Shown: positions 1 to 64,000 of the stretch, one piece after another | How the letters are laid out: each line of letters opens with the position of its first letter | Position numbering within the stretch: the first letter of the stretch is position 1 | NCBI RefSeq assembly: GCF_000148645.1 | Contig: NC_014541.1 | Span: forward strand, 1,302,001 to 1,366,000 | Reading direction: 5' to 3' | DNA: 64,000 nt | Origin: Ferrimonas balearica DSM 9799 | GTDB lineage: Bacteria; Pseudomonadota; Gammaproteobacteria; Enterobacterales; Shewanellaceae | Program-made: the position numbers and the translations under genes | The notes under the pieces: model-generated | Databases searched by the model: none | Seen by the model: the letters and a program-made list of their open reading frames with translations, nothing else | What the model was told of the DNA's origin: nothing

Positions 1-414
1 TGGGCACTGTACGCCGAACAGCTGGGTATCGAGATGGGCCTGTTCAGTGATCCGTACCAATACTTCGGCAAGCTGTCTGATGAGATGCTTCGGGCCATGC
101 GGCTGGTGGTGGATACCGGCCTTCATGCCAAGGGCTGGAGCCGTGAGCAAGCCATTCAGTACATGCTCGACAACAGCCCGATGGCCGAGTCCGATGTGGT
201 GGCTGAGGTGGAACGCTATATGGCGATTCCTGGCCAGGCGTTGTCCTACAAGGTGGGGCAGTTGACCATCCTTGCCCTGCGTGAAGAAGCGCAAGCGGAA
301 TTGGGAGACAAGTTTGACCTGCGTGCCTTTCACAATCAGGTGTTGACGTCAGGTTCACTGCCGATGGCTGTGCTGCAGGAGAAGATCCGTCGCTGGATCG
401 ACGCGCAAGCATAA
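1..414 (+). CDS. DUF885 family protein, C-terminal part
   Basis: The reading frame is open from base 1, so the gene starts outside the window; 137 residues and the stop are visible. The tail has the pattern of DUF885 proteins: an HAKGWSREQA segment, then a Tyr/Gly-rich stretch (PGQALSYKVGQL) and a closing amphipathic helix. DUF885 proteins are usually exported, about 600 residues long, and resemble zinc carboxypeptidases; the substrate is unknown. The metal-binding part is not in the window, so activity cannot be judged. A strong terminator follows directly. Family assignment is by recall of the C-terminal pattern. Confidence 0.75.
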   Translation, partial: WALYAEQLGIEMGLFSDPYQYFGKLSDEMLRAMRLVVDTGLHAKGWSREQAIQYMLDNSPMAESDVVAEVERYMAIPGQALSYKVGQLTILALREEAQAELGDKFDLRAFHNQVLTSGSLPMAVLQEKIRRWIDAQA

Positions 415-433
415 CAAACTGCACCGAAACTGA

Positions 434-463
434 AAGGGGAGCGGATGGCTCCCCTTCTTTTTT
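434..463 (+). terminator. Rho-independent terminator after DUF885 gene
   Basis: Nine-base arms AAGGGGAGC and GCTCCCCTT enclose a five-base loop and are followed by CTTTTTT. Confidence 0.85.
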
Positions 464-469
464 GAAAAG

Positions 470-485
470 TGTGATGTGCGTCACG
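470..485. promoter_or_regulatory. CRP-like site in the gap before the first TonB receptor gene
   Basis: TGTGA-N6-TCACG matches the CRP consensus TGTGA-N6-TCACA at 9 of 10 positions. It lies about 310 bases before the TonB receptor start at 799, which is far for direct activation unless the promoter is well upstream. The rest of the 415-798 gap holds the terminator above and no convincing gene; the Shine-Dalgarno for the receptor (GAGGGAG) is near 787-793. Confidence 0.35.
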
Positions 486-798
486 AAAGGGTGGATTGGG
501 CGCGATAGGTTGTTAACGAAAATGGCCAGAGATTTGTGCTGTTGTTTGGCTTTTTTGGCAGTGAGATCGAGTGGCCTTACTCGTTTTGTCCCAAGTTCAG
601 ATTAAATCACAAGCGCCATTAACTCCGCGGATTAGCTGCTGTCACCTATATGCAACAATGGCATAAAGGTATAGCCATTGACCATAAAAAGGCGATAACT
701 CAGTATCCTAGCCGTATCACCCCCACAACATGACGGAGCCGAAAGAGCTTCGGGGGCGATAAGGAAGACAATAACAACAATGTCTCGAGGGAGTTAGG

Positions 799-3420
799 AT
801 GCAGTACCCATCAACTGTTGCGCGTTCCGTTCGCGCTGCACTCATTTCAAGCACCATCGCCGGTGCCGCCATTGCCACCCCGACCTTTGCCGAAGAAGCC
901 AACGTTGCTGAAAACGTAGAGCGCATCTCCGTAACCGGTTCCCGCATTAAGCGTGCCGATATGGAAACCGCCTCTCCGGTCAACGTGATTGGCGCTGATC
1001 GCATCGAAGCGGGTTCTTACACCTCTGTTGAGCAGATCCTGCAGGAAAGCACCGCCTCTGCGGGTGCCGCTGTTGGCTCCTCAACCAACAACGGTGGCCG
1101 TGGTGCCGCTCGTATTGACCTGCGTGGTATGGGTGCCGAGCGTACTCTGGTATTGGTAAACGGCCGCCGTATGGTGGTTTCCGGTACCGGTGCTGACGCG
1201 TCTGTCGATCTGAACACCATTCCGGTGTCCATCATTGAGCGCATCGAAGTGCTCAAGGACGGTGCTTCTGCGGTTTACGGTTCCGATGCCGTTGCCGGTG
1301 TGATCAACATCATCACCAAAACCGATTTCGAAGGCTTCCAGCTGGACGGTCAGATCGGCGCTTCTGATAAGGGTGACGGTGAAACCGGTGAGCTGAGCGC
1401 TCTGTGGGGCACCAACTTTGACCGCGGTAACCTGGTGCTGGGCGCCTCTTACGTGAACCGTGGTGAGGTGTACCAGGATGACCGTTTCTGGTCTAACTGT
1501 GGCCCGTGGGGCGACTGTGGTGGCTGGAGCTCGACCATTCCGGGCGGCTCACTGAACTGGGGTGATGGCTACTACACCCCGAACGGTGATGGCTCCTGGA
1601 GCGAGCAGGACGAGTACTTCAACTACGTCCCGTACAGCTACCTCTCCACCCCGATGGAGCGCTACAGCCTGAACGGTAACTTTAAGTACGAGCTGTTTAC
1701 CGACACCAGCGTGTTTGTCGAAGCGATGTACACCCGCCGTGACTCCGATCAGCAGATGGCACCGGCTCCGATCACCAACCTCGAACTCGATACCGCAGAG
1801 CTGGGTTCCGGCCCGTGGGACGGTGAAGAGGCCGCCGTGTACAAACGTCGTATGGACGAAGCGGGTCCGCGTATCTTTGACCAGACTACCGACACCTACC
1901 GTGTTGTGGCCGGCCTGGAAGGTTACCTCGACATCGGCAACGGCTACGACTGGGACATCTCTTACACCTTCGGTCGCAACGAAGCCACCAGCTGGGCCCG
2001 TAACCTGGCCATCACCTCCCTCGTCGAGGACTCGATCTACGAAAACCCCAACGCCTGGTTGTCCGGTGAGCCGTTGAGCGAAGATATCCTGTCTAAGGTG
2101 ATGTACGACGACCGCTCCGAAGGCGGCAACGAGATGCACGTGTTCGCGGCCAACCTGTCTGGCGAGCTGTTTGAACTGCCGGCTGGCGCCATCGCGTTCG
2201 CTACCGGTGCGGAATACCGTAAGGAAGAGGGCTGGTTCACGCCGGACCCGATCACCCAGGCCGGTCAGTCCTCTCAGTCTCAGCAGGATCCGACCCAGGG
2301 CGACTACGACACCACTCAGCTGTACGCGGAGTTTGCGGTACCGCTGCTGTCCGGCCTGCGTTTTGCCGATGAAGTCACCATGGAAGCTGCGGTTCGCTGG
2401 TTTGACTACAGCACCTTTGGCTCCGACACCACCTGGAAGCTGGGCCTGACCTGGCGCGTGAACGACGAGTTGATGCTGCGTGGTGTGGCCTCCACCGCCT
2501 TCCGTGCGCCGAGTGTTTCCGAACTGTACGGCGGTAACGTGGGCTCCTTCGACTACCTGACCGATCCGTGCTCCGGTGTCGACTACAGTGGCAACAGCAC
2601 CCTGGCTCAGCAGTGTCGCACCATAGGTTGGGATGACCCGAGCCAGGCCAAGGAGTTCACCCAGCAAGACAGCCAGATGGAAGTCACCTGGACCACCGAT
2701 CCGGATCTGCAGCCGGAAGAGGCGGACACCTTTACTGCTGGTTTCGTTTACAGCCCGGCGTACCTGGATGGTTTCTCCATGACCATCGATTACTGGAGCT
2801 TCGAAGTTACCAACGCCATCACCCGTATCGACCGTCAGGCCTACCTGAACGCGTGTTACCAGAATGGCGATGCGAACGCCTGTGAAGCGCTGGATATCAC
2901 TCGCAGCACCGTAACCGGTGAGATCGAGACCTTCCACGCGCCGCTGGTGAACGCGGGCTACCAGGAAACCGACGGTGTGGATGCCAACTTCCGCTACGCG
3001 TGGGAGTACGGCGGTCATGACTGGACCCTGAACTGGGACATCACCCGTCTGCTGAACTTCTCTCAGGACGGTGTGGATTACACCGGTACCATCAGTGGCA
3101 TGAACGGTGGCTACGCCGAATGGCGTCAGAACGCTCAGTTGATGGTGAACGCCGACAACTGGACCTTCAACTACCAGCTGCGCATGGTGGGTGAGATGGT
3201 TGACCTGACCGAGCCGGAGTTTGAAGTGGCTGCAGCCTGGTACCACAACGTGTCCTACCTGTACCGCTTTACCGACGGTTTCAACGTCACTGTGGGCGTG
3301 AACAACCTGTTCGACGAGACCCCGAAGTACCACCCGAGCTACAAAGACGTGTGGACCACTCCGGAGGTGTATGACGTGATGGGTCGTTACTTCTTCACCA
3401 AGTTCACCTACCAGTTCTAA
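799..3420 (+). CDS. TonB-dependent outer membrane receptor (1)
   Basis: An 873-residue outer membrane active transporter. Signal peptide is residues 1-31 with likely cleavage after TFA. A TonB-box-like stretch (ERISVTGSRIK) sits near residues 41-51, then the plug (about 55-170, with LVLVNGRRM and IEVLKDGASAVYGSDAVAGVINI), then the beta-barrel, ending in aromatic Phe (YQF) as outer membrane proteins do. The GSRIK start and the lack of an STN domain are typical of large receptors in Shewanella and Ferrimonas that take up peptides, sugars or chelates; the substrate cannot be read from sequence. It is transcribed alone: terminators lie on both sides. Start has a good GAGGGAG ribosome site. Confidence 0.93.
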   Translation: MQYPSTVARSVRAALISSTIAGAAIATPTFAEEANVAENVERISVTGSRIKRADMETASPVNVIGADRIEAGSYTSVEQILQESTASAGAAVGSSTNNGGRGAARIDLRGMGAERTLVLVNGRRMVVSGTGADASVDLNTIPVSIIERIEVLKDGASAVYGSDAVAGVINIITKTDFEGFQLDGQIGASDKGDGETGELSALWGTNFDRGNLVLGASYVNRGEVYQDDRFWSNCGPWGDCGGWSSTIPGGSLNWGDGYYTPNGDGSWSEQDEYFNYVPYSYLSTPMERYSLNGNFKYELFTDTSVFVEAMYTRRDSDQQMAPAPITNLELDTAELGSGPWDGEEAAVYKRRMDEAGPRIFDQTTDTYRVVAGLEGYLDIGNGYDWDISYTFGRNEATSWARNLAITSLVEDSIYENPNAWLSGEPLSEDILSKVMYDDRSEGGNEMHVFAANLSGELFELPAGAIAFATGAEYRKEEGWFTPDPITQAGQSSQSQQDPTQGDYDTTQLYAEFAVPLLSGLRFADEVTMEAAVRWFDYSTFGSDTTWKLGLTWRVNDELMLRGVASTAFRAPSVSELYGGNVGSFDYLTDPCSGVDYSGNSTLAQQCRTIGWDDPSQAKEFTQQDSQMEVTWTTDPDLQPEEADTFTAGFVYSPAYLDGFSMTIDYWSFEVTNAITRIDRQAYLNACYQNGDANACEALDITRSTVTGEIETFHAPLVNAGYQETDGVDANFRYAWEYGGHDWTLNWDITRLLNFSQDGVDYTGTISGMNGGYAEWRQNAQLMVNADNWTFNYQLRMVGEMVDLTEPEFEVAAAWYHNVSYLYRFTDGFNVTVGVNNLFDETPKYHPSYKDVWTTPEVYDVMGRYFFTKFTYQF

Positions 3421-3435
3421 GCGATTCCCAACCGC

Positions 3436-3464
3436 AAAAAAGGCAGCTTCGGCTGCCTTTTTTT
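3436..3464 (+). terminator. Rho-independent terminator after TonB receptor 1
   Basis: A-run, GGCAGC-TTCG-GCTGCC stem with UUCG tetraloop, then seven T. Confidence 0.92.
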
Positions 3465-3870
3465 ATCTCTTCAGTTTGATCTGTGGGGTGGCTGCGAAGT
3501 GGGGTGAGAGATCGTGTTGAAAGCGCTTTGTATGAACGATCTCTCTAAATTTTTTGAGCCAAAAGAAGCGAATAAAAAATGCACTTTAAATGTTGTGAGA
3601 ATGTTAATTGTGAGAGCTGCGTCACGAACAGAAAAATGGGCAGTACATCAAAGGTACAAAGCAATTTTCCGCAAATGTGAATTTTCCAGTAACAAAAATA
3701 AAACAAAATTAACATGGCAAAAACAATAACTTAGTTGACACAACCTTGGCGGGAGGGCGAGTATCCATGTGTAAGCATTTTGTGATGCTAATGGGGCGCA
3801 AAATAAATAAATGGTTGCGGTCTGTGGATGCCAGCCCCGGGTAATACAGGCACGAAGGGAGAATATAATA
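3465..3870 (+). promoter_or_regulatory. Long AT-rich leader with LacI-type palindrome
   Basis: About 400 bases without a convincing gene between the two receptor genes; a 71-codon open frame at 3514 has no good ribosome site and atypical composition. A perfect ten-base palindrome AAAGCGCTTT lies at 3520-3529 in the context TTGAAAGCGCTTTG, the shape of operators for LacI/GalR regulators of sugar uptake. The 3540-3760 part is much more AT-rich than the flanking genes, as promoter and untranslated regions often are. The ribosome site GAAGGGAG is at 3853-3861. Role is inferred. Confidence 0.4.
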
Positions 3871-6543
3871 ATGGCTATGGAATCTTCTGTATCCAAGGCA
3901 GTTCGCCAGGGATTGCTCGCCACCACTCTGGGCTCCATTGCCCTGGTTGGTACTAATGTTGCCGTTGCTGAAGAAGCCAACGACGATGTAGAACGCATTG
4001 CGGTTACGGGCTCCCGTATTAAGCAAGTTGATATCGAGACCTCTTCCCCGGTTACCGTTATCACTGCTGCTGACATTCAGCTGTCCGGTGAAGCCACCGT
4101 TGCTGATGTACTGAACAACAGCTCCGTAAACAGCTTCGGTTCCTGGCGCGGCATGTCCGGCTACGGTTCCGGCGGCGCGGCGTCCAGCAACGTGAACATG
4201 CGTGGTCTGGGCTCCAACTACACCCTGGTTCTGCTGGACGGCCGTCGTATGCCGGGCACCAGCTCCAGCTCCGGTGCCGCTGCGGATACTTCCCGTATCC
4301 CCATGGCCATCGTTGACCGCATTGAAATCCTGCGTGATGGCGCTTCCGCGGTATACGGCTCTGACGCCGTTGCCGGTGTAATCAACATCATCACCAAGAA
4401 AGACTACGAAGGTCTGAACTTTACCTACGACACTGAGCAGCCGGATGTGGAAGGTGGTGAGCTGGATCGCTTCACCGTAACCACCGGTTACACCAGCGAC
4501 AAGGGTAACATCACCCTGACCTACGAGTACTACGACAGCAAAGCCGTATACGACCGTGACATCTGGAAGCTGAACGATCCGACCTACGGTGACTACTCCT
4601 CTTTCAGCTCCGTACCGAACGGTTACTACAACACCGGTGAGCAGAACGAAGATGGCAAAGACATCTACGCCTTCTACAGCAACTCTGACCTGTGTTCCCA
4701 GACCGACAACGTGCTGGACGGCACCGATGGCGCTAACGATGGTCGTTGTTTCTACAGCTACGGTGCGGTAACCAAGCTGTTTGGCGACAAGACCCAGAAC
4801 TCCATCCTGTCCAACTTCAACTACGAGATCACTGACGACATCCAGTTCCGTGGCCGCGCCAGCGCTGCCCAGAGCAAGACTGACTCTCGTTACGCCGGTA
4901 CTCCGGTTTCCACCAACTACCCGGTAATGTCCGCCGACAACCAGTACAACCCGGTTGGCGAAGACATGACTCTGTACATGCGTTCAGTACAGATCGGTGA
5001 GCGTGACACCCGTACCGAAGTGAACACCATCGACTTCCTGGGCGGTTTCCTGGGTTACGTTGATATCGGTAACGGCCTGGATTGGGAAGTCAACGCCCAG
5101 CACAGCGTTTCCACCACCAACGCGTTCAACTACAACCTGATCAACGACGACATCGTCCAGAACCTGGTTGATTCCGGCGACTACGACATCTTCAACACCA
5201 GCGGCATGGAATACGCTGCCTGGGATGCGATGATGGCGGACTTCTACGGTCAGGCTGCACACACCGGTCTGTACCAGGCGGAGTTCACCTCCACCCAGAT
5301 CGACGGTCTGGTCTCCACCACTCTGTTCGACAACGGCAGCTTCTCTCTGGCCGGTGTGGTTGGTGCTGAGTACGAGATGATTGAGTTCATCCAGAAGTCT
5401 GACCCGCAGTCCGCTTCCGGTAAGGTTTCCGGCGGTTCTGGTGGTGACGACGTTGACGCCGACCGTGACCGTACCTCCGTATACATGGAGCTGCAGGCCG
5501 CTCTGCCGTTCAACCTCGACATCAACGCGGCTCTCCGTTACGACGAGTACGACCAGTCCGGTGACGTAGGCAGCCGTGCTGCCAGCGGTAAGTTCGACAA
5601 GGTGAACCCGATGGTGGGTCTGGCCTGGCGCCCCTGGGAGCCGCTCCTGCTGCGTGCCAGCTGGGGTCAGTCCTTCCGTGCTCCGAACATGGGCGAGATG
5701 TTCTCCACCCAGGCTCTGAGCTTCGAAGACGCGCTGGACACCAAGTGGTGTGACGCCAACCCGGGTGTGGATGACAACTACTGCCGTCCGCAGCAGCAGC
5801 ACAAGACCTGGATCGGTGGTAACCCGGACCTGCAGCCGGAAGAGGGTGAGTCCCTGACCGCTGGTTTCGTTTGGAACATCACCGATGCCCTGGCCGTGGA
5901 AGCGTCCTACTACGACATCACCCTGGACAACCGTATCGCTTCTCAGAGCGTGTCTCGCATCCTGAAGGATGAGATCGACAACGGCGGTTCCGACCTGGTG
6001 GTTCGTGATGCCGACGGTAAGATCGACGTTATCTACAGCTTCGACCAGAACATGGCCAGCCTGGAAACCTCCGGTTTCGACTTCAAGGCTTCCTACGCTC
6101 TGGAAACCGGTTTCGGTGACTTCGGTCTGAGCGGTGAGATGTCCTACGTGAACGAGTTCGTCTCCACCACTGAGCCGGGCGCTGCTGGTTTCGACTACGC
6201 TGGCCTGCAGGGTTACCCGGAGCTGAAGGGTAACGTTAACCTGAACTGGGCTTACAACGGCTTCGGTGCCGCCTGGGCCACCTACTACACCGGTCCTCAG
6301 GATTCTGGTAACGAAGAGTACGGTGTGGACTACTACGCGGACATCCCGAGCTACGTGAAGCACAACGTACAGGTATCCTACGCCCACAACTGGAACGGCA
6401 AAGTGACCCTGGGTCTGAACAACGTGTTCGACAAGGAAGCGCCGAGCCAGTACGACGGTTTCGTAGGCTGGCGTGACGTTGACACCTCGCTGTACGACGT
6501 ACTGGGCCGCACTGTCTTCTTCAAGATTGAGCAGTCCTTCTAA
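3871..6543 (+). CDS. TonB-dependent outer membrane receptor (2)
   Basis: An 890-residue receptor of the same subfamily as the one at 799. The ATG at 3871 is chosen over an upstream one at 3811 because it has a Shine-Dalgarno (GAAGGGAG) ten bases away and gives a clean signal peptide (residues 1-33, cleavage after AVA). The TonB-box-like ERIAVTGSRIK is near 41-51, the plug follows with LVLLDGRRMPG and DGASAVYGSDAVAGVINII, and the barrel ends in QSF. The two share wording in the plug (AVYGSDAVAGVINIIT) but differ in barrel loops, so they probably take different ligands. It is monocistronic, flanked by terminators. Codon choice is strongly biased (GGT, GTT, CGT), suggesting high expression. Confidence 0.93.
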   Translation: MAMESSVSKAVRQGLLATTLGSIALVGTNVAVAEEANDDVERIAVTGSRIKQVDIETSSPVTVITAADIQLSGEATVADVLNNSSVNSFGSWRGMSGYGSGGAASSNVNMRGLGSNYTLVLLDGRRMPGTSSSSGAAADTSRIPMAIVDRIEILRDGASAVYGSDAVAGVINIITKKDYEGLNFTYDTEQPDVEGGELDRFTVTTGYTSDKGNITLTYEYYDSKAVYDRDIWKLNDPTYGDYSSFSSVPNGYYNTGEQNEDGKDIYAFYSNSDLCSQTDNVLDGTDGANDGRCFYSYGAVTKLFGDKTQNSILSNFNYEITDDIQFRGRASAAQSKTDSRYAGTPVSTNYPVMSADNQYNPVGEDMTLYMRSVQIGERDTRTEVNTIDFLGGFLGYVDIGNGLDWEVNAQHSVSTTNAFNYNLINDDIVQNLVDSGDYDIFNTSGMEYAAWDAMMADFYGQAAHTGLYQAEFTSTQIDGLVSTTLFDNGSFSLAGVVGAEYEMIEFIQKSDPQSASGKVSGGSGGDDVDADRDRTSVYMELQAALPFNLDINAALRYDEYDQSGDVGSRAASGKFDKVNPMVGLAWRPWEPLLLRASWGQSFRAPNMGEMFSTQALSFEDALDTKWCDANPGVDDNYCRPQQQHKTWIGGNPDLQPEEGESLTAGFVWNITDALAVEASYYDITLDNRIASQSVSRILKDEIDNGGSDLVVRDADGKIDVIYSFDQNMASLETSGFDFKASYALETGFGDFGLSGEMSYVNEFVSTTEPGAAGFDYAGLQGYPELKGNVNLNWAYNGFGAAWATYYTGPQDSGNEEYGVDYYADIPSYVKHNVQVSYAHNWNGKVTLGLNNVFDKEAPSQYDGFVGWRDVDTSLYDVLGRTVFFKIEQSF

Positions 6544-6568
6544 GTTGTAAAATCCAATCAGTCGAATG

Positions 6569-6598
6569 AAGCCCCGCTCTCCCTGGCGGGGCTTTTTT
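6569..6598 (+). terminator. Rho-independent terminator after TonB receptor 2
   Basis: Stem AAGCCCCGC / GCGGGGCTT followed by a T run. Confidence 0.9.
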
Positions 6599-6609
6599 GT
6601 GCCTGATTG

Positions 6610-6625
6610 GGTGATCCGGATCACA
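6610..6625. promoter_or_regulatory. CRP-like site upstream of META lipoprotein gene
   Basis: GGTGATCCGGATCACA contains a perfect TGATCCGGATCA palindrome and matches TGTGA-N6-TCACA at 9 of 10 positions. It is about 95 bases before the start codon at 6720, a normal place for an activator site. Confidence 0.4.
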
Positions 6626-6719
6626 GCTTCGTGTTTCGGTGGCGACGGCGTTCAGCGTATCGCAGGGTAGAAACTGCTAGGCTATGGGCTTTAGCCTTCT
6701 CAATTTAAAGGGAAACCCT

Positions 6720-7478
6720 ATGAAACCCATTGCTCTGGCTTCCGTGGCTCTGGTGCTGGCCGGTTGTGCTGCCACTGAAAAAGGTCCCTCCCCGTACGAG
6801 GGGCAGTGGTTGATTGGCCGTGTGAATGGCGAAGCGCTGATGGTAGGCCCACAGCAGGCCAAGCCGACCCTGACGGTTCAGGAAGAGCGGATGAACACCA
6901 GCTTCGGCTGTAACCAGATCAACGGCACCTGGCCGGAAGCGGGCGAAGCCTTTGGCCCGCAGATGAGCACCCGTATGGGTTGCCCCGCGCCTATCGCTGA
7001 GATGGAGCAGAGCTACAACCAAGCGATGGCCGGTGCCAACAACTACCGCATTGAGCACGGCCGCCTGCAAATTCTGGCCGGTGACACCGTGGTGGTGGAA
7101 GCCTACCGCGACGTACCCACCAGCCAACTGGCGGCTTTGAACGGCACCTGGTCGCTGGACAAGATGTCCGGCGTCGACAGCATTCAGGGCCTGTATGACG
7201 GTCGTCCGCCTTACCTGGCGCTGGATATGAACGACGGCCGGGCCAACGGCAACAGCGGCTGCAACCAGTTCTTCGCCTCTGTGACCCCGGCCGGCGATGC
7301 CCTGTGGCTGCAACAGGCGGGCATGACCCTGGTGGCCTGTCCGGACAATCTGGCGCGTCAGGAGCAGGTGATGATGCAGCACTTTGCCGACGCTGACCGC
7401 ACCGTAGAGCAGGATGGCAAGCTGCAGTGGTGGAAGGGGGATACCCTGCTGCTGGAGTTCAGCCGTCAGGCTCAGTAA
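6720..7478 (+). CDS. Lipoprotein with two META/HslJ-like domains
   Basis: A 252-residue predicted lipoprotein: the start at 6720 gives a short signal peptide with lipobox LAGC (Cys16), so it should be anchored in an envelope membrane. It contains two related domains of the META/HslJ type, each with a GCNQ motif (FGCNQINGTW in the first, SGCNQFF in the second) and a later xxCP motif (RMGCP, LVACP). META domains are small beta folds linked to heat shock and novobiocin resistance in HslJ; a biochemical activity is not established. An alternative start at 6684 is rejected because it would bury the lipoprotein signal. A CRP-like site lies upstream and a strong bidirectional terminator downstream. 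Confidence 0.85.
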   Translation: MKPIALASVALVLAGCAATEKGPSPYEGQWLIGRVNGEALMVGPQQAKPTLTVQEERMNTSFGCNQINGTWPEAGEAFGPQMSTRMGCPAPIAEMEQSYNQAMAGANNYRIEHGRLQILAGDTVVVEAYRDVPTSQLAALNGTWSLDKMSGVDSIQGLYDGRPPYLALDMNDGRANGNSGCNQFFASVTPAGDALWLQQAGMTLVACPDNLARQEQVMMQHFADADRTVEQDGKLQWWKGDTLLLEFSRQAQ

Positions 7479-7479
7479 T

Positions 7480-7512
7480 AAAAAAACGCCCCGCAATGCG
7501 GGGCGTTTTTTT
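7480..7512. terminator. Bidirectional terminator between META gene and dusC
   Basis: A-run, ACGCCCCGC-AAT-GCGGGGCGT, T-run; serves both convergent genes. Confidence 0.93.
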
Positions 7513-7544
7513 ATCCGGAGACCGGCAGTTGATGCTTTCCGTGG

Positions 7545-8477
7545 TTAGTGCTGGTTGAGCAGGGCGATGATCTCATCGCTGCGCTGCAGTTGGCGCAGTT
7601 CACGGAACAGCTCGTTGGCCTGGGGATAGGCCTGGCGCAGGTAACCGAACCACTGCTTGATGCGGTTGGGGAAGTAGCGCTGTTTATCGCCGTACACCTC
7701 CAGGGTGACGTACTCATTCAGCACTTCTCGGATGGCGTCCCAGCTCAGCAGTTCAGCGTTCTCCTTTACCATGGCACCCAGGTTCGGGCGACACAGTGCC
7801 CCACGGCCAATCATCAGGTCCTGACAACCGGATTCCGCCTGACAGCGCTGGCCATCGCTAAAGCCATTGATCTCACCATTGGCGATCACCGGAATGGAGA
7901 GGGCTTTCGCCACCGGTGCAATGGCGCCCCAGTTGATGGCATCGGCCCGATAGCCGTCGGCCTTGGTGCGGCCATGGATGGCCAGTTCGTTGGCCCCCGC
8001 GGACTCGATGGCCTGGGCGATCTCCATGGTCTGGCTGGTGCATTCCCAGCCCAGTCGGATCTTAGCGCTCAGCACCTGATCCGCCGGTACCGCCTGGCGC
8101 ATGGCGGAAACGATGCGATAGAGGGTTTCCGGCTCCTTCAGCAGTACCGCGCCCCCTTTGGATTTATTGACGGTCTTGGCCGGGCAACCAAAGTTGATGT
8201 CGACACCCGGGCTGCCCAGCGCGATGGCCCGCTCGGCATTGTAAGCCAGCCAGTCCGGATCTTGGCCCAGCAGCTGGACCCGAACCGGGGTGCCATTACG
8301 GGTCTTGCCGCCATTCTCCAGCTCCGGCGCCAGCCGGTAGAACACCTTGTCCGGGATCGGCTGCTCGATCACCCGGATAAACTCGGTGACGCACAGGTCA
8401 TAGGGGTTGAGCTCACTCAGCAGCTGTCGCATCCGATGGTCTAACACGCCTTCCATCGGCGCCAGAATCACTCTCAT
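7545..8477 (-). CDS. dusC: tRNA-dihydrouridine(16) synthase DusC
   Basis: A 310-residue flavoenzyme that reduces uridine 16 in the tRNA D-loop using NADPH and FMN. It opens with APMEGVLD, the FMN-barrel start of Dus enzymes, and has the active-site FGCPAKTVNKSKGGAVLL segment with the catalytic Cys, LAIHGRTKADGY and PVIANGEI. The VLDHRMRQLL start and the overall size match DusC rather than DusA or DusB. Transcribed alone and divergently from hvfA; the ribosome site is weak. Confidence 0.92.
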   Translation of the reverse strand: MRVILAPMEGVLDHRMRQLLSELNPYDLCVTEFIRVIEQPIPDKVFYRLAPELENGGKTRNGTPVRVQLLGQDPDWLAYNAERAIALGSPGVDINFGCPAKTVNKSKGGAVLLKEPETLYRIVSAMRQAVPADQVLSAKIRLGWECTSQTMEIAQAIESAGANELAIHGRTKADGYRADAINWGAIAPVAKALSIPVIANGEINGFSDGQRCQAESGCQDLMIGRGALCRPNLGAMVKENAELLSWDAIREVLNEYVTLEVYGDKQRYFPNRIKQWFGYLRQAYPQANELFRELRQLQRSDEIIALLNQH

Positions 8478-8699
8478 TAAGCGCTTTTACTTTGGTTGAA
8501 ATCAGGGGGCGCAAGTGTACTCGCCAGCGTCGCCCTACACCAGTTCAGTGGCGAAAAAAAGGGCAAAACGGTGCTCAGTGAAAAAAATGTTGTTATGTTG
8601 TGAAAGAGAGATCCGGCTTGCTGGGTCTTCTTTGCTGAGCCAGGGCCGACACGGCTGCTGGATTCAACAATGGTTTCAACTGATTGAAAGGAACTGACG

Positions 8700-9083
8700 A
8701 TGAAGACTGTAAAGAAAACCACTGTTGCCGCCGCTCTGGGCGCCCTGGTTGTTAGCGGTGCTATGGTAGCCGGGGAAGCTCAGGCCAGCCCGTTTGGTAT
8801 TGATGACCTGGCGATGGGTTACCAAATCACTGGCGATAAAGGCACCGAAGGTAAGTGCGGTGAAGGCAAATGTGGTGAAGGCGAAGCCAAAGGCAAAGAA
8901 GGCAAGTGCGGCGAAGGTAAGTGCGGCGGCGAAGCCAAAGGCAAAGAAGGCAAGTGCGGCGAAGGCAAATGCGGCGGCGAAGCCAAAGGTAAAGAAGGCA
9001 AGTGCGGCGAAGGCAAATGCGGCGGCGAAGCCAAAGGTAAAGAAGGCAAGTGTGGTGAAGGCAAGTGCGGTGGGCACAGCTAA
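8700..9083 (+). CDS. hvfA: HvfA-type precursor of oxazolone/thioamide copper-binding peptide
   Basis: A 127-residue exported peptide precursor. Signal peptide is residues 1-29 (cleavage after AQA). After a short acidic linker, residues 50-125 are five repeats, each with two EGKCG motifs joined by (G)EAKGK, ten EGKCG in all. Cys residues are 53, 58, 70, 75, 86, 91, 102, 107, 118 and 123 and none lie outside the motifs. In Haemophilus influenzae HvfA, the EGKCG Cys is converted by HvfB/HvfC to an oxazolone with a neighbouring thioamide that binds copper; the same chemistry is inferred here because both partner genes follow. Good ribosome site AAGGAA. Likely role: periplasmic metal (copper) buffering. 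Confidence 0.9.
   Translation: MKTVKKTTVAAALGALVVSGAMVAGEAQASPFGIDDLAMGYQITGDKGTEGKCGEGKCGEGEAKGKEGKCGEGKCGGEAKGKEGKCGEGKCGGEAKGKEGKCGEGKCGGEAKGKEGKCGEGKCGGHS
8847..9074 (+). repeat. 48-base tandem repeat coding for EGKCG pairs
   Basis: Five units, period 16 codons (the first unit is 17), each coding for two EGKCG motifs. DNA of units is nearly identical, so copy number could change by slippage or unequal recombination and would alter the number of metal sites per peptide. Confidence 0.9.
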
Positions 9084-9099
9084 ACCCGGCCCGTGGTAT

Positions 9100-9127
9100 A
9101 AAAAGGCTGGCTTCGGCCAGCCTTTTT
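9100..9127 (+). terminator. Terminator/attenuator between hvfA and hvfB
   Basis: A perfect hairpin, AAAAAGGCTGGC-TTCG-GCCAGCCTTTTT, lies between the precursor stop and the enzyme start. It probably ends most hvfA transcripts and lets a fraction read through, giving many precursors per enzyme. No new promoter is obvious in the 23 bases between it and hvfB. Confidence 0.85.
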
Positions 9128-9150
9128 ACTGGTTAGCAAGGAGGTAGCGA

Positions 9151-9987
9151 ATGGGGTCTGTAAGTGGAGTTGGCCTGGGTCTGCGCCGTGAGATGGTCAA
9201 CGATTTCTGCACCGAGGGGGTGCCCGATGGCATCGACTTCCTCGAAGTGGCACCGGAAAACTGGATGCGGGTGAACCCCAGGCTGGCCCGTCAGTTTCGG
9301 GAACTGACCGAGCGCCACCCCTTTGTCTGCCATGGTCTCTCCCTGTCGATCGGCGCGCCTGCCCCGCTGGACCTCGACTTTGTGCGTCAGCTGAAAGCGT
9401 TTCTCGATACCCACCAGATTGAGGTGTACTCCGAACACCTTTCCTATTGCTCCGGCAATGCTCACCTGTATGACCTGATGCCCATTCCGTTTACCGAAGA
9501 GGCGGTGGCGCACGTGGCTGAGCGGGTGAGGGTGGTGCAATCCATTCTCGAGCGTCCGTTGGTACTGGAGAACGTTTCCTATTATGCCGCACCCGGCGCC
9601 CGGATGGATGAGCTGACCTTTATCAATGCGGTATTGCAGCAAGCCGACTGCGAACTGCTGCTGGATGTGAACAACATCTACGTGAACAGCGTGAACCACC
9701 GCTACGACGCCCGTACCTTCCTGGCCGGATTGCCCACTGACCGAATTCGCTATCTGCACCTGGCCGGACATTACCAGGAGGCGCCCGACCTGATTGTGGA
9801 TACCCACGGTGCTGCGGTGGTGGATCCGGTCTGGCAATTGCTGGAGGAGGCTTATGCCATTCATGGTGTGCATCCCACCCTGCTGGAACGCGACTTTAAC
9901 CTGCCTCCCATGGCGGAACTGATGACCGAGCTGGAGGGGATTGCCGCTCACCAGCTGGCGGCCGCCGAACGGAGGGCATCGGCATGA
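9151..9987 (+). CDS. hvfB: HvfB-type multinuclear non-heme iron oxidase (DUF692/MNIO)
   Basis: A 278-residue TIM-barrel enzyme of the DUF692/MNIO (BufB/HvfB) family, which oxidises Cys in peptide substrates using two or three irons. The metal-ligand segments can be followed in order: FLEVAPENWM, CHGLSLSIG, YSEHLSYC, LVLENVSYY, LLLDVNNIYVN, YLHLAGHYQE and DTHG, supplying His, Glu, Asn and Asp ligands. Expected reaction: conversion of EGKCG Cys in HvfA into oxazolone/thioamide. The start has a strong AAGGAGG. Its end overlaps hvfC by four bases (ATGA), so the two are translationally coupled. Acts in the cytoplasm before export of the precursor. Confidence 0.93.
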   Translation: MGSVSGVGLGLRREMVNDFCTEGVPDGIDFLEVAPENWMRVNPRLARQFRELTERHPFVCHGLSLSIGAPAPLDLDFVRQLKAFLDTHQIEVYSEHLSYCSGNAHLYDLMPIPFTEEAVAHVAERVRVVQSILERPLVLENVSYYAAPGARMDELTFINAVLQQADCELLLDVNNIYVNSVNHRYDARTFLAGLPTDRIRYLHLAGHYQEAPDLIVDTHGAAVVDPVWQLLEEAYAIHGVHPTLLERDFNLPPMAELMTELEGIAAHQLAAAERRASA

Positions 9988-10718
9988 GTGACTTTACTCA
10001 GGTGCAGCAGGCGTTTATCGACTACATTCGCTCGCCCCAGGCCGGTACGCCACCGCCGGGCACCGACGCCCGTCACATGGCGGTATACCGGGAGCTGTTC
10101 TTCAACAACGTGAGCGGCTTTGTCAGCAACGCCTACCCGGTGCTGAAAAGCCTGCACAGCGAGGCGCGCTGGACCGAACGCCTGCGCCACTTTTTTGCCG
10201 AGTACGATTGCCACAGCCCGCTGTTCGTCGACATCGCCCGCAGCTTTCTGGATTACCTTGAAGCTCAGCCAGAGCCGGAATGGCCGTTTGAGACTGAGCT
10301 GGCTCAGTACGAGTATCTGGAGCTGTGGGTGGATACCCAACCTCAGGTGACCGACCAACCCCGGCTTGAACAGCTCGACAACGACACCGCACTGGTGCGT
10401 TACCGGGCCAGTGCGCTGGGCACCTACGATTACCCGGTGCACCGCATCTCTGCGGAGCAGGACTGGCCCGAACCACAGCCCACCTTTCTGGTGATCTTCC
10501 GGGAGGGGGAAGCGGAGGTCCGTTTCAGCCAAATCAACCCGATGACCATGCAGTTGCTGCTGATCATCGATGATCAGCCGGGTATCACTTTGTCGGCGTT
10601 GGAGCAGGCCCTGGCAGCGCTGTTGCCACAACTCGACCCCGCCGTGTTGCGCTCCGGGATTGAAACGGTATTGATGCAGTTGGCCGAGCGGGGAATTGTG
10701 CGCCAGTACAAAAAATAA
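9984..10718 (+). CDS. hvfC: HvfC-type partner protein (DUF2063)
   Basis: A 244-residue protein of the DUF2063 (BufC/HvfC) family. The N-terminal part is the helical DNA-binding-like domain seen in the family (QQAFIDYIRSP, MAVYRELFFNNVSGFVSNAYPVL, FFAEYDCHSPLFVDIARSFLDYL), which in studied systems binds the precursor and presents it to the MNIO; the C-terminal part (about 150-244) has a winged-helix look. It overlaps hvfB by four bases. A DoxX-family HvfD gene, often next in such operons, is absent; the following gene is a tiny membrane peptide instead. Confidence 0.9.
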   Translation: MSDFTQVQQAFIDYIRSPQAGTPPPGTDARHMAVYRELFFNNVSGFVSNAYPVLKSLHSEARWTERLRHFFAEYDCHSPLFVDIARSFLDYLEAQPEPEWPFETELAQYEYLELWVDTQPQVTDQPRLEQLDNDTALVRYRASALGTYDYPVHRISAEQDWPEPQPTFLVIFREGEAEVRFSQINPMTMQLLLIIDDQPGITLSALEQALAALLPQLDPAVLRSGIETVLMQLAERGIVRQYKK

Positions 10719-10741
10719 GCCGCGCTTTTTCTGGGTGTTTG

Positions 10742-10764
10742 TGTGAGCTGTGTCACGCTAGAAT
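10742..10764 (+). promoter_or_regulatory. CRP-like site overlapping a -10-like element
   Basis: TGTGA-N6-TCACG at 10742-10757 is followed at 10759 by TAGAAT, a good -10 hexamer. If both are used, CRP would sit on the core promoter and would repress rather than activate the small gene at 10798. Confidence 0.35.
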
Positions 10765-10797
10765 GGCCGCGCAAATCAACCTGGGAGTATGCGTGTC

Positions 10798-10917
10798 ATG
10801 GCTGATAATAACTTTAAAGAACCTTTTAACCTGCTGCACTTCTTGGGTCTGCTGGCGGTACTGATGATCCCCACCCTGCCGGCCACCCTGACCTGGCTGA
10901 AACTGTTGAGCCAGTGA
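10798..10917 (+). CDS. Small single-span membrane peptide, 39 residues
   Basis: Not recognised. It encodes a charged N-terminus (MADNNFKEPF) followed by one hydrophobic helix (about residues 12-36) rich in Leu, with Pro at two places, ending in LLSQ. GGGAG lies at 10783-10787, ten bases before the ATG at 10798; an in-frame ATG at 10789 is too close to that site. It follows hvfC by 80 bases and has its own promoter-like sequence, so it could be independent of the copper-peptide locus. Role unknown. Confidence 0.6.
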   Translation: MADNNFKEPFNLLHFLGLLAVLMIPTLPATLTWLKLLSQ

Positions 10918-11229
10918 TCCCCGCGATTGCCGGGTGGTTGGCACACTGGTCAGCCACCCTGTGATCCACCGCACCTCTTTCTGGATTCCACTTCGGTTAC
11001 ACTCTTGTGACGATGACACCCATGGGTGGGTGGCGCAGACCTGTGCATTAGCCAGGGGGCAGTCCGAACCCGGTTGCATCGACCGGTCAAGGCGCTTAAG
11101 CTTAGGCCCCATCAACGCCCGACAGCGCGCTCGATCAGAACGCGACAGCGGCGCAGTCCAGCAAGGCCACAAGCCTACTGGGCTTTTTTATGGCGTGGTT
11201 AAAACCACCGAAGAGAGCCGAATAGAGCA
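10918..11229 (+). ncRNA. Structured non-coding region before apt; possible small RNA or leader
   Basis: Over 300 bases with no credible gene. A hairpin GGGTGG...CCACCC sits at about 10932-10959, a perfect 12-base palindrome CACCCATGGGTG at about 11018-11029, several complementary GC blocks follow (for example CCGGTT with AACCGG-like partners near 11069-11087), and the stretch ends in a hairpin plus T-run at 11171-11189. That shape fits a free small RNA or a transcribed leader attenuating apt. It does not match 4.5S, 6S, tmRNA or RNase P core motifs. The 99-codon frame that spans it lacks a ribosome site. Confidence 0.35.
11171..11189 (+). terminator. Short hairpin with T-run upstream of apt
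   Basis: AAGCC-TACTG-GGCTT followed by TTTT, 40 bases before the apt start. Confidence 0.6.
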
Positions 11230-11775
11230 ATGAACCAAGCATCACTGGCGCTGATCAAAGACAGCATCAAAGCCATTCCGGATTATCCCAAGCCGGGCAT
11301 CCTGTTCCGCGACGTGACCTCGCTGCTTGAGGACGCCGAAGCGTTCCGTCTGTGCATCGATGTCCTGGCGGAGCACTACCAGGACAAGGGTTTCACCAAA
11401 GTGGTGGGCACCGAAGCCCGTGGTTTCCTGTTTGGCGCACCGCTGGCCCATCAGCTGGGGCTGGGCTTTGTACCGGTACGTAAGCCGGGCAAACTGCCGC
11501 GCGAAACCATCGCGGAGTCCTATGAGCTGGAATACGGCCAGGACACCCTGGAGATCCACACCGACGCCATCGTTGAAGGTGACAAGGTGCTGGTGATTGA
11601 TGATCTGCTGGCCACCGGTGGCACCATCGATGCCACCGTTAAGTTGATCCGCCGACTGGGTGGCGAAGCGACCGATGCCGCGTTTGTCATCAACCTGCCG
11701 GACCTGGGCGGTGAAGCCCGTCTGAAGGCGCTGGGCCTGAATGTCCTGACGCTGTGTGAGTTTGAAGGCGAATAA
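11230..11775 (+). CDS. apt: Adenine phosphoribosyltransferase
   Basis: A 181-residue cytosolic purine salvage enzyme making AMP from adenine and PRPP. The PRPP-binding loop [14 protein letters not shown] is at about residues 118-131, the family motif [14 protein letters not shown] near 57-70, and [11 protein letters not shown] after it. Size is normal for the family. Start ATG at 11230 has only a weak ribosome site. A terminator follows, so it is separate from dnaX although the order apt-dnaX-ybaB-recR is conserved in enterics and Shewanella. Confidence 0.97.
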
Positions 11776-11795
11776 TTCCGCCTCACTTGCCGATT

Positions 11796-11823
11796 AAAAA
11801 GCCGGGCCAGCGCCCGGCTTTTC
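11796..11823 (+). terminator. Rho-independent terminator after apt
   Basis: A-run, GCCGGGC-CAGC-GCCCGGC, T-rich end. Confidence 0.88.
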
Positions 11824-11888
11824 GCACTTTTACGGGGCTGTGTTAGCATCGCTTTCTAATCCCCGTCGTCCCGTTTTCAAGGAACACC

Positions 11889-14381
11889 ATGTCATATCAG
11901 GTACTGGCGCGAAAATGGCGCCCGGCCAGTTTTGATCAAGTGGTTGGCCAGGAGCATGTGCTCAAGGCGCTGACCCACGCGCTGGAGCAGAACCGTCTGC
12001 ACCATGCCTACCTGTTTACCGGCACACGTGGGGTGGGCAAAACCTCCATCGCCCGCCTGCTGGCCAAGGGACTGAACTGCGAAACCGGCATCACTGCAAC
12101 CCCCTGCGGCCAATGCAGCCACTGTCGGGAGATCAGCGAAGGGCGCTTTGTTGACCTGCTGGAGATCGATGCGGCGTCCCGCACCAAGGTGGACGACACC
12201 CGGGAAATTCTTGATAACGTGCAGTATCAGCCGGTGCGTGGACGCTTCAAGGTCTATCTGATCGACGAAGTTCACATGCTGTCCCGGCACAGCTTCAACG
12301 CGTTGCTGAAAACGCTGGAAGAGCCGCCGCCGCACGTCAAATTCCTGCTCGCCACCACCGACCCGCAGAAACTGCCGGTCACGGTGTTGTCCCGTTGCCT
12401 CCAGTTCAACCTGAAAAGCGTGCCGCTGGCGCGCATCAGCGCGCACTTGGCCAAGGTGCTGGAAGCGGATCAGGTGCCGTTTGAACCGGCCGCGCTGGAA
12501 CTGCTGGCCAAGGCCGCTGACGGCAGTGTCCGTGATGGCATGAGCCTGACCGACCAGGCCATCGCCCACGGTGGCGGCCAACTCGCGCTGGCTTCGGTGC
12601 AGGCGATGCTGGGCACCCTCGACAGTGGCTATGCCCTGCGTTTGGTGCAGGGGCTGGCTCAGGGTCAGCCCGATGCGCTGATGACGGTGCTGGACGAAGT
12701 GGAAGCGTTTGCCCCGGACCACGATGACCTGCTGAAACAGATGGCGGCGCTGCTGCATCAGGTGGCCTTGTGCCAGTTCAACCTGCGCGCGGCGGACCTC
12801 GGTGAGCAGGGCAATGAGGTGCTGGCGCTGGCGCAAACTCTGGACAGAGAGCAGGTCCAGCTGTGGTACCAGATGCTGACTCAGGGCCGACAGGACCTGG
12901 CGCTGGCGCCGGATCCCCGCAGCGGCTTCGAAATGGTGCTACTGCGTGCGCTGGCCTTTGCCCCGCTGAACCCGGCACCGCCGATGGCAGCGCGCCAGCC
13001 CCAGGCCGGAGCGGTTAGCGTGGCGCCAGTCACTCAACCGACGCCTTCCACTCAACCGGCGGTGGCGACGCCGCCGAAAGCGGAAGCGGTGGCCCAACCG
13101 GAGCCGGTGACTCCGGCACCACAGGCGACCGCTGAGCCCGCGGATGACGCGGCAGAGCCAGCGGCCGGGCAGAACGATGCCGAGCCTGAGCCGGCCGAAG
13201 CGGCCCTTCAGGCCGAGCAGGACGCTATCCTGCAGCAGGCCCAAGCCGCACAGAGTGCGCCGGCTCAGCCCGGTAACGCTGAGGCGGCCGACGAGGGGGC
13301 CATGGCGGCCGAGCAGGCGATGATCCTTCAACAGGCGGACGCGCAGCGTGGCGGCCCGGAGGATTACTCCCAGTCCGATGACGACGATGACAGCGCCGCC
13401 ATGATGGACTCCTACGCTGCTTTTGCGGCTCAGGCGGAAGCCACCACCCAGGTTGAGCATCTGCCCAGCGCGCCTCAAACCGGTTCTGTTCAACCGTTGG
13501 CGGCGGGTGCAGGGGAGGGGATTCAGAGCCTGCTGGATATGGCCCTGGCCAACCACCGCAGTCTGCAGGCGAGGCTGGAGGCAGCCCAGGAGGGTGAGCC
13601 CGACCCAAAGCTGCAGACGGTGTCCCCGGCGGGCACCGAGAGCAAGAGTGACGCGGCCCGCCCGACATTAATGCCCGCCTCCCGGCCAGCGCCGACCGTC
13701 AAACCGGTGGAGCCGGAAGCGCAAGCTGACACCGACAGCACCTGTGCGCCGGTGGAGGCTGTTGAGGACAATGATCCACCGCCGTGGCGGATGGATGACA
13801 CCGGGCCGATCCCGGTGGCCGAGTTGACGACGGTGGCGCAAGCTGAACCGAAAGTCGACAAACCGGTTACGGTGAAGCCCGAGGCTGAACCCGAGCCGAC
13901 AGCGGCGGTCTCAACCCCTGCACCCAGCGTGCCGACGCCGGTTGGTGCCGAAGTGCTGGCCCCCAGCGTTAAGCGTGCCGTGGCGGCCAATGAGGTGGAC
14001 GCGTTCTGGTATCAGACCATGGCACAGTTGGGCATCGGCGCCCGTCCGCGCCAGCTGGCCATCAACTCGGTGCTGGAGCGCGACGGTAATCGGGTGCGCC
14101 TGCACCTGCGCAGTGAACAGCGCCACCTCAACAGCGCCTCGGTGATTGCGCCACTGCAGCAGAGCATGGAGCAAGCCTGGGGGGAATCCATCGAGCTTGA
14201 GATTGTCGAAGCAGAGGTGGCCGGTCGTGAGACGCCGCTGGAGATCCGGCGTCGTCTGCACCAGGAGCGTCTGGTTCAGGCCAGGCAAGATTTGCTGCAA
14301 GACCCGGTTGTGCAGTGGCTACAATCGGAGTTTGAAGCCCGACTGATTGAAGAGTCGGTCAGTTATCAAAACCCGGGCTAA
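11889..14381 (+). CDS. dnaX: DNA polymerase III clamp loader subunit tau
   Basis: An 830-residue AAA+ ATPase of the clamp loader. Walker [10 protein letters not shown] is near residues 44-52, a four-Cys zinc site follows (NCETG...PCGQCSHC), then the DEVHMLS Walker B box and the [16 protein letters not shown] sensor. The AAA+ core and collar end near residue 360; then comes a very long Pro/Ala/Glu-rich linker (about 365-690) and a C-terminal tau domain V that binds the polymerase ([21 protein letters not shown] onwards). It is much longer than the 643-residue E. coli protein because of the linker. The A-AAA-AAG slippery heptamer that yields gamma in E. coli is not seen. Likely first gene of a dnaX-ybaB-recR operon. 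Confidence 0.97.
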
Positions 14382-14457
14382 GCCCTTGTCCGGGTCCACG
14401 GTTGCGGTAACATGTGCAGCCATTTGTGACACTTATCCAGTTGAGAGAGACCGAGAT

Positions 14458-14787
14458 ATGTTTGGTAAAGGCGGTATGGGTAACCTGATGAAGCAGGCGC
14501 AGAAAATGCAAGAGCGCATGCAGCAGGTACAAGAAGAGATCGCTGTCATGGAAGTGACCGGCGAAGCCGGTGCCGGCATGGTAAAAATCACCATGAACGG
14601 TGCCCACAACGTCCGTCGCGTAGAGATTGACGAAAGCCTGATGGAAGACGACAAAGAGATGCTGGAAGATCTCATCGCCGCTGCCATCAACGACGCCGCC
14701 CGTCGCGTGGAAGAGGGTCAAAAGGCCAAGATGGCCGAAGTGACTGGTGGCATGCAGCTGCCGCCGGGCATGAAGCTGCCCTTCTGA
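14458..14787 (+). CDS. ybaB: YbaB/EbfC nucleoid-associated protein
   Basis: A 109-residue DNA-binding protein that forms a tweezer-like dimer and coats the nucleoid. Start at 14458 gives the family opening [18 protein letters not shown]; a longer frame from 14347 lies inside dnaX and is not used. It contains an N-terminal coiled coil and the [17 protein letters not shown] strand region. It sits 76 bases after dnaX and its stop overlaps the recR start (TGATG). Confidence 0.96.
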
Positions 14788-15386
14788 TGAAGTTCAGCCC
14801 CCGGGTCGATGAACTGATCAAGGCCCTGCAGTGCCTGCCTGGGGTGGGGCCTCGCTCTGCCCAGCGCATGACGTTCCAACTGCTGGAGCGGGACCGCGTG
14901 GCGGGCACCCGACTGGGCGAAGCGCTCAGCCGTGCCATGAGCGACGTCGGCCACTGCCAGGACTGCCGGACCTTCACCGAGCAGACCCGCTGCCCCATCT
15001 GTGACAACCCGCGCCGGGCCGAAAAGGGCCAGTTGTGCGTGGTGGAGTCACCGGCAGACCTGCTGGCGATCGAGTCCTCCGGTCAGTACGACGGTCGTTA
15101 CTTTGTGCTGATGGGCCACCTGTCGCCGCTGGACGGCATTGGCCCGGACGACATCGGTCTGGACGTGCTTGACCGGATGCTGGCGGAAGGTCCCTGGCAG
15201 GAGATCATCCTGGCCACCAACCCGACGGTGGAAGGGGATGCGACCGCACAATACATCGCCGATATGGCCAGACAGCGTGAGATCCGGGTCAGCCGGATTG
15301 CACACGGTGTGCCGGTGGGCGGTGAACTGGGTTACGTGGATGGCACCACTCTGGCGCTCTCCTTCAGCGGCAGACGCGATATCTAA
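14787..15386 (+). CDS. recR: Recombination mediator RecR
   Basis: A 199-residue protein that works with RecO and RecF to load RecA on gapped DNA. An N-terminal helix-hairpin-helix ([15 protein letters not shown]) is followed by a four-Cys zinc finger (CQDCRTF...CPIC), a Toprim domain ([35 protein letters not shown]) and a C-terminal Walker-B-like segment. Translation is coupled to ybaB by a one-base stop/start overlap. A terminator follows. Confidence 0.97.
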
Positions 15387-15393
15387 CCCATTG

Positions 15394-15420
15394 AAAAAAG
15401 GCACGGTTTCGTGCCTTTTT
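15394..15420 (+). terminator. Rho-independent terminator after recR
   Basis: A-run, GGCACG-GTTT-CGTGCC, TTTTT. Confidence 0.9.
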
Positions 15421-15575
15421 ACTTTTCCATAACTTATCCACAGAAAATACCTAGCCTTATCCATTGTTGCCTTGCTGAAGTGGCGATAATGTGACCGTTC
15501 TTTGGCGATCAATTGAACGACTCCAGGCAGTAATCCGAGTCAAGCTGTTTCACTTTCCAACACAAGGAGCGTGTG

Positions 15576-16472
15576 ATGGGCGACGAGTGGTTAGGCCATA
15601 TCATTGAGGGCGCGTACGACGCTGCCGTGGAAGGCGGCTGGTACGATTGGCTCAACAGCCTGCGCCGGGCGCTGGGCGGCACCGGTGCCGTGCTGGCGCT
15701 GTTACCCCGCCATTCTGCCGCACATCGGGCTCTGCCGATTGCCTGCGGCGACAAAACGCTCTCTACCGGTGCGGTTCAGCACTATCTCAGCCAACGGGGT
15801 GTCGATCCCTGGTATCAGCAGGCCAGACGCCAGCGCAACCAGGTGGTGCAACTGGATGAGAGCCTGCGTCGCGATCGTCTCGACTCGCCCCTGGCGGAGC
15901 TGTTTCGCACCCTCGATTGTCACTACAGCGTGGGCTCGATACTCAGCACCGAACATGGCCATCATCTGCTCGGCCTGTACCGTTGCCAGGGCCAGAGTGA
16001 TTTCTGCCGCCAACAGTTGCGGGCGGTGGAACAGATCGCCCTGCACCTGCGTCAGGCGATGGCCTTAACCCCCTTTCTGCACGAACGCATTGGGGCGCGC
16101 CTCGATGCCAGCCACCTTGCCAGCGAGGCGCAGCCTCAGGCGGTGGTGCGCGCTAATGGCACCCTGGCTTACGCCAACGCCGCGATGGAGCACTACCTGT
16201 GTGATGCACAGACCCCGCTGCGTTTCCGCCGTGGTCGTCTCGGCGCCCGACAGCCGCTGTTGCAGCGGATGCTTGAGCGCACCCAGGCGGCGGCCTGTCA
16301 GGGGCAACTGGCCGAGCGTCTGGGCGGACGACTGCCGCTGGGGTCGGATCAGGTCACCATCATGCCTACCCCGGAATCGGTGCTGGCCGGCGCCGCACTG
16401 TGGCAAATTCAACCGGCTCACGCCGAATTTTCCTCCCAGCTCTTGAAAAGCGAACTGCTGTCCCCATGTTGA
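15576..16472 (+). CDS. LuxR-type N-terminal sensor domain protein lacking HTH
   Basis: A 298-residue soluble protein. Its first 190 residues follow the layout of the sensor half of a family of LuxR regulators: an opening like IIEGAYDAAVEGGWYDWLNSLRRALGG, then VDPWYQQAR, and a region with PLAELFRT; residues about 200-290 resemble a PAS-like domain. Those regulators end in a helix-turn-helix of about 60 residues, but here the frame stops at LLSPC and the 38 bases before htpG cannot code for one. It is therefore either a shortened regulator or a partner protein. The ATG at 15576 is preferred over the GTGs at 15571 and 15573 from the AAGGAG spacing. Confidence 0.6.
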   Translation: MGDEWLGHIIEGAYDAAVEGGWYDWLNSLRRALGGTGAVLALLPRHSAAHRALPIACGDKTLSTGAVQHYLSQRGVDPWYQQARRQRNQVVQLDESLRRDRLDSPLAELFRTLDCHYSVGSILSTEHGHHLLGLYRCQGQSDFCRQQLRAVEQIALHLRQAMALTPFLHERIGARLDASHLASEAQPQAVVRANGTLAYANAAMEHYLCDAQTPLRFRRGRLGARQPLLQRMLERTQAAACQGQLAERLGGRLPLGSDQVTIMPTPESVLAGAALWQIQPAHAEFSSQLLKSELLSPC

Positions 16473-16510
16473 GAACATCGAGGTAACTACGTGTTTTTCA
16501 GGAGACATAC

Positions 16511-18418
16511 ATGTCCGCTCAGACCGAGACTCATGGTTTTCAGACCGAAGTATCCCAACTGCTGAAACTGGTCACCCACTCGCTCTACTCCAATAAGGAG
16601 ATCTTCCTGCGCGAGCTGGTGTCCAACGCCGCTGATGCTGCTGACAAACTGCGCTACAAAGCACTGGAAAGTGCGGACCTGTACGAAGGTGATGGCCAGT
16701 TGCGGGTGCGCCTGTCGGTGGATAAGGACGCCGGTACCCTGAGCATCATCGACAACGGCATCGGTATGACCCGCGATGAGGTGATTGAACACCTGGGCAC
16801 CATTGCCAAGTCCGGTACCGCCGATTTCTTCTCCAAACTCTCCGGCGATGCCGCCAAAGACTCCCAGCTGATTGGTCAGTTTGGTGTGGGCTTCTACTCC
16901 GCCTTTATCGTCGCCGATAAGGTCACCGTGCGCAGCCGCGCCGCTGGCTATGGCGCCGATGCGGGCGTTGAGTGGGTCTCTGCCGGTGAGGGTGACTTCA
17001 CCGTCACCAACATCGACAAGCCGGAGCGCGGCACTGAGATTGTGCTGCACCTGCGTGACGAGGAGCGCGAGTTCCTGGACGAGTGGCGCCTGAAGCAGAT
17101 CATCACCAAATATTCTGACCATATCTCCATCCCGGTGGAGATGTGGGAAGCCGGCACCCCGGAGCGCGAAGAGGATGGCGAAACCATTGCCGCCACCGAG
17201 GGCCAGTGGAGCGCGGTCAACAAGGCCACCGCGCTGTGGACCCTGGCCAAATCCGAGATCTCGGATGACGACTACAAGGCGTTCTATAAGCACGTTGCTC
17301 ACGACTGGGACGATCCGCTGATCTGGGCCCACAACAAGGTGGAAGGCAAGCAGGAGTACACCAGCCTGCTGTACATCCCGTCCCGCGCGCCGTTCGATCT
17401 CTGGAACCGCGAGAACCAGCACGGCCTGAAGCTGTATGTGCAGCGCGTCTTTATCATGGACGAGGCCAAGCAGTTCCTGCCCCAGTATCTGCGCTTTGTG
17501 AAGGGCCTGGTGGATTCCAACGACCTGCCGCTGAACGTCTCCCGTGAGATCCTGCAGGACTCCAAGGTGACCCAGTCCCTGCGCAGCGCCCTGACCAAGC
17601 GGGCACTGAGCATGCTCAGCAAACTGGCCAAGGACGATGCCGCTTACCAGACCTTCTGGGATCAGTTCGGCGCCGTGCTGAAAGAGGGCCCGGCGGAGGA
17701 TATGGCCAACCAGGAAGCGATCGCTAAGTTGCTGCGCTTCGCCTCTACCCACAGTGACGAGCCGACCGCTAACGTCAGCCTTGAGCAGTACGTGGCGCGG
17801 ATGAAAGCCGGTCAGGATAAGATCTACTTTATCGTGGCCGACAGCTTTAACGCCGCCAAGAACAGCCCCCACCTGGAGCTGCTGCGCAAGAAGGGCATCG
17901 AGGTGCTGCTGCTGTCCGAGCGCATCGATGAGTGGCTGATGAGCCATCTGACCGAATTTGACGGTAAAGCGCTGGTGTCCGTCACCCGTGGTGACCTGGG
18001 CCTGGACGACCTGTCTGACGAGGAGAAGGCGGAGCAGGAGAAGCAGGAAGCGGACTCCAAGCCGTTGCTGGCCCGCTTCGAAGCCAGCCTTGGCGACAAG
18101 GTCAAAGCGGTTAAGGTTTCCCACCGTCTCACCGACACCCCAGCCTGTATCGTGGCGGATGAGCACGACATGTCGAGCCAGATGATCAAGCTGATGCAGG
18201 CCGCTGGCCAGTCGGTGCCGCAGGTGAAGCCGATCTTCGAGCTTAACCTGACCCACCCGCTGGTGCATAAGCTGGCGGATGAGCAGGATGAAGACCGGTT
18301 TGGTCAGTGGGCCCAGTTGCTGCTGTCTCAGGCCACCCTGGCCGAACGCGGCAGCCTCGAAGACCCATCCGAGTTTGTGAACCAGTTGAACAGCCTGTGG
18401 CTGGACCTGAGCCGCTAA
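16511..18418 (+). CDS. htpG: Molecular chaperone HtpG (Hsp90)
   Basis: A 635-residue cytosolic ATP-dependent chaperone. The GHKL ATPase domain shows the usual motifs: [15 protein letters not shown] near residue 35, DNGIGM near 80 and [11 protein letters not shown] near 120. The middle domain has the SRAPFDLW and NVSREILQ segments; the C-terminal dimerisation domain ends the protein. Length is normal. CAGGAGA ribosome site ten bases before ATG. It stands between terminators, fitting heat-shock-type independent control, though no sigma-32 promoter was identified with confidence. Confidence 0.98.
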
Positions 18419-18434
18419 ACTTACCCTACACTCC

Positions 18435-18463
18435 ACAGCCCCGCCCAGGCGGGGCTGTCCCTT
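18435..18463 (+). terminator. Terminator after htpG
   Basis: ACAGCCCCGCC-CA-GGCGGGGCTGT with a modest T tail (TCCCTTT). Confidence 0.65.
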
Positions 18464-18475
18464 TACGAGAACGCC

Positions 18476-19324
18476 ATGCAAGACACCATCGTCAACGTTA
18501 ACGTCAGTAATATCCAAGCGCTGGTCGACGGCTCCATGACCCGCCCCCTGGTGCTGAACTTTGTCTCCGGCCAGGTTCCGGAGTGCCAGGGCGTTACCGC
18601 CGCACTGACCGCCGAGGCACAACGCCGTCAGGGTCAGTTTGTGCTGGGTAACGTCGATTGCGACGCCGAAATGGACCTCGCCCAGTATTTCCGTATCCAG
18701 GCCCTGCCGACGGTGCTTATCCTGGTGAAGGGCCAACCGGTGGACGGTTTTGCCGGCCCGCAACCGGCGGAGATGATCAGCCAGGTACTGCAGAAGCATC
18801 TGCCCGCCGGGTGGGAGCTCAAGCTTCAGGAAGCGGCGCCGCTGCTGGAGAGCAAGGCCTACGATCAGGCGTTGCCGATTCTGCGGGATGCCCTGGCTGA
18901 AGAAGCCAACGCCGCGACGCGTCTGGCCCTGGCCGAGGCCCTGTTGGGCCTGAAGCGGGCCGAAGAAGCTGAGGGGCTGCTGACCGAGATTGGCCTGGCC
19001 GATCAGGACAGCCGTTACCAAAGCCTGATGTCCCAACTGCAGCTGCTGAAAGAGTCCGCAGACACCCCGGAGATTCGCGCGCTCCAGACTCAGCTGGAGT
19101 CCGAACCGGACAATCAGGGGCTGGTGGTGGAGCTGGCGGTGCAGCTGCATCAGGCCGGTCGTAACGAGGAAGCCCTGGAGAGTTTGTTTGTCCTGCTTAA
19201 GCGCCAGCTGGACGCGGCCAATGGCGAAGCCCGTTCAACATTTTTGGATATTGTGAAGGCGTTGGGCCCGGCGGATCCGGTCGCTGCGGCATATCGTCGT
19301 CGTTTCTACGGATTGCTGTACTAA
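18476..19324 (+). CDS. cnoX: CnoX/YbbN-like thioredoxin-TPR co-chaperone
   Basis: A 282-residue protein with an N-terminal thioredoxin fold (about 1-110) and C-terminal TPR-like helical repeats (about 120-280). The usual CXXC is reduced to a single Cys (VPEC, Cys37), as in E. coli CnoX, which has SXXC and works as a holdase that hands clients to GroEL and DnaK after oxidative stress rather than as a reductase. The cis-Pro region ALPTVLILVKGQPVDGFAG is intact. It follows htpG by 57 bases, a fitting neighbour for a chaperone gene. Confidence 0.88.
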   Translation: MQDTIVNVNVSNIQALVDGSMTRPLVLNFVSGQVPECQGVTAALTAEAQRRQGQFVLGNVDCDAEMDLAQYFRIQALPTVLILVKGQPVDGFAGPQPAEMISQVLQKHLPAGWELKLQEAAPLLESKAYDQALPILRDALAEEANAATRLALAEALLGLKRAEEAEGLLTEIGLADQDSRYQSLMSQLQLLKESADTPEIRALQTQLESEPDNQGLVVELAVQLHQAGRNEEALESLFVLLKRQLDAANGEARSTFLDIVKALGPADPVAAAYRRRFYGLLY

Positions 19325-19361
19325 TTTCGAAGTAATTGGCGGATTTTCCACCAAAGCCTAA

Positions 19362-20090
<729 letters not shown>

Positions 20091-20105
20091 TCCTTCAGCG
20101 CGCTG

Positions 20106-20134
20106 AAAAAGGCTTCCTTCGGGAAGCCTTTTTT
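20106..20134 (+). terminator. Rho-independent terminator after adk
   Basis: A-run, GGCTTCC-TTC-GGGAAGCC, six T. Confidence 0.92.
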
Positions 20135-20239
20135 GTGACCTGCAACACGCTGGTTCCGTGAGGTAGCGGCTGTTTTGTTGCGTGATCTGGTGCTAGTCTT
20201 GCTGCGTATTCACGGACAAACAACAGCTTAGATAACGAC

Positions 20240-21208
20240 ATGGACCAATCTCAATACGGTGTGCTGCTGGTCAACCTGGGCACACCCTGCAATCCGACGC
20301 CCCACTGCGTACGCTGCTTCCTCAAGCAATTTCTCAGTGACCAACGGGTGGTAGACCTGCCCCGTTGGCAGTGGTGGCCCATTCTTAATGGCATCATCCT
20401 CAACACCCGTCCCAAGCGAGTGGCCAAGGCTTACCAGTCGATCTGGAGCGAGGGTGGTTCGCCGCTGAAGGTGATCTCCGAAGCCCAGCGTGAGGCGTTG
20501 GAAGCGCAGTTGGGGGTGCCGGTGGCACTGGGCATGACCTACTGCCGCCCCTCCATCCGTGACGGCCTGGATGCGCTGGAAGCCAAGGGCGTGGATAAGG
20601 TGGTGGTGCTGCCGCTGTTCCCGCAGTACTCCTGCTCTACCACCGGTGCGGTGGTCGATGCGGTGGGGGCAGCGGTGAAGCAGAAGCGCACCATGCCGGA
20701 ACTGCGGATTGTGCGCGATTACCATGATCACCCCAGCTACATCCAGGCGCTGGCCGACAGCGTAAAAGCCCACTGGGCTGAGCACCCGCGCGGCGACAAG
20801 TTGCTGATGTCCTTCCACGGCGTGCCGGAGCGGTTTATCACCGAAGGTGACCTTTACCGTGCCCATTGTGAGCGCACCGCGGCGGCATTGGCAGATGCCC
20901 TGGGCCTGTCGGAGAGCGAATGGCAGCTCTGCTTCCAGTCCCGCTTCGGCAAGGAGCCGTGGCTGCAGCCCTACACCGATGAAACCCTGGAGGCGCTGCC
21001 GGAGCAGGGCGTTAAGGCGGTGGACATCATCTCCCCGGCATTCTCGGTGGATTGCCTGGAAACCCTGGAAGAGCTTGCCATCGAGGGTAAGAAGGAGTTT
21101 CTGGAAGCGGGCGGTGAGCGCTACGAGTTTATCCCCTGCCTGAACGCTCAGGATAACCACATCGAGATGATGGCGACGCTGGTGAAGCAGCACAGTCAAG
21201 GCTGGTAA
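20240..21208 (+). CDS. hemH: Ferrochelatase
   Basis: A 322-residue enzyme that inserts Fe2+ into protoporphyrin IX, the last step of haem synthesis. It has GVLLVNLGTP at the start, the core LMSFHGVPERF with the metal-site His near residue 195, and SPAFSVDCLETLEEL with the conserved Glu near residue 265. No membrane segment, normal length. Follows adk as in E. coli. A shared terminator separates it from the convergent efflux operon. Confidence 0.96.
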   Translation: MDQSQYGVLLVNLGTPCNPTPHCVRCFLKQFLSDQRVVDLPRWQWWPILNGIILNTRPKRVAKAYQSIWSEGGSPLKVISEAQREALEAQLGVPVALGMTYCRPSIRDGLDALEAKGVDKVVVLPLFPQYSCSTTGAVVDAVGAAVKQKRTMPELRIVRDYHDHPSYIQALADSVKAHWAEHPRGDKLLMSFHGVPERFITEGDLYRAHCERTAAALADALGLSESEWQLCFQSRFGKEPWLQPYTDETLEALPEQGVKAVDIISPAFSVDCLETLEELAIEGKKEFLEAGGERYEFIPCLNAQDNHIEMMATLVKQHSQGW

Positions 21209-21225
21209 GCCGACGCATCCGAAAG

Positions 21226-21253
21226 AAAAACCGGCCAAATGGCCGGTTTTTTT
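21226..21253. terminator. Bidirectional terminator between hemH and efflux operon
   Basis: AAAAACCGGCC-AAAT-GGCCGGTTTTTTT. Confidence 0.92.
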
Positions 21254-21258
21254 GTGGC

Positions 21259-22716
21259 TTAAGAGGTGGGGACTGTCCAGTCTCCGCCCAGTGCCTTGTT
21301 CAGGTACAGCAGGTGTTCGGCGCTGCTGAGGCGGGCCACCAGTTCGGCGTCCTCCATCAGGTTGACCTGGCGCTGGGCATCCAGCACCGCCAGATAGTCC
21401 ACCAGTCCTGCGCGGTACAGCGCCCGTGCCTTGCTGGCAGCGGTGCGGGCGTGGCTGGCGGCCTGCTCAACCTGTTCGCGGTGGGTTTGCTGATTGCCGT
21501 AGGCCATCAGCGCGGTTTCCACTTCGTTGAACGCCTGGTTAACCTGCTGCTGGTAGGAGAGGGCCGCCTGCTGGAAGCGGGCCTCCTGCATCTCCACCAG
21601 GGCCTGTCCCCGGCCGCCGTCAAACAGGGTCCACTGTACGCCGGCGGAGGCGAGCCAGGCGTCGGAGCCGGAGCGGAACAGGTCACCAAAATTTTCCGCC
21701 AGGGTCATGGGTGAGCCGGTCAGGTATACCTTGGGGTAGCGGGCCGCGATGGCGATACCCACCTCCTCATTCAATGCGGCCATCTCCCGCTCAGCCAGAG
21801 CGATATCGGGACGGCGCTTAAGCAGTTCCGACTTCAGTCCCACCGGCACCTGTCCCTGGATGTCCGGCAGTGCCCGGGTGCTGAATCTCTGCCCGGTGGT
21901 GGTGATCTCCTCGCCCAACAGGGTGGCCAGCCGGTGCAGGTGCGCCTGTTCGGCACTGTGCAGCATCGGCAGGGTCGCCCGGGTGGCGGCCAGCAGGGCT
22001 TCGGCCTGGGCCTGATCGAGTGAGGAGCCATAGCCGGAAGCCACCAGACTGCGCACCTGATCCAGGGTGGCCTGCTGCTCCGCCACGTTGCGCTCGGCAA
22101 TGGCGATCCGGGCCTGGGCACCGCGGTACTGCAGGTAGTTGTGGATGGCGTCCATGGTGACCATATTGAGGGTGCCCTGGCGCAGGATTTCAGCCTGCTC
22201 CAGGCGGATCCCGGCGAGGGTGTTCATCCCCTTCAGGCGCCCGGCCAGGTCAAGCTCCCAGCTGATGTTGGCGCCCACCACAAAGGCGCCGTTGTCCCGG
22301 TCGAGCAGATTCAATGGCTGGCCTGCACCGGGCTGGCCGAGGTCCGGCATGGTGGCGGTCAATGCCCCACCGGCCAGCGGGTCGTACTCACTGAGTCGGT
22401 AGTGCTGGTACCCCGCCCCCACGCTGATGGTGGGGATGCGGGTGGTGGCCACGGCAGTGCGGTAGGCTCGGGCGCTTTCGATCCGCACCTGGGCCACCTG
22501 CAGCGGAATGTTCTGCTGCTGCACCGCCGCCACCAGGGCGTTCAGTTCCGGGTCGTTATAGCGCTGCCACCATTGAGCCTGAGGCGATTGAGTGGTATCC
22601 GCCTGCGCCTGATGAAGATAGAACGCCTGCTCGGGGGCCTGCGGAGCCTGATACTCCGGGGTGACGCTGCAACCGGCCAGCACCAGGCTGGCCATCAGCA
22701 TGGACAATTTACGCAT
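21259..22716 (-). CDS. Outer membrane efflux lipoprotein (NodT/OprM type)
   Basis: A 485-residue TolC-like outer membrane channel. Lipobox LAGC places the acylated Cys at residue 16. The family motifs are present: SVTPEYQAPQAP after the lipobox, WWQRYNDPELNALV, SWELDLAGRL, and the second repeat GVQWTLFDGGRGQALVE with long coiled-coil helices. It is the last gene of an adaptor-pump-channel operon and overlaps the permease stop by eight bases. Confidence 0.93.
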   Translation of the reverse strand: MRKLSMLMASLVLAGCSVTPEYQAPQAPEQAFYLHQAQADTTQSPQAQWWQRYNDPELNALVAAVQQQNIPLQVAQVRIESARAYRTAVATTRIPTISVGAGYQHYRLSEYDPLAGGALTATMPDLGQPGAGQPLNLLDRDNGAFVVGANISWELDLAGRLKGMNTLAGIRLEQAEILRQGTLNMVTMDAIHNYLQYRGAQARIAIAERNVAEQQATLDQVRSLVASGYGSSLDQAQAEALLAATRATLPMLHSAEQAHLHRLATLLGEEITTTGQRFSTRALPDIQGQVPVGLKSELLKRRPDIALAEREMAALNEEVGIAIAARYPKVYLTGSPMTLAENFGDLFRSGSDAWLASAGVQWTLFDGGRGQALVEMQEARFQQAALSYQQQVNQAFNEVETALMAYGNQQTHREQVEQAASHARTAASKARALYRAGLVDYLAVLDAQRQVNLMEDAELVARLSSAEHLLYLNKALGGDWTVPTS

Positions 22717-25700
22717 GGTGAAGCTCCGGTTGAGTTTGTTGGGCAGAGGGGCTGAACAGCAGGCGATAGAGTGCCGGCATGATCAGCAGCGACAGCACCG
22801 AGGCCACAACGAGGCCCCCGATGATGGCGGCAGCCATCTGGTCGAACAGTTGGTCGGTGAGCAGGGGGATCATGCCCAGCGCCGTGGTCAGTGCCGCCAT
22901 GGAGATCGCCATGGTGCGGTTGAGGGTGGCGTCGACAATGGCATCATCCAGCGGTTTGCCCTGACGACGCTCCAGTTCGATCTGGTCCATCAGCACAATG
23001 CCGTTCTTGATGATCATCCCGGACAGGGAGATCACCCCGACGATGGCCATAAAGCCAAAGGGTTTGCCAAACAGTCCGAGGCCACCAATCACGCCGATCA
23101 TCGCCAGCGGCACGGTGCCGAAGATGATCAGAGGCTGGCGGTAGGCGCTGAACATCGCCATCAGCACGATAAACATCAGCAGCAGCGCCTTAGGGGTCTG
23201 CTTGAGGATGTCATCCACAGCCCGCTTCTCGTCGTAATACTCACCGCCCCACTGGAACTGGTAGCCCGGCGGCAGCGGGATCGCCTCGATGTCGGCGGCG
23301 ATGGCGTTGCGCACTTCCGCCGGGGTGGCGTTGCGCACGTCGGCCTGGGCGGTGATGGTGCGCACCCGGTCGCGGCGCCAGATCAGGCTCTGCTCACCCT
23401 GTACTTCAAAGCGGTCCACCACCTGACCCAGCGGTAGGCTGACCGGGCTCAGCAAAGCGCGCACCGGCAGGGCCTCGAGGTGGGCCATGTCGGTGTGGTC
23501 ACTGCGCAGTTTGATCGGCACCAGGCTGTCGCCCTGTCGCAGCTGTCCCAGCGGCAAGCCATCGGCGGCCAGTTGCAGGGTGCGGGCCACATCAAAGCGG
23601 GTGATCCCGGCCAGTCGGGCTTGCTCCGGATTGAGGATGGGCACCAGCAGCGGGCTCTCCTGGCGCCAGTCATTACGGACATAGCGGGCGTTGGGCTGCG
23701 CTTTCATGATCGCTTCAGCCTGCGCGGAGAGCGCTTTGAGGACTTGCGGGTCCGGTCCCGAGAAGCGCGCCTCGACGCTGAACTTGTCCTTGGTGGCGAG
23801 CTTCAGGGAGCGGAAGCGGGGCTCGGCATCCGGAAAGTGCTGGGCCAGCCAGGCGTCACCGTCCTTCACCAGCGAGGCGATGGCATCGAAGTCGTGGGTG
23901 TTGATCAGGATCTGGCCATAGGCGCTGTCCCGTCCCTCAGGCTCCACCGTCACTGAAAAGCGCGGCGCGCCGGCGCCGATAAAGCTGGCGAAGTTGCGCA
24001 CCTCTGGCCGCTCAGCCAGCCACTGCTCAATCTTGGCGATGTCATCGGCGGTCTGTTCGATGCGGCCACCGTTCGGCGCCCAGTAGTCGAGGAATACCAT
24101 GGCGCGGTCAGAGGTGGGGATGAAGTTCACCTTGATAAAGGGCAGGGCGAACAACGCCAGCGCCAGCAGCGGCAGCAGGCCCGCCAGGGTCTTCTTGGGG
24201 TTCTGGACACTCCAGCGCAGCACCGACGTGAATTGTTGCGCTACGGCGCCCGGGGTGGCGTCTTCCGCCTTGCCCGCTTTCAGGAAGGCCCAGCACATCA
24301 GCGGGGTGATGGTCATTGCCACCAGCCAGGAGAGCAGCAGGGAACTGGCGATCACCTGCACCACTGACAGGGAGAACTCCGCCGCATCGGTCTGTGAGAA
24401 CAGGGTGGGGGTGGTGCCCAGAATGGCGATCACCGTGGCACCCAGCAGCGGCCAGGCCATCTCCGCCACGGACTGCTGTGCCGCTTCAAACCGATCCAGG
24501 CCCTGGCGCAACTTGGCCTGAACCAGATCGGTGATCACGATGGCGTTGTCCACCAGCATCCCCAGCGCCAGGATAAAGGCGCCGAGAGAGACACGCTGCA
24601 GGTCCACGCCGGTGAGGTTCATGTAGATCAGGGTCAGCAGGATGCTGAGCAGCAGGCTGATGCCGACGATGGCGGCGGAGCGCCAACCCATAAAGATCAG
24701 CAGCACGCCGACCACGATGGCGAGGCTCTGCAGCAGGTTGCTGACAAAGTTATTGATGGACTTGTCCACCTCATCGGGCTGGAACGCCACCACGCCAACG
24801 TTGGCGCCGAGCGGCAGCGTGCTCTCGAACTGCGCCAGCACCTGGTTCAGCCCTTCACCCAGGCTCACCACATTGATGCCTTCGGTGGGGCTGACGGCCA
24901 GCACGACGGCCTTATGGCCGTTATAGCGGCTGCGATTGAGGGCAGGGCGCTGCTCTTCGAGCTGGATATCGGCAATGTCGCCCAGGCGCACCAGGCCGTG
25001 GCCCAGCTCACCAAGGCTGCTTTTCAGCATCAGGTTTTCCAGTTCGGCCACCGACTCAAAACGGCCACTTTGGGCGATGCGGATGCGGCGGGTGTCCATG
25101 TCAAAGCCACCGCCATCGACGTTGAGGTTATGGCTGTTGAGCTGGGTGACCACGTCCGCCAGAGTCAGTCCGGAAGCGGCCAGTCGCTCTGGCGGCAGTA
25201 CCAGATTGATCTCCTGTTCCACCACCCCGTGCAGCGCCACTTTCTTGATGCCATCCACGGTATTGAGCTGACGCTGAAGGGTTTTGGCGTGCTGCTTCAG
25301 CTCCGCCATGCTGAGGTCATCGCCGTACACGGCGAACAGCATGCCGTAGACCTCGGAGAACTCGTCCATCACCAAGGACAGCTGAGCCTGCGGCGGCAGA
25401 TCCAGGCTGACGTCATTGATTTTGCGGCGCAGCAGGTCCCACTGCTGGGGCAGCGCTTCGGAGCTGACCGACTCTTTCAGATCCACCATCACAGTGGAGA
25501 GGCCGGGCTGAGACAGGGAGCGCAGTTTCCACAGGCTGCCCATCTCCTGCAGGCGGGTTTCCACCTTGTCAGTGACCAGTTGCTCTACCTCTTCAGCACT
25601 GGCGCCGGGGTAGAGGGTGACCACCGCAGCGGTCTTTACGGTAAAGGTGGGGTCTTCCAGCTTACCGAGGTCAAAGTAGGCGTAGAGCCCGGCGATAACG

Positions 25701-25762
25701 CAGAGCACGGTAAAGAACAGCACAAAGGTGCGCTGTCTCAGGGCGAAAGTGGCCAGGTTCAT
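22709..25762 (-). CDS. RND efflux permease
   Basis: A 1017-residue inner membrane proton-driven exporter. Twelve membrane helices are expected: TM1 near residues 10-30, then a large periplasmic loop, clusters around 330-520, a second loop and a cluster at 850-1000. The proton-relay Asp region is visible as ALGMLVDNAIVI in TM4, and the matching SLSGMIIKNGIVLMDQ in TM10. It groups with multidrug HAE-type pumps rather than heavy-metal CusA types because the CusA methionine pattern is missing. Four-base ATGA overlap with the adaptor gene. Substrate cannot be told. Confidence 0.94.
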   Translation of the reverse strand: MNLATFALRQRTFVLFFTVLCVIAGLYAYFDLGKLEDPTFTVKTAAVVTLYPGASAEEVEQLVTDKVETRLQEMGSLWKLRSLSQPGLSTVMVDLKESVSSEALPQQWDLLRRKINDVSLDLPPQAQLSLVMDEFSEVYGMLFAVYGDDLSMAELKQHAKTLQRQLNTVDGIKKVALHGVVEQEINLVLPPERLAASGLTLADVVTQLNSHNLNVDGGGFDMDTRRIRIAQSGRFESVAELENLMLKSSLGELGHGLVRLGDIADIQLEEQRPALNRSRYNGHKAVVLAVSPTEGINVVSLGEGLNQVLAQFESTLPLGANVGVVAFQPDEVDKSINNFVSNLLQSLAIVVGVLLIFMGWRSAAIVGISLLLSILLTLIYMNLTGVDLQRVSLGAFILALGMLVDNAIVITDLVQAKLRQGLDRFEAAQQSVAEMAWPLLGATVIAILGTTPTLFSQTDAAEFSLSVVQVIASSLLLSWLVAMTITPLMCWAFLKAGKAEDATPGAVAQQFTSVLRWSVQNPKKTLAGLLPLLALALFALPFIKVNFIPTSDRAMVFLDYWAPNGGRIEQTADDIAKIEQWLAERPEVRNFASFIGAGAPRFSVTVEPEGRDSAYGQILINTHDFDAIASLVKDGDAWLAQHFPDAEPRFRSLKLATKDKFSVEARFSGPDPQVLKALSAQAEAIMKAQPNARYVRNDWRQESPLLVPILNPEQARLAGITRFDVARTLQLAADGLPLGQLRQGDSLVPIKLRSDHTDMAHLEALPVRALLSPVSLPLGQVVDRFEVQGEQSLIWRRDRVRTITAQADVRNATPAEVRNAIAADIEAIPLPPGYQFQWGGEYYDEKRAVDDILKQTPKALLLMFIVLMAMFSAYRQPLIIFGTVPLAMIGVIGGLGLFGKPFGFMAIVGVISLSGMIIKNGIVLMDQIELERRQGKPLDDAIVDATLNRTMAISMAALTTALGMIPLLTDQLFDQMAAAIIGGLVVASVLSLLIMPALYRLLFSPSAQQTQPELHHA

Positions 25763-26832
25763 CGCGGCACCTCACGCAGGTCGCCCACTGGATCACCGGA
25801 TTTCAGGTAGTGGGCACCGGCCACCACGATGCGGTCACCGGCGTTGAGGTCCCCGCCGACACAGAGCTGTTGATCGCGCTGGCGCAGCACCTGCACCGGC
25901 AGACGTTCAGCCTGTTGGTTGTCCACCCGCACCAGCTGCGGCTGGCCCTGTTCGGTCAGCAGGGCGGCAGCCGGCAGGCAGAAGCCGCTGTCGGGGGTGT
26001 GGCTTTGCCAGGTCAGCTGTACGGTTTGTCCGGGACGCAACGCGGGGGCTGGGTCGGTCAGGATAAAGGTGGCGGCATAGGTGCGTTTAAGCGGGTGGGG
26101 CTGACTGGCGATCTCCGTGGCCACTGCGGCAATGGCGGTGCGGTCGTCGCTCCACAGTCGGGCAGTCTGGCCGCTGGCCAGCTGGCTCAGCTGATTTTCC
26201 GGCAGCTCCACCACCACCTGCAGGGCATCCGGGGTATGCAGGGCCAGGATAGGCTGCCCGTCGCTGACCAGCTCATGGGCCTCAACAAAGCGCTGGCCGA
26301 CCTGCCCGGCAAAGGGGGCCCGCAGGGTGGTGTAGCGTACCCCGTCACGGGCTTTCTCCAGGTTTACCTCCAGCACCGCGATGGCGGCACTGGCCCGGGC
26401 CTCGGCGCTGCGGGCGCGGTCCAGGTTCACCGCAGCCATGGCGTCGTCGGCAATCGCCTGGCGCACCCGGGCCAGTTCACTGCTGGCCAGTTTATGGCTG
26501 GCCCGGGCTTCCTGCAGGCGGGCTTCGAGTTCATCTACGGTGAGCTGGTAGTCGTGGGATTCCAGTTGCGCGAGCACCTGACCCGCGTCCACCCAGCTGC
26601 CTACCGGCGCGTCCAGGCTGGCGACCCGGCCGGCCACCTTAAAGGCGAGGTTGGCTTGCTGGCGGGCTTCCACCACACCGCTGAAGCGGTGCTCGGCGTC
26701 GGCGTCGGCGCTGCTAAGAGTGACGACATTGACCGGCCGGGGCGCGGGCTTGGCGTCGGGCAGGGCGGTGGCCTGACTGCAGCCGGTCAAAGCCAGCAGT
26801 AGGGCACAGTAAAGCGGGTAAGGGGGGGTCAC
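25759..26832 (-). CDS. RND efflux periplasmic adaptor lipoprotein
   Basis: A 357-residue membrane fusion protein joining pump and channel. The GTG at 26832 is chosen: it has GGAGAG seven bases upstream and gives a signal with lipobox LTGC; a TTG fifteen bases further out would swallow that ribosome site. Domains follow the usual order: barrel-sandwich hybrid (VAGRVASLDAPVGSWVDAGQVLAQLE), alpha-hairpin (about 90-160), second lipoyl half (YTTLRAPFAGQVGQRFVE) and beta-barrel. First gene of the three-gene operon. Confidence 0.92.
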   Translation of the reverse strand: MTPPYPLYCALLLALTGCSQATALPDAKPAPRPVNVVTLSSADADAEHRFSGVVEARQQANLAFKVAGRVASLDAPVGSWVDAGQVLAQLESHDYQLTVDELEARLQEARASHKLASSELARVRQAIADDAMAAVNLDRARSAEARASAAIAVLEVNLEKARDGVRYTTLRAPFAGQVGQRFVEAHELVSDGQPILALHTPDALQVVVELPENQLSQLASGQTARLWSDDRTAIAAVATEIASQPHPLKRTYAATFILTDPAPALRPGQTVQLTWQSHTPDSGFCLPAAALLTEQGQPQLVRVDNQQAERLPVQVLRQRDQQLCVGGDLNAGDRIVVAGAHYLKSGDPVGDLREVPR

Positions 26833-26953
26833 AAGGCATCTCTCCAATACAGACGAACAGCGCGCATTGTATTGGTTTGCTTTGTGCGAATAATCGGGCC
26901 CTGATGAGTTTCACTGTCACGGAAAGTGTGACAGTTGGGGCGTTGCCGTTGTC

Positions 26954-27844
26954 TTAGTGGGGGCCGGTGATTTTGGGCACCTCAGCCAGTAACCAGTCCA
27001 GCATCAGGCGAGCGGCGTGATTGAGCGCCACCCGGTCACGGTAAACCAGCCAGACCTCCTCCTGGGGGCTCTGGTATTGGGTCAGCAGCGGTACCAGCTC
27101 ACCGCTGAGCACATGTTGCACCGCCTGAAGCTCCGGCAGGTGGCTGATGCCTGCACCTTCAACTGTGGCACGGCGCAGGTAGGTCATGCTGTTGCTGAGC
27201 AGGGTGGCCTCCACCGGTACCGTGGCTTGCTCAAACTGCCAGTGGCGCTCCTGAGTGCCGTCGGGCCAACGAAAGCCCAGCAGACGATGTTCCGCCAGTT
27301 GCTCGAGACACTCAGGATGGCCGTGGCGGGCCAGGTAGTCCGGGCTGGCGTAGAGGCCGCGGCCAAATCGTCCCAGTGAGCGGGCGACAAAACTGGAATC
27401 GGCCAGCACACCGGCATGGAGGCAGAGGTCGAGCCCCAGCTGGATCAGGTCCTGGTAGCCGTTGGCGCTGACGGTCACCTCCAGCGAGATTTGCGGGTAG
27501 CGCTCCATAAACTGCTGCAGCAGAGGGTGGAGTATAAGCTCCGCTTCCGGCAGCAGGCCCAGCTTGATTTTGCCCACCGGGTGACGGCTCTGGCTGCGCA
27601 CCGAATCCAGCGCCGCATCCAGCATCGGCATCAGGGTTTCAAAGCGCTGGTAGAGCTCCTGGCCCACCGGGGTCAGGCTCAGCTTGCGGGTGGTGCGGCT
27701 GAACAGGGTGGACCCCAGCCGCTTCTCCAGTTCACCGATGCGACGGCTGACGTTGGCACGGGGCAGGTTGAGTGCTTCTGCCGCGGCGGAAAAACTGCCC
27801 AGGTCCACCACGGTCATAAAGAGTTTCAGGTCGTCGGTGCGCAT
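26954..27844 (-). CDS. LysR-family regulator next to the RND operon
   Basis: A 296-residue transcription factor. The N-terminal winged helix-turn-helix reads LFMTVVDLGSFSAAAEALNLPRANVSRRIGELEKRLG; a ligand-binding domain follows (about 90-290). The start at 27844 has TGGAGA five bases upstream; a longer frame from 27892 is not needed. It lies upstream of the efflux operon on the same strand with a 121-base gap, so it may control that operon, though LysR targets are usually divergent. Confidence 0.9.
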   Translation of the reverse strand: MRTDDLKLFMTVVDLGSFSAAAEALNLPRANVSRRIGELEKRLGSTLFSRTTRKLSLTPVGQELYQRFETLMPMLDAALDSVRSQSRHPVGKIKLGLLPEAELILHPLLQQFMERYPQISLEVTVSANGYQDLIQLGLDLCLHAGVLADSSFVARSLGRFGRGLYASPDYLARHGHPECLEQLAEHRLLGFRWPDGTQERHWQFEQATVPVEATLLSNSMTYLRRATVEGAGISHLPELQAVQHVLSGELVPLLTQYQSPQEEVWLVYRDRVALNHAARLMLDWLLAEVPKITGPH

Positions 27845-27909
27845 AGATTCTCCAGGGATACGCTGGCCATTATGGTCAATTTGCCGGGCCACAACCGTGC
27901 GCAGGGCAG

Positions 27910-27937
27910 AAAAAAGCCCGCCGATTGGCGGGCTTTT
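27910..27937 (-). terminator. Terminator after potD
   Basis: Read on the minus strand: AAAAGCCCGCC-AATC-GGCGGGCTTTTTT. It ends the pot operon before the LysR gene. Confidence 0.9.
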
Positions 27938-27952
27938 GCATCAGGTCTGCAA

Positions 27953-28990
27953 TCAGTTACCGGTTTTCAGCATTTCCCAGTACTTGATGTAGATGGCGAG
28001 GGCTTCATCGCCCACGTCCTGCTGGAATTCGCCCTGCTTAACCACCTCTTCCGGCGGGAAGATGGCGGTGTTCTCGCTGTATTCCGGGTCGAGCATGCCA
28101 ATGGCGGTTTCGTTCGGGGTGGTGTAACCCAGGTACTCAACCACTTGCACGGCGATCTCGGGGCGCATCATAAAGTCGATGAACTTGTGGGCGTTCTCAA
28201 CGTTAGCGGCGTTCACCGGAATGGCGAAGCTGTCCACCCACAGGGCGGCGCCCTCTTTCGGGTAGATGTACTGAATCGCTTCCTCTTCCTGCTGAGCCAT
28301 AAAGGCTTCGCCGTTCCACAGCATACCCAGGTTAACGTCACCGGCGAGGAAGGGCTCACGCGGGGCGTCAGAGTTAAAGACCAGCACGTTCGGCATCAGG
28401 CTGCGCAGCAGTTCGTAGGCCTGCTTGATCTCTTCCGGGTCGGTGGAGTTACCGCTGTGGCCGTTGATGCGCAGTGCCATATGGAACACTTCACGCACGT
28501 CGTTGGTCAGCAACAGGCTGCGTTGCCACTTCGGATCCCACAGGTCTTTCCAGCTGGTGATGGTGGCCGGATCGATCTCGTCGGCGTTCACACCGATGGC
28601 GGTGCTGCCCCACACGTACGGGATGGAGTAGGTGTTTTTCGGGTCGTACGGCTTATCCAGGATGTCCGCATCCAGATGCTTGAGGTTGGTCAGCTTGCTG
28701 TGGTCGATCTCGTGCAGCAGGCCCTCTTTGGCCATCTTGGAGATGAAGTACGCGGACGGTACGATCACGTCGTAGCCCGCGCCTTTTTGCAGCTTCAGCT
28801 TGGAGTACATCACTTCGTTGCTGTCGAAAGTGGCGTATTCCACGGCGATGCCGGTCTCTTCGGTAAACTGGTCCAGAACGCCATCCGGCACATATTCGGT
28901 CCAGTTATAGACCACGACCTTCTCTTGTGCCTGGGCCATGCCGGTCAGGGCAAGCAGGCCAGCGGCGCACAACAGCTTAGCGGCTTTCAT
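27953..28990 (-). CDS. potD: Spermidine/putrescine-binding periplasmic protein
   Basis: A 345-residue ABC-transporter binding protein. Signal peptide about 1-21 (AQA). Mature start EKVVVYNWTEYVPDGVL is the PotD/PotF signature, followed by the YDVIVPSAYFISKM and YSIPYVWGSTAIGVN segments that line the polyamine pocket. Wording is closer to PotD than PotF. Last gene of potABCD; start overlaps potC by 14 bases. Confidence 0.95.
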   Translation of the reverse strand: MKAAKLLCAAGLLALTGMAQAQEKVVVYNWTEYVPDGVLDQFTEETGIAVEYATFDSNEVMYSKLKLQKGAGYDVIVPSAYFISKMAKEGLLHEIDHSKLTNLKHLDADILDKPYDPKNTYSIPYVWGSTAIGVNADEIDPATITSWKDLWDPKWQRSLLLTNDVREVFHMALRINGHSGNSTDPEEIKQAYELLRSLMPNVLVFNSDAPREPFLAGDVNLGMLWNGEAFMAQQEEEAIQYIYPKEGAALWVDSFAIPVNAANVENAHKFIDFMMRPEIAVQVVEYLGYTTPNETAIGMLDPEYSENTAIFPPEEVVKQGEFQQDVGDEALAIYIKYWEMLKTGN

Positions 28991-29756
28991 TATATTTTCT
29001 CCTCGTCAACAGCGAGATAAGCACAGTCATGATGAGCGAAATGCCCAATAGCAGGGTGGCGATGGCGTTCACCTCCGGAGAGACCCCGACCTTCACCATG
29101 GAAAATACCCGGATTGGCAGCACTTCGTAGCTGGGACCAGTTACGAAGGAGCTGATGATCACGTCATCCAAGGATAGCGTGAAGCTTAACAGCCAACTGC
29201 CGGCGATGGCGGAGCCCGCCATCGGCATAATGATCCGGGTAAACACCTGGCTTTCGCTGGCGCCGAGATCTCGGGCTGCGTCGACCAGGTTCTTGTCAAA
29301 ACCTTTCAGTGCCGCGTACACGGTGATCACCACAAAGGGCAGACAGAAAGTGATGTGGGACAACAGCAGGCTCCAGAAGCCCAACTGAATGCCCATGGCC
29401 ATAAAGATCACCAGGAAGGTGATGGCCAGAACGATGTCCGGAGACATCATCACCACGAACAGCATGCCGCTGGCGGCCGGCTTCAGGCGGAAGTGGTAGC
29501 GATGGATGGCGTGGGCCATCAGGGTGCCTATCACCGTGGCTGCGGTGGCAGCCAGAACCGCCACCGTCAGTGAGTGGGTAAACGCCTGCATCAGGGCATC
29601 GTTGTTAAACAGCTTCTCGTACCATTTCAGGCTGAAGCCGTTCCACTTGTGGCCGTACTTGGATTTGTTGAAGGAGTTCACCACCAGTACCGCCATCGGC
29701 AGGTAGAGGTAGAAGAACACCAGGCCAATCAGCAGCCATTTAGAGATTCGAGTCAT
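28977..29756 (-). CDS. potC: Polyamine ABC transporter permease PotC
   Basis: A 259-residue inner membrane permease with about six helices (near 8-30, 65-90, 100-125, 130-155, 180-210, 230-252). The EAA loop that contacts the ATPase is DAARDLGASESQVFTRIIMP. LDDVIISSFVTGP is characteristic of PotC/PotI. Overlaps potB and potD coding ends. Confidence 0.95.
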   Translation of the reverse strand: MTRISKWLLIGLVFFYLYLPMAVLVVNSFNKSKYGHKWNGFSLKWYEKLFNNDALMQAFTHSLTVAVLAATAATVIGTLMAHAIHRYHFRLKPAASGMLFVVMMSPDIVLAITFLVIFMAMGIQLGFWSLLLSHITFCLPFVVITVYAALKGFDKNLVDAARDLGASESQVFTRIIMPMAGSAIAGSWLLSFTLSLDDVIISSFVTGPSYEVLPIRVFSMVKVGVSPEVNAIATLLLGISLIMTVLISLLTRRKYNESR

Positions 29757-30609
29757 CGAGACCTCCCTGGCGTTGAATCAGGCGGTTGGCGTAGTAGTAC
29801 GCCGCCAGCATGACACCCATCATCAGGATCAGCGCGATGCTGATGGTGGCGCCAAACGGCCAGTCACGCAGTACCAGGAACTGGTTCTTGATGACGTTAC
29901 CGAGCAGCAGGTTGGTGGCACCGCCAAGCAGGTCCGCCACGTAGAACATTCCCATCGCCGGCAGGAACACCAGCAGGCAGCCCGCCACGATGCCCGGAGA
30001 GGTCATCGGCAGAACGATGTGCCAGAACCGGCGCACCGGCCCTGCGCCCAGGTCGCGGCCGGCTTCCAGCAGGCTGTCATCCAGGTTCTCGAAGCTGGAG
30101 ATCAGGGGCAGAATCATAAACGGCAGCAGGATGTAGACCAGGCCCAGAATCACCGCCAACTGGGTGTAGAGCAGCGGCAGCGGGCTGTCGATCAGGCCGA
30201 TAAACTCCAGGAAGCTGTTCACCAGGCCCTTGTTGCCCAGGATGATCTTGAACGCGTAGGTGCGGATCAGGCTGTTGGTCCAGAACGGTACGATCATCAG
30301 GAACAGCACCAGCATCCGCTGAGGACGGGGCAGTTTGGCAACGATGTACGCGAACGGATAACCGATCAACAAACAGCCCACGGTGGCGTAAAACGACAAC
30401 ACCAGGCTGTCCCACAGCACCCCGAGGTAGACCGGGTTCCACAGCTTGCGCAGGTTATCCAGGGTCACCGGGAACACCGCCAGGTGCTCTTGATCCGGGG
30501 TCAGGAAACTGGTCACCAGCACCAGCAGGTGCGGCGCCAGCACGAATACCGCCAACCAGCTCAGGGTGAGGGTGATCACCAGGGGGCGGAAACGGACGAA
30601 TTGGCTCAT
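29740..30609 (-). CDS. potB: Polyamine ABC transporter permease PotB
   Basis: A 289-residue inner membrane permease. The ATG at 30609 shares its A with the potA stop (TGATG) and gives a normal N-terminus; a longer frame from 30657 lies within potA. EAA loop EAGRDLGAGPVRRFWHIVLP and the IVPFWTNSLIRTYAF segment are typical of PotB. Pairs with PotC. Confidence 0.95.
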   Translation of the reverse strand: MSQFVRFRPLVITLTLSWLAVFVLAPHLLVLVTSFLTPDQEHLAVFPVTLDNLRKLWNPVYLGVLWDSLVLSFYATVGCLLIGYPFAYIVAKLPRPQRMLVLFLMIVPFWTNSLIRTYAFKIILGNKGLVNSFLEFIGLIDSPLPLLYTQLAVILGLVYILLPFMILPLISSFENLDDSLLEAGRDLGAGPVRRFWHIVLPMTSPGIVAGCLLVFLPAMGMFYVADLLGGATNLLLGNVIKNQFLVLRDWPFGATISIALILMMGVMLAAYYYANRLIQRQGGLDDSNL

Positions 30610-31712
30610 CAGAGCTGGGACTCCGATTTGATGACGTGTTCCCATCCGTGCACCCAATCCACCCAGACCTTCTGGCCGAGACGGTAATCGAAGTCCGGAT
30701 CGTCCTCGTCAAAGAATTCACTGGCGTGCAGACGCATGCCGTTATTCAGCTCGATGATGGAATCGAGGGTTTTGCCTTTGTAGTTACGCTCACGCACGTG
30801 GCCGATAAAGCCCGGCTTGTCCGGCGCGTCTTCGATGTACTCGATGCGCAGATCTTCAGGACGCAGCAAAATCTTGATGTGATCGCCCACCGAGAACACC
30901 TTGTCGGTGCGGATCTCGCGGTGGTGGTCGGCCATCTTGGCGATGTAGCGCAGGTCTTCCAGCTGCTCGGTGATAACGCCGTCAATGGCGTTGATCTCAC
31001 CGATAAAGGAGGCCACGAACACGTTTTGCGGGCATTCGTAAATCTCCCGCGGCGTGCCCACCTGTTGTGCCACACCCCCGTCCATCACCAGGATGCGGTC
31101 AGACATCGACAACGCTTCTTCCTGATCGTGGGTGACGTAGATAAAGGTGATGCCGAGCTGACGCTGCAGCATTTTCAGTTCCACCTGCATCTGCTGACGC
31201 AGCTTGGCGTCGAGGGCAGAGAGGGACTCATCCAATAGCAGCACTTTCGGGCGGTTGACCACGGCACGGGCGATGGCCACGCGCTGGCGCTGACCACCAG
31301 AGAGTTGATGGGGCTGACGGTCGGCGTAATCGGCCAGGCGAACCATGGCCAGCGCATCGCGTACCCGGGTGTCGATCTCCGCCTTGTCGACCTTGGCCAT
31401 ATTCAGGCCAAAGGCCACATTGTCGAAAACTGACATGTGGGGAAACAGGGCATAGCTCTGGAAAACGGTATTCACCGGTCGGGCTTCCGGGGCCACTTGC
31501 GCGATATCTGTGCCGTCCAGCTCGATGCGGCCTTCATCCGGCAGTTCAAAACCGGCCATCAGGCGAAGCACCGTGGTTTTCCCGCAACCAGAGGGGCCGA
31601 GGATAGTGAAGAATTCGCCGTTGGCGATCTCCAGCTGAAAATCGTTCAGCACCGTTTGATTACCAAACCGCTTGACGATACCAGAGAGGGAAAGAATGGG
31701 TTTGTTGGACAC
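30609..31712 (-). CDS. potA: Polyamine ABC transporter ATP-binding protein PotA
   Basis: A 367-residue ATPase driving polyamine import. Walker [10 protein letters not shown] near residues 38-46, signature LSGGQRQR near 137-144 and Walker [13 protein letters not shown] near 156-167 (DES as in E. coli PotA). A C-terminal TOBE-like regulatory domain fills residues 250-367. First gene of the overlapping potABCD operon, minus strand. Confidence 0.95.
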
Positions 31713-31857
31713 GGGCGTATCTTACAAGAAAGGGACCAACCCTAGATTTTAATGCCTCAGACCCAATTCGCAATGACGGATCCGGACTGGAGGGGCCCCA
31801 AATGCGCATTTTCCCACCATAGATTTCCGACAGTTAGCCTGAATGTTGGCGCGGATG

Positions 31858-32637
31858 TTAACGGATGGGCCGGGGCGGACGTTGTGGCGGCATCAGCGGC
31901 GCCAACTGCACGCCGCTTTGCTGCAGCCAATGGTGGATGATCTGAGCAAAATTCAGCGCTTGCGGACTGTCACCGTGCAGGCACAGGGTGTCGATGGCCA
32001 GTCGCAACGGCTTGTGAGTGTCGGAAACGATCGGTTGGCCGGTGATCAGCGCCCGGGCCTGTTTCAGTGCGTCATCGGGGTCACTGAGCACCGCCCCGGG
32101 TTGCTGGCGGGACAGCAGTTGGCCATCGTCGCGATAACGGCGGTCGGCAAAGCCTTCGCTGGCCACGTTGAGGCCGATGGCCCGGCCGGCTTGCAGCAGC
32201 GCCCCACCGGCGCCCCCCACCAGGATCAGTGCCGGGTCGAACGCTTTGACCCACTGCGCCAACCGGGCGGCCAGTTCGGCATCGGCCCCCGCCTGGTTGT
32301 ACAGGGCACCGTGGGGCTTGATGTGGCGCAGTTGGCCCCCCTGTTGTGCAACCGCTTCGGCCAGGCTGTCCAGTTGGCGCAGCAGCGAATCACGCAACGT
32401 ATCTGCGGGCAGATTGAGGGGGCGGCGGCCAAAGTGGGCGCGGTCCTCGTAGCCGGGGTGGGCGCCGATGGCGACCCCATGCTCCAGCGCCAGCGCGATG
32501 GTGCGGCGCATCAGCGCGGGATTGCCGGCATGGGCGCCGCAGGCGATATTGGCTGAGCTGATCAGGCGCATCAACTCGGCGTCCAGATTGGCGCTGCCCT
32601 CCAGCTCCCCCACATCACAGTTCAGATCAATGCGCAT
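31858..32637 (-). CDS. pxpA: 5-oxoprolinase subunit A (LamB/YcsF family)
   Basis: A 259-residue subunit of the ATP-dependent PxpABC complex that opens 5-oxoproline to glutamate, clearing the spontaneous breakdown product of glutamine and glutathione. Opens with MRIDLNCDVGE; further motifs are NIACGAHAGNP, GAHPGYEDRAHFGRR and HIKPHGALYNQ, with the His/Asp residues of the family. Third gene of pxpBCA, overlapping pxpC by 16 bases. Confidence 0.94.
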   Translation of the reverse strand: MRIDLNCDVGELEGSANLDAELMRLISSANIACGAHAGNPALMRRTIALALEHGVAIGAHPGYEDRAHFGRRPLNLPADTLRDSLLRQLDSLAEAVAQQGGQLRHIKPHGALYNQAGADAELAARLAQWVKAFDPALILVGGAGGALLQAGRAIGLNVASEGFADRRYRDDGQLLSRQQPGAVLSDPDDALKQARALITGQPIVSDTHKPLRLAIDTLCLHGDSPQALNFAQIIHHWLQQSGVQLAPLMPPQRPPRPIR

Positions 32638-33599
32638 GGGACCGGCTCCTGCCAGCGATGGGCCACGGCGATGGCCAAACGGTTGAGATCAGCCTGGCGC
32701 TGCTGCCACTGCAGCCGGGCCTGAGCCAGTGAGATGGGGACAAAGCGCAGCGGGTCGCCGGGCCGGGCCTGGGCCAGTTTGGGCAGGTCCACGGAGGTGA
32801 CCACCGCCACCTTGGGGTAACCCCCGGTGGGCTGGCTGTCCGCCATCAGGACGATGGGCTGGCCATCCGGCGGAAGTTGGATGGCACCGGGAACGGCCCC
32901 CTCGGTGATCGGTTCATGAGAATCCCGCTGAACCAGAGCGGGCCCGACCAGCCGACACCCCATCCGGTCAGAATCGGCGCTGAGCCGGTAGACCCGCTCA
33001 CACAGTGCCTCCAGCCCCCCTTCGATCCGGTCCGCCTGCGGCCCCGCAATCACCTTGATGGGGGCCGGGGCTTCCCGTGAGCGATTGTTGCGTGGCACCC
33101 GGGCGCCAATGCCCTTAGGCACGGGTCCATGAAACTCACCATAGGGCAGGGCATCGTCACGGGCGATGGCCCGGCCATCCAGCCCGCCCAGGCCAGCACT
33201 GACCAACGTGGCGCAGCTGCCCAGTTGCGCGGGTACCTCCCAGCCCCCTTTGATGGCCAGATAACCGCGACAGCCATAGTGCAGGGGGCCGATCGCCAGC
33301 CGCGCTTTGGCGGGCACCACGATGGGCTGGTGCATCGGCACCTCGAGGCCATTGAGGCGGGCATGCACGCCGCCGCCGGTCAGGCTGATCACGGTAGGAC
33401 GGGAGAACTGGATGGTGGGCCCCACCAGGTTGTACTCCAGTACGGCGGCCCCTGCCGGTTGGGCCAACAGCAGGTTGGCGATGGCAGCGGCCAGCCGGTC
33501 CATGGCGCCGCTGCGGGGGATGCCCAGATGGCGGAAGCCGGTGCGGCCGAGATCCTGCACAGTGGTCAGCGCACCGGCGCTGATGATGTGGGCACTCAT
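32622..33599 (-). CDS. pxpC: 5-oxoprolinase subunit C
   Basis: A 325-residue subunit related to the C-terminal half of urea amidolyase carboxyltransferase-like proteins. Opening GALTTVQDLGRTGFRHLGIPRSGAMD is the family hallmark, followed by LEYNLVGPTIQF and YCRG-type GCRGYLAIKGG. Overlaps pxpB by four bases (ATGA) and pxpA by 16, so all three subunits are translated together. Confidence 0.94.
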   Translation of the reverse strand: MSAHIISAGALTTVQDLGRTGFRHLGIPRSGAMDRLAAAIANLLLAQPAGAAVLEYNLVGPTIQFSRPTVISLTGGGVHARLNGLEVPMHQPIVVPAKARLAIGPLHYGCRGYLAIKGGWEVPAQLGSCATLVSAGLGGLDGRAIARDDALPYGEFHGPVPKGIGARVPRNNRSREAPAPIKVIAGPQADRIEGGLEALCERVYRLSADSDRMGCRLVGPALVQRDSHEPITEGAVPGAIQLPPDGQPIVLMADSQPTGGYPKVAVVTSVDLPKLAQARPGDPLRFVPISLAQARLQWQQRQADLNRLAIAVAHRWQEPVPCALI

Positions 33600-34270
33600 G
33601 GCTGTGCCTCCAGCAGTTCATGGAAGCGCGCCAGCGTGATGGGCTCCAGTCGCAACTGGTCACCGGGTTGCAGTCGGGTTGGCGGGTCCTGATTGAAGTG
33701 AATCAGCGGCAGGGGGCAGCAGCCGATAAGCTGCCAGCCACCGGGACTGGCGGCGGGGTAGATGCCGGTCTGGTTGCCGGCGATGCCCACGGATCCGGCG
33801 CGCACCGATTGTCTCGGCGTGGCGTGACGCGGCGCATTCAGGCTGGGGTCCAGACCGGTTAAGAAGGGAAAGCCCGGGGCAAAGCCAAGAAACGCCACCC
33901 GATAAAGCGGCGCGCTGTGGCGAGCGATCACTTCGTCGGTGGTCAGCCCGCAGTGGCGGGCGACGGCATCGAGGTCAGGCGCCAGACTGGGGTGGTAGCA
34001 GACCGGCAGGATGTGCTGTGCGGCGTCGGTGGGCTTGGGAGGGTGTTTTAGCAACGCGGCAATGGCGACACCCAGGGCGGGGCCGAAGCGGCCTTCCGGA
34101 TCGGGCAGAGTGCTGGCGAAATGCAGGGTCAGACTTCGGTAGGCCGGCACGGCATCAAGGCACTCCGGCAGGGCACGGATGCGATGGCCAAGGGCCACCC
34201 AATCCAGCTTGGGTTCGGCACAGGTCACCAGCAGGGCGCTGTCCCCCAGCGGAACCATCTCGAAAGCCAT
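33596..34270 (-). CDS. pxpB: 5-oxoprolinase subunit B
   Basis: A 224-residue subunit (KipI family). The ATG at 34270 has AGGA five bases upstream; TTG or GTG starts up to 30 bases earlier are possible. Motifs: LGDSALLV near the start, and FLGFAPGFPFLTGLD with TPRQSVRAGSVGIAGNQTGIYP in the C-terminal cyclophilin-like half. First gene of the operon. Confidence 0.93.
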   Translation of the reverse strand: MAFEMVPLGDSALLVTCAEPKLDWVALGHRIRALPECLDAVPAYRSLTLHFASTLPDPEGRFGPALGVAIAALLKHPPKPTDAAQHILPVCYHPSLAPDLDAVARHCGLTTDEVIARHSAPLYRVAFLGFAPGFPFLTGLDPSLNAPRHATPRQSVRAGSVGIAGNQTGIYPAASPGGWQLIGCCPLPLIHFNQDPPTRLQPGDQLRLEPITLARFHELLEAQP

Positions 34271-34574
34271 TGGCGTCCTGCTCACCCTGTTCTCCAACAA
34301 ATGAAGCGCTTAGCTCACTCTAACCCAAGTCCGTGCTTCAGGCGATGTAAGGAGACACTCACAAACGCAAACGACTTAAGCAAGGCGCTGGCGAAGCGAG
34401 CACTTTGTGGTAGAATCGCGCGCCACAATGGCGTCCGGGCGCCAGCATTGGGGCCATGTTTGTGTCCCTGCTGGGACGGCGCTTACAGGCCCACCGCAGG
34501 AAGCGCACCCATTCTCGGGTAGGTGGCGGCTACAATGCAGGGAAGTTGCAACCCAAGCTGAAGTGATCCCAGCG
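34271..34574. promoter_or_regulatory. Divergent promoter region between pxpB and the first gsk gene
   Basis: About 300 bases without a gene. A -10-like TAGAAT is at 34411-34416 on the plus strand, with only a poor -35 partner. The plus-strand frame open through this region starts without a ribosome site and is an upstream extension of gsk, not a gene. No clear PurR box was found. Confidence 0.3.
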
Positions 34575-35876
34575 ATGAAATTCCCCGGTCAACGCAAGTC
34601 CAAGCACTATTTCCCCGTCGAGTCTCGGGACCCGCTCACCAATGAGCTGAACCCTGTGATTCAACCACGTCACACCCACATTACCGGCATCGACCAGACT
34701 CTGGTGGACATCGAAGCCCACGTGGACGAGGAATTCATCGCCCGTCATGGCCTCAAGAAAGGCAACTCCATGCTGATCGACGATGCCGCTGCTCACGTGC
34801 TCTATGAAGAGCTGCAGCAGCAGAATCTGATCACCGAAGAGTTTGCCGGCGGCACCATCGGTAACACCCTGCACAACTACTCCACCCTGGCGGACTCCCG
34901 CTCGGTGATGTTCGGGGTGATGAGCCGCAATATCCAGATCGGTTCCTACGCCTACCGCTATCTGTGCAACACCTCCTCCCGGGTGGACCTGAATCAGCTG
35001 CAACCTGTGGATGGTCCGATTGGCCGTTGCTTTACCCTGGTGACCGAGTGTGGCGAACGCACCTTTGCCATCTCCAAGGGGTGCATGGACAAACTGACCC
35101 CTGAGTACATCGATGAAAATCTGGTGAAAACCGGTTCCGCACTGGTGCTGACCGCCTACCTGATGCGCGCCGGTGATGATCCGATCACCGATGCTGCCAT
35201 GACCGCCATCCACTACGCCCACGAAGCGGATGTGCCGGTGGTGCTGACCCTGGGTACTCGCTTCCTGATTGAGCAGGACCCGCAGTTCTGGCGCGACTTT
35301 ATCGCTGACCACGTGACCGTACTGGCGATGAATGAAGAGGAAGCGGAAGCCCTGACCGGCCATGCCGACCCGCTGCTGGCCTGTGACCAGGCCCTGGAGT
35401 GGTGTGAGCTGATCCTGTGCACCGCCGGTCCCAGCGGCCTCTACATGGCGGGCTGGACCGAAGAGGACAGCAAGCGTGAAACCAGCCACATGCTGCTGCC
35501 CGGCGCGATTCCGGAGTTTAACCAGTATGAGTTCTCCCGCCCGATGACCCGCGCCCAGTGTGAGAAGCCGATGAAGGTGTACTCCCACATTGCGCCGTTT
35601 ATGGGTGGTCCGGAGAAGATCAGCAACACCAATGGTGCCGGTGATGGCGCGCTGTCTGCCCTGTTGCACGACATGGCCGCCAACGACTACCACAAGCTGA
35701 ACCTGCCGCAGTCCCGCAAGCACCACATTTCGGGTCTGTGCTACTCCTCGTTTGCCCAGATCTGTAAATACGCCAACCGGGTAAGCTACGAGGTGCTGGC
35801 GCAGTACAGCCCGCGCTTGTCCCGCGGTCTGCCGGAGCGCGAGGACAGCCTGGAAGAGGCCTACTGGGAGCGTTAA
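34575..35876 (+). CDS. gsk: Inosine-guanosine kinase, copy 1
   Basis: A 433-residue PfkB-family kinase making IMP and GMP from inosine and guanosine with ATP. Start at 34575 gives the family opening MKFPGQR. Motifs: NSMLIDDAAA, EEFAGGTIGNTLHNYSTLAD (nucleoside site), QPVDGPIGRCF and the catalytic NTNGAGDGALSALLHDMAAN with the general-base Asp. Length equals E. coli Gsk. A close paralogue lies 182 bases downstream, with a terminator between, so the copies are transcribed apart. Confidence 0.95.
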   Translation: MKFPGQRKSKHYFPVESRDPLTNELNPVIQPRHTHITGIDQTLVDIEAHVDEEFIARHGLKKGNSMLIDDAAAHVLYEELQQQNLITEEFAGGTIGNTLHNYSTLADSRSVMFGVMSRNIQIGSYAYRYLCNTSSRVDLNQLQPVDGPIGRCFTLVTECGERTFAISKGCMDKLTPEYIDENLVKTGSALVLTAYLMRAGDDPITDAAMTAIHYAHEADVPVVLTLGTRFLIEQDPQFWRDFIADHVTVLAMNEEEAEALTGHADPLLACDQALEWCELILCTAGPSGLYMAGWTEEDSKRETSHMLLPGAIPEFNQYEFSRPMTRAQCEKPMKVYSHIAPFMGGPEKISNTNGAGDGALSALLHDMAANDYHKLNLPQSRKHHISGLCYSSFAQICKYANRVSYEVLAQYSPRLSRGLPEREDSLEEAYWER

Positions 35877-35898
35877 TACGCCGCCTGAGGCCAAACAG

Positions 35899-35926
35899 CG
35901 GGAAGGGGAGACCCTTCCCGTTTTTT
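35899..35926 (+). terminator. Rho-independent terminator between the two gsk genes
   Basis: CGGGAAGGG-GAGA-CCCTTCCCG then TTTTTT. Confidence 0.92.
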
Positions 35927-36058
35927 CTGGGCGGTTGCCGGTGGCAATGCGGTCGCCCCGGTGTTAGACTCGCCCGCCTGTTTTTTGCCCCCACCTGTGG
36001 CGGGCCCTGTCAGTGCGGCAATAATGAAGCCTGAAGGGCGTGGTACGCGGAACCTGAG

Positions 36059-37357
36059 ATGAAATTTCCCGGTCAACGCAATCAAAAGCACTATTTCCCG
36101 GTGGAAGCCCGGGACCCCGAAACGCTGGAACCCCAAATCCAGCCCAAGCGCACGCACATCTGTGGCATTGCCCAGACTCTGGTGGACATTGAAGCCCGGG
36201 TCGATGATGAGCTGATCACCCGGCACAACCTGGTGAAAGGCAACTCGGTATTGATCAACGACGATGCCGCCAACGCCCTGTACCGTGAGCTGAAAGAGCG
36301 CGAGTTGATTGTCGAGGAGCACGCCGGTGGCACCATCGGCAACACCCTGCACAACTTTGCCACCCTCTCCAATGAGCGCGCCGTGCTGTTCGCGGTGATG
36401 GAGCGCCAGATCGAGATCGGCTCCTACGCCTACAAATACCTCAGCAACACCTCCTCCAAGGTGGACGTCAGCTACCTGCAACCGGTGGATGGCCCCATCG
36501 GCCGCTGCTTTACCCTGATCACCCCATGTGGCGAACGCAGCTTTGCCATCTCCAAAGGGGCCATGGACAAGCTCGAGCCCAGCGCCATCCGTCCCGACCT
36601 GGTGCGGGAAGCCGGTGCTCTGGTGTTTGCCTCCTACCTGATGCGTTCCGCCGACGGCGACAACATCGATCAGGCAGCGCTGGTGGCGATGGCGGAAGCC
36701 AAAGCCAACAAGGTGCCGGTGGTGCTGACCTTGGGCACCCGCTTCCTGATTGAGCAGGACCCGCAGTTCTGGCGCGACTTTATCGCCGAGCACGTGACCG
36801 TGCTGGCGATGAACGAAGAGGAAGCGGAAGCCCTGACCGGCCACCGAGACCCGATCAAAGCCTGTGAAGCCGCATTGGAGTGGTGTGATCTGGTGCTCTG
36901 CACCGTCGGCCCGGAAGGGCTCTATACCGCCGGCTACAGTGACCGCCTGCAGCTGCGGGAAACGGAGTATGAACTGCGTAATGGCAGCGTCCCGGCGTTC
37001 AACCGTTATGAGTTTTCCCGCCCGATGCGGCGTGAAGACTGCGCGGAGCCGGTGAAGATCTACTCCCACATCGCCCCCTACCTGGGCGGCCCGCTGGCGA
37101 TCCTCAACACCAACGGTGCCGGAGACGGCGCGCTGGCGGCCCTGCTGCACGATATGGCGGCCAACCGCTACCACAAGCTCAATGTGCCGGGCTCCAGCAA
37201 GCACGCTTACGACGCGCTGTGCTACTCCTCGTTTTCGCAGATCTGTAAGTATGCCAACCGGGTCAGCTACGAAGTGCTGATCCAGCACAGTCCACGCCTA
37301 TCCCGCGCCCTGCCGGAGCGGGAAGACAGTCTGGAAGAGGCCTACTGGGAGCGTTAA
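36059..37357 (+). CDS. gsk: Inosine-guanosine kinase, copy 2
   Basis: A 432-residue paralogue of the gene just upstream, alignable from MKFPGQR to the shared C-terminus LPEREDSLEEAYWER. It keeps the same catalytic NTNGAGDGALAALLHDMAAN and the EEHAGGTIGNTLHNFATLSN pocket. Differences cluster in surface helices (for example residues 45-75 and 180-220), so both are probably active and may differ in nucleoside preference or regulation. Both strands of reasoning point to an old tandem duplication, not an assembly artefact: DNA identity is visibly well below that of a recent copy. Confidence 0.94.
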   Translation: MKFPGQRNQKHYFPVEARDPETLEPQIQPKRTHICGIAQTLVDIEARVDDELITRHNLVKGNSVLINDDAANALYRELKERELIVEEHAGGTIGNTLHNFATLSNERAVLFAVMERQIEIGSYAYKYLSNTSSKVDVSYLQPVDGPIGRCFTLITPCGERSFAISKGAMDKLEPSAIRPDLVREAGALVFASYLMRSADGDNIDQAALVAMAEAKANKVPVVLTLGTRFLIEQDPQFWRDFIAEHVTVLAMNEEEAEALTGHRDPIKACEAALEWCDLVLCTVGPEGLYTAGYSDRLQLRETEYELRNGSVPAFNRYEFSRPMRREDCAEPVKIYSHIAPYLGGPLAILNTNGAGDGALAALLHDMAANRYHKLNVPGSSKHAYDALCYSSFSQICKYANRVSYEVLIQHSPRLSRALPEREDSLEEAYWER

Positions 37358-37369
37358 TCGCGCCGACCT

Positions 37370-37400
37370 AAAAAAGCCCCGCCAACTGGCGGGGCTTTTT
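37370..37400. terminator. Bidirectional terminator after gsk copy 2
   Basis: A-run, GCCCCGCC-AACT-GGCGGGGC, TTTTT; serves convergent genes. Confidence 0.92.
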
Positions 37401-37413
37401 GCTGTCAGCTTGG

Positions 37414-38466
37414 TTACAGCACCGTGTTGGTGTTGCCGCTGAGCGTCATGATCTCCACCACGTCATTGCGGTCCACCGAAATCACTTTACCCCGGTGCTC
37501 AATGGGGGCCATCCGGTACCATAATCGGTCCCCTTTGACCTCCACCCACTGAGGCAGCGCATCGAGATTCAGGTCGCGATGAAGGTCATCGCTGGCCATT
37601 ACCAGAACCTCTCTGACCCCTTCACGCAGGGCATCACGCAGCGTTGCCCCGTCATCTTTCAGCCACGCTCTGGCTTGTTCAAAGGCGTATTCGTCGTCCG
37701 TCATCGGCGTATCCAGCGCCCGCAGGGCATTGCGCTTACGACGCAGGGCTTCTTCGCGGTGGTACGGGTCTGCCGGGAGCTTTTGGTATTGGGCTTCAAT
37801 GGCCAAACGACGGCGCTCGATCAACTCTGGCGTGACCTCCCGGGTAGCGGTCTCAATGGCTGAGGATTGATAGATAAACTGGTTTTGATAGCGCAGTTTT
37901 GGCGGTGGGCGCTTGATGTATTCCGATTTGTCCGCGGTCTGGGCGTAGAGCGTGACCGTAAGTCCAATGTGCACACGCTGGCGGGATTCCGTCATCGAAA
38001 ACGCGGGTTTGAACATCAGCAAACTCTCTCCGGGGCGCAGGCCGATATTGCGCAATCTGGCGCTTTGCTCATCCCTGAGTATGCGAATCTCCCCCTTGGG
38101 AGTGATGCCGTTGTGTTGAAGGAAGTCGTCAATATGCTGAGTCAGCGCCTGTTCCATCTTCTTGGGTTCGAACAGGGCGACCAGCGGGCTGATCTCTTCA
38201 AGGGAGTCCTCCCGCCTTTCGGCATTGGCAATCGCATCACCAATGCCAAACACCACAGCCCCGAGTGCACCAAATGCCGCAGCACCAACATCGGAGGTGT
38301 GCTGGGCCTGAAATTGTGCATTGAGGCGGGATTCACTCAGGTCTATCGCGACTTTGGGGCTGTTCAGTGCGTCGCTGTGTTCCGGGTTGAGATTGTGACG
38401 ATAAGAGGGGGTCGCGCAGCCACTGATGATCAATACTGCGGCCAACAAACATCCACGCAGATTCAT
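37414..38466 (-). CDS. Unidentified lipoprotein
   Basis: A 350-residue predicted lipoprotein, not recognised. From the ATG at 38466 the signal ends in a lipobox IISGC; an ATG eight codons upstream (38490) is also possible, with a tighter ribosome site. A glycine/alanine-rich hydrophobic stretch (GAAAFGALGAVVFGIGDAIAN) at about residues 58-80 looks like a glycine-zipper membrane-associated segment. The rest is charged and helical, with a final beta-rich part (about 310-350). Standing alone between terminator and pump regulator region; function unknown. Confidence 0.7.
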   Translation of the reverse strand: MNLRGCLLAAVLIISGCATPSYRHNLNPEHSDALNSPKVAIDLSESRLNAQFQAQHTSDVGAAAFGALGAVVFGIGDAIANAERREDSLEEISPLVALFEPKKMEQALTQHIDDFLQHNGITPKGEIRILRDEQSARLRNIGLRPGESLLMFKPAFSMTESRQRVHIGLTVTLYAQTADKSEYIKRPPPKLRYQNQFIYQSSAIETATREVTPELIERRRLAIEAQYQKLPADPYHREEALRRKRNALRALDTPMTDDEYAFEQARAWLKDDGATLRDALREGVREVLVMASDDLHRDLNLDALPQWVEVKGDRLWYRMAPIEHRGKVISVDRNDVVEIMTLSGNTNTVL

Positions 38467-38649
38467 GGTTAACATCCTGTATAACTTCATTAATCCTTCT
38501 TAAACAATCCTATTGGGACGACGCTGAGAAAGCAATGCTGCCGGCCCCACAGGCAGCAGTCATCAGGGCAGGGCGTCAGAGTGGTGGTAAGGGGGGGATC
38601 GGGCCGGTACCGCTGATTGGACACCGGGCGCGCGGCCATCTGACGCCGG

Positions 38650-38681
38650 AAAGGATCGTTTTGGCACGCATACGATCCTTT
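38650..38681. repeat. Ten-base inverted repeat upstream of pump genes
   Basis: AAAGGATCGT and ACGATCCTTT, perfect arms with a 12-base spacer. It could be a second operator or an mRNA hairpin of a transcript from further upstream. Confidence 0.7.
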
Positions 38682-38685
38682 GAAC

Positions 38686-38714
38686 TTGTCAGTTATCGTA
38701 CTGTACGGTACAGT
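38686..38714 (+). promoter_or_regulatory. Pump promoter with TetR-type operator
   Basis: TTGTCA (38686-38691), 17-base spacer, TACAGT (38709-38714) is a plausible sigma-70 promoter for the pump genes. A palindrome ACTGTAC-G-GTACAGT (38700-38714) overlaps the -10. Its GTAC-N6-GTAC core (38698-38711) recurs upstream of the tetR gene (41946-41959), which supports one regulator binding both. Confidence 0.65.
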
Positions 38715-38753
38715 TTTGATCCTTTGTGAGTATCGAGAGTGTGGAGTGGGCAG

Positions 38754-39755
38754 ATGAAAAAGCCGTTGATCGCCGTGTTGGCACTGGGTTTGGTGGGGGC
38801 CTCCGCCCTCTATTACGGCATCGGGAGTTCCGGTGTCTCTACCGATAACGCTTATGTGAAAGCGGATCTGACGCTGATCGCGCCGCAGGTGAGCGGCCAG
38901 GTGGTTGGGGTGGCGGTCAGCGACAACCAGTGGGTGGAGCAGGGCGACGAATTGTTCCGGCTGGACGACCGGGATTACCGTGCCGCCCTCAGTCAGGCGC
39001 AAGCCGCCGTTGCCCTGGCGGATGCCGGGCTGGCCAGCAACGACAGCCGTACCGCCCTGCAGCGGGTGCAGATTGAGCAGGCCCGGGCCCAGATCGCCAG
39101 CGCCGAAGCCAATGCCAGCTTGCAGCAGGCGGAACTGAAGCGTTACCGCCAGTTGGTGACGTCCGGCTCGGTCAGCCAGACCCAGTTTGATGTGCAGTCC
39201 GCCCGCGCGGTGGAGGCCCAAACCGGGCTGGATAACGCCCGCCTGGCACTGAAGGCAGCCGAGCAGCAACTGGCCACCCTGGCCAGTGAGCGGGTGCAGT
39301 TGGAGGCCCAGCGTCAGCAGGCCGAGGCACAACATCAGCTCAGCGCTATCGCATTGGAGCGCACCATTATCCGCGCGCCGATGGCAGGCCGTGTCGCCAA
39401 TCGCCAGGTGCAGATCGGCAAGCTGGTGCAGCCGGGCATGGCAGCGCTGACCCTGGTGCCGGAGGCGGTATGGCTGGAAGCCAACTTTAAAGAGACCCAG
39501 CTGGCACAGATGGCTGCGGGGCAAGCGGTGGAAGTGGTGCTGGACGGTTACCCTGATCAGCCCATCAGCGGCGAAGTGGATTCCGTGACCCACGCCACCG
39601 GGGCCCAGTTCAGCCTGTTGCCGCCGCAAAACGCCACCGGCAACTTCGTCAAAGTGGTGCAGCGGGTGCCGGTCAAAATCCGGCTGCAACTGCCTGCCGA
39701 ACTGAAGGATCGGGTCTATCCCGGTTTGTCGGCCACGGTTACTGTTAAGCCCTGA
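38754..39755 (+). CDS. HlyD/EmrA-family efflux adaptor
   Basis: A 333-residue inner-membrane-anchored membrane fusion protein. Start at 38754 after GGAGTGGG. One N-terminal membrane helix (about 5-23), then VSTDNAYVKADLTLIAPQVSGQV (EmrA-type biotinyl-lipoyl start), a long alpha-hairpin (about 85-195) and the second lipoyl half with IIRAPMAGRVANRQVQIGKLV. Works with the following MFS exporter; an outer membrane channel is not encoded here. Confidence 0.92.
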   Translation: MKKPLIAVLALGLVGASALYYGIGSSGVSTDNAYVKADLTLIAPQVSGQVVGVAVSDNQWVEQGDELFRLDDRDYRAALSQAQAAVALADAGLASNDSRTALQRVQIEQARAQIASAEANASLQQAELKRYRQLVTSGSVSQTQFDVQSARAVEAQTGLDNARLALKAAEQQLATLASERVQLEAQRQQAEAQHQLSAIALERTIIRAPMAGRVANRQVQIGKLVQPGMAALTLVPEAVWLEANFKETQLAQMAAGQAVEVVLDGYPDQPISGEVDSVTHATGAQFSLLPPQNATGNFVKVVQRVPVKIRLQLPAELKDRVYPGLSATVTVKP

Positions 39756-39764
39756 GGTGCGCTG

Positions 39765-41327
39765 ATGACCCTTCGCGAACGTGGGCCATGGCTGGGATTG
39801 GTCGGACTGGCACTGCTGGTGGCACTGGCCTATGGCCTGAGCTCGGCACTGTTCTCCTCGGTATCACCCCAGATGGCGGTAACGCTCGGGCTGTCAGCGG
39901 ATGAGCTGAGCCTGCTCAATATCGGTTTTACCGGCGCGCAACTGGTGGGGCTGCTGCTGGCGCCCTTACTGGTGCGTCGACAAGGCGCCAATGATGCGCT
40001 GCGCACCGGTACCCTGCTGGGACTGGCGGGCAGCTTGTTGTTGCTGTGGAGCGTAAGTCCCATCGGCGCCTCAGTGGCCTGGGCGCTGCTGGGGCTGGGC
40101 GGCAGCACGGTGCTGGTGGCCCTGAATCTGATACTGCTGGCACGCTTCTCCTATCGCGCCATGACGCTGGTGCTGGCGGCAACGCTGGTGTTCACCACCT
40201 ATCTGCCGATGGGGTTTTACCCCTGGCTGCTGGCCGAGATGGCGGACCACCTGGACTGGCAGCTGGCGGCGCTGGTGATGGCGGCGGGTTACGCGTTGGT
40301 GCTGACGCTGCTGACCCATCTCTCGGTGCCGGAAACCGTCCTGCAGCCGGCCAGCAAATCCCCGCCGTGGTTCTATCTTCTGGCTGGTACCGCGCTGGTG
40401 ATGCTGACCGCCGCATTGATGCGGGGGGGTCATTACAACTGGTTTGATCACCCCGGTTTTCGTGTGTTGGCCGGGGCAACTGCGCTGCTTTGCGTCAGTG
40501 TGCTGATGCTGTTTCTGGGGCGCGGCTGGCCCAGCCGTGCCCGCCAGGTGCTGGCGGAATTAAAGACCTCGGTTTATCTGTACAACGCCTTTCTGGCGGG
40601 GTTTGCGGTGATGGCCAGTGGCGCGCTGGTGGGGGGCTTTCTCGGTCAGGTGATGGGCTACAACGGCATCAACAGCGGTTGGGTGCAGTTACCGGCGCTG
40701 GCAGCGATGCTGGCTGGGATGGCCGTCAGTGTATTGGGGGCCAATCAGAGTCGGGTGCCCAGTGACGCCATTGTGCCGGTTGGGGTGGTGATGATCCTGA
40801 TATCGATGGCTCAGCTGTCCGGCCTGCCCAACCACGTTGCGCCGGAGCATCTGGTCGGGCCGTTGGCGCTGCGGGGCTTTGGTGTGGGCCTGCTTAATGC
40901 TTCTGTCACGCTGGCGGTGATGGCGCACTTTGCGCCTGATGAACGGCCGGAAGGCGTGGCGCTGTTCTACCTGTTCCGTACTTTGGGCAGCGTGATTGGC
41001 GGGGCGGTGTTTGGTCGGGTTATCCAGGTGGGTAGCGCCTCCGCCATGACCGAACTGGCGCGACCTTTGGCCGACGGCAACACCGCCACCATCGCTTTTG
41101 AACAGGCGATGTCCGCAGCGCTGCACAGTCAGGGCATTGTCCCCAACTCGGCGCTGTTGGCGAGTCAGTTATCTGCCACCTTAAAGCTGGAGGTGGGGTC
41201 GCTGGCCCTGAGCAACGCCCTGTTGGCCTTCCTGGTGGCCATCGGGATGTTGGCGCCGGTGCTGCTGGCGGGTAAGGCGATGGTGGCGCGAAAGCAGGCG
41301 GCGCTCAGCGCCGGTAAAGCCGCATAA
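39765..41327 (+). CDS. MFS drug exporter, 14-helix DHA2/EmrB type
   Basis: A 520-residue inner membrane exporter with roughly 14 hydrophobic helices. The first helix pairs read GLALLVALAYGLSSALFSSV and the loop motif is LLVRRQGANDALRTG. Nine bases after the adaptor gene, hence an EmrAB-like pump. Its last 23 bases overlap the convergent tetR gene. No terminator separates the two, so transcription through the end would produce antisense RNA. Confidence 0.9.
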   Translation: MTLRERGPWLGLVGLALLVALAYGLSSALFSSVSPQMAVTLGLSADELSLLNIGFTGAQLVGLLLAPLLVRRQGANDALRTGTLLGLAGSLLLLWSVSPIGASVAWALLGLGGSTVLVALNLILLARFSYRAMTLVLAATLVFTTYLPMGFYPWLLAEMADHLDWQLAALVMAAGYALVLTLLTHLSVPETVLQPASKSPPWFYLLAGTALVMLTAALMRGGHYNWFDHPGFRVLAGATALLCVSVLMLFLGRGWPSRARQVLAELKTSVYLYNAFLAGFAVMASGALVGGFLGQVMGYNGINSGWVQLPALAAMLAGMAVSVLGANQSRVPSDAIVPVGVVMILISMAQLSGLPNHVAPEHLVGPLALRGFGVGLLNASVTLAVMAHFAPDERPEGVALFYLFRTLGSVIGGAVFGRVIQVGSASAMTELARPLADGNTATIAFEQAMSAALHSQGIVPNSALLASQLSATLKLEVGSLALSNALLAFLVAIGMLAPVLLAGKAMVARKQAALSAGKAA

Positions 41328-41904
41328 AGGTTGCAACGGCGAGCTGGATCTCAACATCGAGCTCGGCTTTGTCTGGCAACGGCTTGCCCAGTAGCGCCAG
41401 AGTGTGATGATCACGCTTAATCAGGGCCCGAAGCTGATCGCCGGCAAAATTCGGGTCATCAATCGCCAACTCAGTGGCCACCCGGTCTGAGGCCAGAAAC
41501 TGGCTCAGCAGTCTGTGGCAGTGCTGTGGACAGCCTTGCCAGAAGGTGGTGGCCATCTCCGGGTGCTGACTGAAGTCGGAGGCGATGATGCGCAGCAACC
41601 CCACCATCGGCTGAGTGCAGATCTGGACCAGATACAGGTGGCCAAAGTCCGCCAACTGCCGGGCGACTGGCGCGGAGCTGTCCGGGTCGAAGCGGAACCG
41701 CTCAGCGACGCGTTGGGTATGCAGATTCAGCACCGCCTCAAACAACCCCTCTTTGTTGCCGAAGTAACGATAAAGGGTCTGCTTGGAACCGCCGGTCAGG
41801 GCGACGATCTGGTCCAGCGAGGTGTCCTTGTAGCCTTGGCTCAGGAACTGTTCGGTGGCGACCTCAAGGATCTTCTGTTGTTTGGCCTGGGTGGTCGGGC
41901 GCAT
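41305..41904 (-). CDS. TetR-family repressor of the EmrAB-like pump
   Basis: A 199-residue regulator. N-terminal helix-turn-helix: ILEVATEQFLSQGYKDTSLDQIVALTGGSKQTLYRYFGNKEGLF. A helical ligand domain follows with a TetR_C-type layout. It is convergent with the pump genes and overlaps the exporter by 23 bases. The shared GTAC-N6-GTAC operator in front of both its own promoter and the pump promoter argues for autoregulation and pump repression. Confidence 0.92.
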   Translation of the reverse strand: MRPTTQAKQQKILEVATEQFLSQGYKDTSLDQIVALTGGSKQTLYRYFGNKEGLFEAVLNLHTQRVAERFRFDPDSSAPVARQLADFGHLYLVQICTQPMVGLLRIIASDFSQHPEMATTFWQGCPQHCHRLLSQFLASDRVATELAIDDPNFAGDQLRALIKRDHHTLALLGKPLPDKAELDVEIQLAVATFMRLYRR

Positions 41905-41944
41905 GAAATAGCCTAAGTCTGACAGCGCCGGGGCGCCGATGGAG

Positions 41945-41986
41945 TGTACTGGTTAGTACATTATGGTGTGTGACTACGGCTGTCAA
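41945..41986 (-). promoter_or_regulatory. tetR promoter with operator
   Basis: On the minus strand, TTGACA (41986-41981), a 15-base spacer and CATAAT (41965-41960) run into TGTACT-GGTT-AGTACA (41945-41960), a perfect inverted repeat. The overlap of operator and -10 fits autorepression. Confidence 0.6.
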
Positions 41987-42005
41987 AGCGGCAGGGACAG
42001 AATGT

Positions 42006-42033
42006 GAAAACGGCCCTGAACGGGCCGTTTTTC
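42006..42033. terminator. Terminator after DUF2750 gene
   Basis: AAAACGGCCC-TGAA-CGGGCCGTTTTT; T tracts on both strands, serving the minus-strand DUF2750 gene that ends at 42042. Confidence 0.85.
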
Positions 42034-42041
42034 TGTGTGGC

Positions 42042-42413
42042 TCAGCCGAGGTCGGCGGCCAGCTCTTCGGCGCTGACCACGATGGCTTCGCCGGCCAGGC
42101 TCGGAGCAACGCCCACTTCAAAGCCGTCTTTGGCCATACCCGGCGCCCACTTCTCGATAAAGTCCGGCAGGGCGATGGTCATGGCGTGGCAGTTGGCGTA
42201 GTCATCCTTGATCCAGTTCTCTACCAGAGTCGGGTCGTGCCAGACCAGCAGGCACTGCTCCTGGCCGGTGTTGATCAGCACACAGCCCTGGTCATCGGCC
42301 AGGGTGTACAGGCTCTGGCTGGCCCTGGCGGCCTCCACCAGATGGTCATAGCGGCCCTGGCTGTCGAGGCTGTAAAAAGCGTTGATCTGCTCTTGGGTCA
42401 ATGCGTCAGACAT
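42042..42413 (-). CDS. DUF2750 family protein
   Basis: A 123-residue soluble protein with the DUF2750 layout (QEQINAFYSLDSQGRYDHLVE, LVWHDPTLVENWIKDDYANC, LPDFIEKWAPGM). Start at 42413 follows GAGGAGCC. Function is unknown; it resembles small SUFU-neighbour or immunity-type proteins only in size. Divergent from a LysR gene. Confidence 0.8.
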   Translation of the reverse strand: MSDALTQEQINAFYSLDSQGRYDHLVEAARASQSLYTLADDQGCVLINTGQEQCLLVWHDPTLVENWIKDDYANCHAMTIALPDFIEKWAPGMAKDGFEVGVAPSLAGEAIVVSAEELAADLG

Positions 42414-42547
42414 GAAATGGCTCCTCAATAAATTGGCGGCAGTATACCAGTGTTTGGGGCCAATCACGGCAAATAGCGGCGTGGGTCTGTTTGCAGCGCG
42501 GGGGAAAGCCATTACTGTTAGGGCATTGTCCTAACCCGAACCGCGCT

Positions 42548-43489
42548 ATGTCACTGACTCATCAACTGCAACTGTTTCACGATGTGGTGCAGCAGGGCTC
42601 CTTTACCAAAGCCGCTGCCCTCCACCAGATGGACAACTCGGCGCTGTCCAAGCAGATCAAGAAGCTCGAAGCGAGCCTCGGCGTGCAGTTGCTTAATCGC
42701 TCCACCCGCTCCTTTTCGCTGACTTCAGCGGGGGAGGAGATCCTGGCCCAGACCTCAGTACTGATGGAAACCCTGGACCAGATCCAGAGCATCGCCGACG
42801 CTTACCAGTCCGAGCCAAAGGGGATCCTCAAGATCACTGCGCCGGTGTTTTTCGGCCAGGTCTACCTGCAACCGGTGGTCGCCCGGTTTATGCAGCGCTA
42901 CCCGGCGGTGCAGATCAACCTGACTCTGGATGACCGCCGGGCGCACCTGATTGCCGACCGCTACGACCTGGCATTCCGGGTCGGCAAACTGGTGGATTCC
43001 AACCTGATTGCCCGCAAGTTGGCCAACACCAACTTTGCTTTGCTGGCGTCCCGGGACTTTATCGAACGCCACGGCCTGCCCCATACCCCTGAGGCGCTGC
43101 TGGCGCTGCCCGCCGTGATCTACAGCAACGGCGACCTTACCCTGGACCAGCTGGTGATGAGCGAGCAGCCTCACAGTGAGGTGATGAAGCGGCACCGGAT
43201 GCGGGGCAATCTGAAGGTCAGTGACATTCGCACCATGATGGACGCGGTGGAAGCGGGGCTGGGCTATGGCCTGGTGGACCTGTTTCATCTGGAGCGGCCC
43301 ATATCCGACACCGGGCTGGTGCCGCTGTTGACCGACTATCGCCTGTCCACTCTGGATACCGGCATCTACGCCCTGTACCCCCACCGCAAGCAGACCCCGC
43401 TGGTGACAGAGTTTATCCGTCATGTGGCGCAGTACCTGGGCAACCCGCCATTTTGGGAGCAGCATATTCCCGGGTATAACGATATTTAA
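42548..43489 (+). CDS. LysR-family transcription regulator
   Basis: A 313-residue regulator with HTH QLFHDVVQQGSFTKAAALHQMDNSALSKQIKKLE and a ligand domain of the CrgA-like group (ILKITAPVFFGQVYLQPVVARFMQRYP; DRYDLAFRVGKL). Start at 42548, as the longer frame from 42491 adds a non-family extension. Divergent from DUF2750, so that gene is a possible target. Confidence 0.9.
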   Translation: MSLTHQLQLFHDVVQQGSFTKAAALHQMDNSALSKQIKKLEASLGVQLLNRSTRSFSLTSAGEEILAQTSVLMETLDQIQSIADAYQSEPKGILKITAPVFFGQVYLQPVVARFMQRYPAVQINLTLDDRRAHLIADRYDLAFRVGKLVDSNLIARKLANTNFALLASRDFIERHGLPHTPEALLALPAVIYSNGDLTLDQLVMSEQPHSEVMKRHRMRGNLKVSDIRTMMDAVEAGLGYGLVDLFHLERPISDTGLVPLLTDYRLSTLDTGIYALYPHRKQTPLVTEFIRHVAQYLGNPPFWEQHIPGYNDI

Positions 43490-43578
43490 TTTAAGGCAAT
43501 AAAAAATACGGGAAAATAAAATACGCTCTCGATACAACTTGCCGTTGATTTATTTCATTGGAGGCAATAGCTTTTGTG

Positions 43579-43613
43579 TTGCGCATAACTAAATCTGTAT
43601 TTGTTCTGCGCAA
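43579..43613. repeat. Inverted repeat upstream of the double-glycine peptide
   Basis: TTGCGCA and TGCGCAA, perfect seven-base arms 21 bases apart, ending about 30 bases before the peptide start. Possibly an operator. Confidence 0.5.
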
Positions 43614-43644
43614 TATTTCCAATGTGAATATATAGGGAGTTTAT

Positions 43645-43752
43645 ATGAGAGATTTAACGAGTCAGGAAGTAGAAACGGTTAGTGGTGGCTGCGGCGTGTG
43701 TGCGGTTGTAGACGCTGTAGCTGCACTTATTAAAGCATTGGTCCACAAGTAA
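43645..43752 (+). CDS. Double-glycine leader peptide, bacteriocin-like
   Basis: A 35-residue peptide with a GGGAG ribosome site nine bases upstream. The leader MRDLTSQEVETVSGG has the spacing of double-glycine leaders cut by peptidase-containing ABC exporters (hydrophobic at -15/-12/-7/-4-like positions, Glu, then GG). The 20-residue core starts CGVC, followed by an Ala/Val-rich amphipathic helix ending in Lys, so it could be a membrane-active class II bacteriocin or a signalling peptide; CGVC could form a small disulphide ring. No exporter, immunity or modification gene is nearby, so secretion would depend on a system elsewhere. The region is much more AT-rich than its surroundings, consistent with acquisition. 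Confidence 0.7.
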   Translation: MRDLTSQEVETVSGGCGVCAVVDAVAALIKALVHK

Positions 43753-43757
43753 TTGAT

Positions 43758-43782
43758 AAAGGGGCGTGATGCCCCTTTTAAT
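43758..43782 (+). terminator. Rho-independent terminator after the peptide gene
   Basis: AAAGGGGC-GTGAT-GCCCCTTT then TTAATTTTA. It ends the peptide transcript close to the stop. Confidence 0.88.
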
Positions 43783-43846
43783 TTTATTGTGAAGGTTTGG
43801 AACCTAGTTTTCATCACTGGGCTCATAATTAAATGGTTAAAGCCAT

Positions 43847-44626
43847 ATGGCTATTTTTACACTTCCATATATAGCCTTTATTTTTTTGTTTTTTCGATGG
43901 CTTCGCTCAAATGTTAGCCCATCAAATTCATATGTTATGTCATCTTTAGTCTTATGTTTTCTTACAATGCTCACTGCTGGCGAAGCTCTATCAAGAGATA
44001 TTTTTGACTATGGTGTTTTTGTCGATGGGGAGCAGAAGGCGAGCTATCGAATTCATCGCTCTGACTCTGATCGCTGTGTTATCGAAGGCACATTAACGAG
44101 CTCAGGATTGCTCTTTGATGGCGTTATCCGTCTGTCGTCGCAATCGCAATGTATCGACGGTCAGGACTGGCGTCTTAAGCATTACCAGGAAAGCACCGAA
44201 GTCCTGTGGCAGGACGTGATCATCAGCCAGATTTGGGTCAACGCTGACCACATCGAGTATTACACCGGTCGCCATAGTGAGAACCAGCGCATCCCCTTTA
44301 CCGAAGCTCAGCGAGAGATCGGTACAGCAGACAGCCTGTCGGTCTTCTTTGCGGTTCAGGATAAAGTCAGACGGGGTGTGAAGTCCTGGCAGATGAACCT
44401 AGTGATGCCCGGTGATAAGGCGCAGCCGCCGGTTGTTGAACGGCACCGGTTCTCGATAGGGTGTGCCAACGTTGAACCGGGTCGCTCAGCACAAAATCTG
44501 GTTTGCGCTCAATCCAGTGGGGCAGAGGAAAAGCGCTACTACTGGTTTGACCCGACTCAGGACTGGGCGTTTGTCGGAAGCCTGAGAGGCGACCGATTGA
44601 TTTGGCGGTCAGCCTCCCCGCGCTGA
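43847..44626 (+). CDS. Unidentified exported protein
   Basis: A 259-residue protein, not recognised with confidence. Two starts are possible: 43847, giving an extra hydrophobic segment (TLPYIAFIFLFF), or 43937, giving a simple signal peptide (SSLVLCFLTMLTAGEA). Neither has a good ribosome site. The mature part opens DIFDYGVFVDGEQKASYRI, recalling DUF3108-like beta-rich periplasmic proteins, with four Cys that could pair. The first 200 bases are AT-rich like the neighbouring peptide gene, the rest is of normal GC, so the gene spans the edge of the AT-rich island. Confidence 0.6.
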   Translation: MAIFTLPYIAFIFLFFRWLRSNVSPSNSYVMSSLVLCFLTMLTAGEALSRDIFDYGVFVDGEQKASYRIHRSDSDRCVIEGTLTSSGLLFDGVIRLSSQSQCIDGQDWRLKHYQESTEVLWQDVIISQIWVNADHIEYYTGRHSENQRIPFTEAQREIGTADSLSVFFAVQDKVRRGVKSWQMNLVMPGDKAQPPVVERHRFSIGCANVEPGRSAQNLVCAQSSGAEEKRYYWFDPTQDWAFVGSLRGDRLIWRSASPR

Positions 44627-44630
44627 TGGC

Positions 44631-45623
44631 TTAGTGGGGATTGGGGCGGTGTGATAACCACGGACGTAACCGCCGAAACGCGTCTTTAAAGGGGGTCAGG
44701 TAGAGCCCCAACAGCGTGTCGTGGCCGGGCTTGTCGTCACCGGAACCGATGCGGAACTCTCCCGCGTCTGAGGCTTTTACCAATGTGCCCCACATCCGGT
44801 CCCAGATGGCGAGGGCGGAGCCCATATTGGTGTCCCAGTGGCGCCGCTCAGCGCTGTGGTGGACCTGGTGCTGGGCCGGGCTGATAAACCAGTCTTCCAG
44901 TCTGTCTCCCCAGCTGAGCCAGAGGTGGCTGTGGCGCAGGTTGGAGCCCATCACGTTAAACAGAAATACAAAGACGTTGGCGCCGAGGATGTCCTGCATC
45001 GTCAGCACCGGGCCAAACAGGTAGTAGCCCAATCCCACCACGATGCCCTGGGTCAGGGCCATGCGGCAGGCGTACAGGTAGCTCTCCAGCGGATGACTGC
45101 GGTAGATGGTCATGGGGGTCAGCACTTCGGCGCTGTGGTGCACCTTGTGAAAGTCCCACAGTACCGGTATCCGGTGCATCAGCCAGTGCAGAAAGAAGCG
45201 GGAAAAATCGTCGGCGACAAACAGTGCCAGGGTAAACAGGGCGGTGATGGTGGTGGCCGACCAGGCCAGTGGGGTGAAGGTGCCAAAGGCCCACTCCAGC
45301 AGTTCGGTGGTGCCCAGTGCGATGGGCACCATGGTCAGCACCACCGGCGCCAGCAGGCCGACCCGGATAAGCCGGTTGATCACCCACAGGCCGACATCGT
45401 GGCGGGTGGAACGATGACGATAGATGTGGGCGGGGAACAGAAAGCGAAACAGCCCCCCGGGGGTTTTGTGGGCGTTGCTGCGCCAGAACAGCGGCAGGGC
45501 CAGCACCAGCGCCCCCAGCAGGTAGCCGAGGTAGATGCGCTTATTAGCGTCGGTCAGGTAACCGGCCAGCGCCAACAGGTTCTGGCTGAGAAAGTGATTG
45601 CTGAGGCTGTCCCACCACGACAT
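44631..45623 (-). CDS. Fatty acid hydroxylase / sterol desaturase family membrane protein
   Basis: A 330-residue integral membrane di-iron enzyme with the histidine boxes of the family: HWLMH, HKVHHS and HQVHHS, plus a preceding RFFLHW. About four to five membrane helices occupy residues 15-230. Members hydroxylate or desaturate lipids with O2; the substrate here is unknown, and bacterial members act on fatty acids, carotenoids or ether lipids. It is 52 bases downstream of a TonB receptor gene on the same strand, so likely the last gene of that operon. Confidence 0.9.
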   Translation of the reverse strand: MSWWDSLSNHFLSQNLLALAGYLTDANKRIYLGYLLGALVLALPLFWRSNAHKTPGGLFRFLFPAHIYRHRSTRHDVGLWVINRLIRVGLLAPVVLTMVPIALGTTELLEWAFGTFTPLAWSATTITALFTLALFVADDFSRFFLHWLMHRIPVLWDFHKVHHSAEVLTPMTIYRSHPLESYLYACRMALTQGIVVGLGYYLFGPVLTMQDILGANVFVFLFNVMGSNLRHSHLWLSWGDRLEDWFISPAQHQVHHSAERRHWDTNMGSALAIWDRMWGTLVKASDAGEFRIGSGDDKPGHDTLLGLYLTPFKDAFRRLRPWLSHRPNPH

Positions 45624-45675
45624 CGGGCGCTCCTTGACTTAAATGGGGCGGGGCTCACGGCCCCGCCGGTCCGGC

Positions 45676-47913
45676 TCAAAAGCCGATGCGATAACCCACC
45701 ACAAACTGCTGCGGTTTGTTGGGACGGGCACCATAGGGGCGACGGCTGACGATCTCCGCCTCATCCAGCAGGTTGTCCACCTTGCCGTACATCTCGCCCC
45801 AGTCACCAAAGTCGTAGCTGGCGGCCAGATCGACGGTGGTGAAGGCGGTGGTTTTTACCCCGCTCAGGGTGACTCCCTGGCCGGAGGCTTCCCACATCTC
45901 GCTCTGGTAGCGCACCAGCACATTGGCTTCCCACTGGTTGCCCGCCATCCCGAGGCCGAGGGTGGCCTGGTGCTCCGGCAGGTAAGGCAGCGGGTCGCCT
46001 TTGCTGACGTCGCCCCACATGGTGAAGTCGGACTCAAAATCGGTTTTGAACTCCGAATCGGTGTAGGTGTAAACCAGCGACAGCGGCCAATCGAAGCCCA
46101 TCCCCCGCAGGGTATGGCTGGCGCTGAACTCCAGGCCGTAAACGTCCACTTCGCCGCCGTTGTACTCCTCGTCGATACTGCTGGAACACGAGGCGGAGGC
46201 GGAGAAGGTGCAGCTCTCCTTGAGGTTGTCGAAGTCGTTGAAGAACGCCACCGCTTCCACCTGGGTGTTGCCGTTACCGAATCGGCTGCCCAGTTCATAG
46301 TTGATGCTGGTTTCACTCTCCACCGCCGGGTTCTGCTGCGGACTGGTGGGAACGTAACCCTCATGTACCCCGACAAAAACACCCAGATCATCGGTCAGCC
46401 GGTAGAACACGCTGGCCCCCGGCAACCAGATGTCACTCTCTTTGCGCAGGTAGTCACCTTCCGCACCGGGCTGGTTGTTCTGGTAGAACTGGTCGAGAAA
46501 CTCGCCGCGCACCCCGAGGGTCAGCTCCAGTGCATCCCACACCAGAGTGTCCTGCAGGTACAGCGACCAGGCCTCGGTTTTTTCGGTATTGAGGGTAGCG
46601 GTGATGGTGGCCGCGCCGGTGCTGACCAGTTGGCCATCGGTCATGCGGAAGCTGTCTTCGGTGTGGTTACGCTGGATCTCATCCTCGTGGTAGCGCACAC
46701 CGGCCTGAACGTTGTGTTGCAGGGACAGCAGCTCAAAGGCCCAACGCAGGTCGGTCTGGATCCCCTGGGCGTAGTACTCCCGGTCGTTGGTGCCCAGCAC
46801 CAGGTTTTCAAACGCATGCTCGCTGTCTTTGGCGCCGGTCAGCACGTCGTAGTAGATGGCGTTGATGCCGTCATTGGGGTTTTGCAGGATGGTAGAGAGG
46901 TCGCGGTCGGTGGCCGGGTTGCTCTGGGATTCAAAGCCATTGAGCTTGCGCCAGGCCCGCTCAAAGTCGTTGCGGTAGACCCGGGTGGTCAGGTCAAAGT
47001 TGTCCCCGGCCAGAAAGTGGTTGAACTGGAATTGGGTGTGGTCCCAGGTCATCCGGTCGTTGGCGCTGGCAGCGTAGCGGCGGTAGGGGTTGGCGTCGAA
47101 GTCGGCGTCGGTCAGGCCCAGGTAGGTTTCGTTGGAGGCTTCATCGGCGTACACCATCTTCAGCTCAAACACCTGGGAGAGGCGCTCCCCCTCCAGGGTG
47201 TAGCGCAGCTTGGCCATGATCTCGTTCTTGTCGAAACCGGTGTCGCCACCGCCGTCCAGTTGCTTAAAACCGTCGCTCTGAACGTGCACACCATCCAGCA
47301 AGAAGCCAATGTTGCCGATGCTGTCACCGTAGTAACCGTGTGCCTTGAAATAACCATCGCTGCCGCCGGACAGGTCAAGCTGCCCTTCGCGGAACTCCGG
47401 CACCGCCCGGGTGGTCATGTTGAGCGCACCGGCCACGGTGTAGGGACCGTATTGGATGGCGGCGGGGCCTTTAAACACCTCAACCGAGGTGATCTTGGAC
47501 ATCAGCGGGAAGTAGTAAGCGGCAGAGGCGGAGTAGGGCGCCGGGGCGATCAGCACGCCATCCTCCATCAGGGTGATCTTTTTGCTGCGCTCCGGCGTCA
47601 CACCCCGGAAACCGATATTGGGGCGCAGGCCAAAGCCATCTTCGGAACGGATGTTCACGCCAGGCACAAACGCAAGGATGCGCTCGATGTCGTCGTACTT
47701 GAACTTGTCCAGCTGCAGCTCATCCAGCAGGGTGGCCGAGCCGGCTTCGGTGCGCAGTTTGTCCTGGTGGCCGATGATCTGCAGGGTTTCGTCGTAACGC
47801 ACCTGGGTGTCGTTATTGTTGTCGTTTTCAGCCGCGGCGGCCTGGCCACACAGAGCCAGCGCGATGCTGGCGGCCAGGGCACTGTAACGGCCGGTCGGGG
47901 TCACGCTGCTCAT
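45676..47913 (-). CDS. TonB-dependent receptor, FecA-like
   Basis: A 745-residue outer membrane receptor. Its ATG at 47913 shares a base with the imelysin stop. Signal peptide about 1-28, then TonB-box-like ETLQIIGHQD, plug with PGVNIRSEDGFGLRPNIGFRGVTPERSKKITLMEDG and GPAAIQYGPYTVAGALNM, then a barrel ending VVGYRIGF. These plug words match FecA/Fe-dicitrate-type receptors; no N-terminal signalling (STN) domain is present. With imelysin and DUF4856 genes upstream, iron or haem-complex uptake is likely. Confidence 0.93.
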   Translation of the reverse strand: MSSVTPTGRYSALAASIALALCGQAAAAENDNNNDTQVRYDETLQIIGHQDKLRTEAGSATLLDELQLDKFKYDDIERILAFVPGVNIRSEDGFGLRPNIGFRGVTPERSKKITLMEDGVLIAPAPYSASAAYYFPLMSKITSVEVFKGPAAIQYGPYTVAGALNMTTRAVPEFREGQLDLSGGSDGYFKAHGYYGDSIGNIGFLLDGVHVQSDGFKQLDGGGDTGFDKNEIMAKLRYTLEGERLSQVFELKMVYADEASNETYLGLTDADFDANPYRRYAASANDRMTWDHTQFQFNHFLAGDNFDLTTRVYRNDFERAWRKLNGFESQSNPATDRDLSTILQNPNDGINAIYYDVLTGAKDSEHAFENLVLGTNDREYYAQGIQTDLRWAFELLSLQHNVQAGVRYHEDEIQRNHTEDSFRMTDGQLVSTGAATITATLNTEKTEAWSLYLQDTLVWDALELTLGVRGEFLDQFYQNNQPGAEGDYLRKESDIWLPGASVFYRLTDDLGVFVGVHEGYVPTSPQQNPAVESETSINYELGSRFGNGNTQVEAVAFFNDFDNLKESCTFSASASCSSSIDEEYNGGEVDVYGLEFSASHTLRGMGFDWPLSLVYTYTDSEFKTDFESDFTMWGDVSKGDPLPYLPEHQATLGLGMAGNQWEANVLVRYQSEMWEASGQGVTLSGVKTTAFTTVDLAASYDFGDWGEMYGKVDNLLDEAEIVSRRPYGARPNKPQQFVVGYRIGF

Positions 47914-49166
47914 CAATCGTTATCTCCGGCAGAGGTGGCGGGCAGGTCCAGCGCCAGGGCGCTGATAAAGTCGACCTTCATCTGGTCGGTCACCGCTTTG
48001 ATGTCGGCATGGGTCTGCTGAACGCGGTCCGGATCGTCATTGAGGGTCTGGGCCAGGCTCTGGCTGTAGCCTTCGCTGGTGGCGATGGCGCCCTCGATGT
48101 CGCTGGCCATCCGGTTGGCCAGTTCGCCGCTGCCGACTTCGTTGAGGTAGTCGTCGAAGCCGGTGCCGGTGGCCTCGTTCAGATCGCCACTGAACAGTGC
48201 CTGGAGGGCTTTCAGGTTGGCGCTGACGTTCGCAATGGAGTGGCCGCTCAGAGCGGACTCGAGTGCGGCATCGCACTCGGCGCTGTTGCAGCTGCCGGCA
48301 AACTGCTGATAAGGCGCATCGAGCTTGCGGTCCTTGGTGACGCTGTCGAGGTAGAACAGCGCATCGGACAGGTCATTCACCGCCTCGTGGATGTCGGCCC
48401 AGTCACTGCCCGGTTGGCCTGCGGCTTTGAGCTGCGGGGCGTAATCCCCCCAGGCGGTCACCAGGGTATTGGCGTTGTTGGTCAGATCGGCGGCCACGGC
48501 TTCGGCAAAGGCGCATCGGGCCAGGGCGCGTTCGGCGTCCGGACGCTCGTTCCAGCCTGTCGGGGCGGTGGTGGCGCTGCAGCGGTGATCCAGATTGTCG
48601 TTAAACAGCAGGTATTCCAGCGCATCCAGTCCCTTGCGGGTTTCGGTGCGTAGGGTGATGTCATAGGGGGTGCCGTTGATGGTACCGGCCTCGAAGTAGG
48701 CGACGTCCTGATCAACGGCGCACTGGCTGACCACCGGCCAGGAGTAGATCTTGTTGCGCAGGTTGCTGTTGTTGTCGCGCAGCGGACCAACCTGCATCAG
48801 TTCGGCAAACTGCCAGGTGGCCATGGCGTCGCGCCAGCCCGCCTGAGCGTCGGTGCGGGCCGCAGTGGCGTCGCCGCTGCCTTCCAGCTCATCACAGTAA
48901 GCGCCGATGGCGGTGTTCAGCGCGGCACTGCGCTGGGCAAAGTCGGCAAACGTGGGGGCAATCACGTTGTCGGCCAGGTTGGCCACCAGGGCGGCCTGGT
49001 CAAACTGGTCAGTGGGTGGGGGCGTGACACCGCCATTGTCGCCGTTGCCGCCGCCGTAATCCGGGCCGGGGGAGGCGGAGTTGCTTTCACCGCAGGCCGC
49101 CAGAGCCAGGGTCAGCGCGGCGGCCAGGGCGGTGCGGTGCCAAGGGAGAGTTTGAATGTTCATCAT
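47913..49166 (-). CDS. Imelysin-family iron-regulated lipoprotein
   Basis: A 417-residue lipoprotein of the imelysin/EfeO-M75 group (IrpA type). Lipobox LAACG follows a signal peptide; the start 49166 has AGGA five bases upstream, with GTG 49169 and ATG 49163 as alternatives. A Gly-rich linker (DYGGGNGDNGG) precedes the helical domain. The family motif GxHxxE appears as GLDALEYLLF, with His replaced by Asp, as in several IrpA proteins. The mature protein would sit in the envelope and bind iron or help the receptor encoded next. The stop overlaps the receptor start, so the two are coupled. Confidence 0.9.
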   Translation of the reverse strand: MMNIQTLPWHRTALAAALTLALAACGESNSASPGPDYGGGNGDNGGVTPPPTDQFDQAALVANLADNVIAPTFADFAQRSAALNTAIGAYCDELEGSGDATAARTDAQAGWRDAMATWQFAELMQVGPLRDNNSNLRNKIYSWPVVSQCAVDQDVAYFEAGTINGTPYDITLRTETRKGLDALEYLLFNDNLDHRCSATTAPTGWNERPDAERALARCAFAEAVAADLTNNANTLVTAWGDYAPQLKAAGQPGSDWADIHEAVNDLSDALFYLDSVTKDRKLDAPYQQFAGSCNSAECDAALESALSGHSIANVSANLKALQALFSGDLNEATGTGFDDYLNEVGSGELANRMASDIEGAIATSEGYSQSLAQTLNDDPDRVQQTHADIKAVTDQMKVDFISALALDLPATSAGDND

Positions 49167-49240
49167 CACGTTCCTGTTGATGCAGCAAAAGCCCGGGCCC
49201 GAAAGCCCAAGCTTTTTGGTGTTACCGCGGGGGCGTTGCT

Positions 49241-50950
49241 TTACCAGTTGGCGGCGTTATCAGAAGCAATCTCATAAGCGTCGGCCAGCAGCTGGCGGGC
49301 GGTCATCAGGTCCGCCTGGTAGGCAGCGATGTCACCGCTCATCACCGGCATGTCGCCGATCAGGCTGTGCAGCTGTTCAAACTGAGCATCGGTCAGCGGC
49401 GCCTTGGGGTTGAACTGCAGGCCCAGAGCAAAGCCCTTCATTTCGGACCAGTGCTTGGCCAGATCGCTGTAGCTGAAATCCTCATCAGCGGCAGCCAGCT
49501 TGGCCAGGTCGGCGTTGGTGTCGTTGATGTAGTGCACCACGGTGGCAACGATGGCCATCTCCCAGTTCTCCAGAGCGATGGTCACCTGAGCTTTCAGCGC
49601 GTCCATCTGCTCGGTGGTCAGTGCGCCGTCAGCATCGGTGATGATCTGGCGGCCCTGCAGGAAGGCGTTCATGGCGGCGGCGGTCATGTCGGTGGCAACG
49701 GTGGCGCCACGGTCGCGCTTGGCGGCGTTGGTGGATTGGCCAAAGTTGTACTCGCTGTTCAGGTCGATAACGCCGTCACCGTTGGTGTCGTGCATCCCTT
49801 GCCAGTCGTCACGGCCACCCTTCTGGGCCAGCTCATCATCGCTGTAATCCAGGTAGTCCCGGGCGGCACCAAAGTAGCCAAAGCCTTCGTCGTAGGTATG
49901 CTCCAGTGCGGTGTAGCCCTTATCGTCCTTGTTGCTGACGTTGTCGGAGTTAAGACCCTTGCCGTCGAGGTCGTAGTCCAGGTAGTCATCCGCGCCCTGA
50001 GAATAGGCTACGGACATCAGCAGGAACTTCTGGATCAGTTGCTTCAGATCGCGACCATCTTCGGTCAGGTAGATGCTGGTGATGGCGTTGCCGTTGATGT
50101 CCTGGCGGATGCCACCGTCGAGGTATGCCTGAGCGTTATCACCCAGCATATCGAACAGGGTGTAAACCAGGTTCTCAGGCGTGGTGGAACCGGTGGCGCC
50201 CCAGCCGGCAAAGTCGCTGCCGTTCCAGTCTTTGTGCTGACCGGTGGCGTCGTTGCCGGCGATCTTGCCGGACAGGTCTTTGTGGGAGCTGGACAGGTCA
50301 CGCAGTACGGTCTGGCGGGTGCCATCAAGGAACTGCACGGCAAAGTCATCGGCCACCAGGTCATACTCTTCCGCCGTCATGGCGTAGAAGGAGGTCAACT
50401 TGGCGATGACCGCGTCTTTGGTGGTCAGCACACCGGTTTCAACATCGTTCTGCAGTTGGTTGCCGATGTAGTGGTTCAGTTCAGCAATCAGCACGTGGCG
50501 GGTGGTCTGGCCGCCGTAGCTGACGCTGGAGCCGTCACCAAAGCGGCTGGGGAAGGCGTAGGTATCCAGCAGGTCGTTGACGCTGATGGTCAGGGTTTTG
50601 CTGAAGCTGTTGCCAGCGCTGTCGGCAACCGAAACCTCTACGTCGATGCTGGCGGTGTCTTCGAAGTTCAGCTTTACGCCTTCGGCCAGAGAGAGGGTGG
50701 TGCCATCGATGGCGACGCGTGCGTCGCTGCTGCTGAAGGTGAAGGTGTCGCCCGCGTCAGCATCGGTGGCACTGAGTTGGCCGATGGTGGCGGCTGTGGC
50801 GTTTTCATCCACGCTGGCGTTGGAAAGGGCGATGTCAGTGGGCGCGCTGTTGCTTGGAGTGGGGGTGGAGTCGGAGCTGGAGCCCCCACCACAAGCGGTC
50901 AACATGGCAGTGAGAATGGCGGAAGCCAGCAGCGTTTTTTTCATCGTCAT
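49241..50950 (-). CDS. DUF4856 lipoprotein with cadherin-like repeat
   Basis: A 569-residue lipoprotein (lipobox LTAC, followed by a Gly/Ser/Thr tether). Residues about 40-110 form one cadherin-like repeat (SNASVDENATAATIGQLSATDADAGDTF-type, with DADAGD calcium ligands). The remainder is DUF4856, recognised from YAFPSRFGDGSSVSYGGQTTRHVL at about 130-155 and a long helical body. DUF4856 genes are usually next to imelysin genes; no biochemical role is known, but iron acquisition is inferred from the neighbours. First gene of the operon, 74 bases before the imelysin gene. Confidence 0.85.
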   Translation of the reverse strand: MTMKKTLLASAILTAMLTACGGGSSSDSTPTPSNSAPTDIALSNASVDENATAATIGQLSATDADAGDTFTFSSSDARVAIDGTTLSLAEGVKLNFEDTASIDVEVSVADSAGNSFSKTLTISVNDLLDTYAFPSRFGDGSSVSYGGQTTRHVLIAELNHYIGNQLQNDVETGVLTTKDAVIAKLTSFYAMTAEEYDLVADDFAVQFLDGTRQTVLRDLSSSHKDLSGKIAGNDATGQHKDWNGSDFAGWGATGSTTPENLVYTLFDMLGDNAQAYLDGGIRQDINGNAITSIYLTEDGRDLKQLIQKFLLMSVAYSQGADDYLDYDLDGKGLNSDNVSNKDDKGYTALEHTYDEGFGYFGAARDYLDYSDDELAQKGGRDDWQGMHDTNGDGVIDLNSEYNFGQSTNAAKRDRGATVATDMTAAAMNAFLQGRQIITDADGALTTEQMDALKAQVTIALENWEMAIVATVVHYINDTNADLAKLAAADEDFSYSDLAKHWSEMKGFALGLQFNPKAPLTDAQFEQLHSLIGDMPVMSGDIAAYQADLMTARQLLADAYEIASDNAANW

Positions 50951-51018
50951 GGTCAGTCACGTCCCAAAGTGTGCATTGAATGTTACTCAGATGTGCACAC
51001 ATGGTAGATGAAAACAAA

Positions 51019-51033
51019 CAAGAATCAATATCA
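51019..51033 (-). promoter_or_regulatory. Fur-box-like site upstream of the DUF4856-imelysin operon
   Basis: On the minus strand TGATATTGATTCTTG matches TGATAATGATTATCA at about 11 of 15 positions. It lies 70-80 bases before the DUF4856 start, a normal distance for a Fur operator. The surrounding 50951-51284 gap of about 330 bases also holds the P460 promoter region and no gene. Confidence 0.5.
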
Positions 51034-51188
51034 TTTGCACTCACATGGTGAAATCTTGCTCACTTGTGGATGTGCTGGAATCACAATCGTGTGGCGAATT
51101 CCTGGTCAAGTTTCGCCATTGTGCAGGCAAAAGTGTCGAAATCTCTTAGGTGGGGTAATGAGTTTGCTTGCCGCAATGGCGCAGCAAG

Positions 51189-51204
51189 TGTGATCGCGAT
51201 CAAC
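51189..51204. promoter_or_regulatory. CRP/FNR-like site upstream of cytochrome P460
   Basis: TGTGATCGCGATCAAC. Read on the minus strand it is TTGATCGCGATCAC, one base from the FNR consensus TTGAT-N4-ATCAA, and also CRP-like. The centre is about 90 bases before the ATG, and about 60 before a plausible start of transcription after TACGCT at 51246. Confidence 0.45.
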
Positions 51205-51284
51205 ATTTGGCTGGGGCGAGACCGGTGATTTCCGGCCTGCGGCAGCTACGCTCTGGTATCGGTGTGTGGTGACTGGAGAGTGAT

Positions 51285-51788
51285 ATGCGGTGTTGGTGGA
51301 GGCAGGTGACGGCGCTTGGCGTGGTGTTGGGGCTTTCAGGACTGAACAGTAGTATTGCTGCAGGCCCATCCAATGGTCTTAGTTATCCGCAGGGGTGGCA
51401 GGATTGGTCGACGTTGGCGGTGTCCCATCGTACCGACAATGGCACCGTCCGGGTGATCCTGGGCAATGAGATTGCGATCGCGGCGGCGCGTCGGGGGGAA
51501 ACACAACCCTGGCCGGACGGCGCGATACTGGGCAAGGTGGTGTGGAAAGCGGAAGCGCTGGCGGACTGGCCGGCTGCCATTGGCCCGGGAGCATTTGTTC
51601 ACGCCGAATTTATGGCCCGGGCTGAGGACGCGGGTGAGACCGGATGGCGCTGGGGCCGTTGGGTTGGGGCTGAGCTGACCCCATTTGAGCAAGGCGATGC
51701 GCAGTGCATCGCCTGTCATTCGCCGGTGAAATCGCGGGACTGGGTGTTTACCGAACCTGCTGCGGTTCCCCTCGATCCCGACGGGTGA
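51285..51788 (+). CDS. Cytochrome P460 family protein
   Basis: A 167-residue periplasmic haem protein. Signal peptide about residues 1-25 (SSIAA). C-type haem motif CIACH near residues 143-147 close to the C-terminus, and the fold words WQDWSTLAVSHRTDNGTVRVILGN and FVHAEFMARAED match P460 cytochromes, which in known members oxidise hydroxylamine or act on NO-related species or bind c'-type ligands. The Lys expected to cross-link to the haem (GKVVWKAE) is present but the link cannot be proved from sequence. GGAGAG lies upstream of the ATG. Alone on the plus strand, with a CRP/FNR-like site before it. Confidence 0.85.
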   Translation: MRCWWRQVTALGVVLGLSGLNSSIAAGPSNGLSYPQGWQDWSTLAVSHRTDNGTVRVILGNEIAIAAARRGETQPWPDGAILGKVVWKAEALADWPAAIGPGAFVHAEFMARAEDAGETGWRWGRWVGAELTPFEQGDAQCIACHSPVKSRDWVFTEPAAVPLDPDG

Positions 51789-51813
51789 ATCGCCGGGCTG
51801 GCCGTTGTGCCGC

Positions 51814-52707
51814 TCAGCCCCCGTTCGATGCCGGACGTAACGGCTTATACCAGACGTTCATCGATTCGATCTGGCCGCTGATCTGGGTGTTGTTCACCAA
51901 CCGTCCCGCCATCTGGTATTGGCGGCGGGCAAAGGTACGGTTCATCCCGACTGAGACGGCGCGGGCGATGGTATAAGCCACGCGATGCCCTTGTGCTTCC
52001 ATCGCCAGCTCCATCTGAGCCAACAAACGCTGAGCCCAGCCCTGGCCGCGAGCGGCAGGGGCGGTGGCAAAGTCGGTCATCTCCACTGTGCCGCTTTGAT
52101 GGCACTGTTCAGCAGAAGCCAGTGCCAGCAATGCCCCATCCTTCTCAACCCCAAAGTACGCAACGTTATCCGCCATGGTTTCCAGCAGGAAGTCCCGATC
52201 GGTAATGGGAAAGGGGTAGCTGGGAAATACCTGGCGGTAGAGCGCGGCCATCTTGTCCACATCGGCTTCATGCATCAGGCGGATGGCGGGATCATGGCGA
52301 CTGCGACCATCCGGCTTCAGGTCCAGAGTGGCCTGCTGCAGCGTAGTATGCAGCGCTTCCGGTTCGGCCACTTGCGCTCGTTCAGGTTCCGGGTAGTGGC
52401 CCAGAAACACCGCATCGGCATCCGGATAGAAGTCGGGGATGCGGGCTTCCACCCGGTAGCCCTGATTAAGAAAGGGCTCCGCCTGAGTGTGCGGCAGCTT
52501 GGCGAAGATCTTGCCGTAGCCATGCTGGTCGGCGAGGTGGTGCACTTCACACAACACCTCGTGCGGGTCGGCTTGGCCCAGCGACATCAGGTAGACGCGG
52601 TCATTATTGGGGCCATGCTGCAGGGTGGCACCGGCATGGTGCAACACCTGGTCAAACTGAAAGCCGGCTTGAGGACTGTCGGTCAAACTGGCGAGTAGGG
52701 AATTCAT
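51814..52707 (-). CDS. ablB: Beta-lysine N-acetyltransferase
   Basis: A 297-residue GNAT enzyme that acetylates the epsilon-amino group of beta-lysine, giving the salt-protective osmolyte N-epsilon-acetyl-beta-lysine. The acetyl-CoA-binding part is C-terminal (MTDFATAPAARGQGWAQRLLAQME at about 210-233), and an N-terminal half is as in AblB. It is the third gene after ablA and a Na+ symporter and its start overlaps the symporter stop by four bases (ATGA), so it is made with them. Confidence 0.9.
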   Translation of the reverse strand: MNSLLASLTDSPQAGFQFDQVLHHAGATLQHGPNNDRVYLMSLGQADPHEVLCEVHHLADQHGYGKIFAKLPHTQAEPFLNQGYRVEARIPDFYPDADAVFLGHYPEPERAQVAEPEALHTTLQQATLDLKPDGRSRHDPAIRLMHEADVDKMAALYRQVFPSYPFPITDRDFLLETMADNVAYFGVEKDGALLALASAEQCHQSGTVEMTDFATAPAARGQGWAQRLLAQMELAMEAQGHRVAYTIARAVSVGMNRTFARRQYQMAGRLVNNTQISGQIESMNVWYKPLRPASNGG

Positions 52708-54143
52708 TTCGTTACCTCAACAACATCGGAATAACGTAAAAGGCTGAGCCAGTGGGTTACGGCCAGGGTCAGCAGGGAGGCGGTCAGGCCGAAGACGCTG
52801 GGGTCCAGCCCCCAGTCGGCCACGGCGGCCGGCAGCGGCAGCCAGTTAAGCATCAGCAGCGAGACCACACCGCCACCCACCAGCATCGACAGCATCGCTG
52901 AGCGGGCATTGACCTGCGGCCAGAACAGGCAGGCCAGTGTCGGAGCGACGAGGCCGGACACCATCAGGCCATAGGCGGCCAGGATGGCGTTGAGAACTGA
53001 ACTGGCGTGCGCCGCCATCAGGATGGCCAGCAGGCCCAAGCCGAGCGTGGCCATCATCGACCAACGCACCGCCCGCGGGGAGTCTTCGCGAACGCCCAGC
53101 AGGTCATTGGTCAGGTTACCGGAGCTGGCCATCAGGCAGCTGTCAGCGGTGGACATGATGGCGGAGAAGTAGGCGGCAATCACGATGCCGGTCAAGCCCA
53201 GCGGCAGCACATCGCGGATCATCATCGGCACCGCGCTTTCGGCATCGGCTTCCGGCAGCAGCACCCGGGCACACATCCCCAGCAGTACGCCGGAAAACGC
53301 CATCAGCGGGTATTCCAGAAATCCGGCCAGGTACCAGGCCCGCTGGGCGGTTTGGGTGTCCCGGCAGGCGTAGATGCGCTGGTACAGGGTCATCGCCACC
53401 AGCCAGATTGGGGTGATGGTGATCAGCCAGTTCAGGGCGGTGGAGAGGCTGAGTTCACTGAGAGACCAGTAGCTGTCCGGCAGGGCCTCAATGAGCGCGG
53501 CCACGCCGCCAATCTCGTGTATGGCGAAGGGCAGGGCCAGGCCACCGAGGCCAAGCAGCAGGATCAGCCACTGTACGCTGTCGGTGTAGATCACCGCCTT
53601 GAGCCCACCGAAGGCGGTATACAGGATGGTGGCGCCACCAATTAACCACAGAGCCAGAGTCAGTGGTGACAGGGCGGTCATGTCCGCGGGCACCAGGGTG
53701 TTGGCGGCCAGCTTCGCCCCGGCCAGCAACTGGGCGGCGGTAAAACCGAGGTAGCCAATGGCGGATATCAAGGCCGCCACCATGGCGACCTTGGGGCCAA
53801 AGTGGTGCTTGAGCAGGTCCGGGTAGGTGAAAAATCGGTGTTGGGTTTCCCGGGCTTTCACCTTTGGGATCATCCACACCGCGGCCAGCCAGGCACCGAG
53901 CAGGCCGGTAAACAGCAGCCAACTGGCGGACAAACCCATGGTGAATCCGAGCCCGGCCAGGCCGATGGAGAAGCCGCCACCGACATCGGTAGCGGCAATG
54001 GAAAACCCGACGTGGCGGGCGCCCAGGCTCCGGCCGGCAAGGAAGAAATCCTCGCCGCCCTGGTGACGGCGATAAAACCAGTAGCCGATGGCCACCAGCG
54101 CCACCAGGTAGGCGGCAAACAGGGCGTAATCCAGCGCGTGCAT
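52704..54143 (-). CDS. Sodium:solute symporter (SSS family)
   Basis: A 479-residue inner membrane transporter with about 13 helices. Sodium-symporter words: YRRHQGGEDFFLAGRSLG near residue 25, GGFSIGLAGLGF, and IVIAAYFSAIMSTADSCLMASSG near 325-350. It lies between ablA and ablB, eight bases after one and overlapping the other, so it belongs to the beta-lysine osmolyte operon. Likely cargo is lysine, beta-lysine or another compatible solute; the sequence does not fix it. Confidence 0.92.
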   Translation of the reverse strand: MHALDYALFAAYLVALVAIGYWFYRRHQGGEDFFLAGRSLGARHVGFSIAATDVGGGFSIGLAGLGFTMGLSASWLLFTGLLGAWLAAVWMIPKVKARETQHRFFTYPDLLKHHFGPKVAMVAALISAIGYLGFTAAQLLAGAKLAANTLVPADMTALSPLTLALWLIGGATILYTAFGGLKAVIYTDSVQWLILLLGLGGLALPFAIHEIGGVAALIEALPDSYWSLSELSLSTALNWLITITPIWLVAMTLYQRIYACRDTQTAQRAWYLAGFLEYPLMAFSGVLLGMCARVLLPEADAESAVPMMIRDVLPLGLTGIVIAAYFSAIMSTADSCLMASSGNLTNDLLGVREDSPRAVRWSMMATLGLGLLAILMAAHASSVLNAILAAYGLMVSGLVAPTLACLFWPQVNARSAMLSMLVGGGVVSLLMLNWLPLPAAVADWGLDPSVFGLTASLLTLAVTHWLSLLRYSDVVEVTK

Positions 54144-54151
54144 GGCGGCCC

Positions 54152-55354
54152 TTACAGCAGGTAGGACACGTCGGCAGTACGGCCTTCAAAGTTGGTGGCA
54201 ATCAACTTGGTTTCACCGTCCTGCACCGTCTTCTTCACATACTCGGGCTGCACCGGCATTTTGCCGAGTCCGCCGATGCCATCGACGATAAAGGTGGGGA
54301 TCGCGGGGCCGGATACCCAGCCGCGGATGCCGTGGTAGATCTCGAGCATGCGGTCATAGCTGACCATAAACTTGCTGTTGCCCGGTGCCGGATCCATCGA
54401 ATAGACGTAGTAGGGACGGATACCGTTGGACACCAGGTCCATCACCAGATCGCGCATCACCTCAACGTCGTCGTTCACCCCTTTGATCATCACACTCTGG
54501 TTGCCCAGCATCACGCCAGCGCGGCGCAGCATGGTGGTGTGCTTGATAAACAGCGGGGTGATCTCGCGCGGATGGTTTACCTGAGTGTTGATCAGGGTAA
54601 CGCGGTTCTTCACCAGCACGTCGACCAACTCAGGGGTGACGCGGGTCGGCAGCTGAGCCAGCAGGCGGCTGCCGATGCGCAGAATCTTCAGGTCCGGACG
54701 GGCTTCGCGGATCATCGACAGGATCTCATCCAGCTTGCTGTCGGTCAGCAGCAGCGGGTCACCACCGGACAGCAGTACATCCTGCACTTCAGGGTGGTCA
54801 CGCAGGTACTCCACCGAGCGGCGGATGCGGGCCATATCAATCACGTTCAGCGGGTCAGACACCATGCGCTTACGGGTGCAGTGGCGGCAGTAAGCGCCAC
54901 AGATGTTGTGCACCAGGAACAGCACCCGGTTGGGGTAGCGATGCACCAGCGACGTGCCCTCCGGCATCATGTCGTCTTCCGCCAGTTGGTCTCCCATCTC
55001 ATGGGGGGCGATGTGCATCTCATCCTGCTCCGGCACGTACTGAATGCGGATGGGGCAGTTGGGATCGTTCTTATCCATCAACTGGGCGACATAGGGGGTG
55101 ATGCGGGCAGCAATCACTTTGTAGACGTCGTCTTCAACCGGGCGGACGCCGTGCAGAACTTTGGCCAAATCCTTATCGGACTGGAAAGACTTGGCCAAGG
55201 TTTCGCGCCAGGAGTGGCCGGCGACATCGAATGCCATCAGCTCGTCATGGGTGTTGAAGTGGTAGCGCTGGGCAGGTTGAGTTTCAACCAGTTTAAGAGG
55301 GATCGGATCCGCATTGGTCGCGGCAGGTTGGCGTTGCACAGTGCTGGTAGCCAT
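54152..55354 (-). CDS. ablA: Lysine 2,3-aminomutase
   Basis: A 400-residue radical SAM, PLP-dependent enzyme that turns L-lysine into L-beta-lysine. The Fe4S4 motif is CGAYCRHC (Cys152, 156, 159). SGGDPLLLTDSKLDEIL and the PLP-lysine region GIGGLGKMPVQPEYV near 335-350 fit AblA rather than the shorter EpmB. It is followed by a symporter and ablB, together making and handling N-epsilon-acetyl-beta-lysine. First gene of the operon. Confidence 0.93.
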   Translation of the reverse strand: MATSTVQRQPAATNADPIPLKLVETQPAQRYHFNTHDELMAFDVAGHSWRETLAKSFQSDKDLAKVLHGVRPVEDDVYKVIAARITPYVAQLMDKNDPNCPIRIQYVPEQDEMHIAPHEMGDQLAEDDMMPEGTSLVHRYPNRVLFLVHNICGAYCRHCTRKRMVSDPLNVIDMARIRRSVEYLRDHPEVQDVLLSGGDPLLLTDSKLDEILSMIREARPDLKILRIGSRLLAQLPTRVTPELVDVLVKNRVTLINTQVNHPREITPLFIKHTTMLRRAGVMLGNQSVMIKGVNDDVEVMRDLVMDLVSNGIRPYYVYSMDPAPGNSKFMVSYDRMLEIYHGIRGWVSGPAIPTFIVDGIGGLGKMPVQPEYVKKTVQDGETKLIATNFEGRTADVSYLL

Positions 55355-55624
55355 GGGTGAAATTCCACCTTTTTTAAAGCAAATGTATGTGTTGTTATGA
55401 TTAGAGCGCGAACTATTCTACTCGCTTAATTACCGTTCTATCAAACTTGTCGCAACATAATGGCGACAGATTGGAGCGATATGTTTACGGATAACTCCCT
55501 ATTCTGAACAATTTGTGCCTGGCCAACGGGGATTTTTGTGGTCTGGCCAGGTGTTCGATGCCCGCGGCATGAAAGATTGTGTGCTAATTAAATTTTGATG
55601 TTTTTTGAGGGTTGAAATTTGTGT
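55355..55624. promoter_or_regulatory. AT-rich regulatory gap between the two osmolyte operons
   Basis: About 270 bases. It must carry the ablA promoter and the end of the NAGGN transcript. Two inverted repeats stand out: TGTCGC-N9-GCGACA at 55448-55468 and CCTGGCCA-N18-TGGCCAGG at 55518-55551. No clean terminator with a T-run was seen for the upstream operon, so readthrough into ablA is possible. Confidence 0.4.
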
Positions 55625-55705
55625 TCACTGTTGTAGGGGAGGGTCGTCGTCCTCCTCCATCGACAGGGGCCAAAGGGCGTTGAGAATGGCGAGTGAAACC
55701 GGCAT
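55625..55705 (-). CDS. Possible 26-residue peptide coupled to the M42 gene
   Basis: The start overlaps the M42 peptidase stop (TGATG), then 26 codons: a hydrophobic first half (VSLAILNALWPL) and an acidic tail with Asp run and Gln-Gln end. Stop overlap and operon position suggest translation; nothing similar is recalled, so it may also be a chance frame. Confidence 0.35.
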   Translation of the reverse strand: MPVSLAILNALWPLSMEEDDDPPLQQ

Positions 55706-56841
55706 CAGTGACGCTCCTCGGGGTCTTCCCAGTGGGTGGGGTCTTCTGGCAGATCAGACAGGGGACCCATGGCGTCTTTATCGCGCTCGAGGATAGGGCC
55801 ACTCAGCATGTAGTGAGCCAGCAAGCTGGCCACGGCAGCGACCGAGTCGGCGTGGGTGCGCTCATGGCCATGGGAGCCGTCGAGGGCAAAGCAGATCAGT
55901 CCGGCGCGGATGTCGTTGCCCGCTTCCACCGCCGCTGCCGCATCGCTGCGGTAGAAGCGAAATACGTCGCGACTGTGTTCAATGCCGTGGCGCTGGCACA
56001 GGCCTATCAGGCGCTGGGTCAGGTACCAGTCAAACGGGCCACTGGAGTCCTGCATGGCGATGGTCACACCGTACTCGGAGGTATTCTGGCCGGGGGCGAT
56101 GGTGCCGTTGTCCACCGCCAGCAGTTCCGCCACATCGCCATGGAGGATATGGGAGGCGCCCACCCCGACCTCCTCTGAAATGGTGAACAGCAGATGACAA
56201 TCCATCGGCAACGGCTGCTGGCTCTCAACTATCGCCTTTGCGGCGGTCAGGACCGCTGCCACCCCCGCCTTATCATCGAGAAACCGCGAGACCCAGAAAC
56301 CGTTATCGAGAAACTCCGGGTTGGGGTCCACCGTCAGGCGATCGCCGGGGTGGATCCCCAACGCCTGCAGATCGGCCAGGCTGTGGCTGCGCTGATCCAG
56401 CCGCAATTCAAGATTGGGCCAGCTGGCGGGCTGTTGGTCCACGGCCTTGCCGTAGACGTGGCCGGACGCTTTCAGCGGCAGCAGCGTTCCGCGCAGCGGG
56501 TCGCCATGGTCGCGGTACAGGGTGACCCGGGCGCCCTCCGCCGAACGGGCCGGCCAGGTGCCCACGGACACCACCTCCAGGCGGCCATTGGGTTTGAGCT
56601 GTTTGACCATGGCGCCCAGAGTGTCGAGGTGCGCGGCGATGGCCCGGTCCGGTGAGTGCACCTGACCCGGCAGATTGGCGCGGATGGCGCCGCGCCGGGT
56701 CAGCTCGTATTCGATGCCCAGTTGTTCCAGGTGCTGGCACACCAGCTGCACCACCGCGTCGGTCATGCCGGTCGGACTCGGCGTATTGAGCAGCGCCAAC
56801 AGGGTGTGTTTGAGGTAGTCCCGGTCCAGGGTCAATGTCAT
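55705..56841 (-). CDS. M42-family peptidase of the NAGGN osmoprotectant system
   Basis: A 378-residue metallopeptidase. Zinc-ligand motifs are AAHLDTLGAMV (His, Asp), DDKAGVAAVLTA and LFTISEEVGVGAS (Glu-Glu), in the M42 order. It is the third gene of the trio asnO-type amidotransferase, GNAT/ATP-grasp synthetase and M42 peptidase which accompanies N-acetylglutaminylglutamine amide production; it may turn the osmolyte over or process a precursor. Three bases follow the synthetase stop. Confidence 0.9.
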   Translation of the reverse strand: MTLTLDRDYLKHTLLALLNTPSPTGMTDAVVQLVCQHLEQLGIEYELTRRGAIRANLPGQVHSPDRAIAAHLDTLGAMVKQLKPNGRLEVVSVGTWPARSAEGARVTLYRDHGDPLRGTLLPLKASGHVYGKAVDQQPASWPNLELRLDQRSHSLADLQALGIHPGDRLTVDPNPEFLDNGFWVSRFLDDKAGVAAVLTAAKAIVESQQPLPMDCHLLFTISEEVGVGASHILHGDVAELLAVDNGTIAPGQNTSEYGVTIAMQDSSGPFDWYLTQRLIGLCQRHGIEHSRDVFRFYRSDAAAAVEAGNDIRAGLICFALDGSHGHERTHADSVAAVASLLAHYMLSGPILERDKDAMGPLSDLPEDPTHWEDPEERH

Positions 56842-56844
56842 GAG

Positions 56845-58584
56845 TTATCGCCCTCCTTGGGTTTGTGGAAACAGCAGGTCGAGGAACCGCTCCACCGTGG
56901 GGTGCGGTTCATGATTGGCCAGGCCCGGCCGCTCATTCGCTTCGATGATGACGTAGTCCGGTTCGCTGGGATCGTGCACCAGCAGATCAAGGCCGGTGAC
57001 CGGTATCGCCAGCACCCGCGCGGCGTGCAGTGCGACTTCGCGCAGCCGTGGGTGGAGCTTGGTGGTCACATCGTTGAGGCTGCCGCCGGTGTGAAGGTTG
57101 GCGGTTTTGCGCACGGCCAGGGCGCGGCCATAGGGCAGGATGTCGCTCATCTCGAAGCCCGCATCGGCGACGCAGCGCTGGGTTTCACTGTCCAGCGGAA
57201 TGCGGCTTTCACCGCTGGTTGCGGCGGCCCGGCGACGGCTGAGTTTGTCGATCAGGGTGCCGATGCTGGTGAGGCCGTCGCCAACGATGGTGGGCGGTTT
57301 GCGCACCGCGGCCGCTACCACTTCGTCACCGATCACCAGAATGCGCAGGTCCTGTCCTTCGATGTACTGCTCGGCCAGCAGTGGCCCTTCCAGCGCGGAC
57401 GCCTGCTGGTAGGCATCGTGAATGGCCTGCTCATTGCGCAGATCAACGAACACGCCGTTGCCCTGTTCGCCCCTGGCCGGTTTCAGCACCATGGGGCCGT
57501 GCTGGCGCCAGAAGGCGATCGCCTCGCTGGCGTTGTTGATGGTTTTCTGCGTGGGCACTTTCAGCCCCGCTTTGGCCAGCAGGCGGTGGGTGAGGTCTTT
57601 GTTGTCGCAGCGGGTCATGGCGATGGCGCTGGTCAGGTCGGTCAGTGATTCCCGGCAATTGACGCTGCGTCCCCCGAGGCTGAGGGTAAACAGCCCCAGC
57701 GCCGGGTCCTCAATCTGCACACCGATGCCCCGGCGGTACGCTTCGTCAACGATGATCTGGGCATAGATATTGAGGTCCGGCACCTTGTCGTCGCCGTCAC
57801 CGATGTACAGCTGCTCGTTGATGGCGTTGCGGGTTTTAACGCAGTACACCGGCACCTGGCGAAAGCCCAGCTTGTGGTAGAGCGCCAGCGCCTGCTGGTT
57901 GTCGTGCATCACCGACAGGTCGAGGAAGCGGCGTTGGCGCTGCTGAAAGTGGCTGGCCAGCGCCTGCACCAGAGCTGCGCCCACGCCGGGAAGCGCGCAT
58001 TGTGGGTCGACCGCCAGAGCCCAAAGGCTGGCGCCCTGGTCCGGGTCATCAAACAGGCGGGGGTGGTCAACTCCGGTGACGCAGCCCACCACCGTCTGGC
58101 TGTGGTCATCGATGGCCATCAGCACGGTGAGGGCCGGTTCGGTCAGTTGGTGGTGGGTGAACTTCTCCCGCAGCGGCACCATCTGGCGGGCCTTATACAG
58201 CCGGTTCATCTCGTACTCGTCCCAGCTGCCGGTGAGTGGCCGGATGCTGATCCCCTTCGGAGGGGTGGCATCGATGGGTTGCTGCGTCAGGTCGAGCCGA
58301 TAGGTCAGCGAGGGATCGATGAACAACCGTTGCGGCGCGAAGGAGACCACCACCTGAGGGTCGCGGCAGTACAGGGCCATGTCCCGTTGGCCGGGCTGCT
58401 CCTCCAGCAGGCTGCGGGCCAGCGCTTCGGGGTCGGCAAAGGTCTGGCCAAACAGCAGTCGTCCCCAGCCGCAATCGACGCTGGCCGGTTTGGCCAGCAG
58501 CTCCTGGCCGTTCTCAGGCGGTTCGCCCCAGTGCTTCAGTGAAGTCATCTGCTCGATGTCCATGGGGGAGTGGATGTCGGTCAT
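56845..58584 (-). CDS. N-acetylglutaminylglutamine synthetase (GNAT + ATP-grasp)
   Basis: A 579-residue two-domain enzyme. Residues about 80-280 form a GNAT acetyltransferase (ALAVDPQCALPGVGAALVQALA for acetyl-CoA). Residues about 300-575 form an ATP-grasp ligase (VLKPARGEQGNGVFVDLRN; LLAEQYIEGQDLRILVIGDE; LDLLVHDPSEPDYVIIEANE). Together they acetylate and join two glutamines to make NAGGN's core dipeptide, which the amidotransferase encoded just upstream then amidates. The ATG at 58584 has AAGGA upstream; a longer frame lacks a ribosome site. Confidence 0.92.
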   Translation of the reverse strand: MTDIHSPMDIEQMTSLKHWGEPPENGQELLAKPASVDCGWGRLLFGQTFADPEALARSLLEEQPGQRDMALYCRDPQVVVSFAPQRLFIDPSLTYRLDLTQQPIDATPPKGISIRPLTGSWDEYEMNRLYKARQMVPLREKFTHHQLTEPALTVLMAIDDHSQTVVGCVTGVDHPRLFDDPDQGASLWALAVDPQCALPGVGAALVQALASHFQQRQRRFLDLSVMHDNQQALALYHKLGFRQVPVYCVKTRNAINEQLYIGDGDDKVPDLNIYAQIIVDEAYRRGIGVQIEDPALGLFTLSLGGRSVNCRESLTDLTSAIAMTRCDNKDLTHRLLAKAGLKVPTQKTINNASEAIAFWRQHGPMVLKPARGEQGNGVFVDLRNEQAIHDAYQQASALEGPLLAEQYIEGQDLRILVIGDEVVAAAVRKPPTIVGDGLTSIGTLIDKLSRRRAAATSGESRIPLDSETQRCVADAGFEMSDILPYGRALAVRKTANLHTGGSLNDVTTKLHPRLREVALHAARVLAIPVTGLDLLVHDPSEPDYVIIEANERPGLANHEPHPTVERFLDLLFPQTQGGR

Positions 58585-58594
58585 GATGGCGTCC

Positions 58595-60361
58595 TTACAA
58601 GTTATGGGTTTGCAACCACATCTCCAGCAGCGCGACCTGCCAGAGTTTGGAGCCACGCAGCGGCGTGATGTGGGATTTGGGGTCGTCCAGCAGAGCGGTC
58701 AGGTAGTCACGCTGGAACAGCCCGCGCTGGCGGGCACGCTCCGAGTTGAGCGCGTTTTGGACAAACTCCAGATAGGGCCCTTCGATGTATTTCAGTGCGG
58801 GCACCGGGAAGTAGCCTTTGGGACGATCGATCACGGCACTGGGGATCACTTTACGGCCCAGGCTTTTCAGGATCCCTTTGCCGTTGTCCCCCAACTTGAG
58901 TCGGGCGGGAATGCGCCCGGCCAGCTCCACCACCTCGTGGTCGAGAAACGGCACGCGGGCTTCCAGGCCCCAGGCCATGGTCATGTTGTCGACCCGTTTG
59001 ACCGGGTCGTCGGTCAACATCACGCTGGTGTCCAGGTGCAGCGCCTTATCCACCGGCCCATGCCCATCCGGGCGGGCGAAGCGGCTGCGGATAAACGCGG
59101 TGGCGTGGTCGCCAGTGTGGTAGCCGGAGGTGACCGTGCGGCAGTACTCGGCGTAGTCCCGATCCATAAAGTGACTGGCGTAAGTCTCCACCGGATCGGC
59201 ACTGCCCTGGAGGGGCGGATACCAGTGATAGCCGGCAAAGATCTCATCGGCGCCCTGACCGGACTGCACCACTTTCAGGTGCTTTGAAACCTGCTGGGAC
59301 AGCAGGAAAAAGCCGACATTGTCGTAACTGACCATCGGCTCAGACATCGCCTGAAAGGTTTTAGGCAGCGTGTCCAGCAGGGTGGAGGAGGGCACCTCTA
59401 TCTTGTGATGTTCGGTCCCGTAGTGGCGGGCGATCAGGTCGGAGTACCGGAACTCATCGCCCGATTCGCCACCGGCGGCCTCAAAGCCCACGGAAAAGGT
59501 GTTGAGGTTGTGTTGGCCCTGCTCGGCCAGCAAGCCGACAATCAGGCTGGAGTCGAGTCCGCCGGACAGCAAAACCCCCACCGGCACATCCGCCACCATC
59601 CGACGTCGTACCGAGGTGCGCAGGGTGTCCAGCAGTTGCTGCTCCCACTCCTCATCGGTGATGTGGTGGTCCTGCTCCCGCTCACCCACCTGGAACTGCC
59701 AGTAGTTGTGATCCTCCTGACGTCCATCGGGGTGGATGGTGCGGACGGTGGCCGGGGGCAGCTTTTTGATGCCCTTCAGCAGGGTATGGGGGGCAGGTAC
59801 TACGGCGTGGAAGCTGAGGTAGTGGTTAAGGGCGATGGGATCCAGTTCGGTGTCCAGGCCCGGCACCTCGAGCAGTGCCGGCAGGGTGGAGGCGAACGCC
59901 AAGCCATCGCGGTGCTGCGCCAGATAGAGCGGCTTGATGCCGAGGCGGTCACGGCCCAGTACCAGACGGCCGGTTTTCTGCTCGTGGATGGCAAAGGCAA
60001 ACATGCCGTTGAACCGTTCCACGCAGTTGGGACCCCAGGCATGGTACGCCTTGAGCAGCACCTCAGTGTCGCTGTTGGAGAAGAACTGGTAGCCCAGCCC
60101 GGCCAGCGTCTTTCGCAGTTCGGGGTAATTGTACAGGCAGCCGTTAAAGACCAGGTCGAGGCCGAGGTCGGTCATTGGCTGACTGCCCTGATCGGACAGG
60201 TCGATCACCTTGAGGCGCCGGTGGCCCAGTACCAGACCCTGGCGAACCATCAGTCCTTCGCTGTCAGGCCCCCGGGGCGCCAACGTCTCCACCATGCGCT
60301 CAACCCACTGCTTGTGTTCGGGGGCGGGGTTGTCACTGTGAAATCCGGCGAATCCGCACAT
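58595..60361 (-). CDS. N-acetylglutaminylglutamine amidotransferase (AsnB-like)
   Basis: A 588-residue class II amidotransferase. The ATG at 60361 is chosen because processing of Met leaves Cys2 (MCGFAG) as the N-terminal nucleophile; the ribosome site GGAGGAG fits. The C-terminal part is an asparagine-synthetase domain with PP-loop SGGLDSS near residue 260. It amidates the C-terminal carboxyl of N-acetylglutaminylglutamine to give NAGGN, an osmolyte of halotolerant gammaproteobacteria. First gene of a compact three-gene operon. Confidence 0.93.
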   Translation of the reverse strand: MCGFAGFHSDNPAPEHKQWVERMVETLAPRGPDSEGLMVRQGLVLGHRRLKVIDLSDQGSQPMTDLGLDLVFNGCLYNYPELRKTLAGLGYQFFSNSDTEVLLKAYHAWGPNCVERFNGMFAFAIHEQKTGRLVLGRDRLGIKPLYLAQHRDGLAFASTLPALLEVPGLDTELDPIALNHYLSFHAVVPAPHTLLKGIKKLPPATVRTIHPDGRQEDHNYWQFQVGEREQDHHITDEEWEQQLLDTLRTSVRRRMVADVPVGVLLSGGLDSSLIVGLLAEQGQHNLNTFSVGFEAAGGESGDEFRYSDLIARHYGTEHHKIEVPSSTLLDTLPKTFQAMSEPMVSYDNVGFFLLSQQVSKHLKVVQSGQGADEIFAGYHWYPPLQGSADPVETYASHFMDRDYAEYCRTVTSGYHTGDHATAFIRSRFARPDGHGPVDKALHLDTSVMLTDDPVKRVDNMTMAWGLEARVPFLDHEVVELAGRIPARLKLGDNGKGILKSLGRKVIPSAVIDRPKGYFPVPALKYIEGPYLEFVQNALNSERARQRGLFQRDYLTALLDDPKSHITPLRGSKLWQVALLEMWLQTHNL

Positions 60362-60423
60362 TACTCCTCCATTGTCTGAATCCTGAATGTTGACCATGCT
60401 TGGTCGAAACTTCGCCTAAAAAG

Positions 60424-60450
60424 GTTATAACTCTAATCATTAGATTTCAA
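60424..60450 (-). promoter_or_regulatory. Candidate promoter of the NAGGN operon
   Basis: Minus strand TTGAAA (60450-60445) and TATAAC (60429-60424), spacer 15. The spacer includes CTAATGATTAG, a perfect 11-base palindrome, which could be an operator. About 60 bases before the amidotransferase start. Confidence 0.4.
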
Positions 60451-60631
60451 ATTGAGTTGCTTTTGGGTCGGCGTTGACGCTATGGTTAAAAAGGTTATTT
60501 GTCCGGCGCTTGGGCTTTTTTGCTTGGGCTGGATGAGGAAGCGATTCGAGGTAATACCGAAGAACTAAAGTTAGATTGCGAATTTTTGCTGTCCCCGATT
60601 GTCCGGGGGCAGTGGATACAAAGGAGGCACT

Positions 60632-60721
60632 ATGCAACAGCGATCCCATTCTCATCGACGTGAACTTCTTGTTCTGACGCTGCTGTTCGGCGCGATGGCG
60701 ACTCTGGTGACCCTGTTCTAG
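60632..60721 (+). CDS. Small single-span membrane peptide, 29 residues
   Basis: Not recognised. A strong AAGGAGG lies five bases before the ATG. The peptide has a basic N-terminus (MQQRSHSHRRE) and a hydrophobic helix (LLVLTLLFGAMATLVTLF) to the end, suggesting inner membrane insertion with the N-terminus inside. It lies 57 bases before marR. Confidence 0.6.
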   Translation: MQQRSHSHRRELLVLTLLFGAMATLVTLF

Positions 60722-60777
60722 GGCTGGCGCGGGCCTTTGAATTTGTTACAGTGTTGCGGTTGAACACTGGAGTGACC

Positions 60778-61254
60778 ATGGACAAACACGAACAATTGCT
60801 GATCTCGCTGCGCAAGGTGATCCGCGCCATTGATCTGCACAGCCGCAAGCTGAATAAGGAGTCGGGTCTGACCGGCCCGCAGTTGGTGGTGATGCAAAAG
60901 ATCGCGCAACTGGATGGGCCGATTGCCCGCCAGGTGGCGGCAGAAGTGAACCTGAGTCCGGCGACGGTCACCTCCATCATCGACCGGCTGGAGTCACGGG
61001 GGCTGGTAAAGCGGATCCGTGACGAAGCCGATAAACGGCGTGTTCACCTGTCATTAAGCGAAGAGGGGCAACGTTTGATGGCCTCCGCACCGCAGCCGCT
61101 GCAAGAGCACTTTATCCAGCGTTATCAGGCGCTGGAGGAGTGGGAGCAAAGCCTGTTGCTCTCCTCGGTAGAGCGCATCGCCTCAATGATGGATGCTGAG
61201 GAGTTGGATGCCGCGCCGATGCTGACCGTCGGGCAGATCCAGGACTCCCATTGA
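60778..61254 (+). CDS. MarR-family transcription regulator
   Basis: A 158-residue winged-helix regulator. The HTH region reads GPIARQVAAEVNLSPATVTSIIDRLESRGLVKRIRDEADKRRVHLSLSEEG with wing DKRR. Start at 60778. It could control the small membrane peptide upstream. Convergent with a LysR gene, with a strong terminator between. Confidence 0.92.
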   Translation: MDKHEQLLISLRKVIRAIDLHSRKLNKESGLTGPQLVVMQKIAQLDGPIARQVAAEVNLSPATVTSIIDRLESRGLVKRIRDEADKRRVHLSLSEEGQRLMASAPQPLQEHFIQRYQALEEWEQSLLLSSVERIASMMDAEELDAAPMLTVGQIQDSH

Positions 61255-61272
61255 ACGCACCATCGAGAGCAT

Positions 61273-61304
61273 AAAAAAACGGCACCACAGGGTGCCGTTT
61301 TTTT
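61273..61304. terminator. Bidirectional terminator between marR and the LysR gene
   Basis: A-run, ACGGCACC-ACAG-GGTGCCGT, T-run. Confidence 0.92.
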
Positions 61305-61310
61305 GTGGCT

Positions 61311-62225
61311 TCATCGCTTGTCGCTCTGACCAAAGGCGCTGACAAAGGCGTGGGCGGAAGGCGACAGCGTGCTGCGGTCGTAGATGGCGTAGAGGCCCGC
61401 GCCAATCGCCTCTTTCAGGGGGACAAAGCGGATGTTGTCCCAACCGTGATTGGCGAAACTGGAGGGGACAATGGTGACGCTGTCGCTGTGGGCGACGTAG
61501 GCCATCAGGGTGTTGGGTTCCACAAACTCCTTGATGATCTTCGGCACCAGGTTGCGCTTCTTGCACTCGTTGATAAAGAGGTCGGCGGAGGCGGAGTTGC
61601 GTCGGTTGAACAGGGCGAACTCGGCGTCCCGCAATGCATCCAAACTCAATCGGTTATGCCGGGCCAGGGGGTGCTGCCGCGTCATGGCCACCACAAAGGT
61701 TTCCTCGGTCAGCTTGCGGGCACTGAGGGGGTGGATGTTCATGGCATCGGCAAAGCGCACCAGCCCTACGTCAATCTGATGCTCGATCACCATCCGCTTC
61801 TGCTGCTCGGGATTGGCTTCCACCAGGTCGATCTGCTGATCCGGGTATCGCTGTTGAAAGGCCCCCAGGTGCTGCCCCAACCCGGACCAGAAAGCGGAAC
61901 TGACCAGGCCCAGCTTAACCACACCCCGACCCGCTTCCGCGACCCGTTGCACCCGGTGTACGGCGTGCTCCACCACCTGAAACAGATGGTCGCATTCGTT
62001 CTGCAGTGCCTCGCCGGCTTCGGTCAGTTCCACATTGCGGGAGTTGCGCAGAAACAGGGTGACGCCCAGCAGGGACTCAAGCTCTTTGATCTTGTGGCTC
62101 AAGGGGGAGGTGGTGATGTTGAGGCGGTCGGCCGCCTGGCCAAAGTGGCGGGTTTGCGACAGCACATAAAAGTAGCGCAGCATGCGCAGGGTCAGCTTAT
62201 CGCTGATTAAGCCGGCAGCGGGCAT
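61311..62225 (-). CDS. LysR-family regulator, XapR-like
   Basis: A 304-residue regulator. HTH: LRYFYVLSQTRHFGQAADRLNITTSPLSHKIKELESLLG. The ligand domain has KLGLVSSAFWSGLG and EFVEPNTLMAYVAHSDSVTIVPSS, which resemble E. coli XapR, activator of xanthosine phosphorylase xapA. It is divergent from a xapA-like gene, which supports that role. GGGAG five bases before ATG. Confidence 0.88.
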   Translation of the reverse strand: MPAAGLISDKLTLRMLRYFYVLSQTRHFGQAADRLNITTSPLSHKIKELESLLGVTLFLRNSRNVELTEAGEALQNECDHLFQVVEHAVHRVQRVAEAGRGVVKLGLVSSAFWSGLGQHLGAFQQRYPDQQIDLVEANPEQQKRMVIEHQIDVGLVRFADAMNIHPLSARKLTEETFVVAMTRQHPLARHNRLSLDALRDAEFALFNRRNSASADLFINECKKRNLVPKIIKEFVEPNTLMAYVAHSDSVTIVPSSFANHGWDNIRFVPLKEAIGAGLYAIYDRSTLSPSAHAFVSAFGQSDKR

Positions 62226-62416
62226 GAGGACTCCCTGTGGGCGGCGTTTTGCGGGTCGGTCAGCATGCCAGAATCCGGCTCAGATTGTTTTGAAGAAGTT
62301 CGCAAAAGCGACGGGTCATTGTGTTCAAAAACAGCATGATCGGGCGGCATTTGGCAACGTTCCACACCCCATTCTTTGGTACGTTTTGCCGCCTCTGTCA
62401 CCCGTGAGAAAACACA

Positions 62417-63253
62417 ATGAAAAACGACCCGGTTATCCAGGCACTCCAGACCATCTACGACCACAAACCCGGCTTCCAGCCCAAGGCCGCTTTTATCCTC
62501 GGCTCTGGCCTTGGCGTCATTGCCGATGCGCTGTCGGACAAAGTGGTGATCCCCTACACCGAACTGGCCGGGTTCCCGGTCAGCACCGTTCAGGGCCACT
62601 CCGGTGAGTTGGTACTGGGTACCATGAACGGCGTTGAGGTGGTGTGCATGAAGGGTCGTGGCCACTACTACGAACACCAGGACATGAAGGTGATGACCAC
62701 GCCGGTACGCACCTTTAAGCGCCTGGGTTGTGAGTTTGTACTGGTGACCAATGCGGCCGGCTCGCTGCGTCCTGAGCGGATCGATGTGGGGTCACTGGTG
62801 GTGTTCAGCGATCACATCAACACCATGCCGGAATCCCCCATGTGTGGCCCCAATGACGAAGAGTACGGCCCCCGTTTCTTCAGCCTGGCCAATGCCTATG
62901 ACAAAGCCCTGCGTGCTGAGGTTAAGCGTGTGGCCGAGGCCAACGACATCCACCTCAATGAAGGGGTGTTCGTCTCTTACACCGGCCCCAACTTCGAAAC
63001 CCCGGCGGAGATCCGCATGATGCAGATCATCGGCGCCGACGTCGTTGGCATGTCTGTGGTGCCGGAGGTGATCTCGGCGGCCCACTGTGGCCTGCCGGTG
63101 CTGGCCATGTGCGCCATCACCAATATGGCCGAGGGGCTGGGGGACGTGGAACTGTCCCATGAACAGACCCTGCGCTGCGCCAAACTGGCTGAAGCCAGCT
63201 TTATCCGCCTGATTGAATGCTTTATGGCGAATCACTTCGCCAGCCAGGAGTGA
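62417..63253 (+). CDS. xapA: Purine nucleoside phosphorylase, XapA-like
   Basis: A 278-residue class I purine nucleoside phosphorylase. Motifs: FILGSGLGVIAD (phosphate), GFPVSTVQGHSGELVLG, MKGRGHYYEH, VLVTNAAGSLRPE and GVFVSYTGPNFETPAEIRMM, with GMSVVPEVISA later. Wording is close to E. coli XapA. It cleaves purine ribonucleosides to base and ribose-1-phosphate. A NupC-type importer follows by two bases, giving an uptake-and-cleavage unit; a XapR-like regulator is divergent. Confidence 0.92.
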   Translation: MKNDPVIQALQTIYDHKPGFQPKAAFILGSGLGVIADALSDKVVIPYTELAGFPVSTVQGHSGELVLGTMNGVEVVCMKGRGHYYEHQDMKVMTTPVRTFKRLGCEFVLVTNAAGSLRPERIDVGSLVVFSDHINTMPESPMCGPNDEEYGPRFFSLANAYDKALRAEVKRVAEANDIHLNEGVFVSYTGPNFETPAEIRMMQIIGADVVGMSVVPEVISAAHCGLPVLAMCAITNMAEGLGDVELSHEQTLRCAKLAEASFIRLIECFMANHFASQE

Positions 63254-63255
63254 TC

Positions 63256-64000
63256 ATGTTTGCCATTGGATTTGTCGGCATTTTGGTGCTGCTGCTGGTG
63301 GGCCTGGCGGTTTCCACCAACCGCCGCGCCATTAACTTCCGTACCGTGGGCCTGGCGTTTGTGATGCAGATGGCCATTGGTGCCCTGGTGCTCTATGTGC
63401 CGATGGGCCGTAAAGCGCTGGAAGCGTTGTCCCACGGTGTTCACGCGGTGCTGGACAGTGGCAAGGCCGGGGTGAACTTCCTGTTTGGTAATCTGGTGAA
63501 CTTCTCCGTGGAGGGGATCGGGTTTGTCTTTGCCCTGAATGTGCTGCCGCTGGTGGTGTTCTTCTCCGCCCTGATCGCGGTGCTCTACTACCTGGGCGTC
63601 ATGCAATTCATTATTCGCACCATCGGCGGCCTGGTGTCCAAAGCGCTGGGCACCTCCCAGGCGGAGTCGATGTCTGCGGTGGCCAACGCCTTTGTGGGCC
63701 AGAGTGAAGCGCCGCTGGTGGTGAAGCCCTACATGCCGAAGATGAGTGATTCGGAGTTCTTCGCCATTATGTGCGGCGGCATGGCGTCGGTGTCCGGCAC
63801 TGTGCTGGCTGGTTACGCCATGATGGGGGTGGACATGCAGTACCTGCTGGCGGCCTCCTTTATGGCGGTGCCCGGCGGCATCCTGTTCGCCAAGCTGATC
63901 CTGCCGGAAACCACCACACCGGATTACGTGGTGGAGAAGTCCACCCACTTCTCCGAGAAGCGTCCGGAGAACATGCTGGCGGCGGCCGGTGAGGGCGCCG
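63256..64000 (+). CDS. NupC-type concentrative nucleoside transporter, N-terminal part
   Basis: The frame is open to the end of the window (248 residues visible). Helices at about 3-20, 30-50, 85-110 and so on, with the loop FLFGNLVNFSVEGIGFVFALNVLPLVVFFSAL and the NAFVGQSEAPLVVKPY motif that binds nucleoside and Na+/H+ in CNT transporters. Starts two bases after the xapA stop. Confidence 0.93.
   Translation, partial: MFAIGFVGILVLLLVGLAVSTNRRAINFRTVGLAFVMQMAIGALVLYVPMGRKALEALSHGVHAVLDSGKAGVNFLFGNLVNFSVEGIGFVFALNVLPLVVFFSALIAVLYYLGVMQFIIRTIGGLVSKALGTSQAESMSAVANAFVGQSEAPLVVKPYMPKMSDSEFFAIMCGGMASVSGTVLAGYAMMGVDMQYLLAASFMAVPGGILFAKLILPETTTPDYVVEKSTHFSEKRPENMLAAAGEGA

Follow-up and report, generated by a model that had tools for sequence, protein, structure and literature searches.

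The hvfABC locus of Ferrimonas balearica DSM 9799, which comprises a gene for a cysteine-rich precursor peptide followed by two genes for putative maturation proteins, raises the question of how complete a peptide pathway it represents and to which stress it responds. An earlier note on this DNA had described a copper-buffering peptide with a high number of sites and a missing DoxX-type partner, termed HvfD, and had concluded that the oxidation chemistry may need another partner or none. The genome consists of a single contig of 4,279,159 bases, from which we analysed a stretch of 64,000 nucleotides (the window, G000:C1:1302001-1366000); the features of the locus are listed in Table 1.

Table 1. 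Position of the hvfABC genes and associated elements within the window
Feature	Position	Strand	Description
TGAAAG-N17-GGTCT	8601..8628	+	predicted ECF-sigma-type promoter, 99 nt upstream of the hvfA ATG
hvfA	8700..9083	+	captophorin/oxazolin-type precursor, 127 aa, ten EGKCG, signal-peptide-like N-terminus (by eye)
EGKCG repeat region	8847..9071	+	first to last of ten EGKCG, 48-nt-spaced units, first divergent
hairpin between hvfA and hvfB	9099..9128	+	T-rich 3' arm, predicted leaky terminator or mRNA 3'-end element
hvfB	9151..9987	+	MNIO-type RiPP maturase (DUF692), 278 aa
hvfC	9984..10718	+	DUF2063 RiPP-recognition partner, 244 aa, ATGA overlap with hvfB

The hvfABC operon and its place in the family

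The translation of hvfA bears out the earlier count of ten EGKCG motifs and no further cysteine. The repeats had been called near-identical, which holds for the 48-nt units of the DNA with the exception of the divergent first copy. Judged by eye, the N-terminus looks like a signal peptide, with a basic start, a hydrophobic core and an AQA-S junction. The precursor passes the model for the EGKCG domain (NF050137, 83.6 bits, cut-off 19.5) but scores below the cut-off of the HvfA equivalog (NF050188, 68.9 bits, cut-off 95), and therefore it is filed under the EGKCG family, based on motif domain, enzymes and context, and not under the HvfA equivalog. A second EGKCG precursor or a second MNIO gene in the genome was ruled out, since all four matches of the domain search lie inside hvfA and the PF05114 search yields a single match.

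The assignment of the two downstream genes to the DUF692 and DUF2063 families agrees with the profile matches, which are PF05114 (351.5 bits) and the HvfB family NF003818 (437.3 bits, cut-off 360) for hvfB, and PF09836 (86.5 bits) and the HvfC family NF050145 (241.7 bits, cut-off 142) for hvfC. Structural relatives in the PDB are 3bww (E 3.6e-71) and, further off, 8hci and MbnB 7dz9 (E 1.1e-10) for HvfB, and 3dee (E 8.1e-11) for HvfC. Histidine, aspartate, asparagine and glutamate positions of HvfB, which we take to be iron ligands, are invariant across the six sequences aligned. Among the named matches listed, the closest HvfB belongs to another F. balearica strain (86% identity). With both enzymes above curated cut-offs and the precursor above that of the EGKCG domain, the proposed membership in the HvfABC family stands, and by its sequence the operon is an ordinary oxazolin/captophorin RiPP member.

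The spread of the locus was followed in 60 genomes (Ferrimonas balearica and 59 relatives), 39 of which encode an HvfC above the family cut-off; many of these genomes are closely related, and genome counts are therefore not independent. All 39 loci, which were picked and oriented by HvfC, combine HvfB and HvfC with an EGKCG precursor ahead of hvfB. Two of the 39 precursors, one cut by a contig end (L070) and one with a masked stretch (L036), were kept outside the median of the site count. In the 37 scorable loci, window included, the number of EGKCG motifs ranges from 5 to 16 with a median of 10 (KCG, 7 to 16). Ten sites equal this median and thus are unremarkable: 18 of the 37 precursors have more and 10 have fewer, and a relative with 58 cysteines has been published (PMC12452194). 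Hence, the reading of a high site count was rejected.

The earlier note had also described the DUF692 and DUF2063 genes as coupled by ATGA, which holds for hvfB and hvfC; hvfA and hvfB are separated by a 67-nt gap that harbours a hairpin. We read this hairpin as a putative terminator with read-through or a 3'-end element of the mRNA, which would yield more precursor than enzyme. In the first 160 nt of the gap, the scan of which stopped at the HvfB start given by tblastn, 36/39 loci contain a hairpin that is matched by no more than 5 of 100 dinucleotide shuffles, as compared to 4/39 for control windows of equal length inside hvfB, and the stem sequence varies between clades while the pairing is kept. 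The T counts within 8 nt after the called stem speak against a plain terminator, with at least five T in only 18/39 loci and at least four in 29/39; the hairpin of the window is followed by 3 T, with part of the T run lying inside the stem. A terminator scan of positions 8300-11300 picks up the hairpin, but the scan returns 2 sites in total against a shuffle mean of 3.8, which likewise argues against a plain terminator, and the gap as a whole folds modestly better than its shuffles (z -1.74, 15/200). An Rfam family in leader or gap was rejected, as the eight matches with E values of up to 5 all stayed below their gathering scores. The main texts of PMC12452194 and PMC13097082 do not contain the words “terminator”, “hairpin” or “stem-loop”. 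A candidate hairpin in the 5'-leader of hvfA was dismissed as too weak in the window, where 38/100 shuffles reach it; at the level of at most 5/100 shuffles, a leader hairpin is found in 12/32 loci for hvfA and in 0/31 for hvfX.

The DoxX protein HvfX is encoded in trans

The Pfam search for DoxX finds no gene at the hvfABC locus, in line with the earlier observation, and two genes elsewhere in the genome. The partner considered missing is one of them: hvfX (G000:C1:1781598-1782182) reaches 238.8 bits against NF050144, the HvfX equivalog with a cut-off of 80, a model that was run on the Ferrimonas balearica protein only. It lies approximately 470 kb from hvfABC and hence is not genetically linked to the operon. 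The product of the second DoxX gene shares about 32% identity with that of hvfX over the DoxX region, and its score against the profile of the trans set is 41.7 bits. The published name of the protein is HvfX, and “HvfD” has no occurrence in the accessible text of PMC13419390, according to which HvfX of Haemophilus influenzae is yet uncharacterised.

DoxX genes are present in all 38 hvf-bearing relatives, where, among the matches listed, the DoxX gene nearest to hvfC on the same contig lies at a distance of about 26 kb, several of the hvf contigs being short. Their HvfX counterpart was taken as the DoxX protein with a frame of about 200 aa, one per genome; over a stretch of about 125 residues it is 64-82% identical to the HvfX of F. 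balearica in 33 relatives of the same family and 49-62% in five outside. A search with the full HvfX protein in 28 genomes gave matches of E < 1e-40, a line chosen after the list was seen, in 7/7 hvf-bearing genomes and in 1/21 without a full HvfC (G040); another four of these 21 give DoxX matches that are weak and partial (E 1e-7 to 1e-9). Taken with the counterparts chosen by frame, an HvfX-like DoxX accompanies HvfC in 39/39 genomes and occurs in 1/21 genomes without it (Fisher 5e-15), or in 6/6 versus 1/19 if counted by family (4e-5), a figure that was added since related genomes are not independent. Among named loci, considered as the best 80 of at least 582 confirmed, eight carry a DoxX of the HvfX family within the fetched flank, with 55-69% identity to the HvfX encoded in trans; of these, one is truncated at a contig end, and another is located about 2 kb past hvfC.

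Published work on related systems also bears on whether a DoxX protein is required. Two groups now identify the oxazolin modification, given in the earlier note as oxazolone/thioamide, as 5-thiooxazole (PMC13419390, PMC13097082), the formation of which corresponds to -4 Da per cysteine. In vitro, FonBC remove 8 Da from a two-repeat substrate, a reconstitution published with the homologous B and C proteins only, and E. coli expressing hvfABC yields the modified oxazolin (PMC13097082). As B and C sufficed, a DoxX protein was unnecessary for ring formation in the published cases; according to the same authors it may matter for Cu binding (PMC13097082). The suspicion that oxidation depends on a different partner or on no partner at all therefore finds no support, given an HvfX encoded in trans behind the same type of promoter (see below) and the sufficiency of B and C elsewhere. 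Relatives make 5-thiooxazole and bind Cu (PMC13097082), and by analogy the ten cysteines of the hvfA product would be converted to 5-thiooxazoles, with the product binding Cu and being secreted. The copper-binding peptide of the earlier note thus draws its support from homology to characterised members.

Several known systems come nearest to the Ferrimonas locus. The HvfABCX system of nontypeable H. influenzae has in common with it an EGKCG precursor with a signal peptide (putative in Ferrimonas), the MNIO HvfB, the RRE partner HvfC and an HvfX-family protein in the genome; however, its precursor contains six cysteines instead of ten, and its hvfX belongs to the operon. Fontiphorin of Fontimonas likewise has EGKCG repeats, and both fontiphorin and gonophorin (Neisseria) rely on an MNIO together with a PME1/DUF2063 protein, and 5-thiooxazoles may be expected here by homology; the number of modified sites, seven in fontiphorin, differs from that predicted for the Ferrimonas product. 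The mmrABC genes of Microbulbifer form a three-gene ABC cluster of marine gammaproteobacteria as well and direct the synthesis of a copper-binding RiPP with EGKCG units, yet with fewer cysteines (five to eight), and “DoxX” has no occurrence in the accessible text of the mmr paper.

A bipartite promoter motif at hvfA and hvfX

Judged from their upstream regions, hvfA and hvfX have a bipartite promoter motif of fixed spacing in common. A strict pattern (TGAAA[T/G]-N17-GGTCT) and a looser one (TGNAAN-N17-GGTCN) match upstream of hvfA in 31/38 and 32/38 loci, respectively, and the looser pattern matches upstream of hvfX in 31/39 genomes. The background of the latter is 8 sites in 824,530 strand-nt of hvf loci with the hvfA upstreams excluded, or 0.004 per 430-nt window, and at the other spacers from 12 to 22 the same elements occur at hvfA four times at 14 and once each at 16 and 18, and never at hvfX. 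The upstreams without a match to the looser pattern are 6/38 for hvfA and 8/39 for hvfX, the latter stemming from all five genomes that lie outside the family and from three of its members. L070, with its truncated hvfA, is outside the promoter counts, and L069, measured from an internal Met, was scored as a miss. A variant whose second element was widened to GTCT after the msrP upstreams were seen (TGWAAK-N18-GTCT) is found at 29/38 hvfA, 23/39 hvfX, 20/26 msrP and 2/24 msrBA upstreams, the last two counted in relatives, so that msrBA carries the motif in this genome and two relatives; every other spacer from 13 to 22 gives zero, and the two strands of these loci together contain 30 such sites, those of hvfA included. 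Upstream of hvfA in the named loci (best 80 of at least 582), the strict pattern is present in 36/80 and either the strict or the loose pattern in 44/80.

The F. balearica genome contains seven strict sites, compared to two for the reversed control. Six stand 57-99 nt before the start codons of hvfA, hvfX, msrP (NF003767, 324.9 bits, cut-off 207), a gene for an MsrB-MsrA fusion, an AhpC/TSA gene whose product has a signal-like N-terminus, and a putative LON-type gene, the start of which was assumed at an internal ATG and similar genes of which are preceded by a site in two further genomes; the seventh site appears to be a chance occurrence. A copper exporter gene was not recognised behind any of the seven sites, the second DoxX gene has no motif site upstream, and a search for sigma-70 promoter-like sites in positions 8300-11300 returned 0 (shuffles 0.9). 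Across 20 relatives, 194 sites of the strict pattern compare with 116 of the reversed control, which equals or exceeds the pattern in 5 of the 20, so single sites in relatives mean little on their own. In G012, 18 of whose 19 sites were fetched (the other being hvfA's), the pattern precedes msrP and a DsbC gene (DsbC by Pfam), as well as putative AhpC/TSA, thioredoxin-like and other envelope-protein genes; several sites are without evident sense.

From the form of the motif we infer that a sigma factor controls hvfA and hvfX. Candidates were sought among 13 sigma-region-4 matches in the genome, many of which are response regulators by sequence; those of the ECF type include a putative RpoE-like protein, a PRK12517-family sigma factor followed by DUF3379, and two others. 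A motif site acting as own promoter was looked for at the 13 regions, with nothing convincing found. NrsF has no match in the genome, and control of the NrsF/SigF type as in Caulobacter was rejected on this ground.

The genes behind the motif have counterparts in published regulons. When H. influenzae is exposed to hypochlorite, msrAB, mtsZ and the doxX-hvf cluster are under the control of RpoE2, which the authors of that study liken to SigE of Neisseria (PMC7907618). In Caulobacter, the SigF regulon takes in a YedY/MsrP-type gene and clusters of the type DUF2282-DUF692-DUF2063, one of which also has DoxX, although the msrA genes of this bacterium did not respond (PMC3511200). All of these regulons combine a precursor, an MNIO, a DUF2063 protein and DoxX with methionine-sulfoxide-reductase or YedY/MsrP-type genes. 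Given the match to the contents of the RpoE2 and SigF regulons, the Ferrimonas set appears to consist of the same modules with a free-standing HvfX; in contrast to these regulons, hvfX has its own copy of the promoter away from hvfABC, and NrsF was not found in the genome.

A probable copper-binding peptide in a proposed envelope stress response

Taken together, the locus is very probably a standard captophorin operon, which would sequester Cu(I) through 5-thiooxazoles, be served by an HvfX encoded in trans and belong to an envelope oxidative-damage response with a shared promoter. HvfC would present the HvfA precursor to the iron enzyme HvfB, which would oxidise the ten EGKCG cysteines to 5-thiooxazoles with a loss of 4 Da each. 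The modified peptide would reach the periplasm via its putative signal peptide, bind Cu(I) and sequester excess copper in the envelope. HvfX would be retained as a component encoded approximately 470 kb away, with hvfA and hvfX under the ECF-sigma-type bipartite promoter that is predicted also for msrP, msrBA and the AhpC/TSA gene. It is this common motif that links the peptide to envelope oxidative damage. Thus, what the earlier note had observed at the locus is confirmed, and its interpretation is retained for the family and the copper binding and abandoned for oxazolone/thioamide, the high site count and the missing HvfD.

The operon might instead be a dedicated copper response, induced by copper via a copper regulator, with an incidental link to oxidative stress. 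Captophorins do bind Cu, excess Cu is one of the stresses that induce their pathways (PMC13097082), and bufferins improve growth under copper stress (PMC12452194). Yet hvfA has its motif in common with hvfX, msrP, msrBA and the AhpC/TSA gene, no recognised copper exporter lies among the seven sites, and the homologous H. influenzae genes are induced by hypochlorite through RpoE2 (PMC7907618), which renders a dedicated copper response improbable. Even less probable is that the motif represents an ordinary transcription-factor site and not a sigma-factor promoter: while a convincing autoregulated sigma gene was not found, the two asymmetric half-sites at a single spacing resemble ECF -35/-10 elements, the sites lie at promoter-like distances ahead of six start codons, and the gene set parallels known ECF regulons.

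A role of HvfX in captophorin maturation is a separate matter. HvfX might have a general thiol or oxidant function, as would fit the sufficiency of B and C in the published reconstitution, the uncharacterised state of the H. influenzae protein (PMC13419390) and the place of hvfX among oxidative-damage genes in the promoter-site set of this genome. We regard a purely general function as rather unlikely, considering that the presence of HvfX tracks HvfC across the sampled genomes and that 8/80 named loci keep HvfX near hvfBC.

Within the preferred reading of an oxidative-damage response, we tentatively propose that in Ferrimonas and Shewanella relatives the pathway is split, such that hvfABC, a free-standing hvfX that retains the ECF-type promoter of hvfABC and msrP, and methionine-sulfoxide repair form one distributed envelope-oxidation regulon, that the peptide mainly holds copper (and acts as a sacrificial thiol) under oxidant attack, and that the hvfA-hvfB hairpin sets the precursor excess; this scenario is possible, if somewhat short of probable. 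Our literature search met no description of an unlinked HvfX with the hvfA promoter; since a survey mentions gene sets “in various combinations” in its accessible text, priority is not claimed.

In itself the locus is unremarkable. The supposed gap in the pathway is removed by an unlinked hvfX with a matching promoter, and the role of hvfX is cleanly addressable, as a deletion of the gene would leave hvfABC intact. The promoter in common with msrP predicts that in this marine, metal-reducing bacterium oxidant damage to the envelope, beside copper, would switch the pathway on.

Hairpins and neighbouring sequences of hvfABC

Downstream of the GGTCT element of the predicted promoter, the hvfA leaders of many relatives carry AAGCCAGC together with a CCAGC/GCTGG hairpin, which is positioned close to the expected 5' end of the RNA. 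In a shuffle comparison of hvfA leaders this hairpin was significant at 12 of the 32 loci; the leader of the window was not among them. A separate hairpin lies in the gap between hvfA and hvfB, in the window as well as in the equivalent gap of 35 other loci, its pairing being preserved and its stem sequence differing from clade to clade. A Pfam search with the small ORF that follows hvfC yielded no match.

One fetched locus (L193), labelled Marinobacter nauticus strain DP3N21-5, encodes an HvfB 83% identical to that of Ferrimonas, and the record looks to be misnamed.

Features of the Ferrimonas balearica genome (window coordinates unless a contig is named)
Feature	Position	Strand
hvfA leader	8629-8699	
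hvfA-hvfB gap hairpin	9099-9128	
39-aa ORF with hydrophobic stretch, a short way 3' of hvfC	10798-10914	+
hvfX (DoxX, NF050144) and, ahead of it, a separate predicted promoter of the hvfA type (loci L083, L002)	G000:C1:1781536-1782182	

Distant hvfX and a possible wider regulon

hvfX is located approximately 470 kb from hvfABC, and its predicted hvfA-type promoter is a separate one. In one relative (genome G012, loci L298-L315) the promoter pattern precedes genes for DsbC, AhpC/TSA, thioredoxin-like and response-regulator proteins, and the predicted sites therefore suggest a broader envelope redox regulon.
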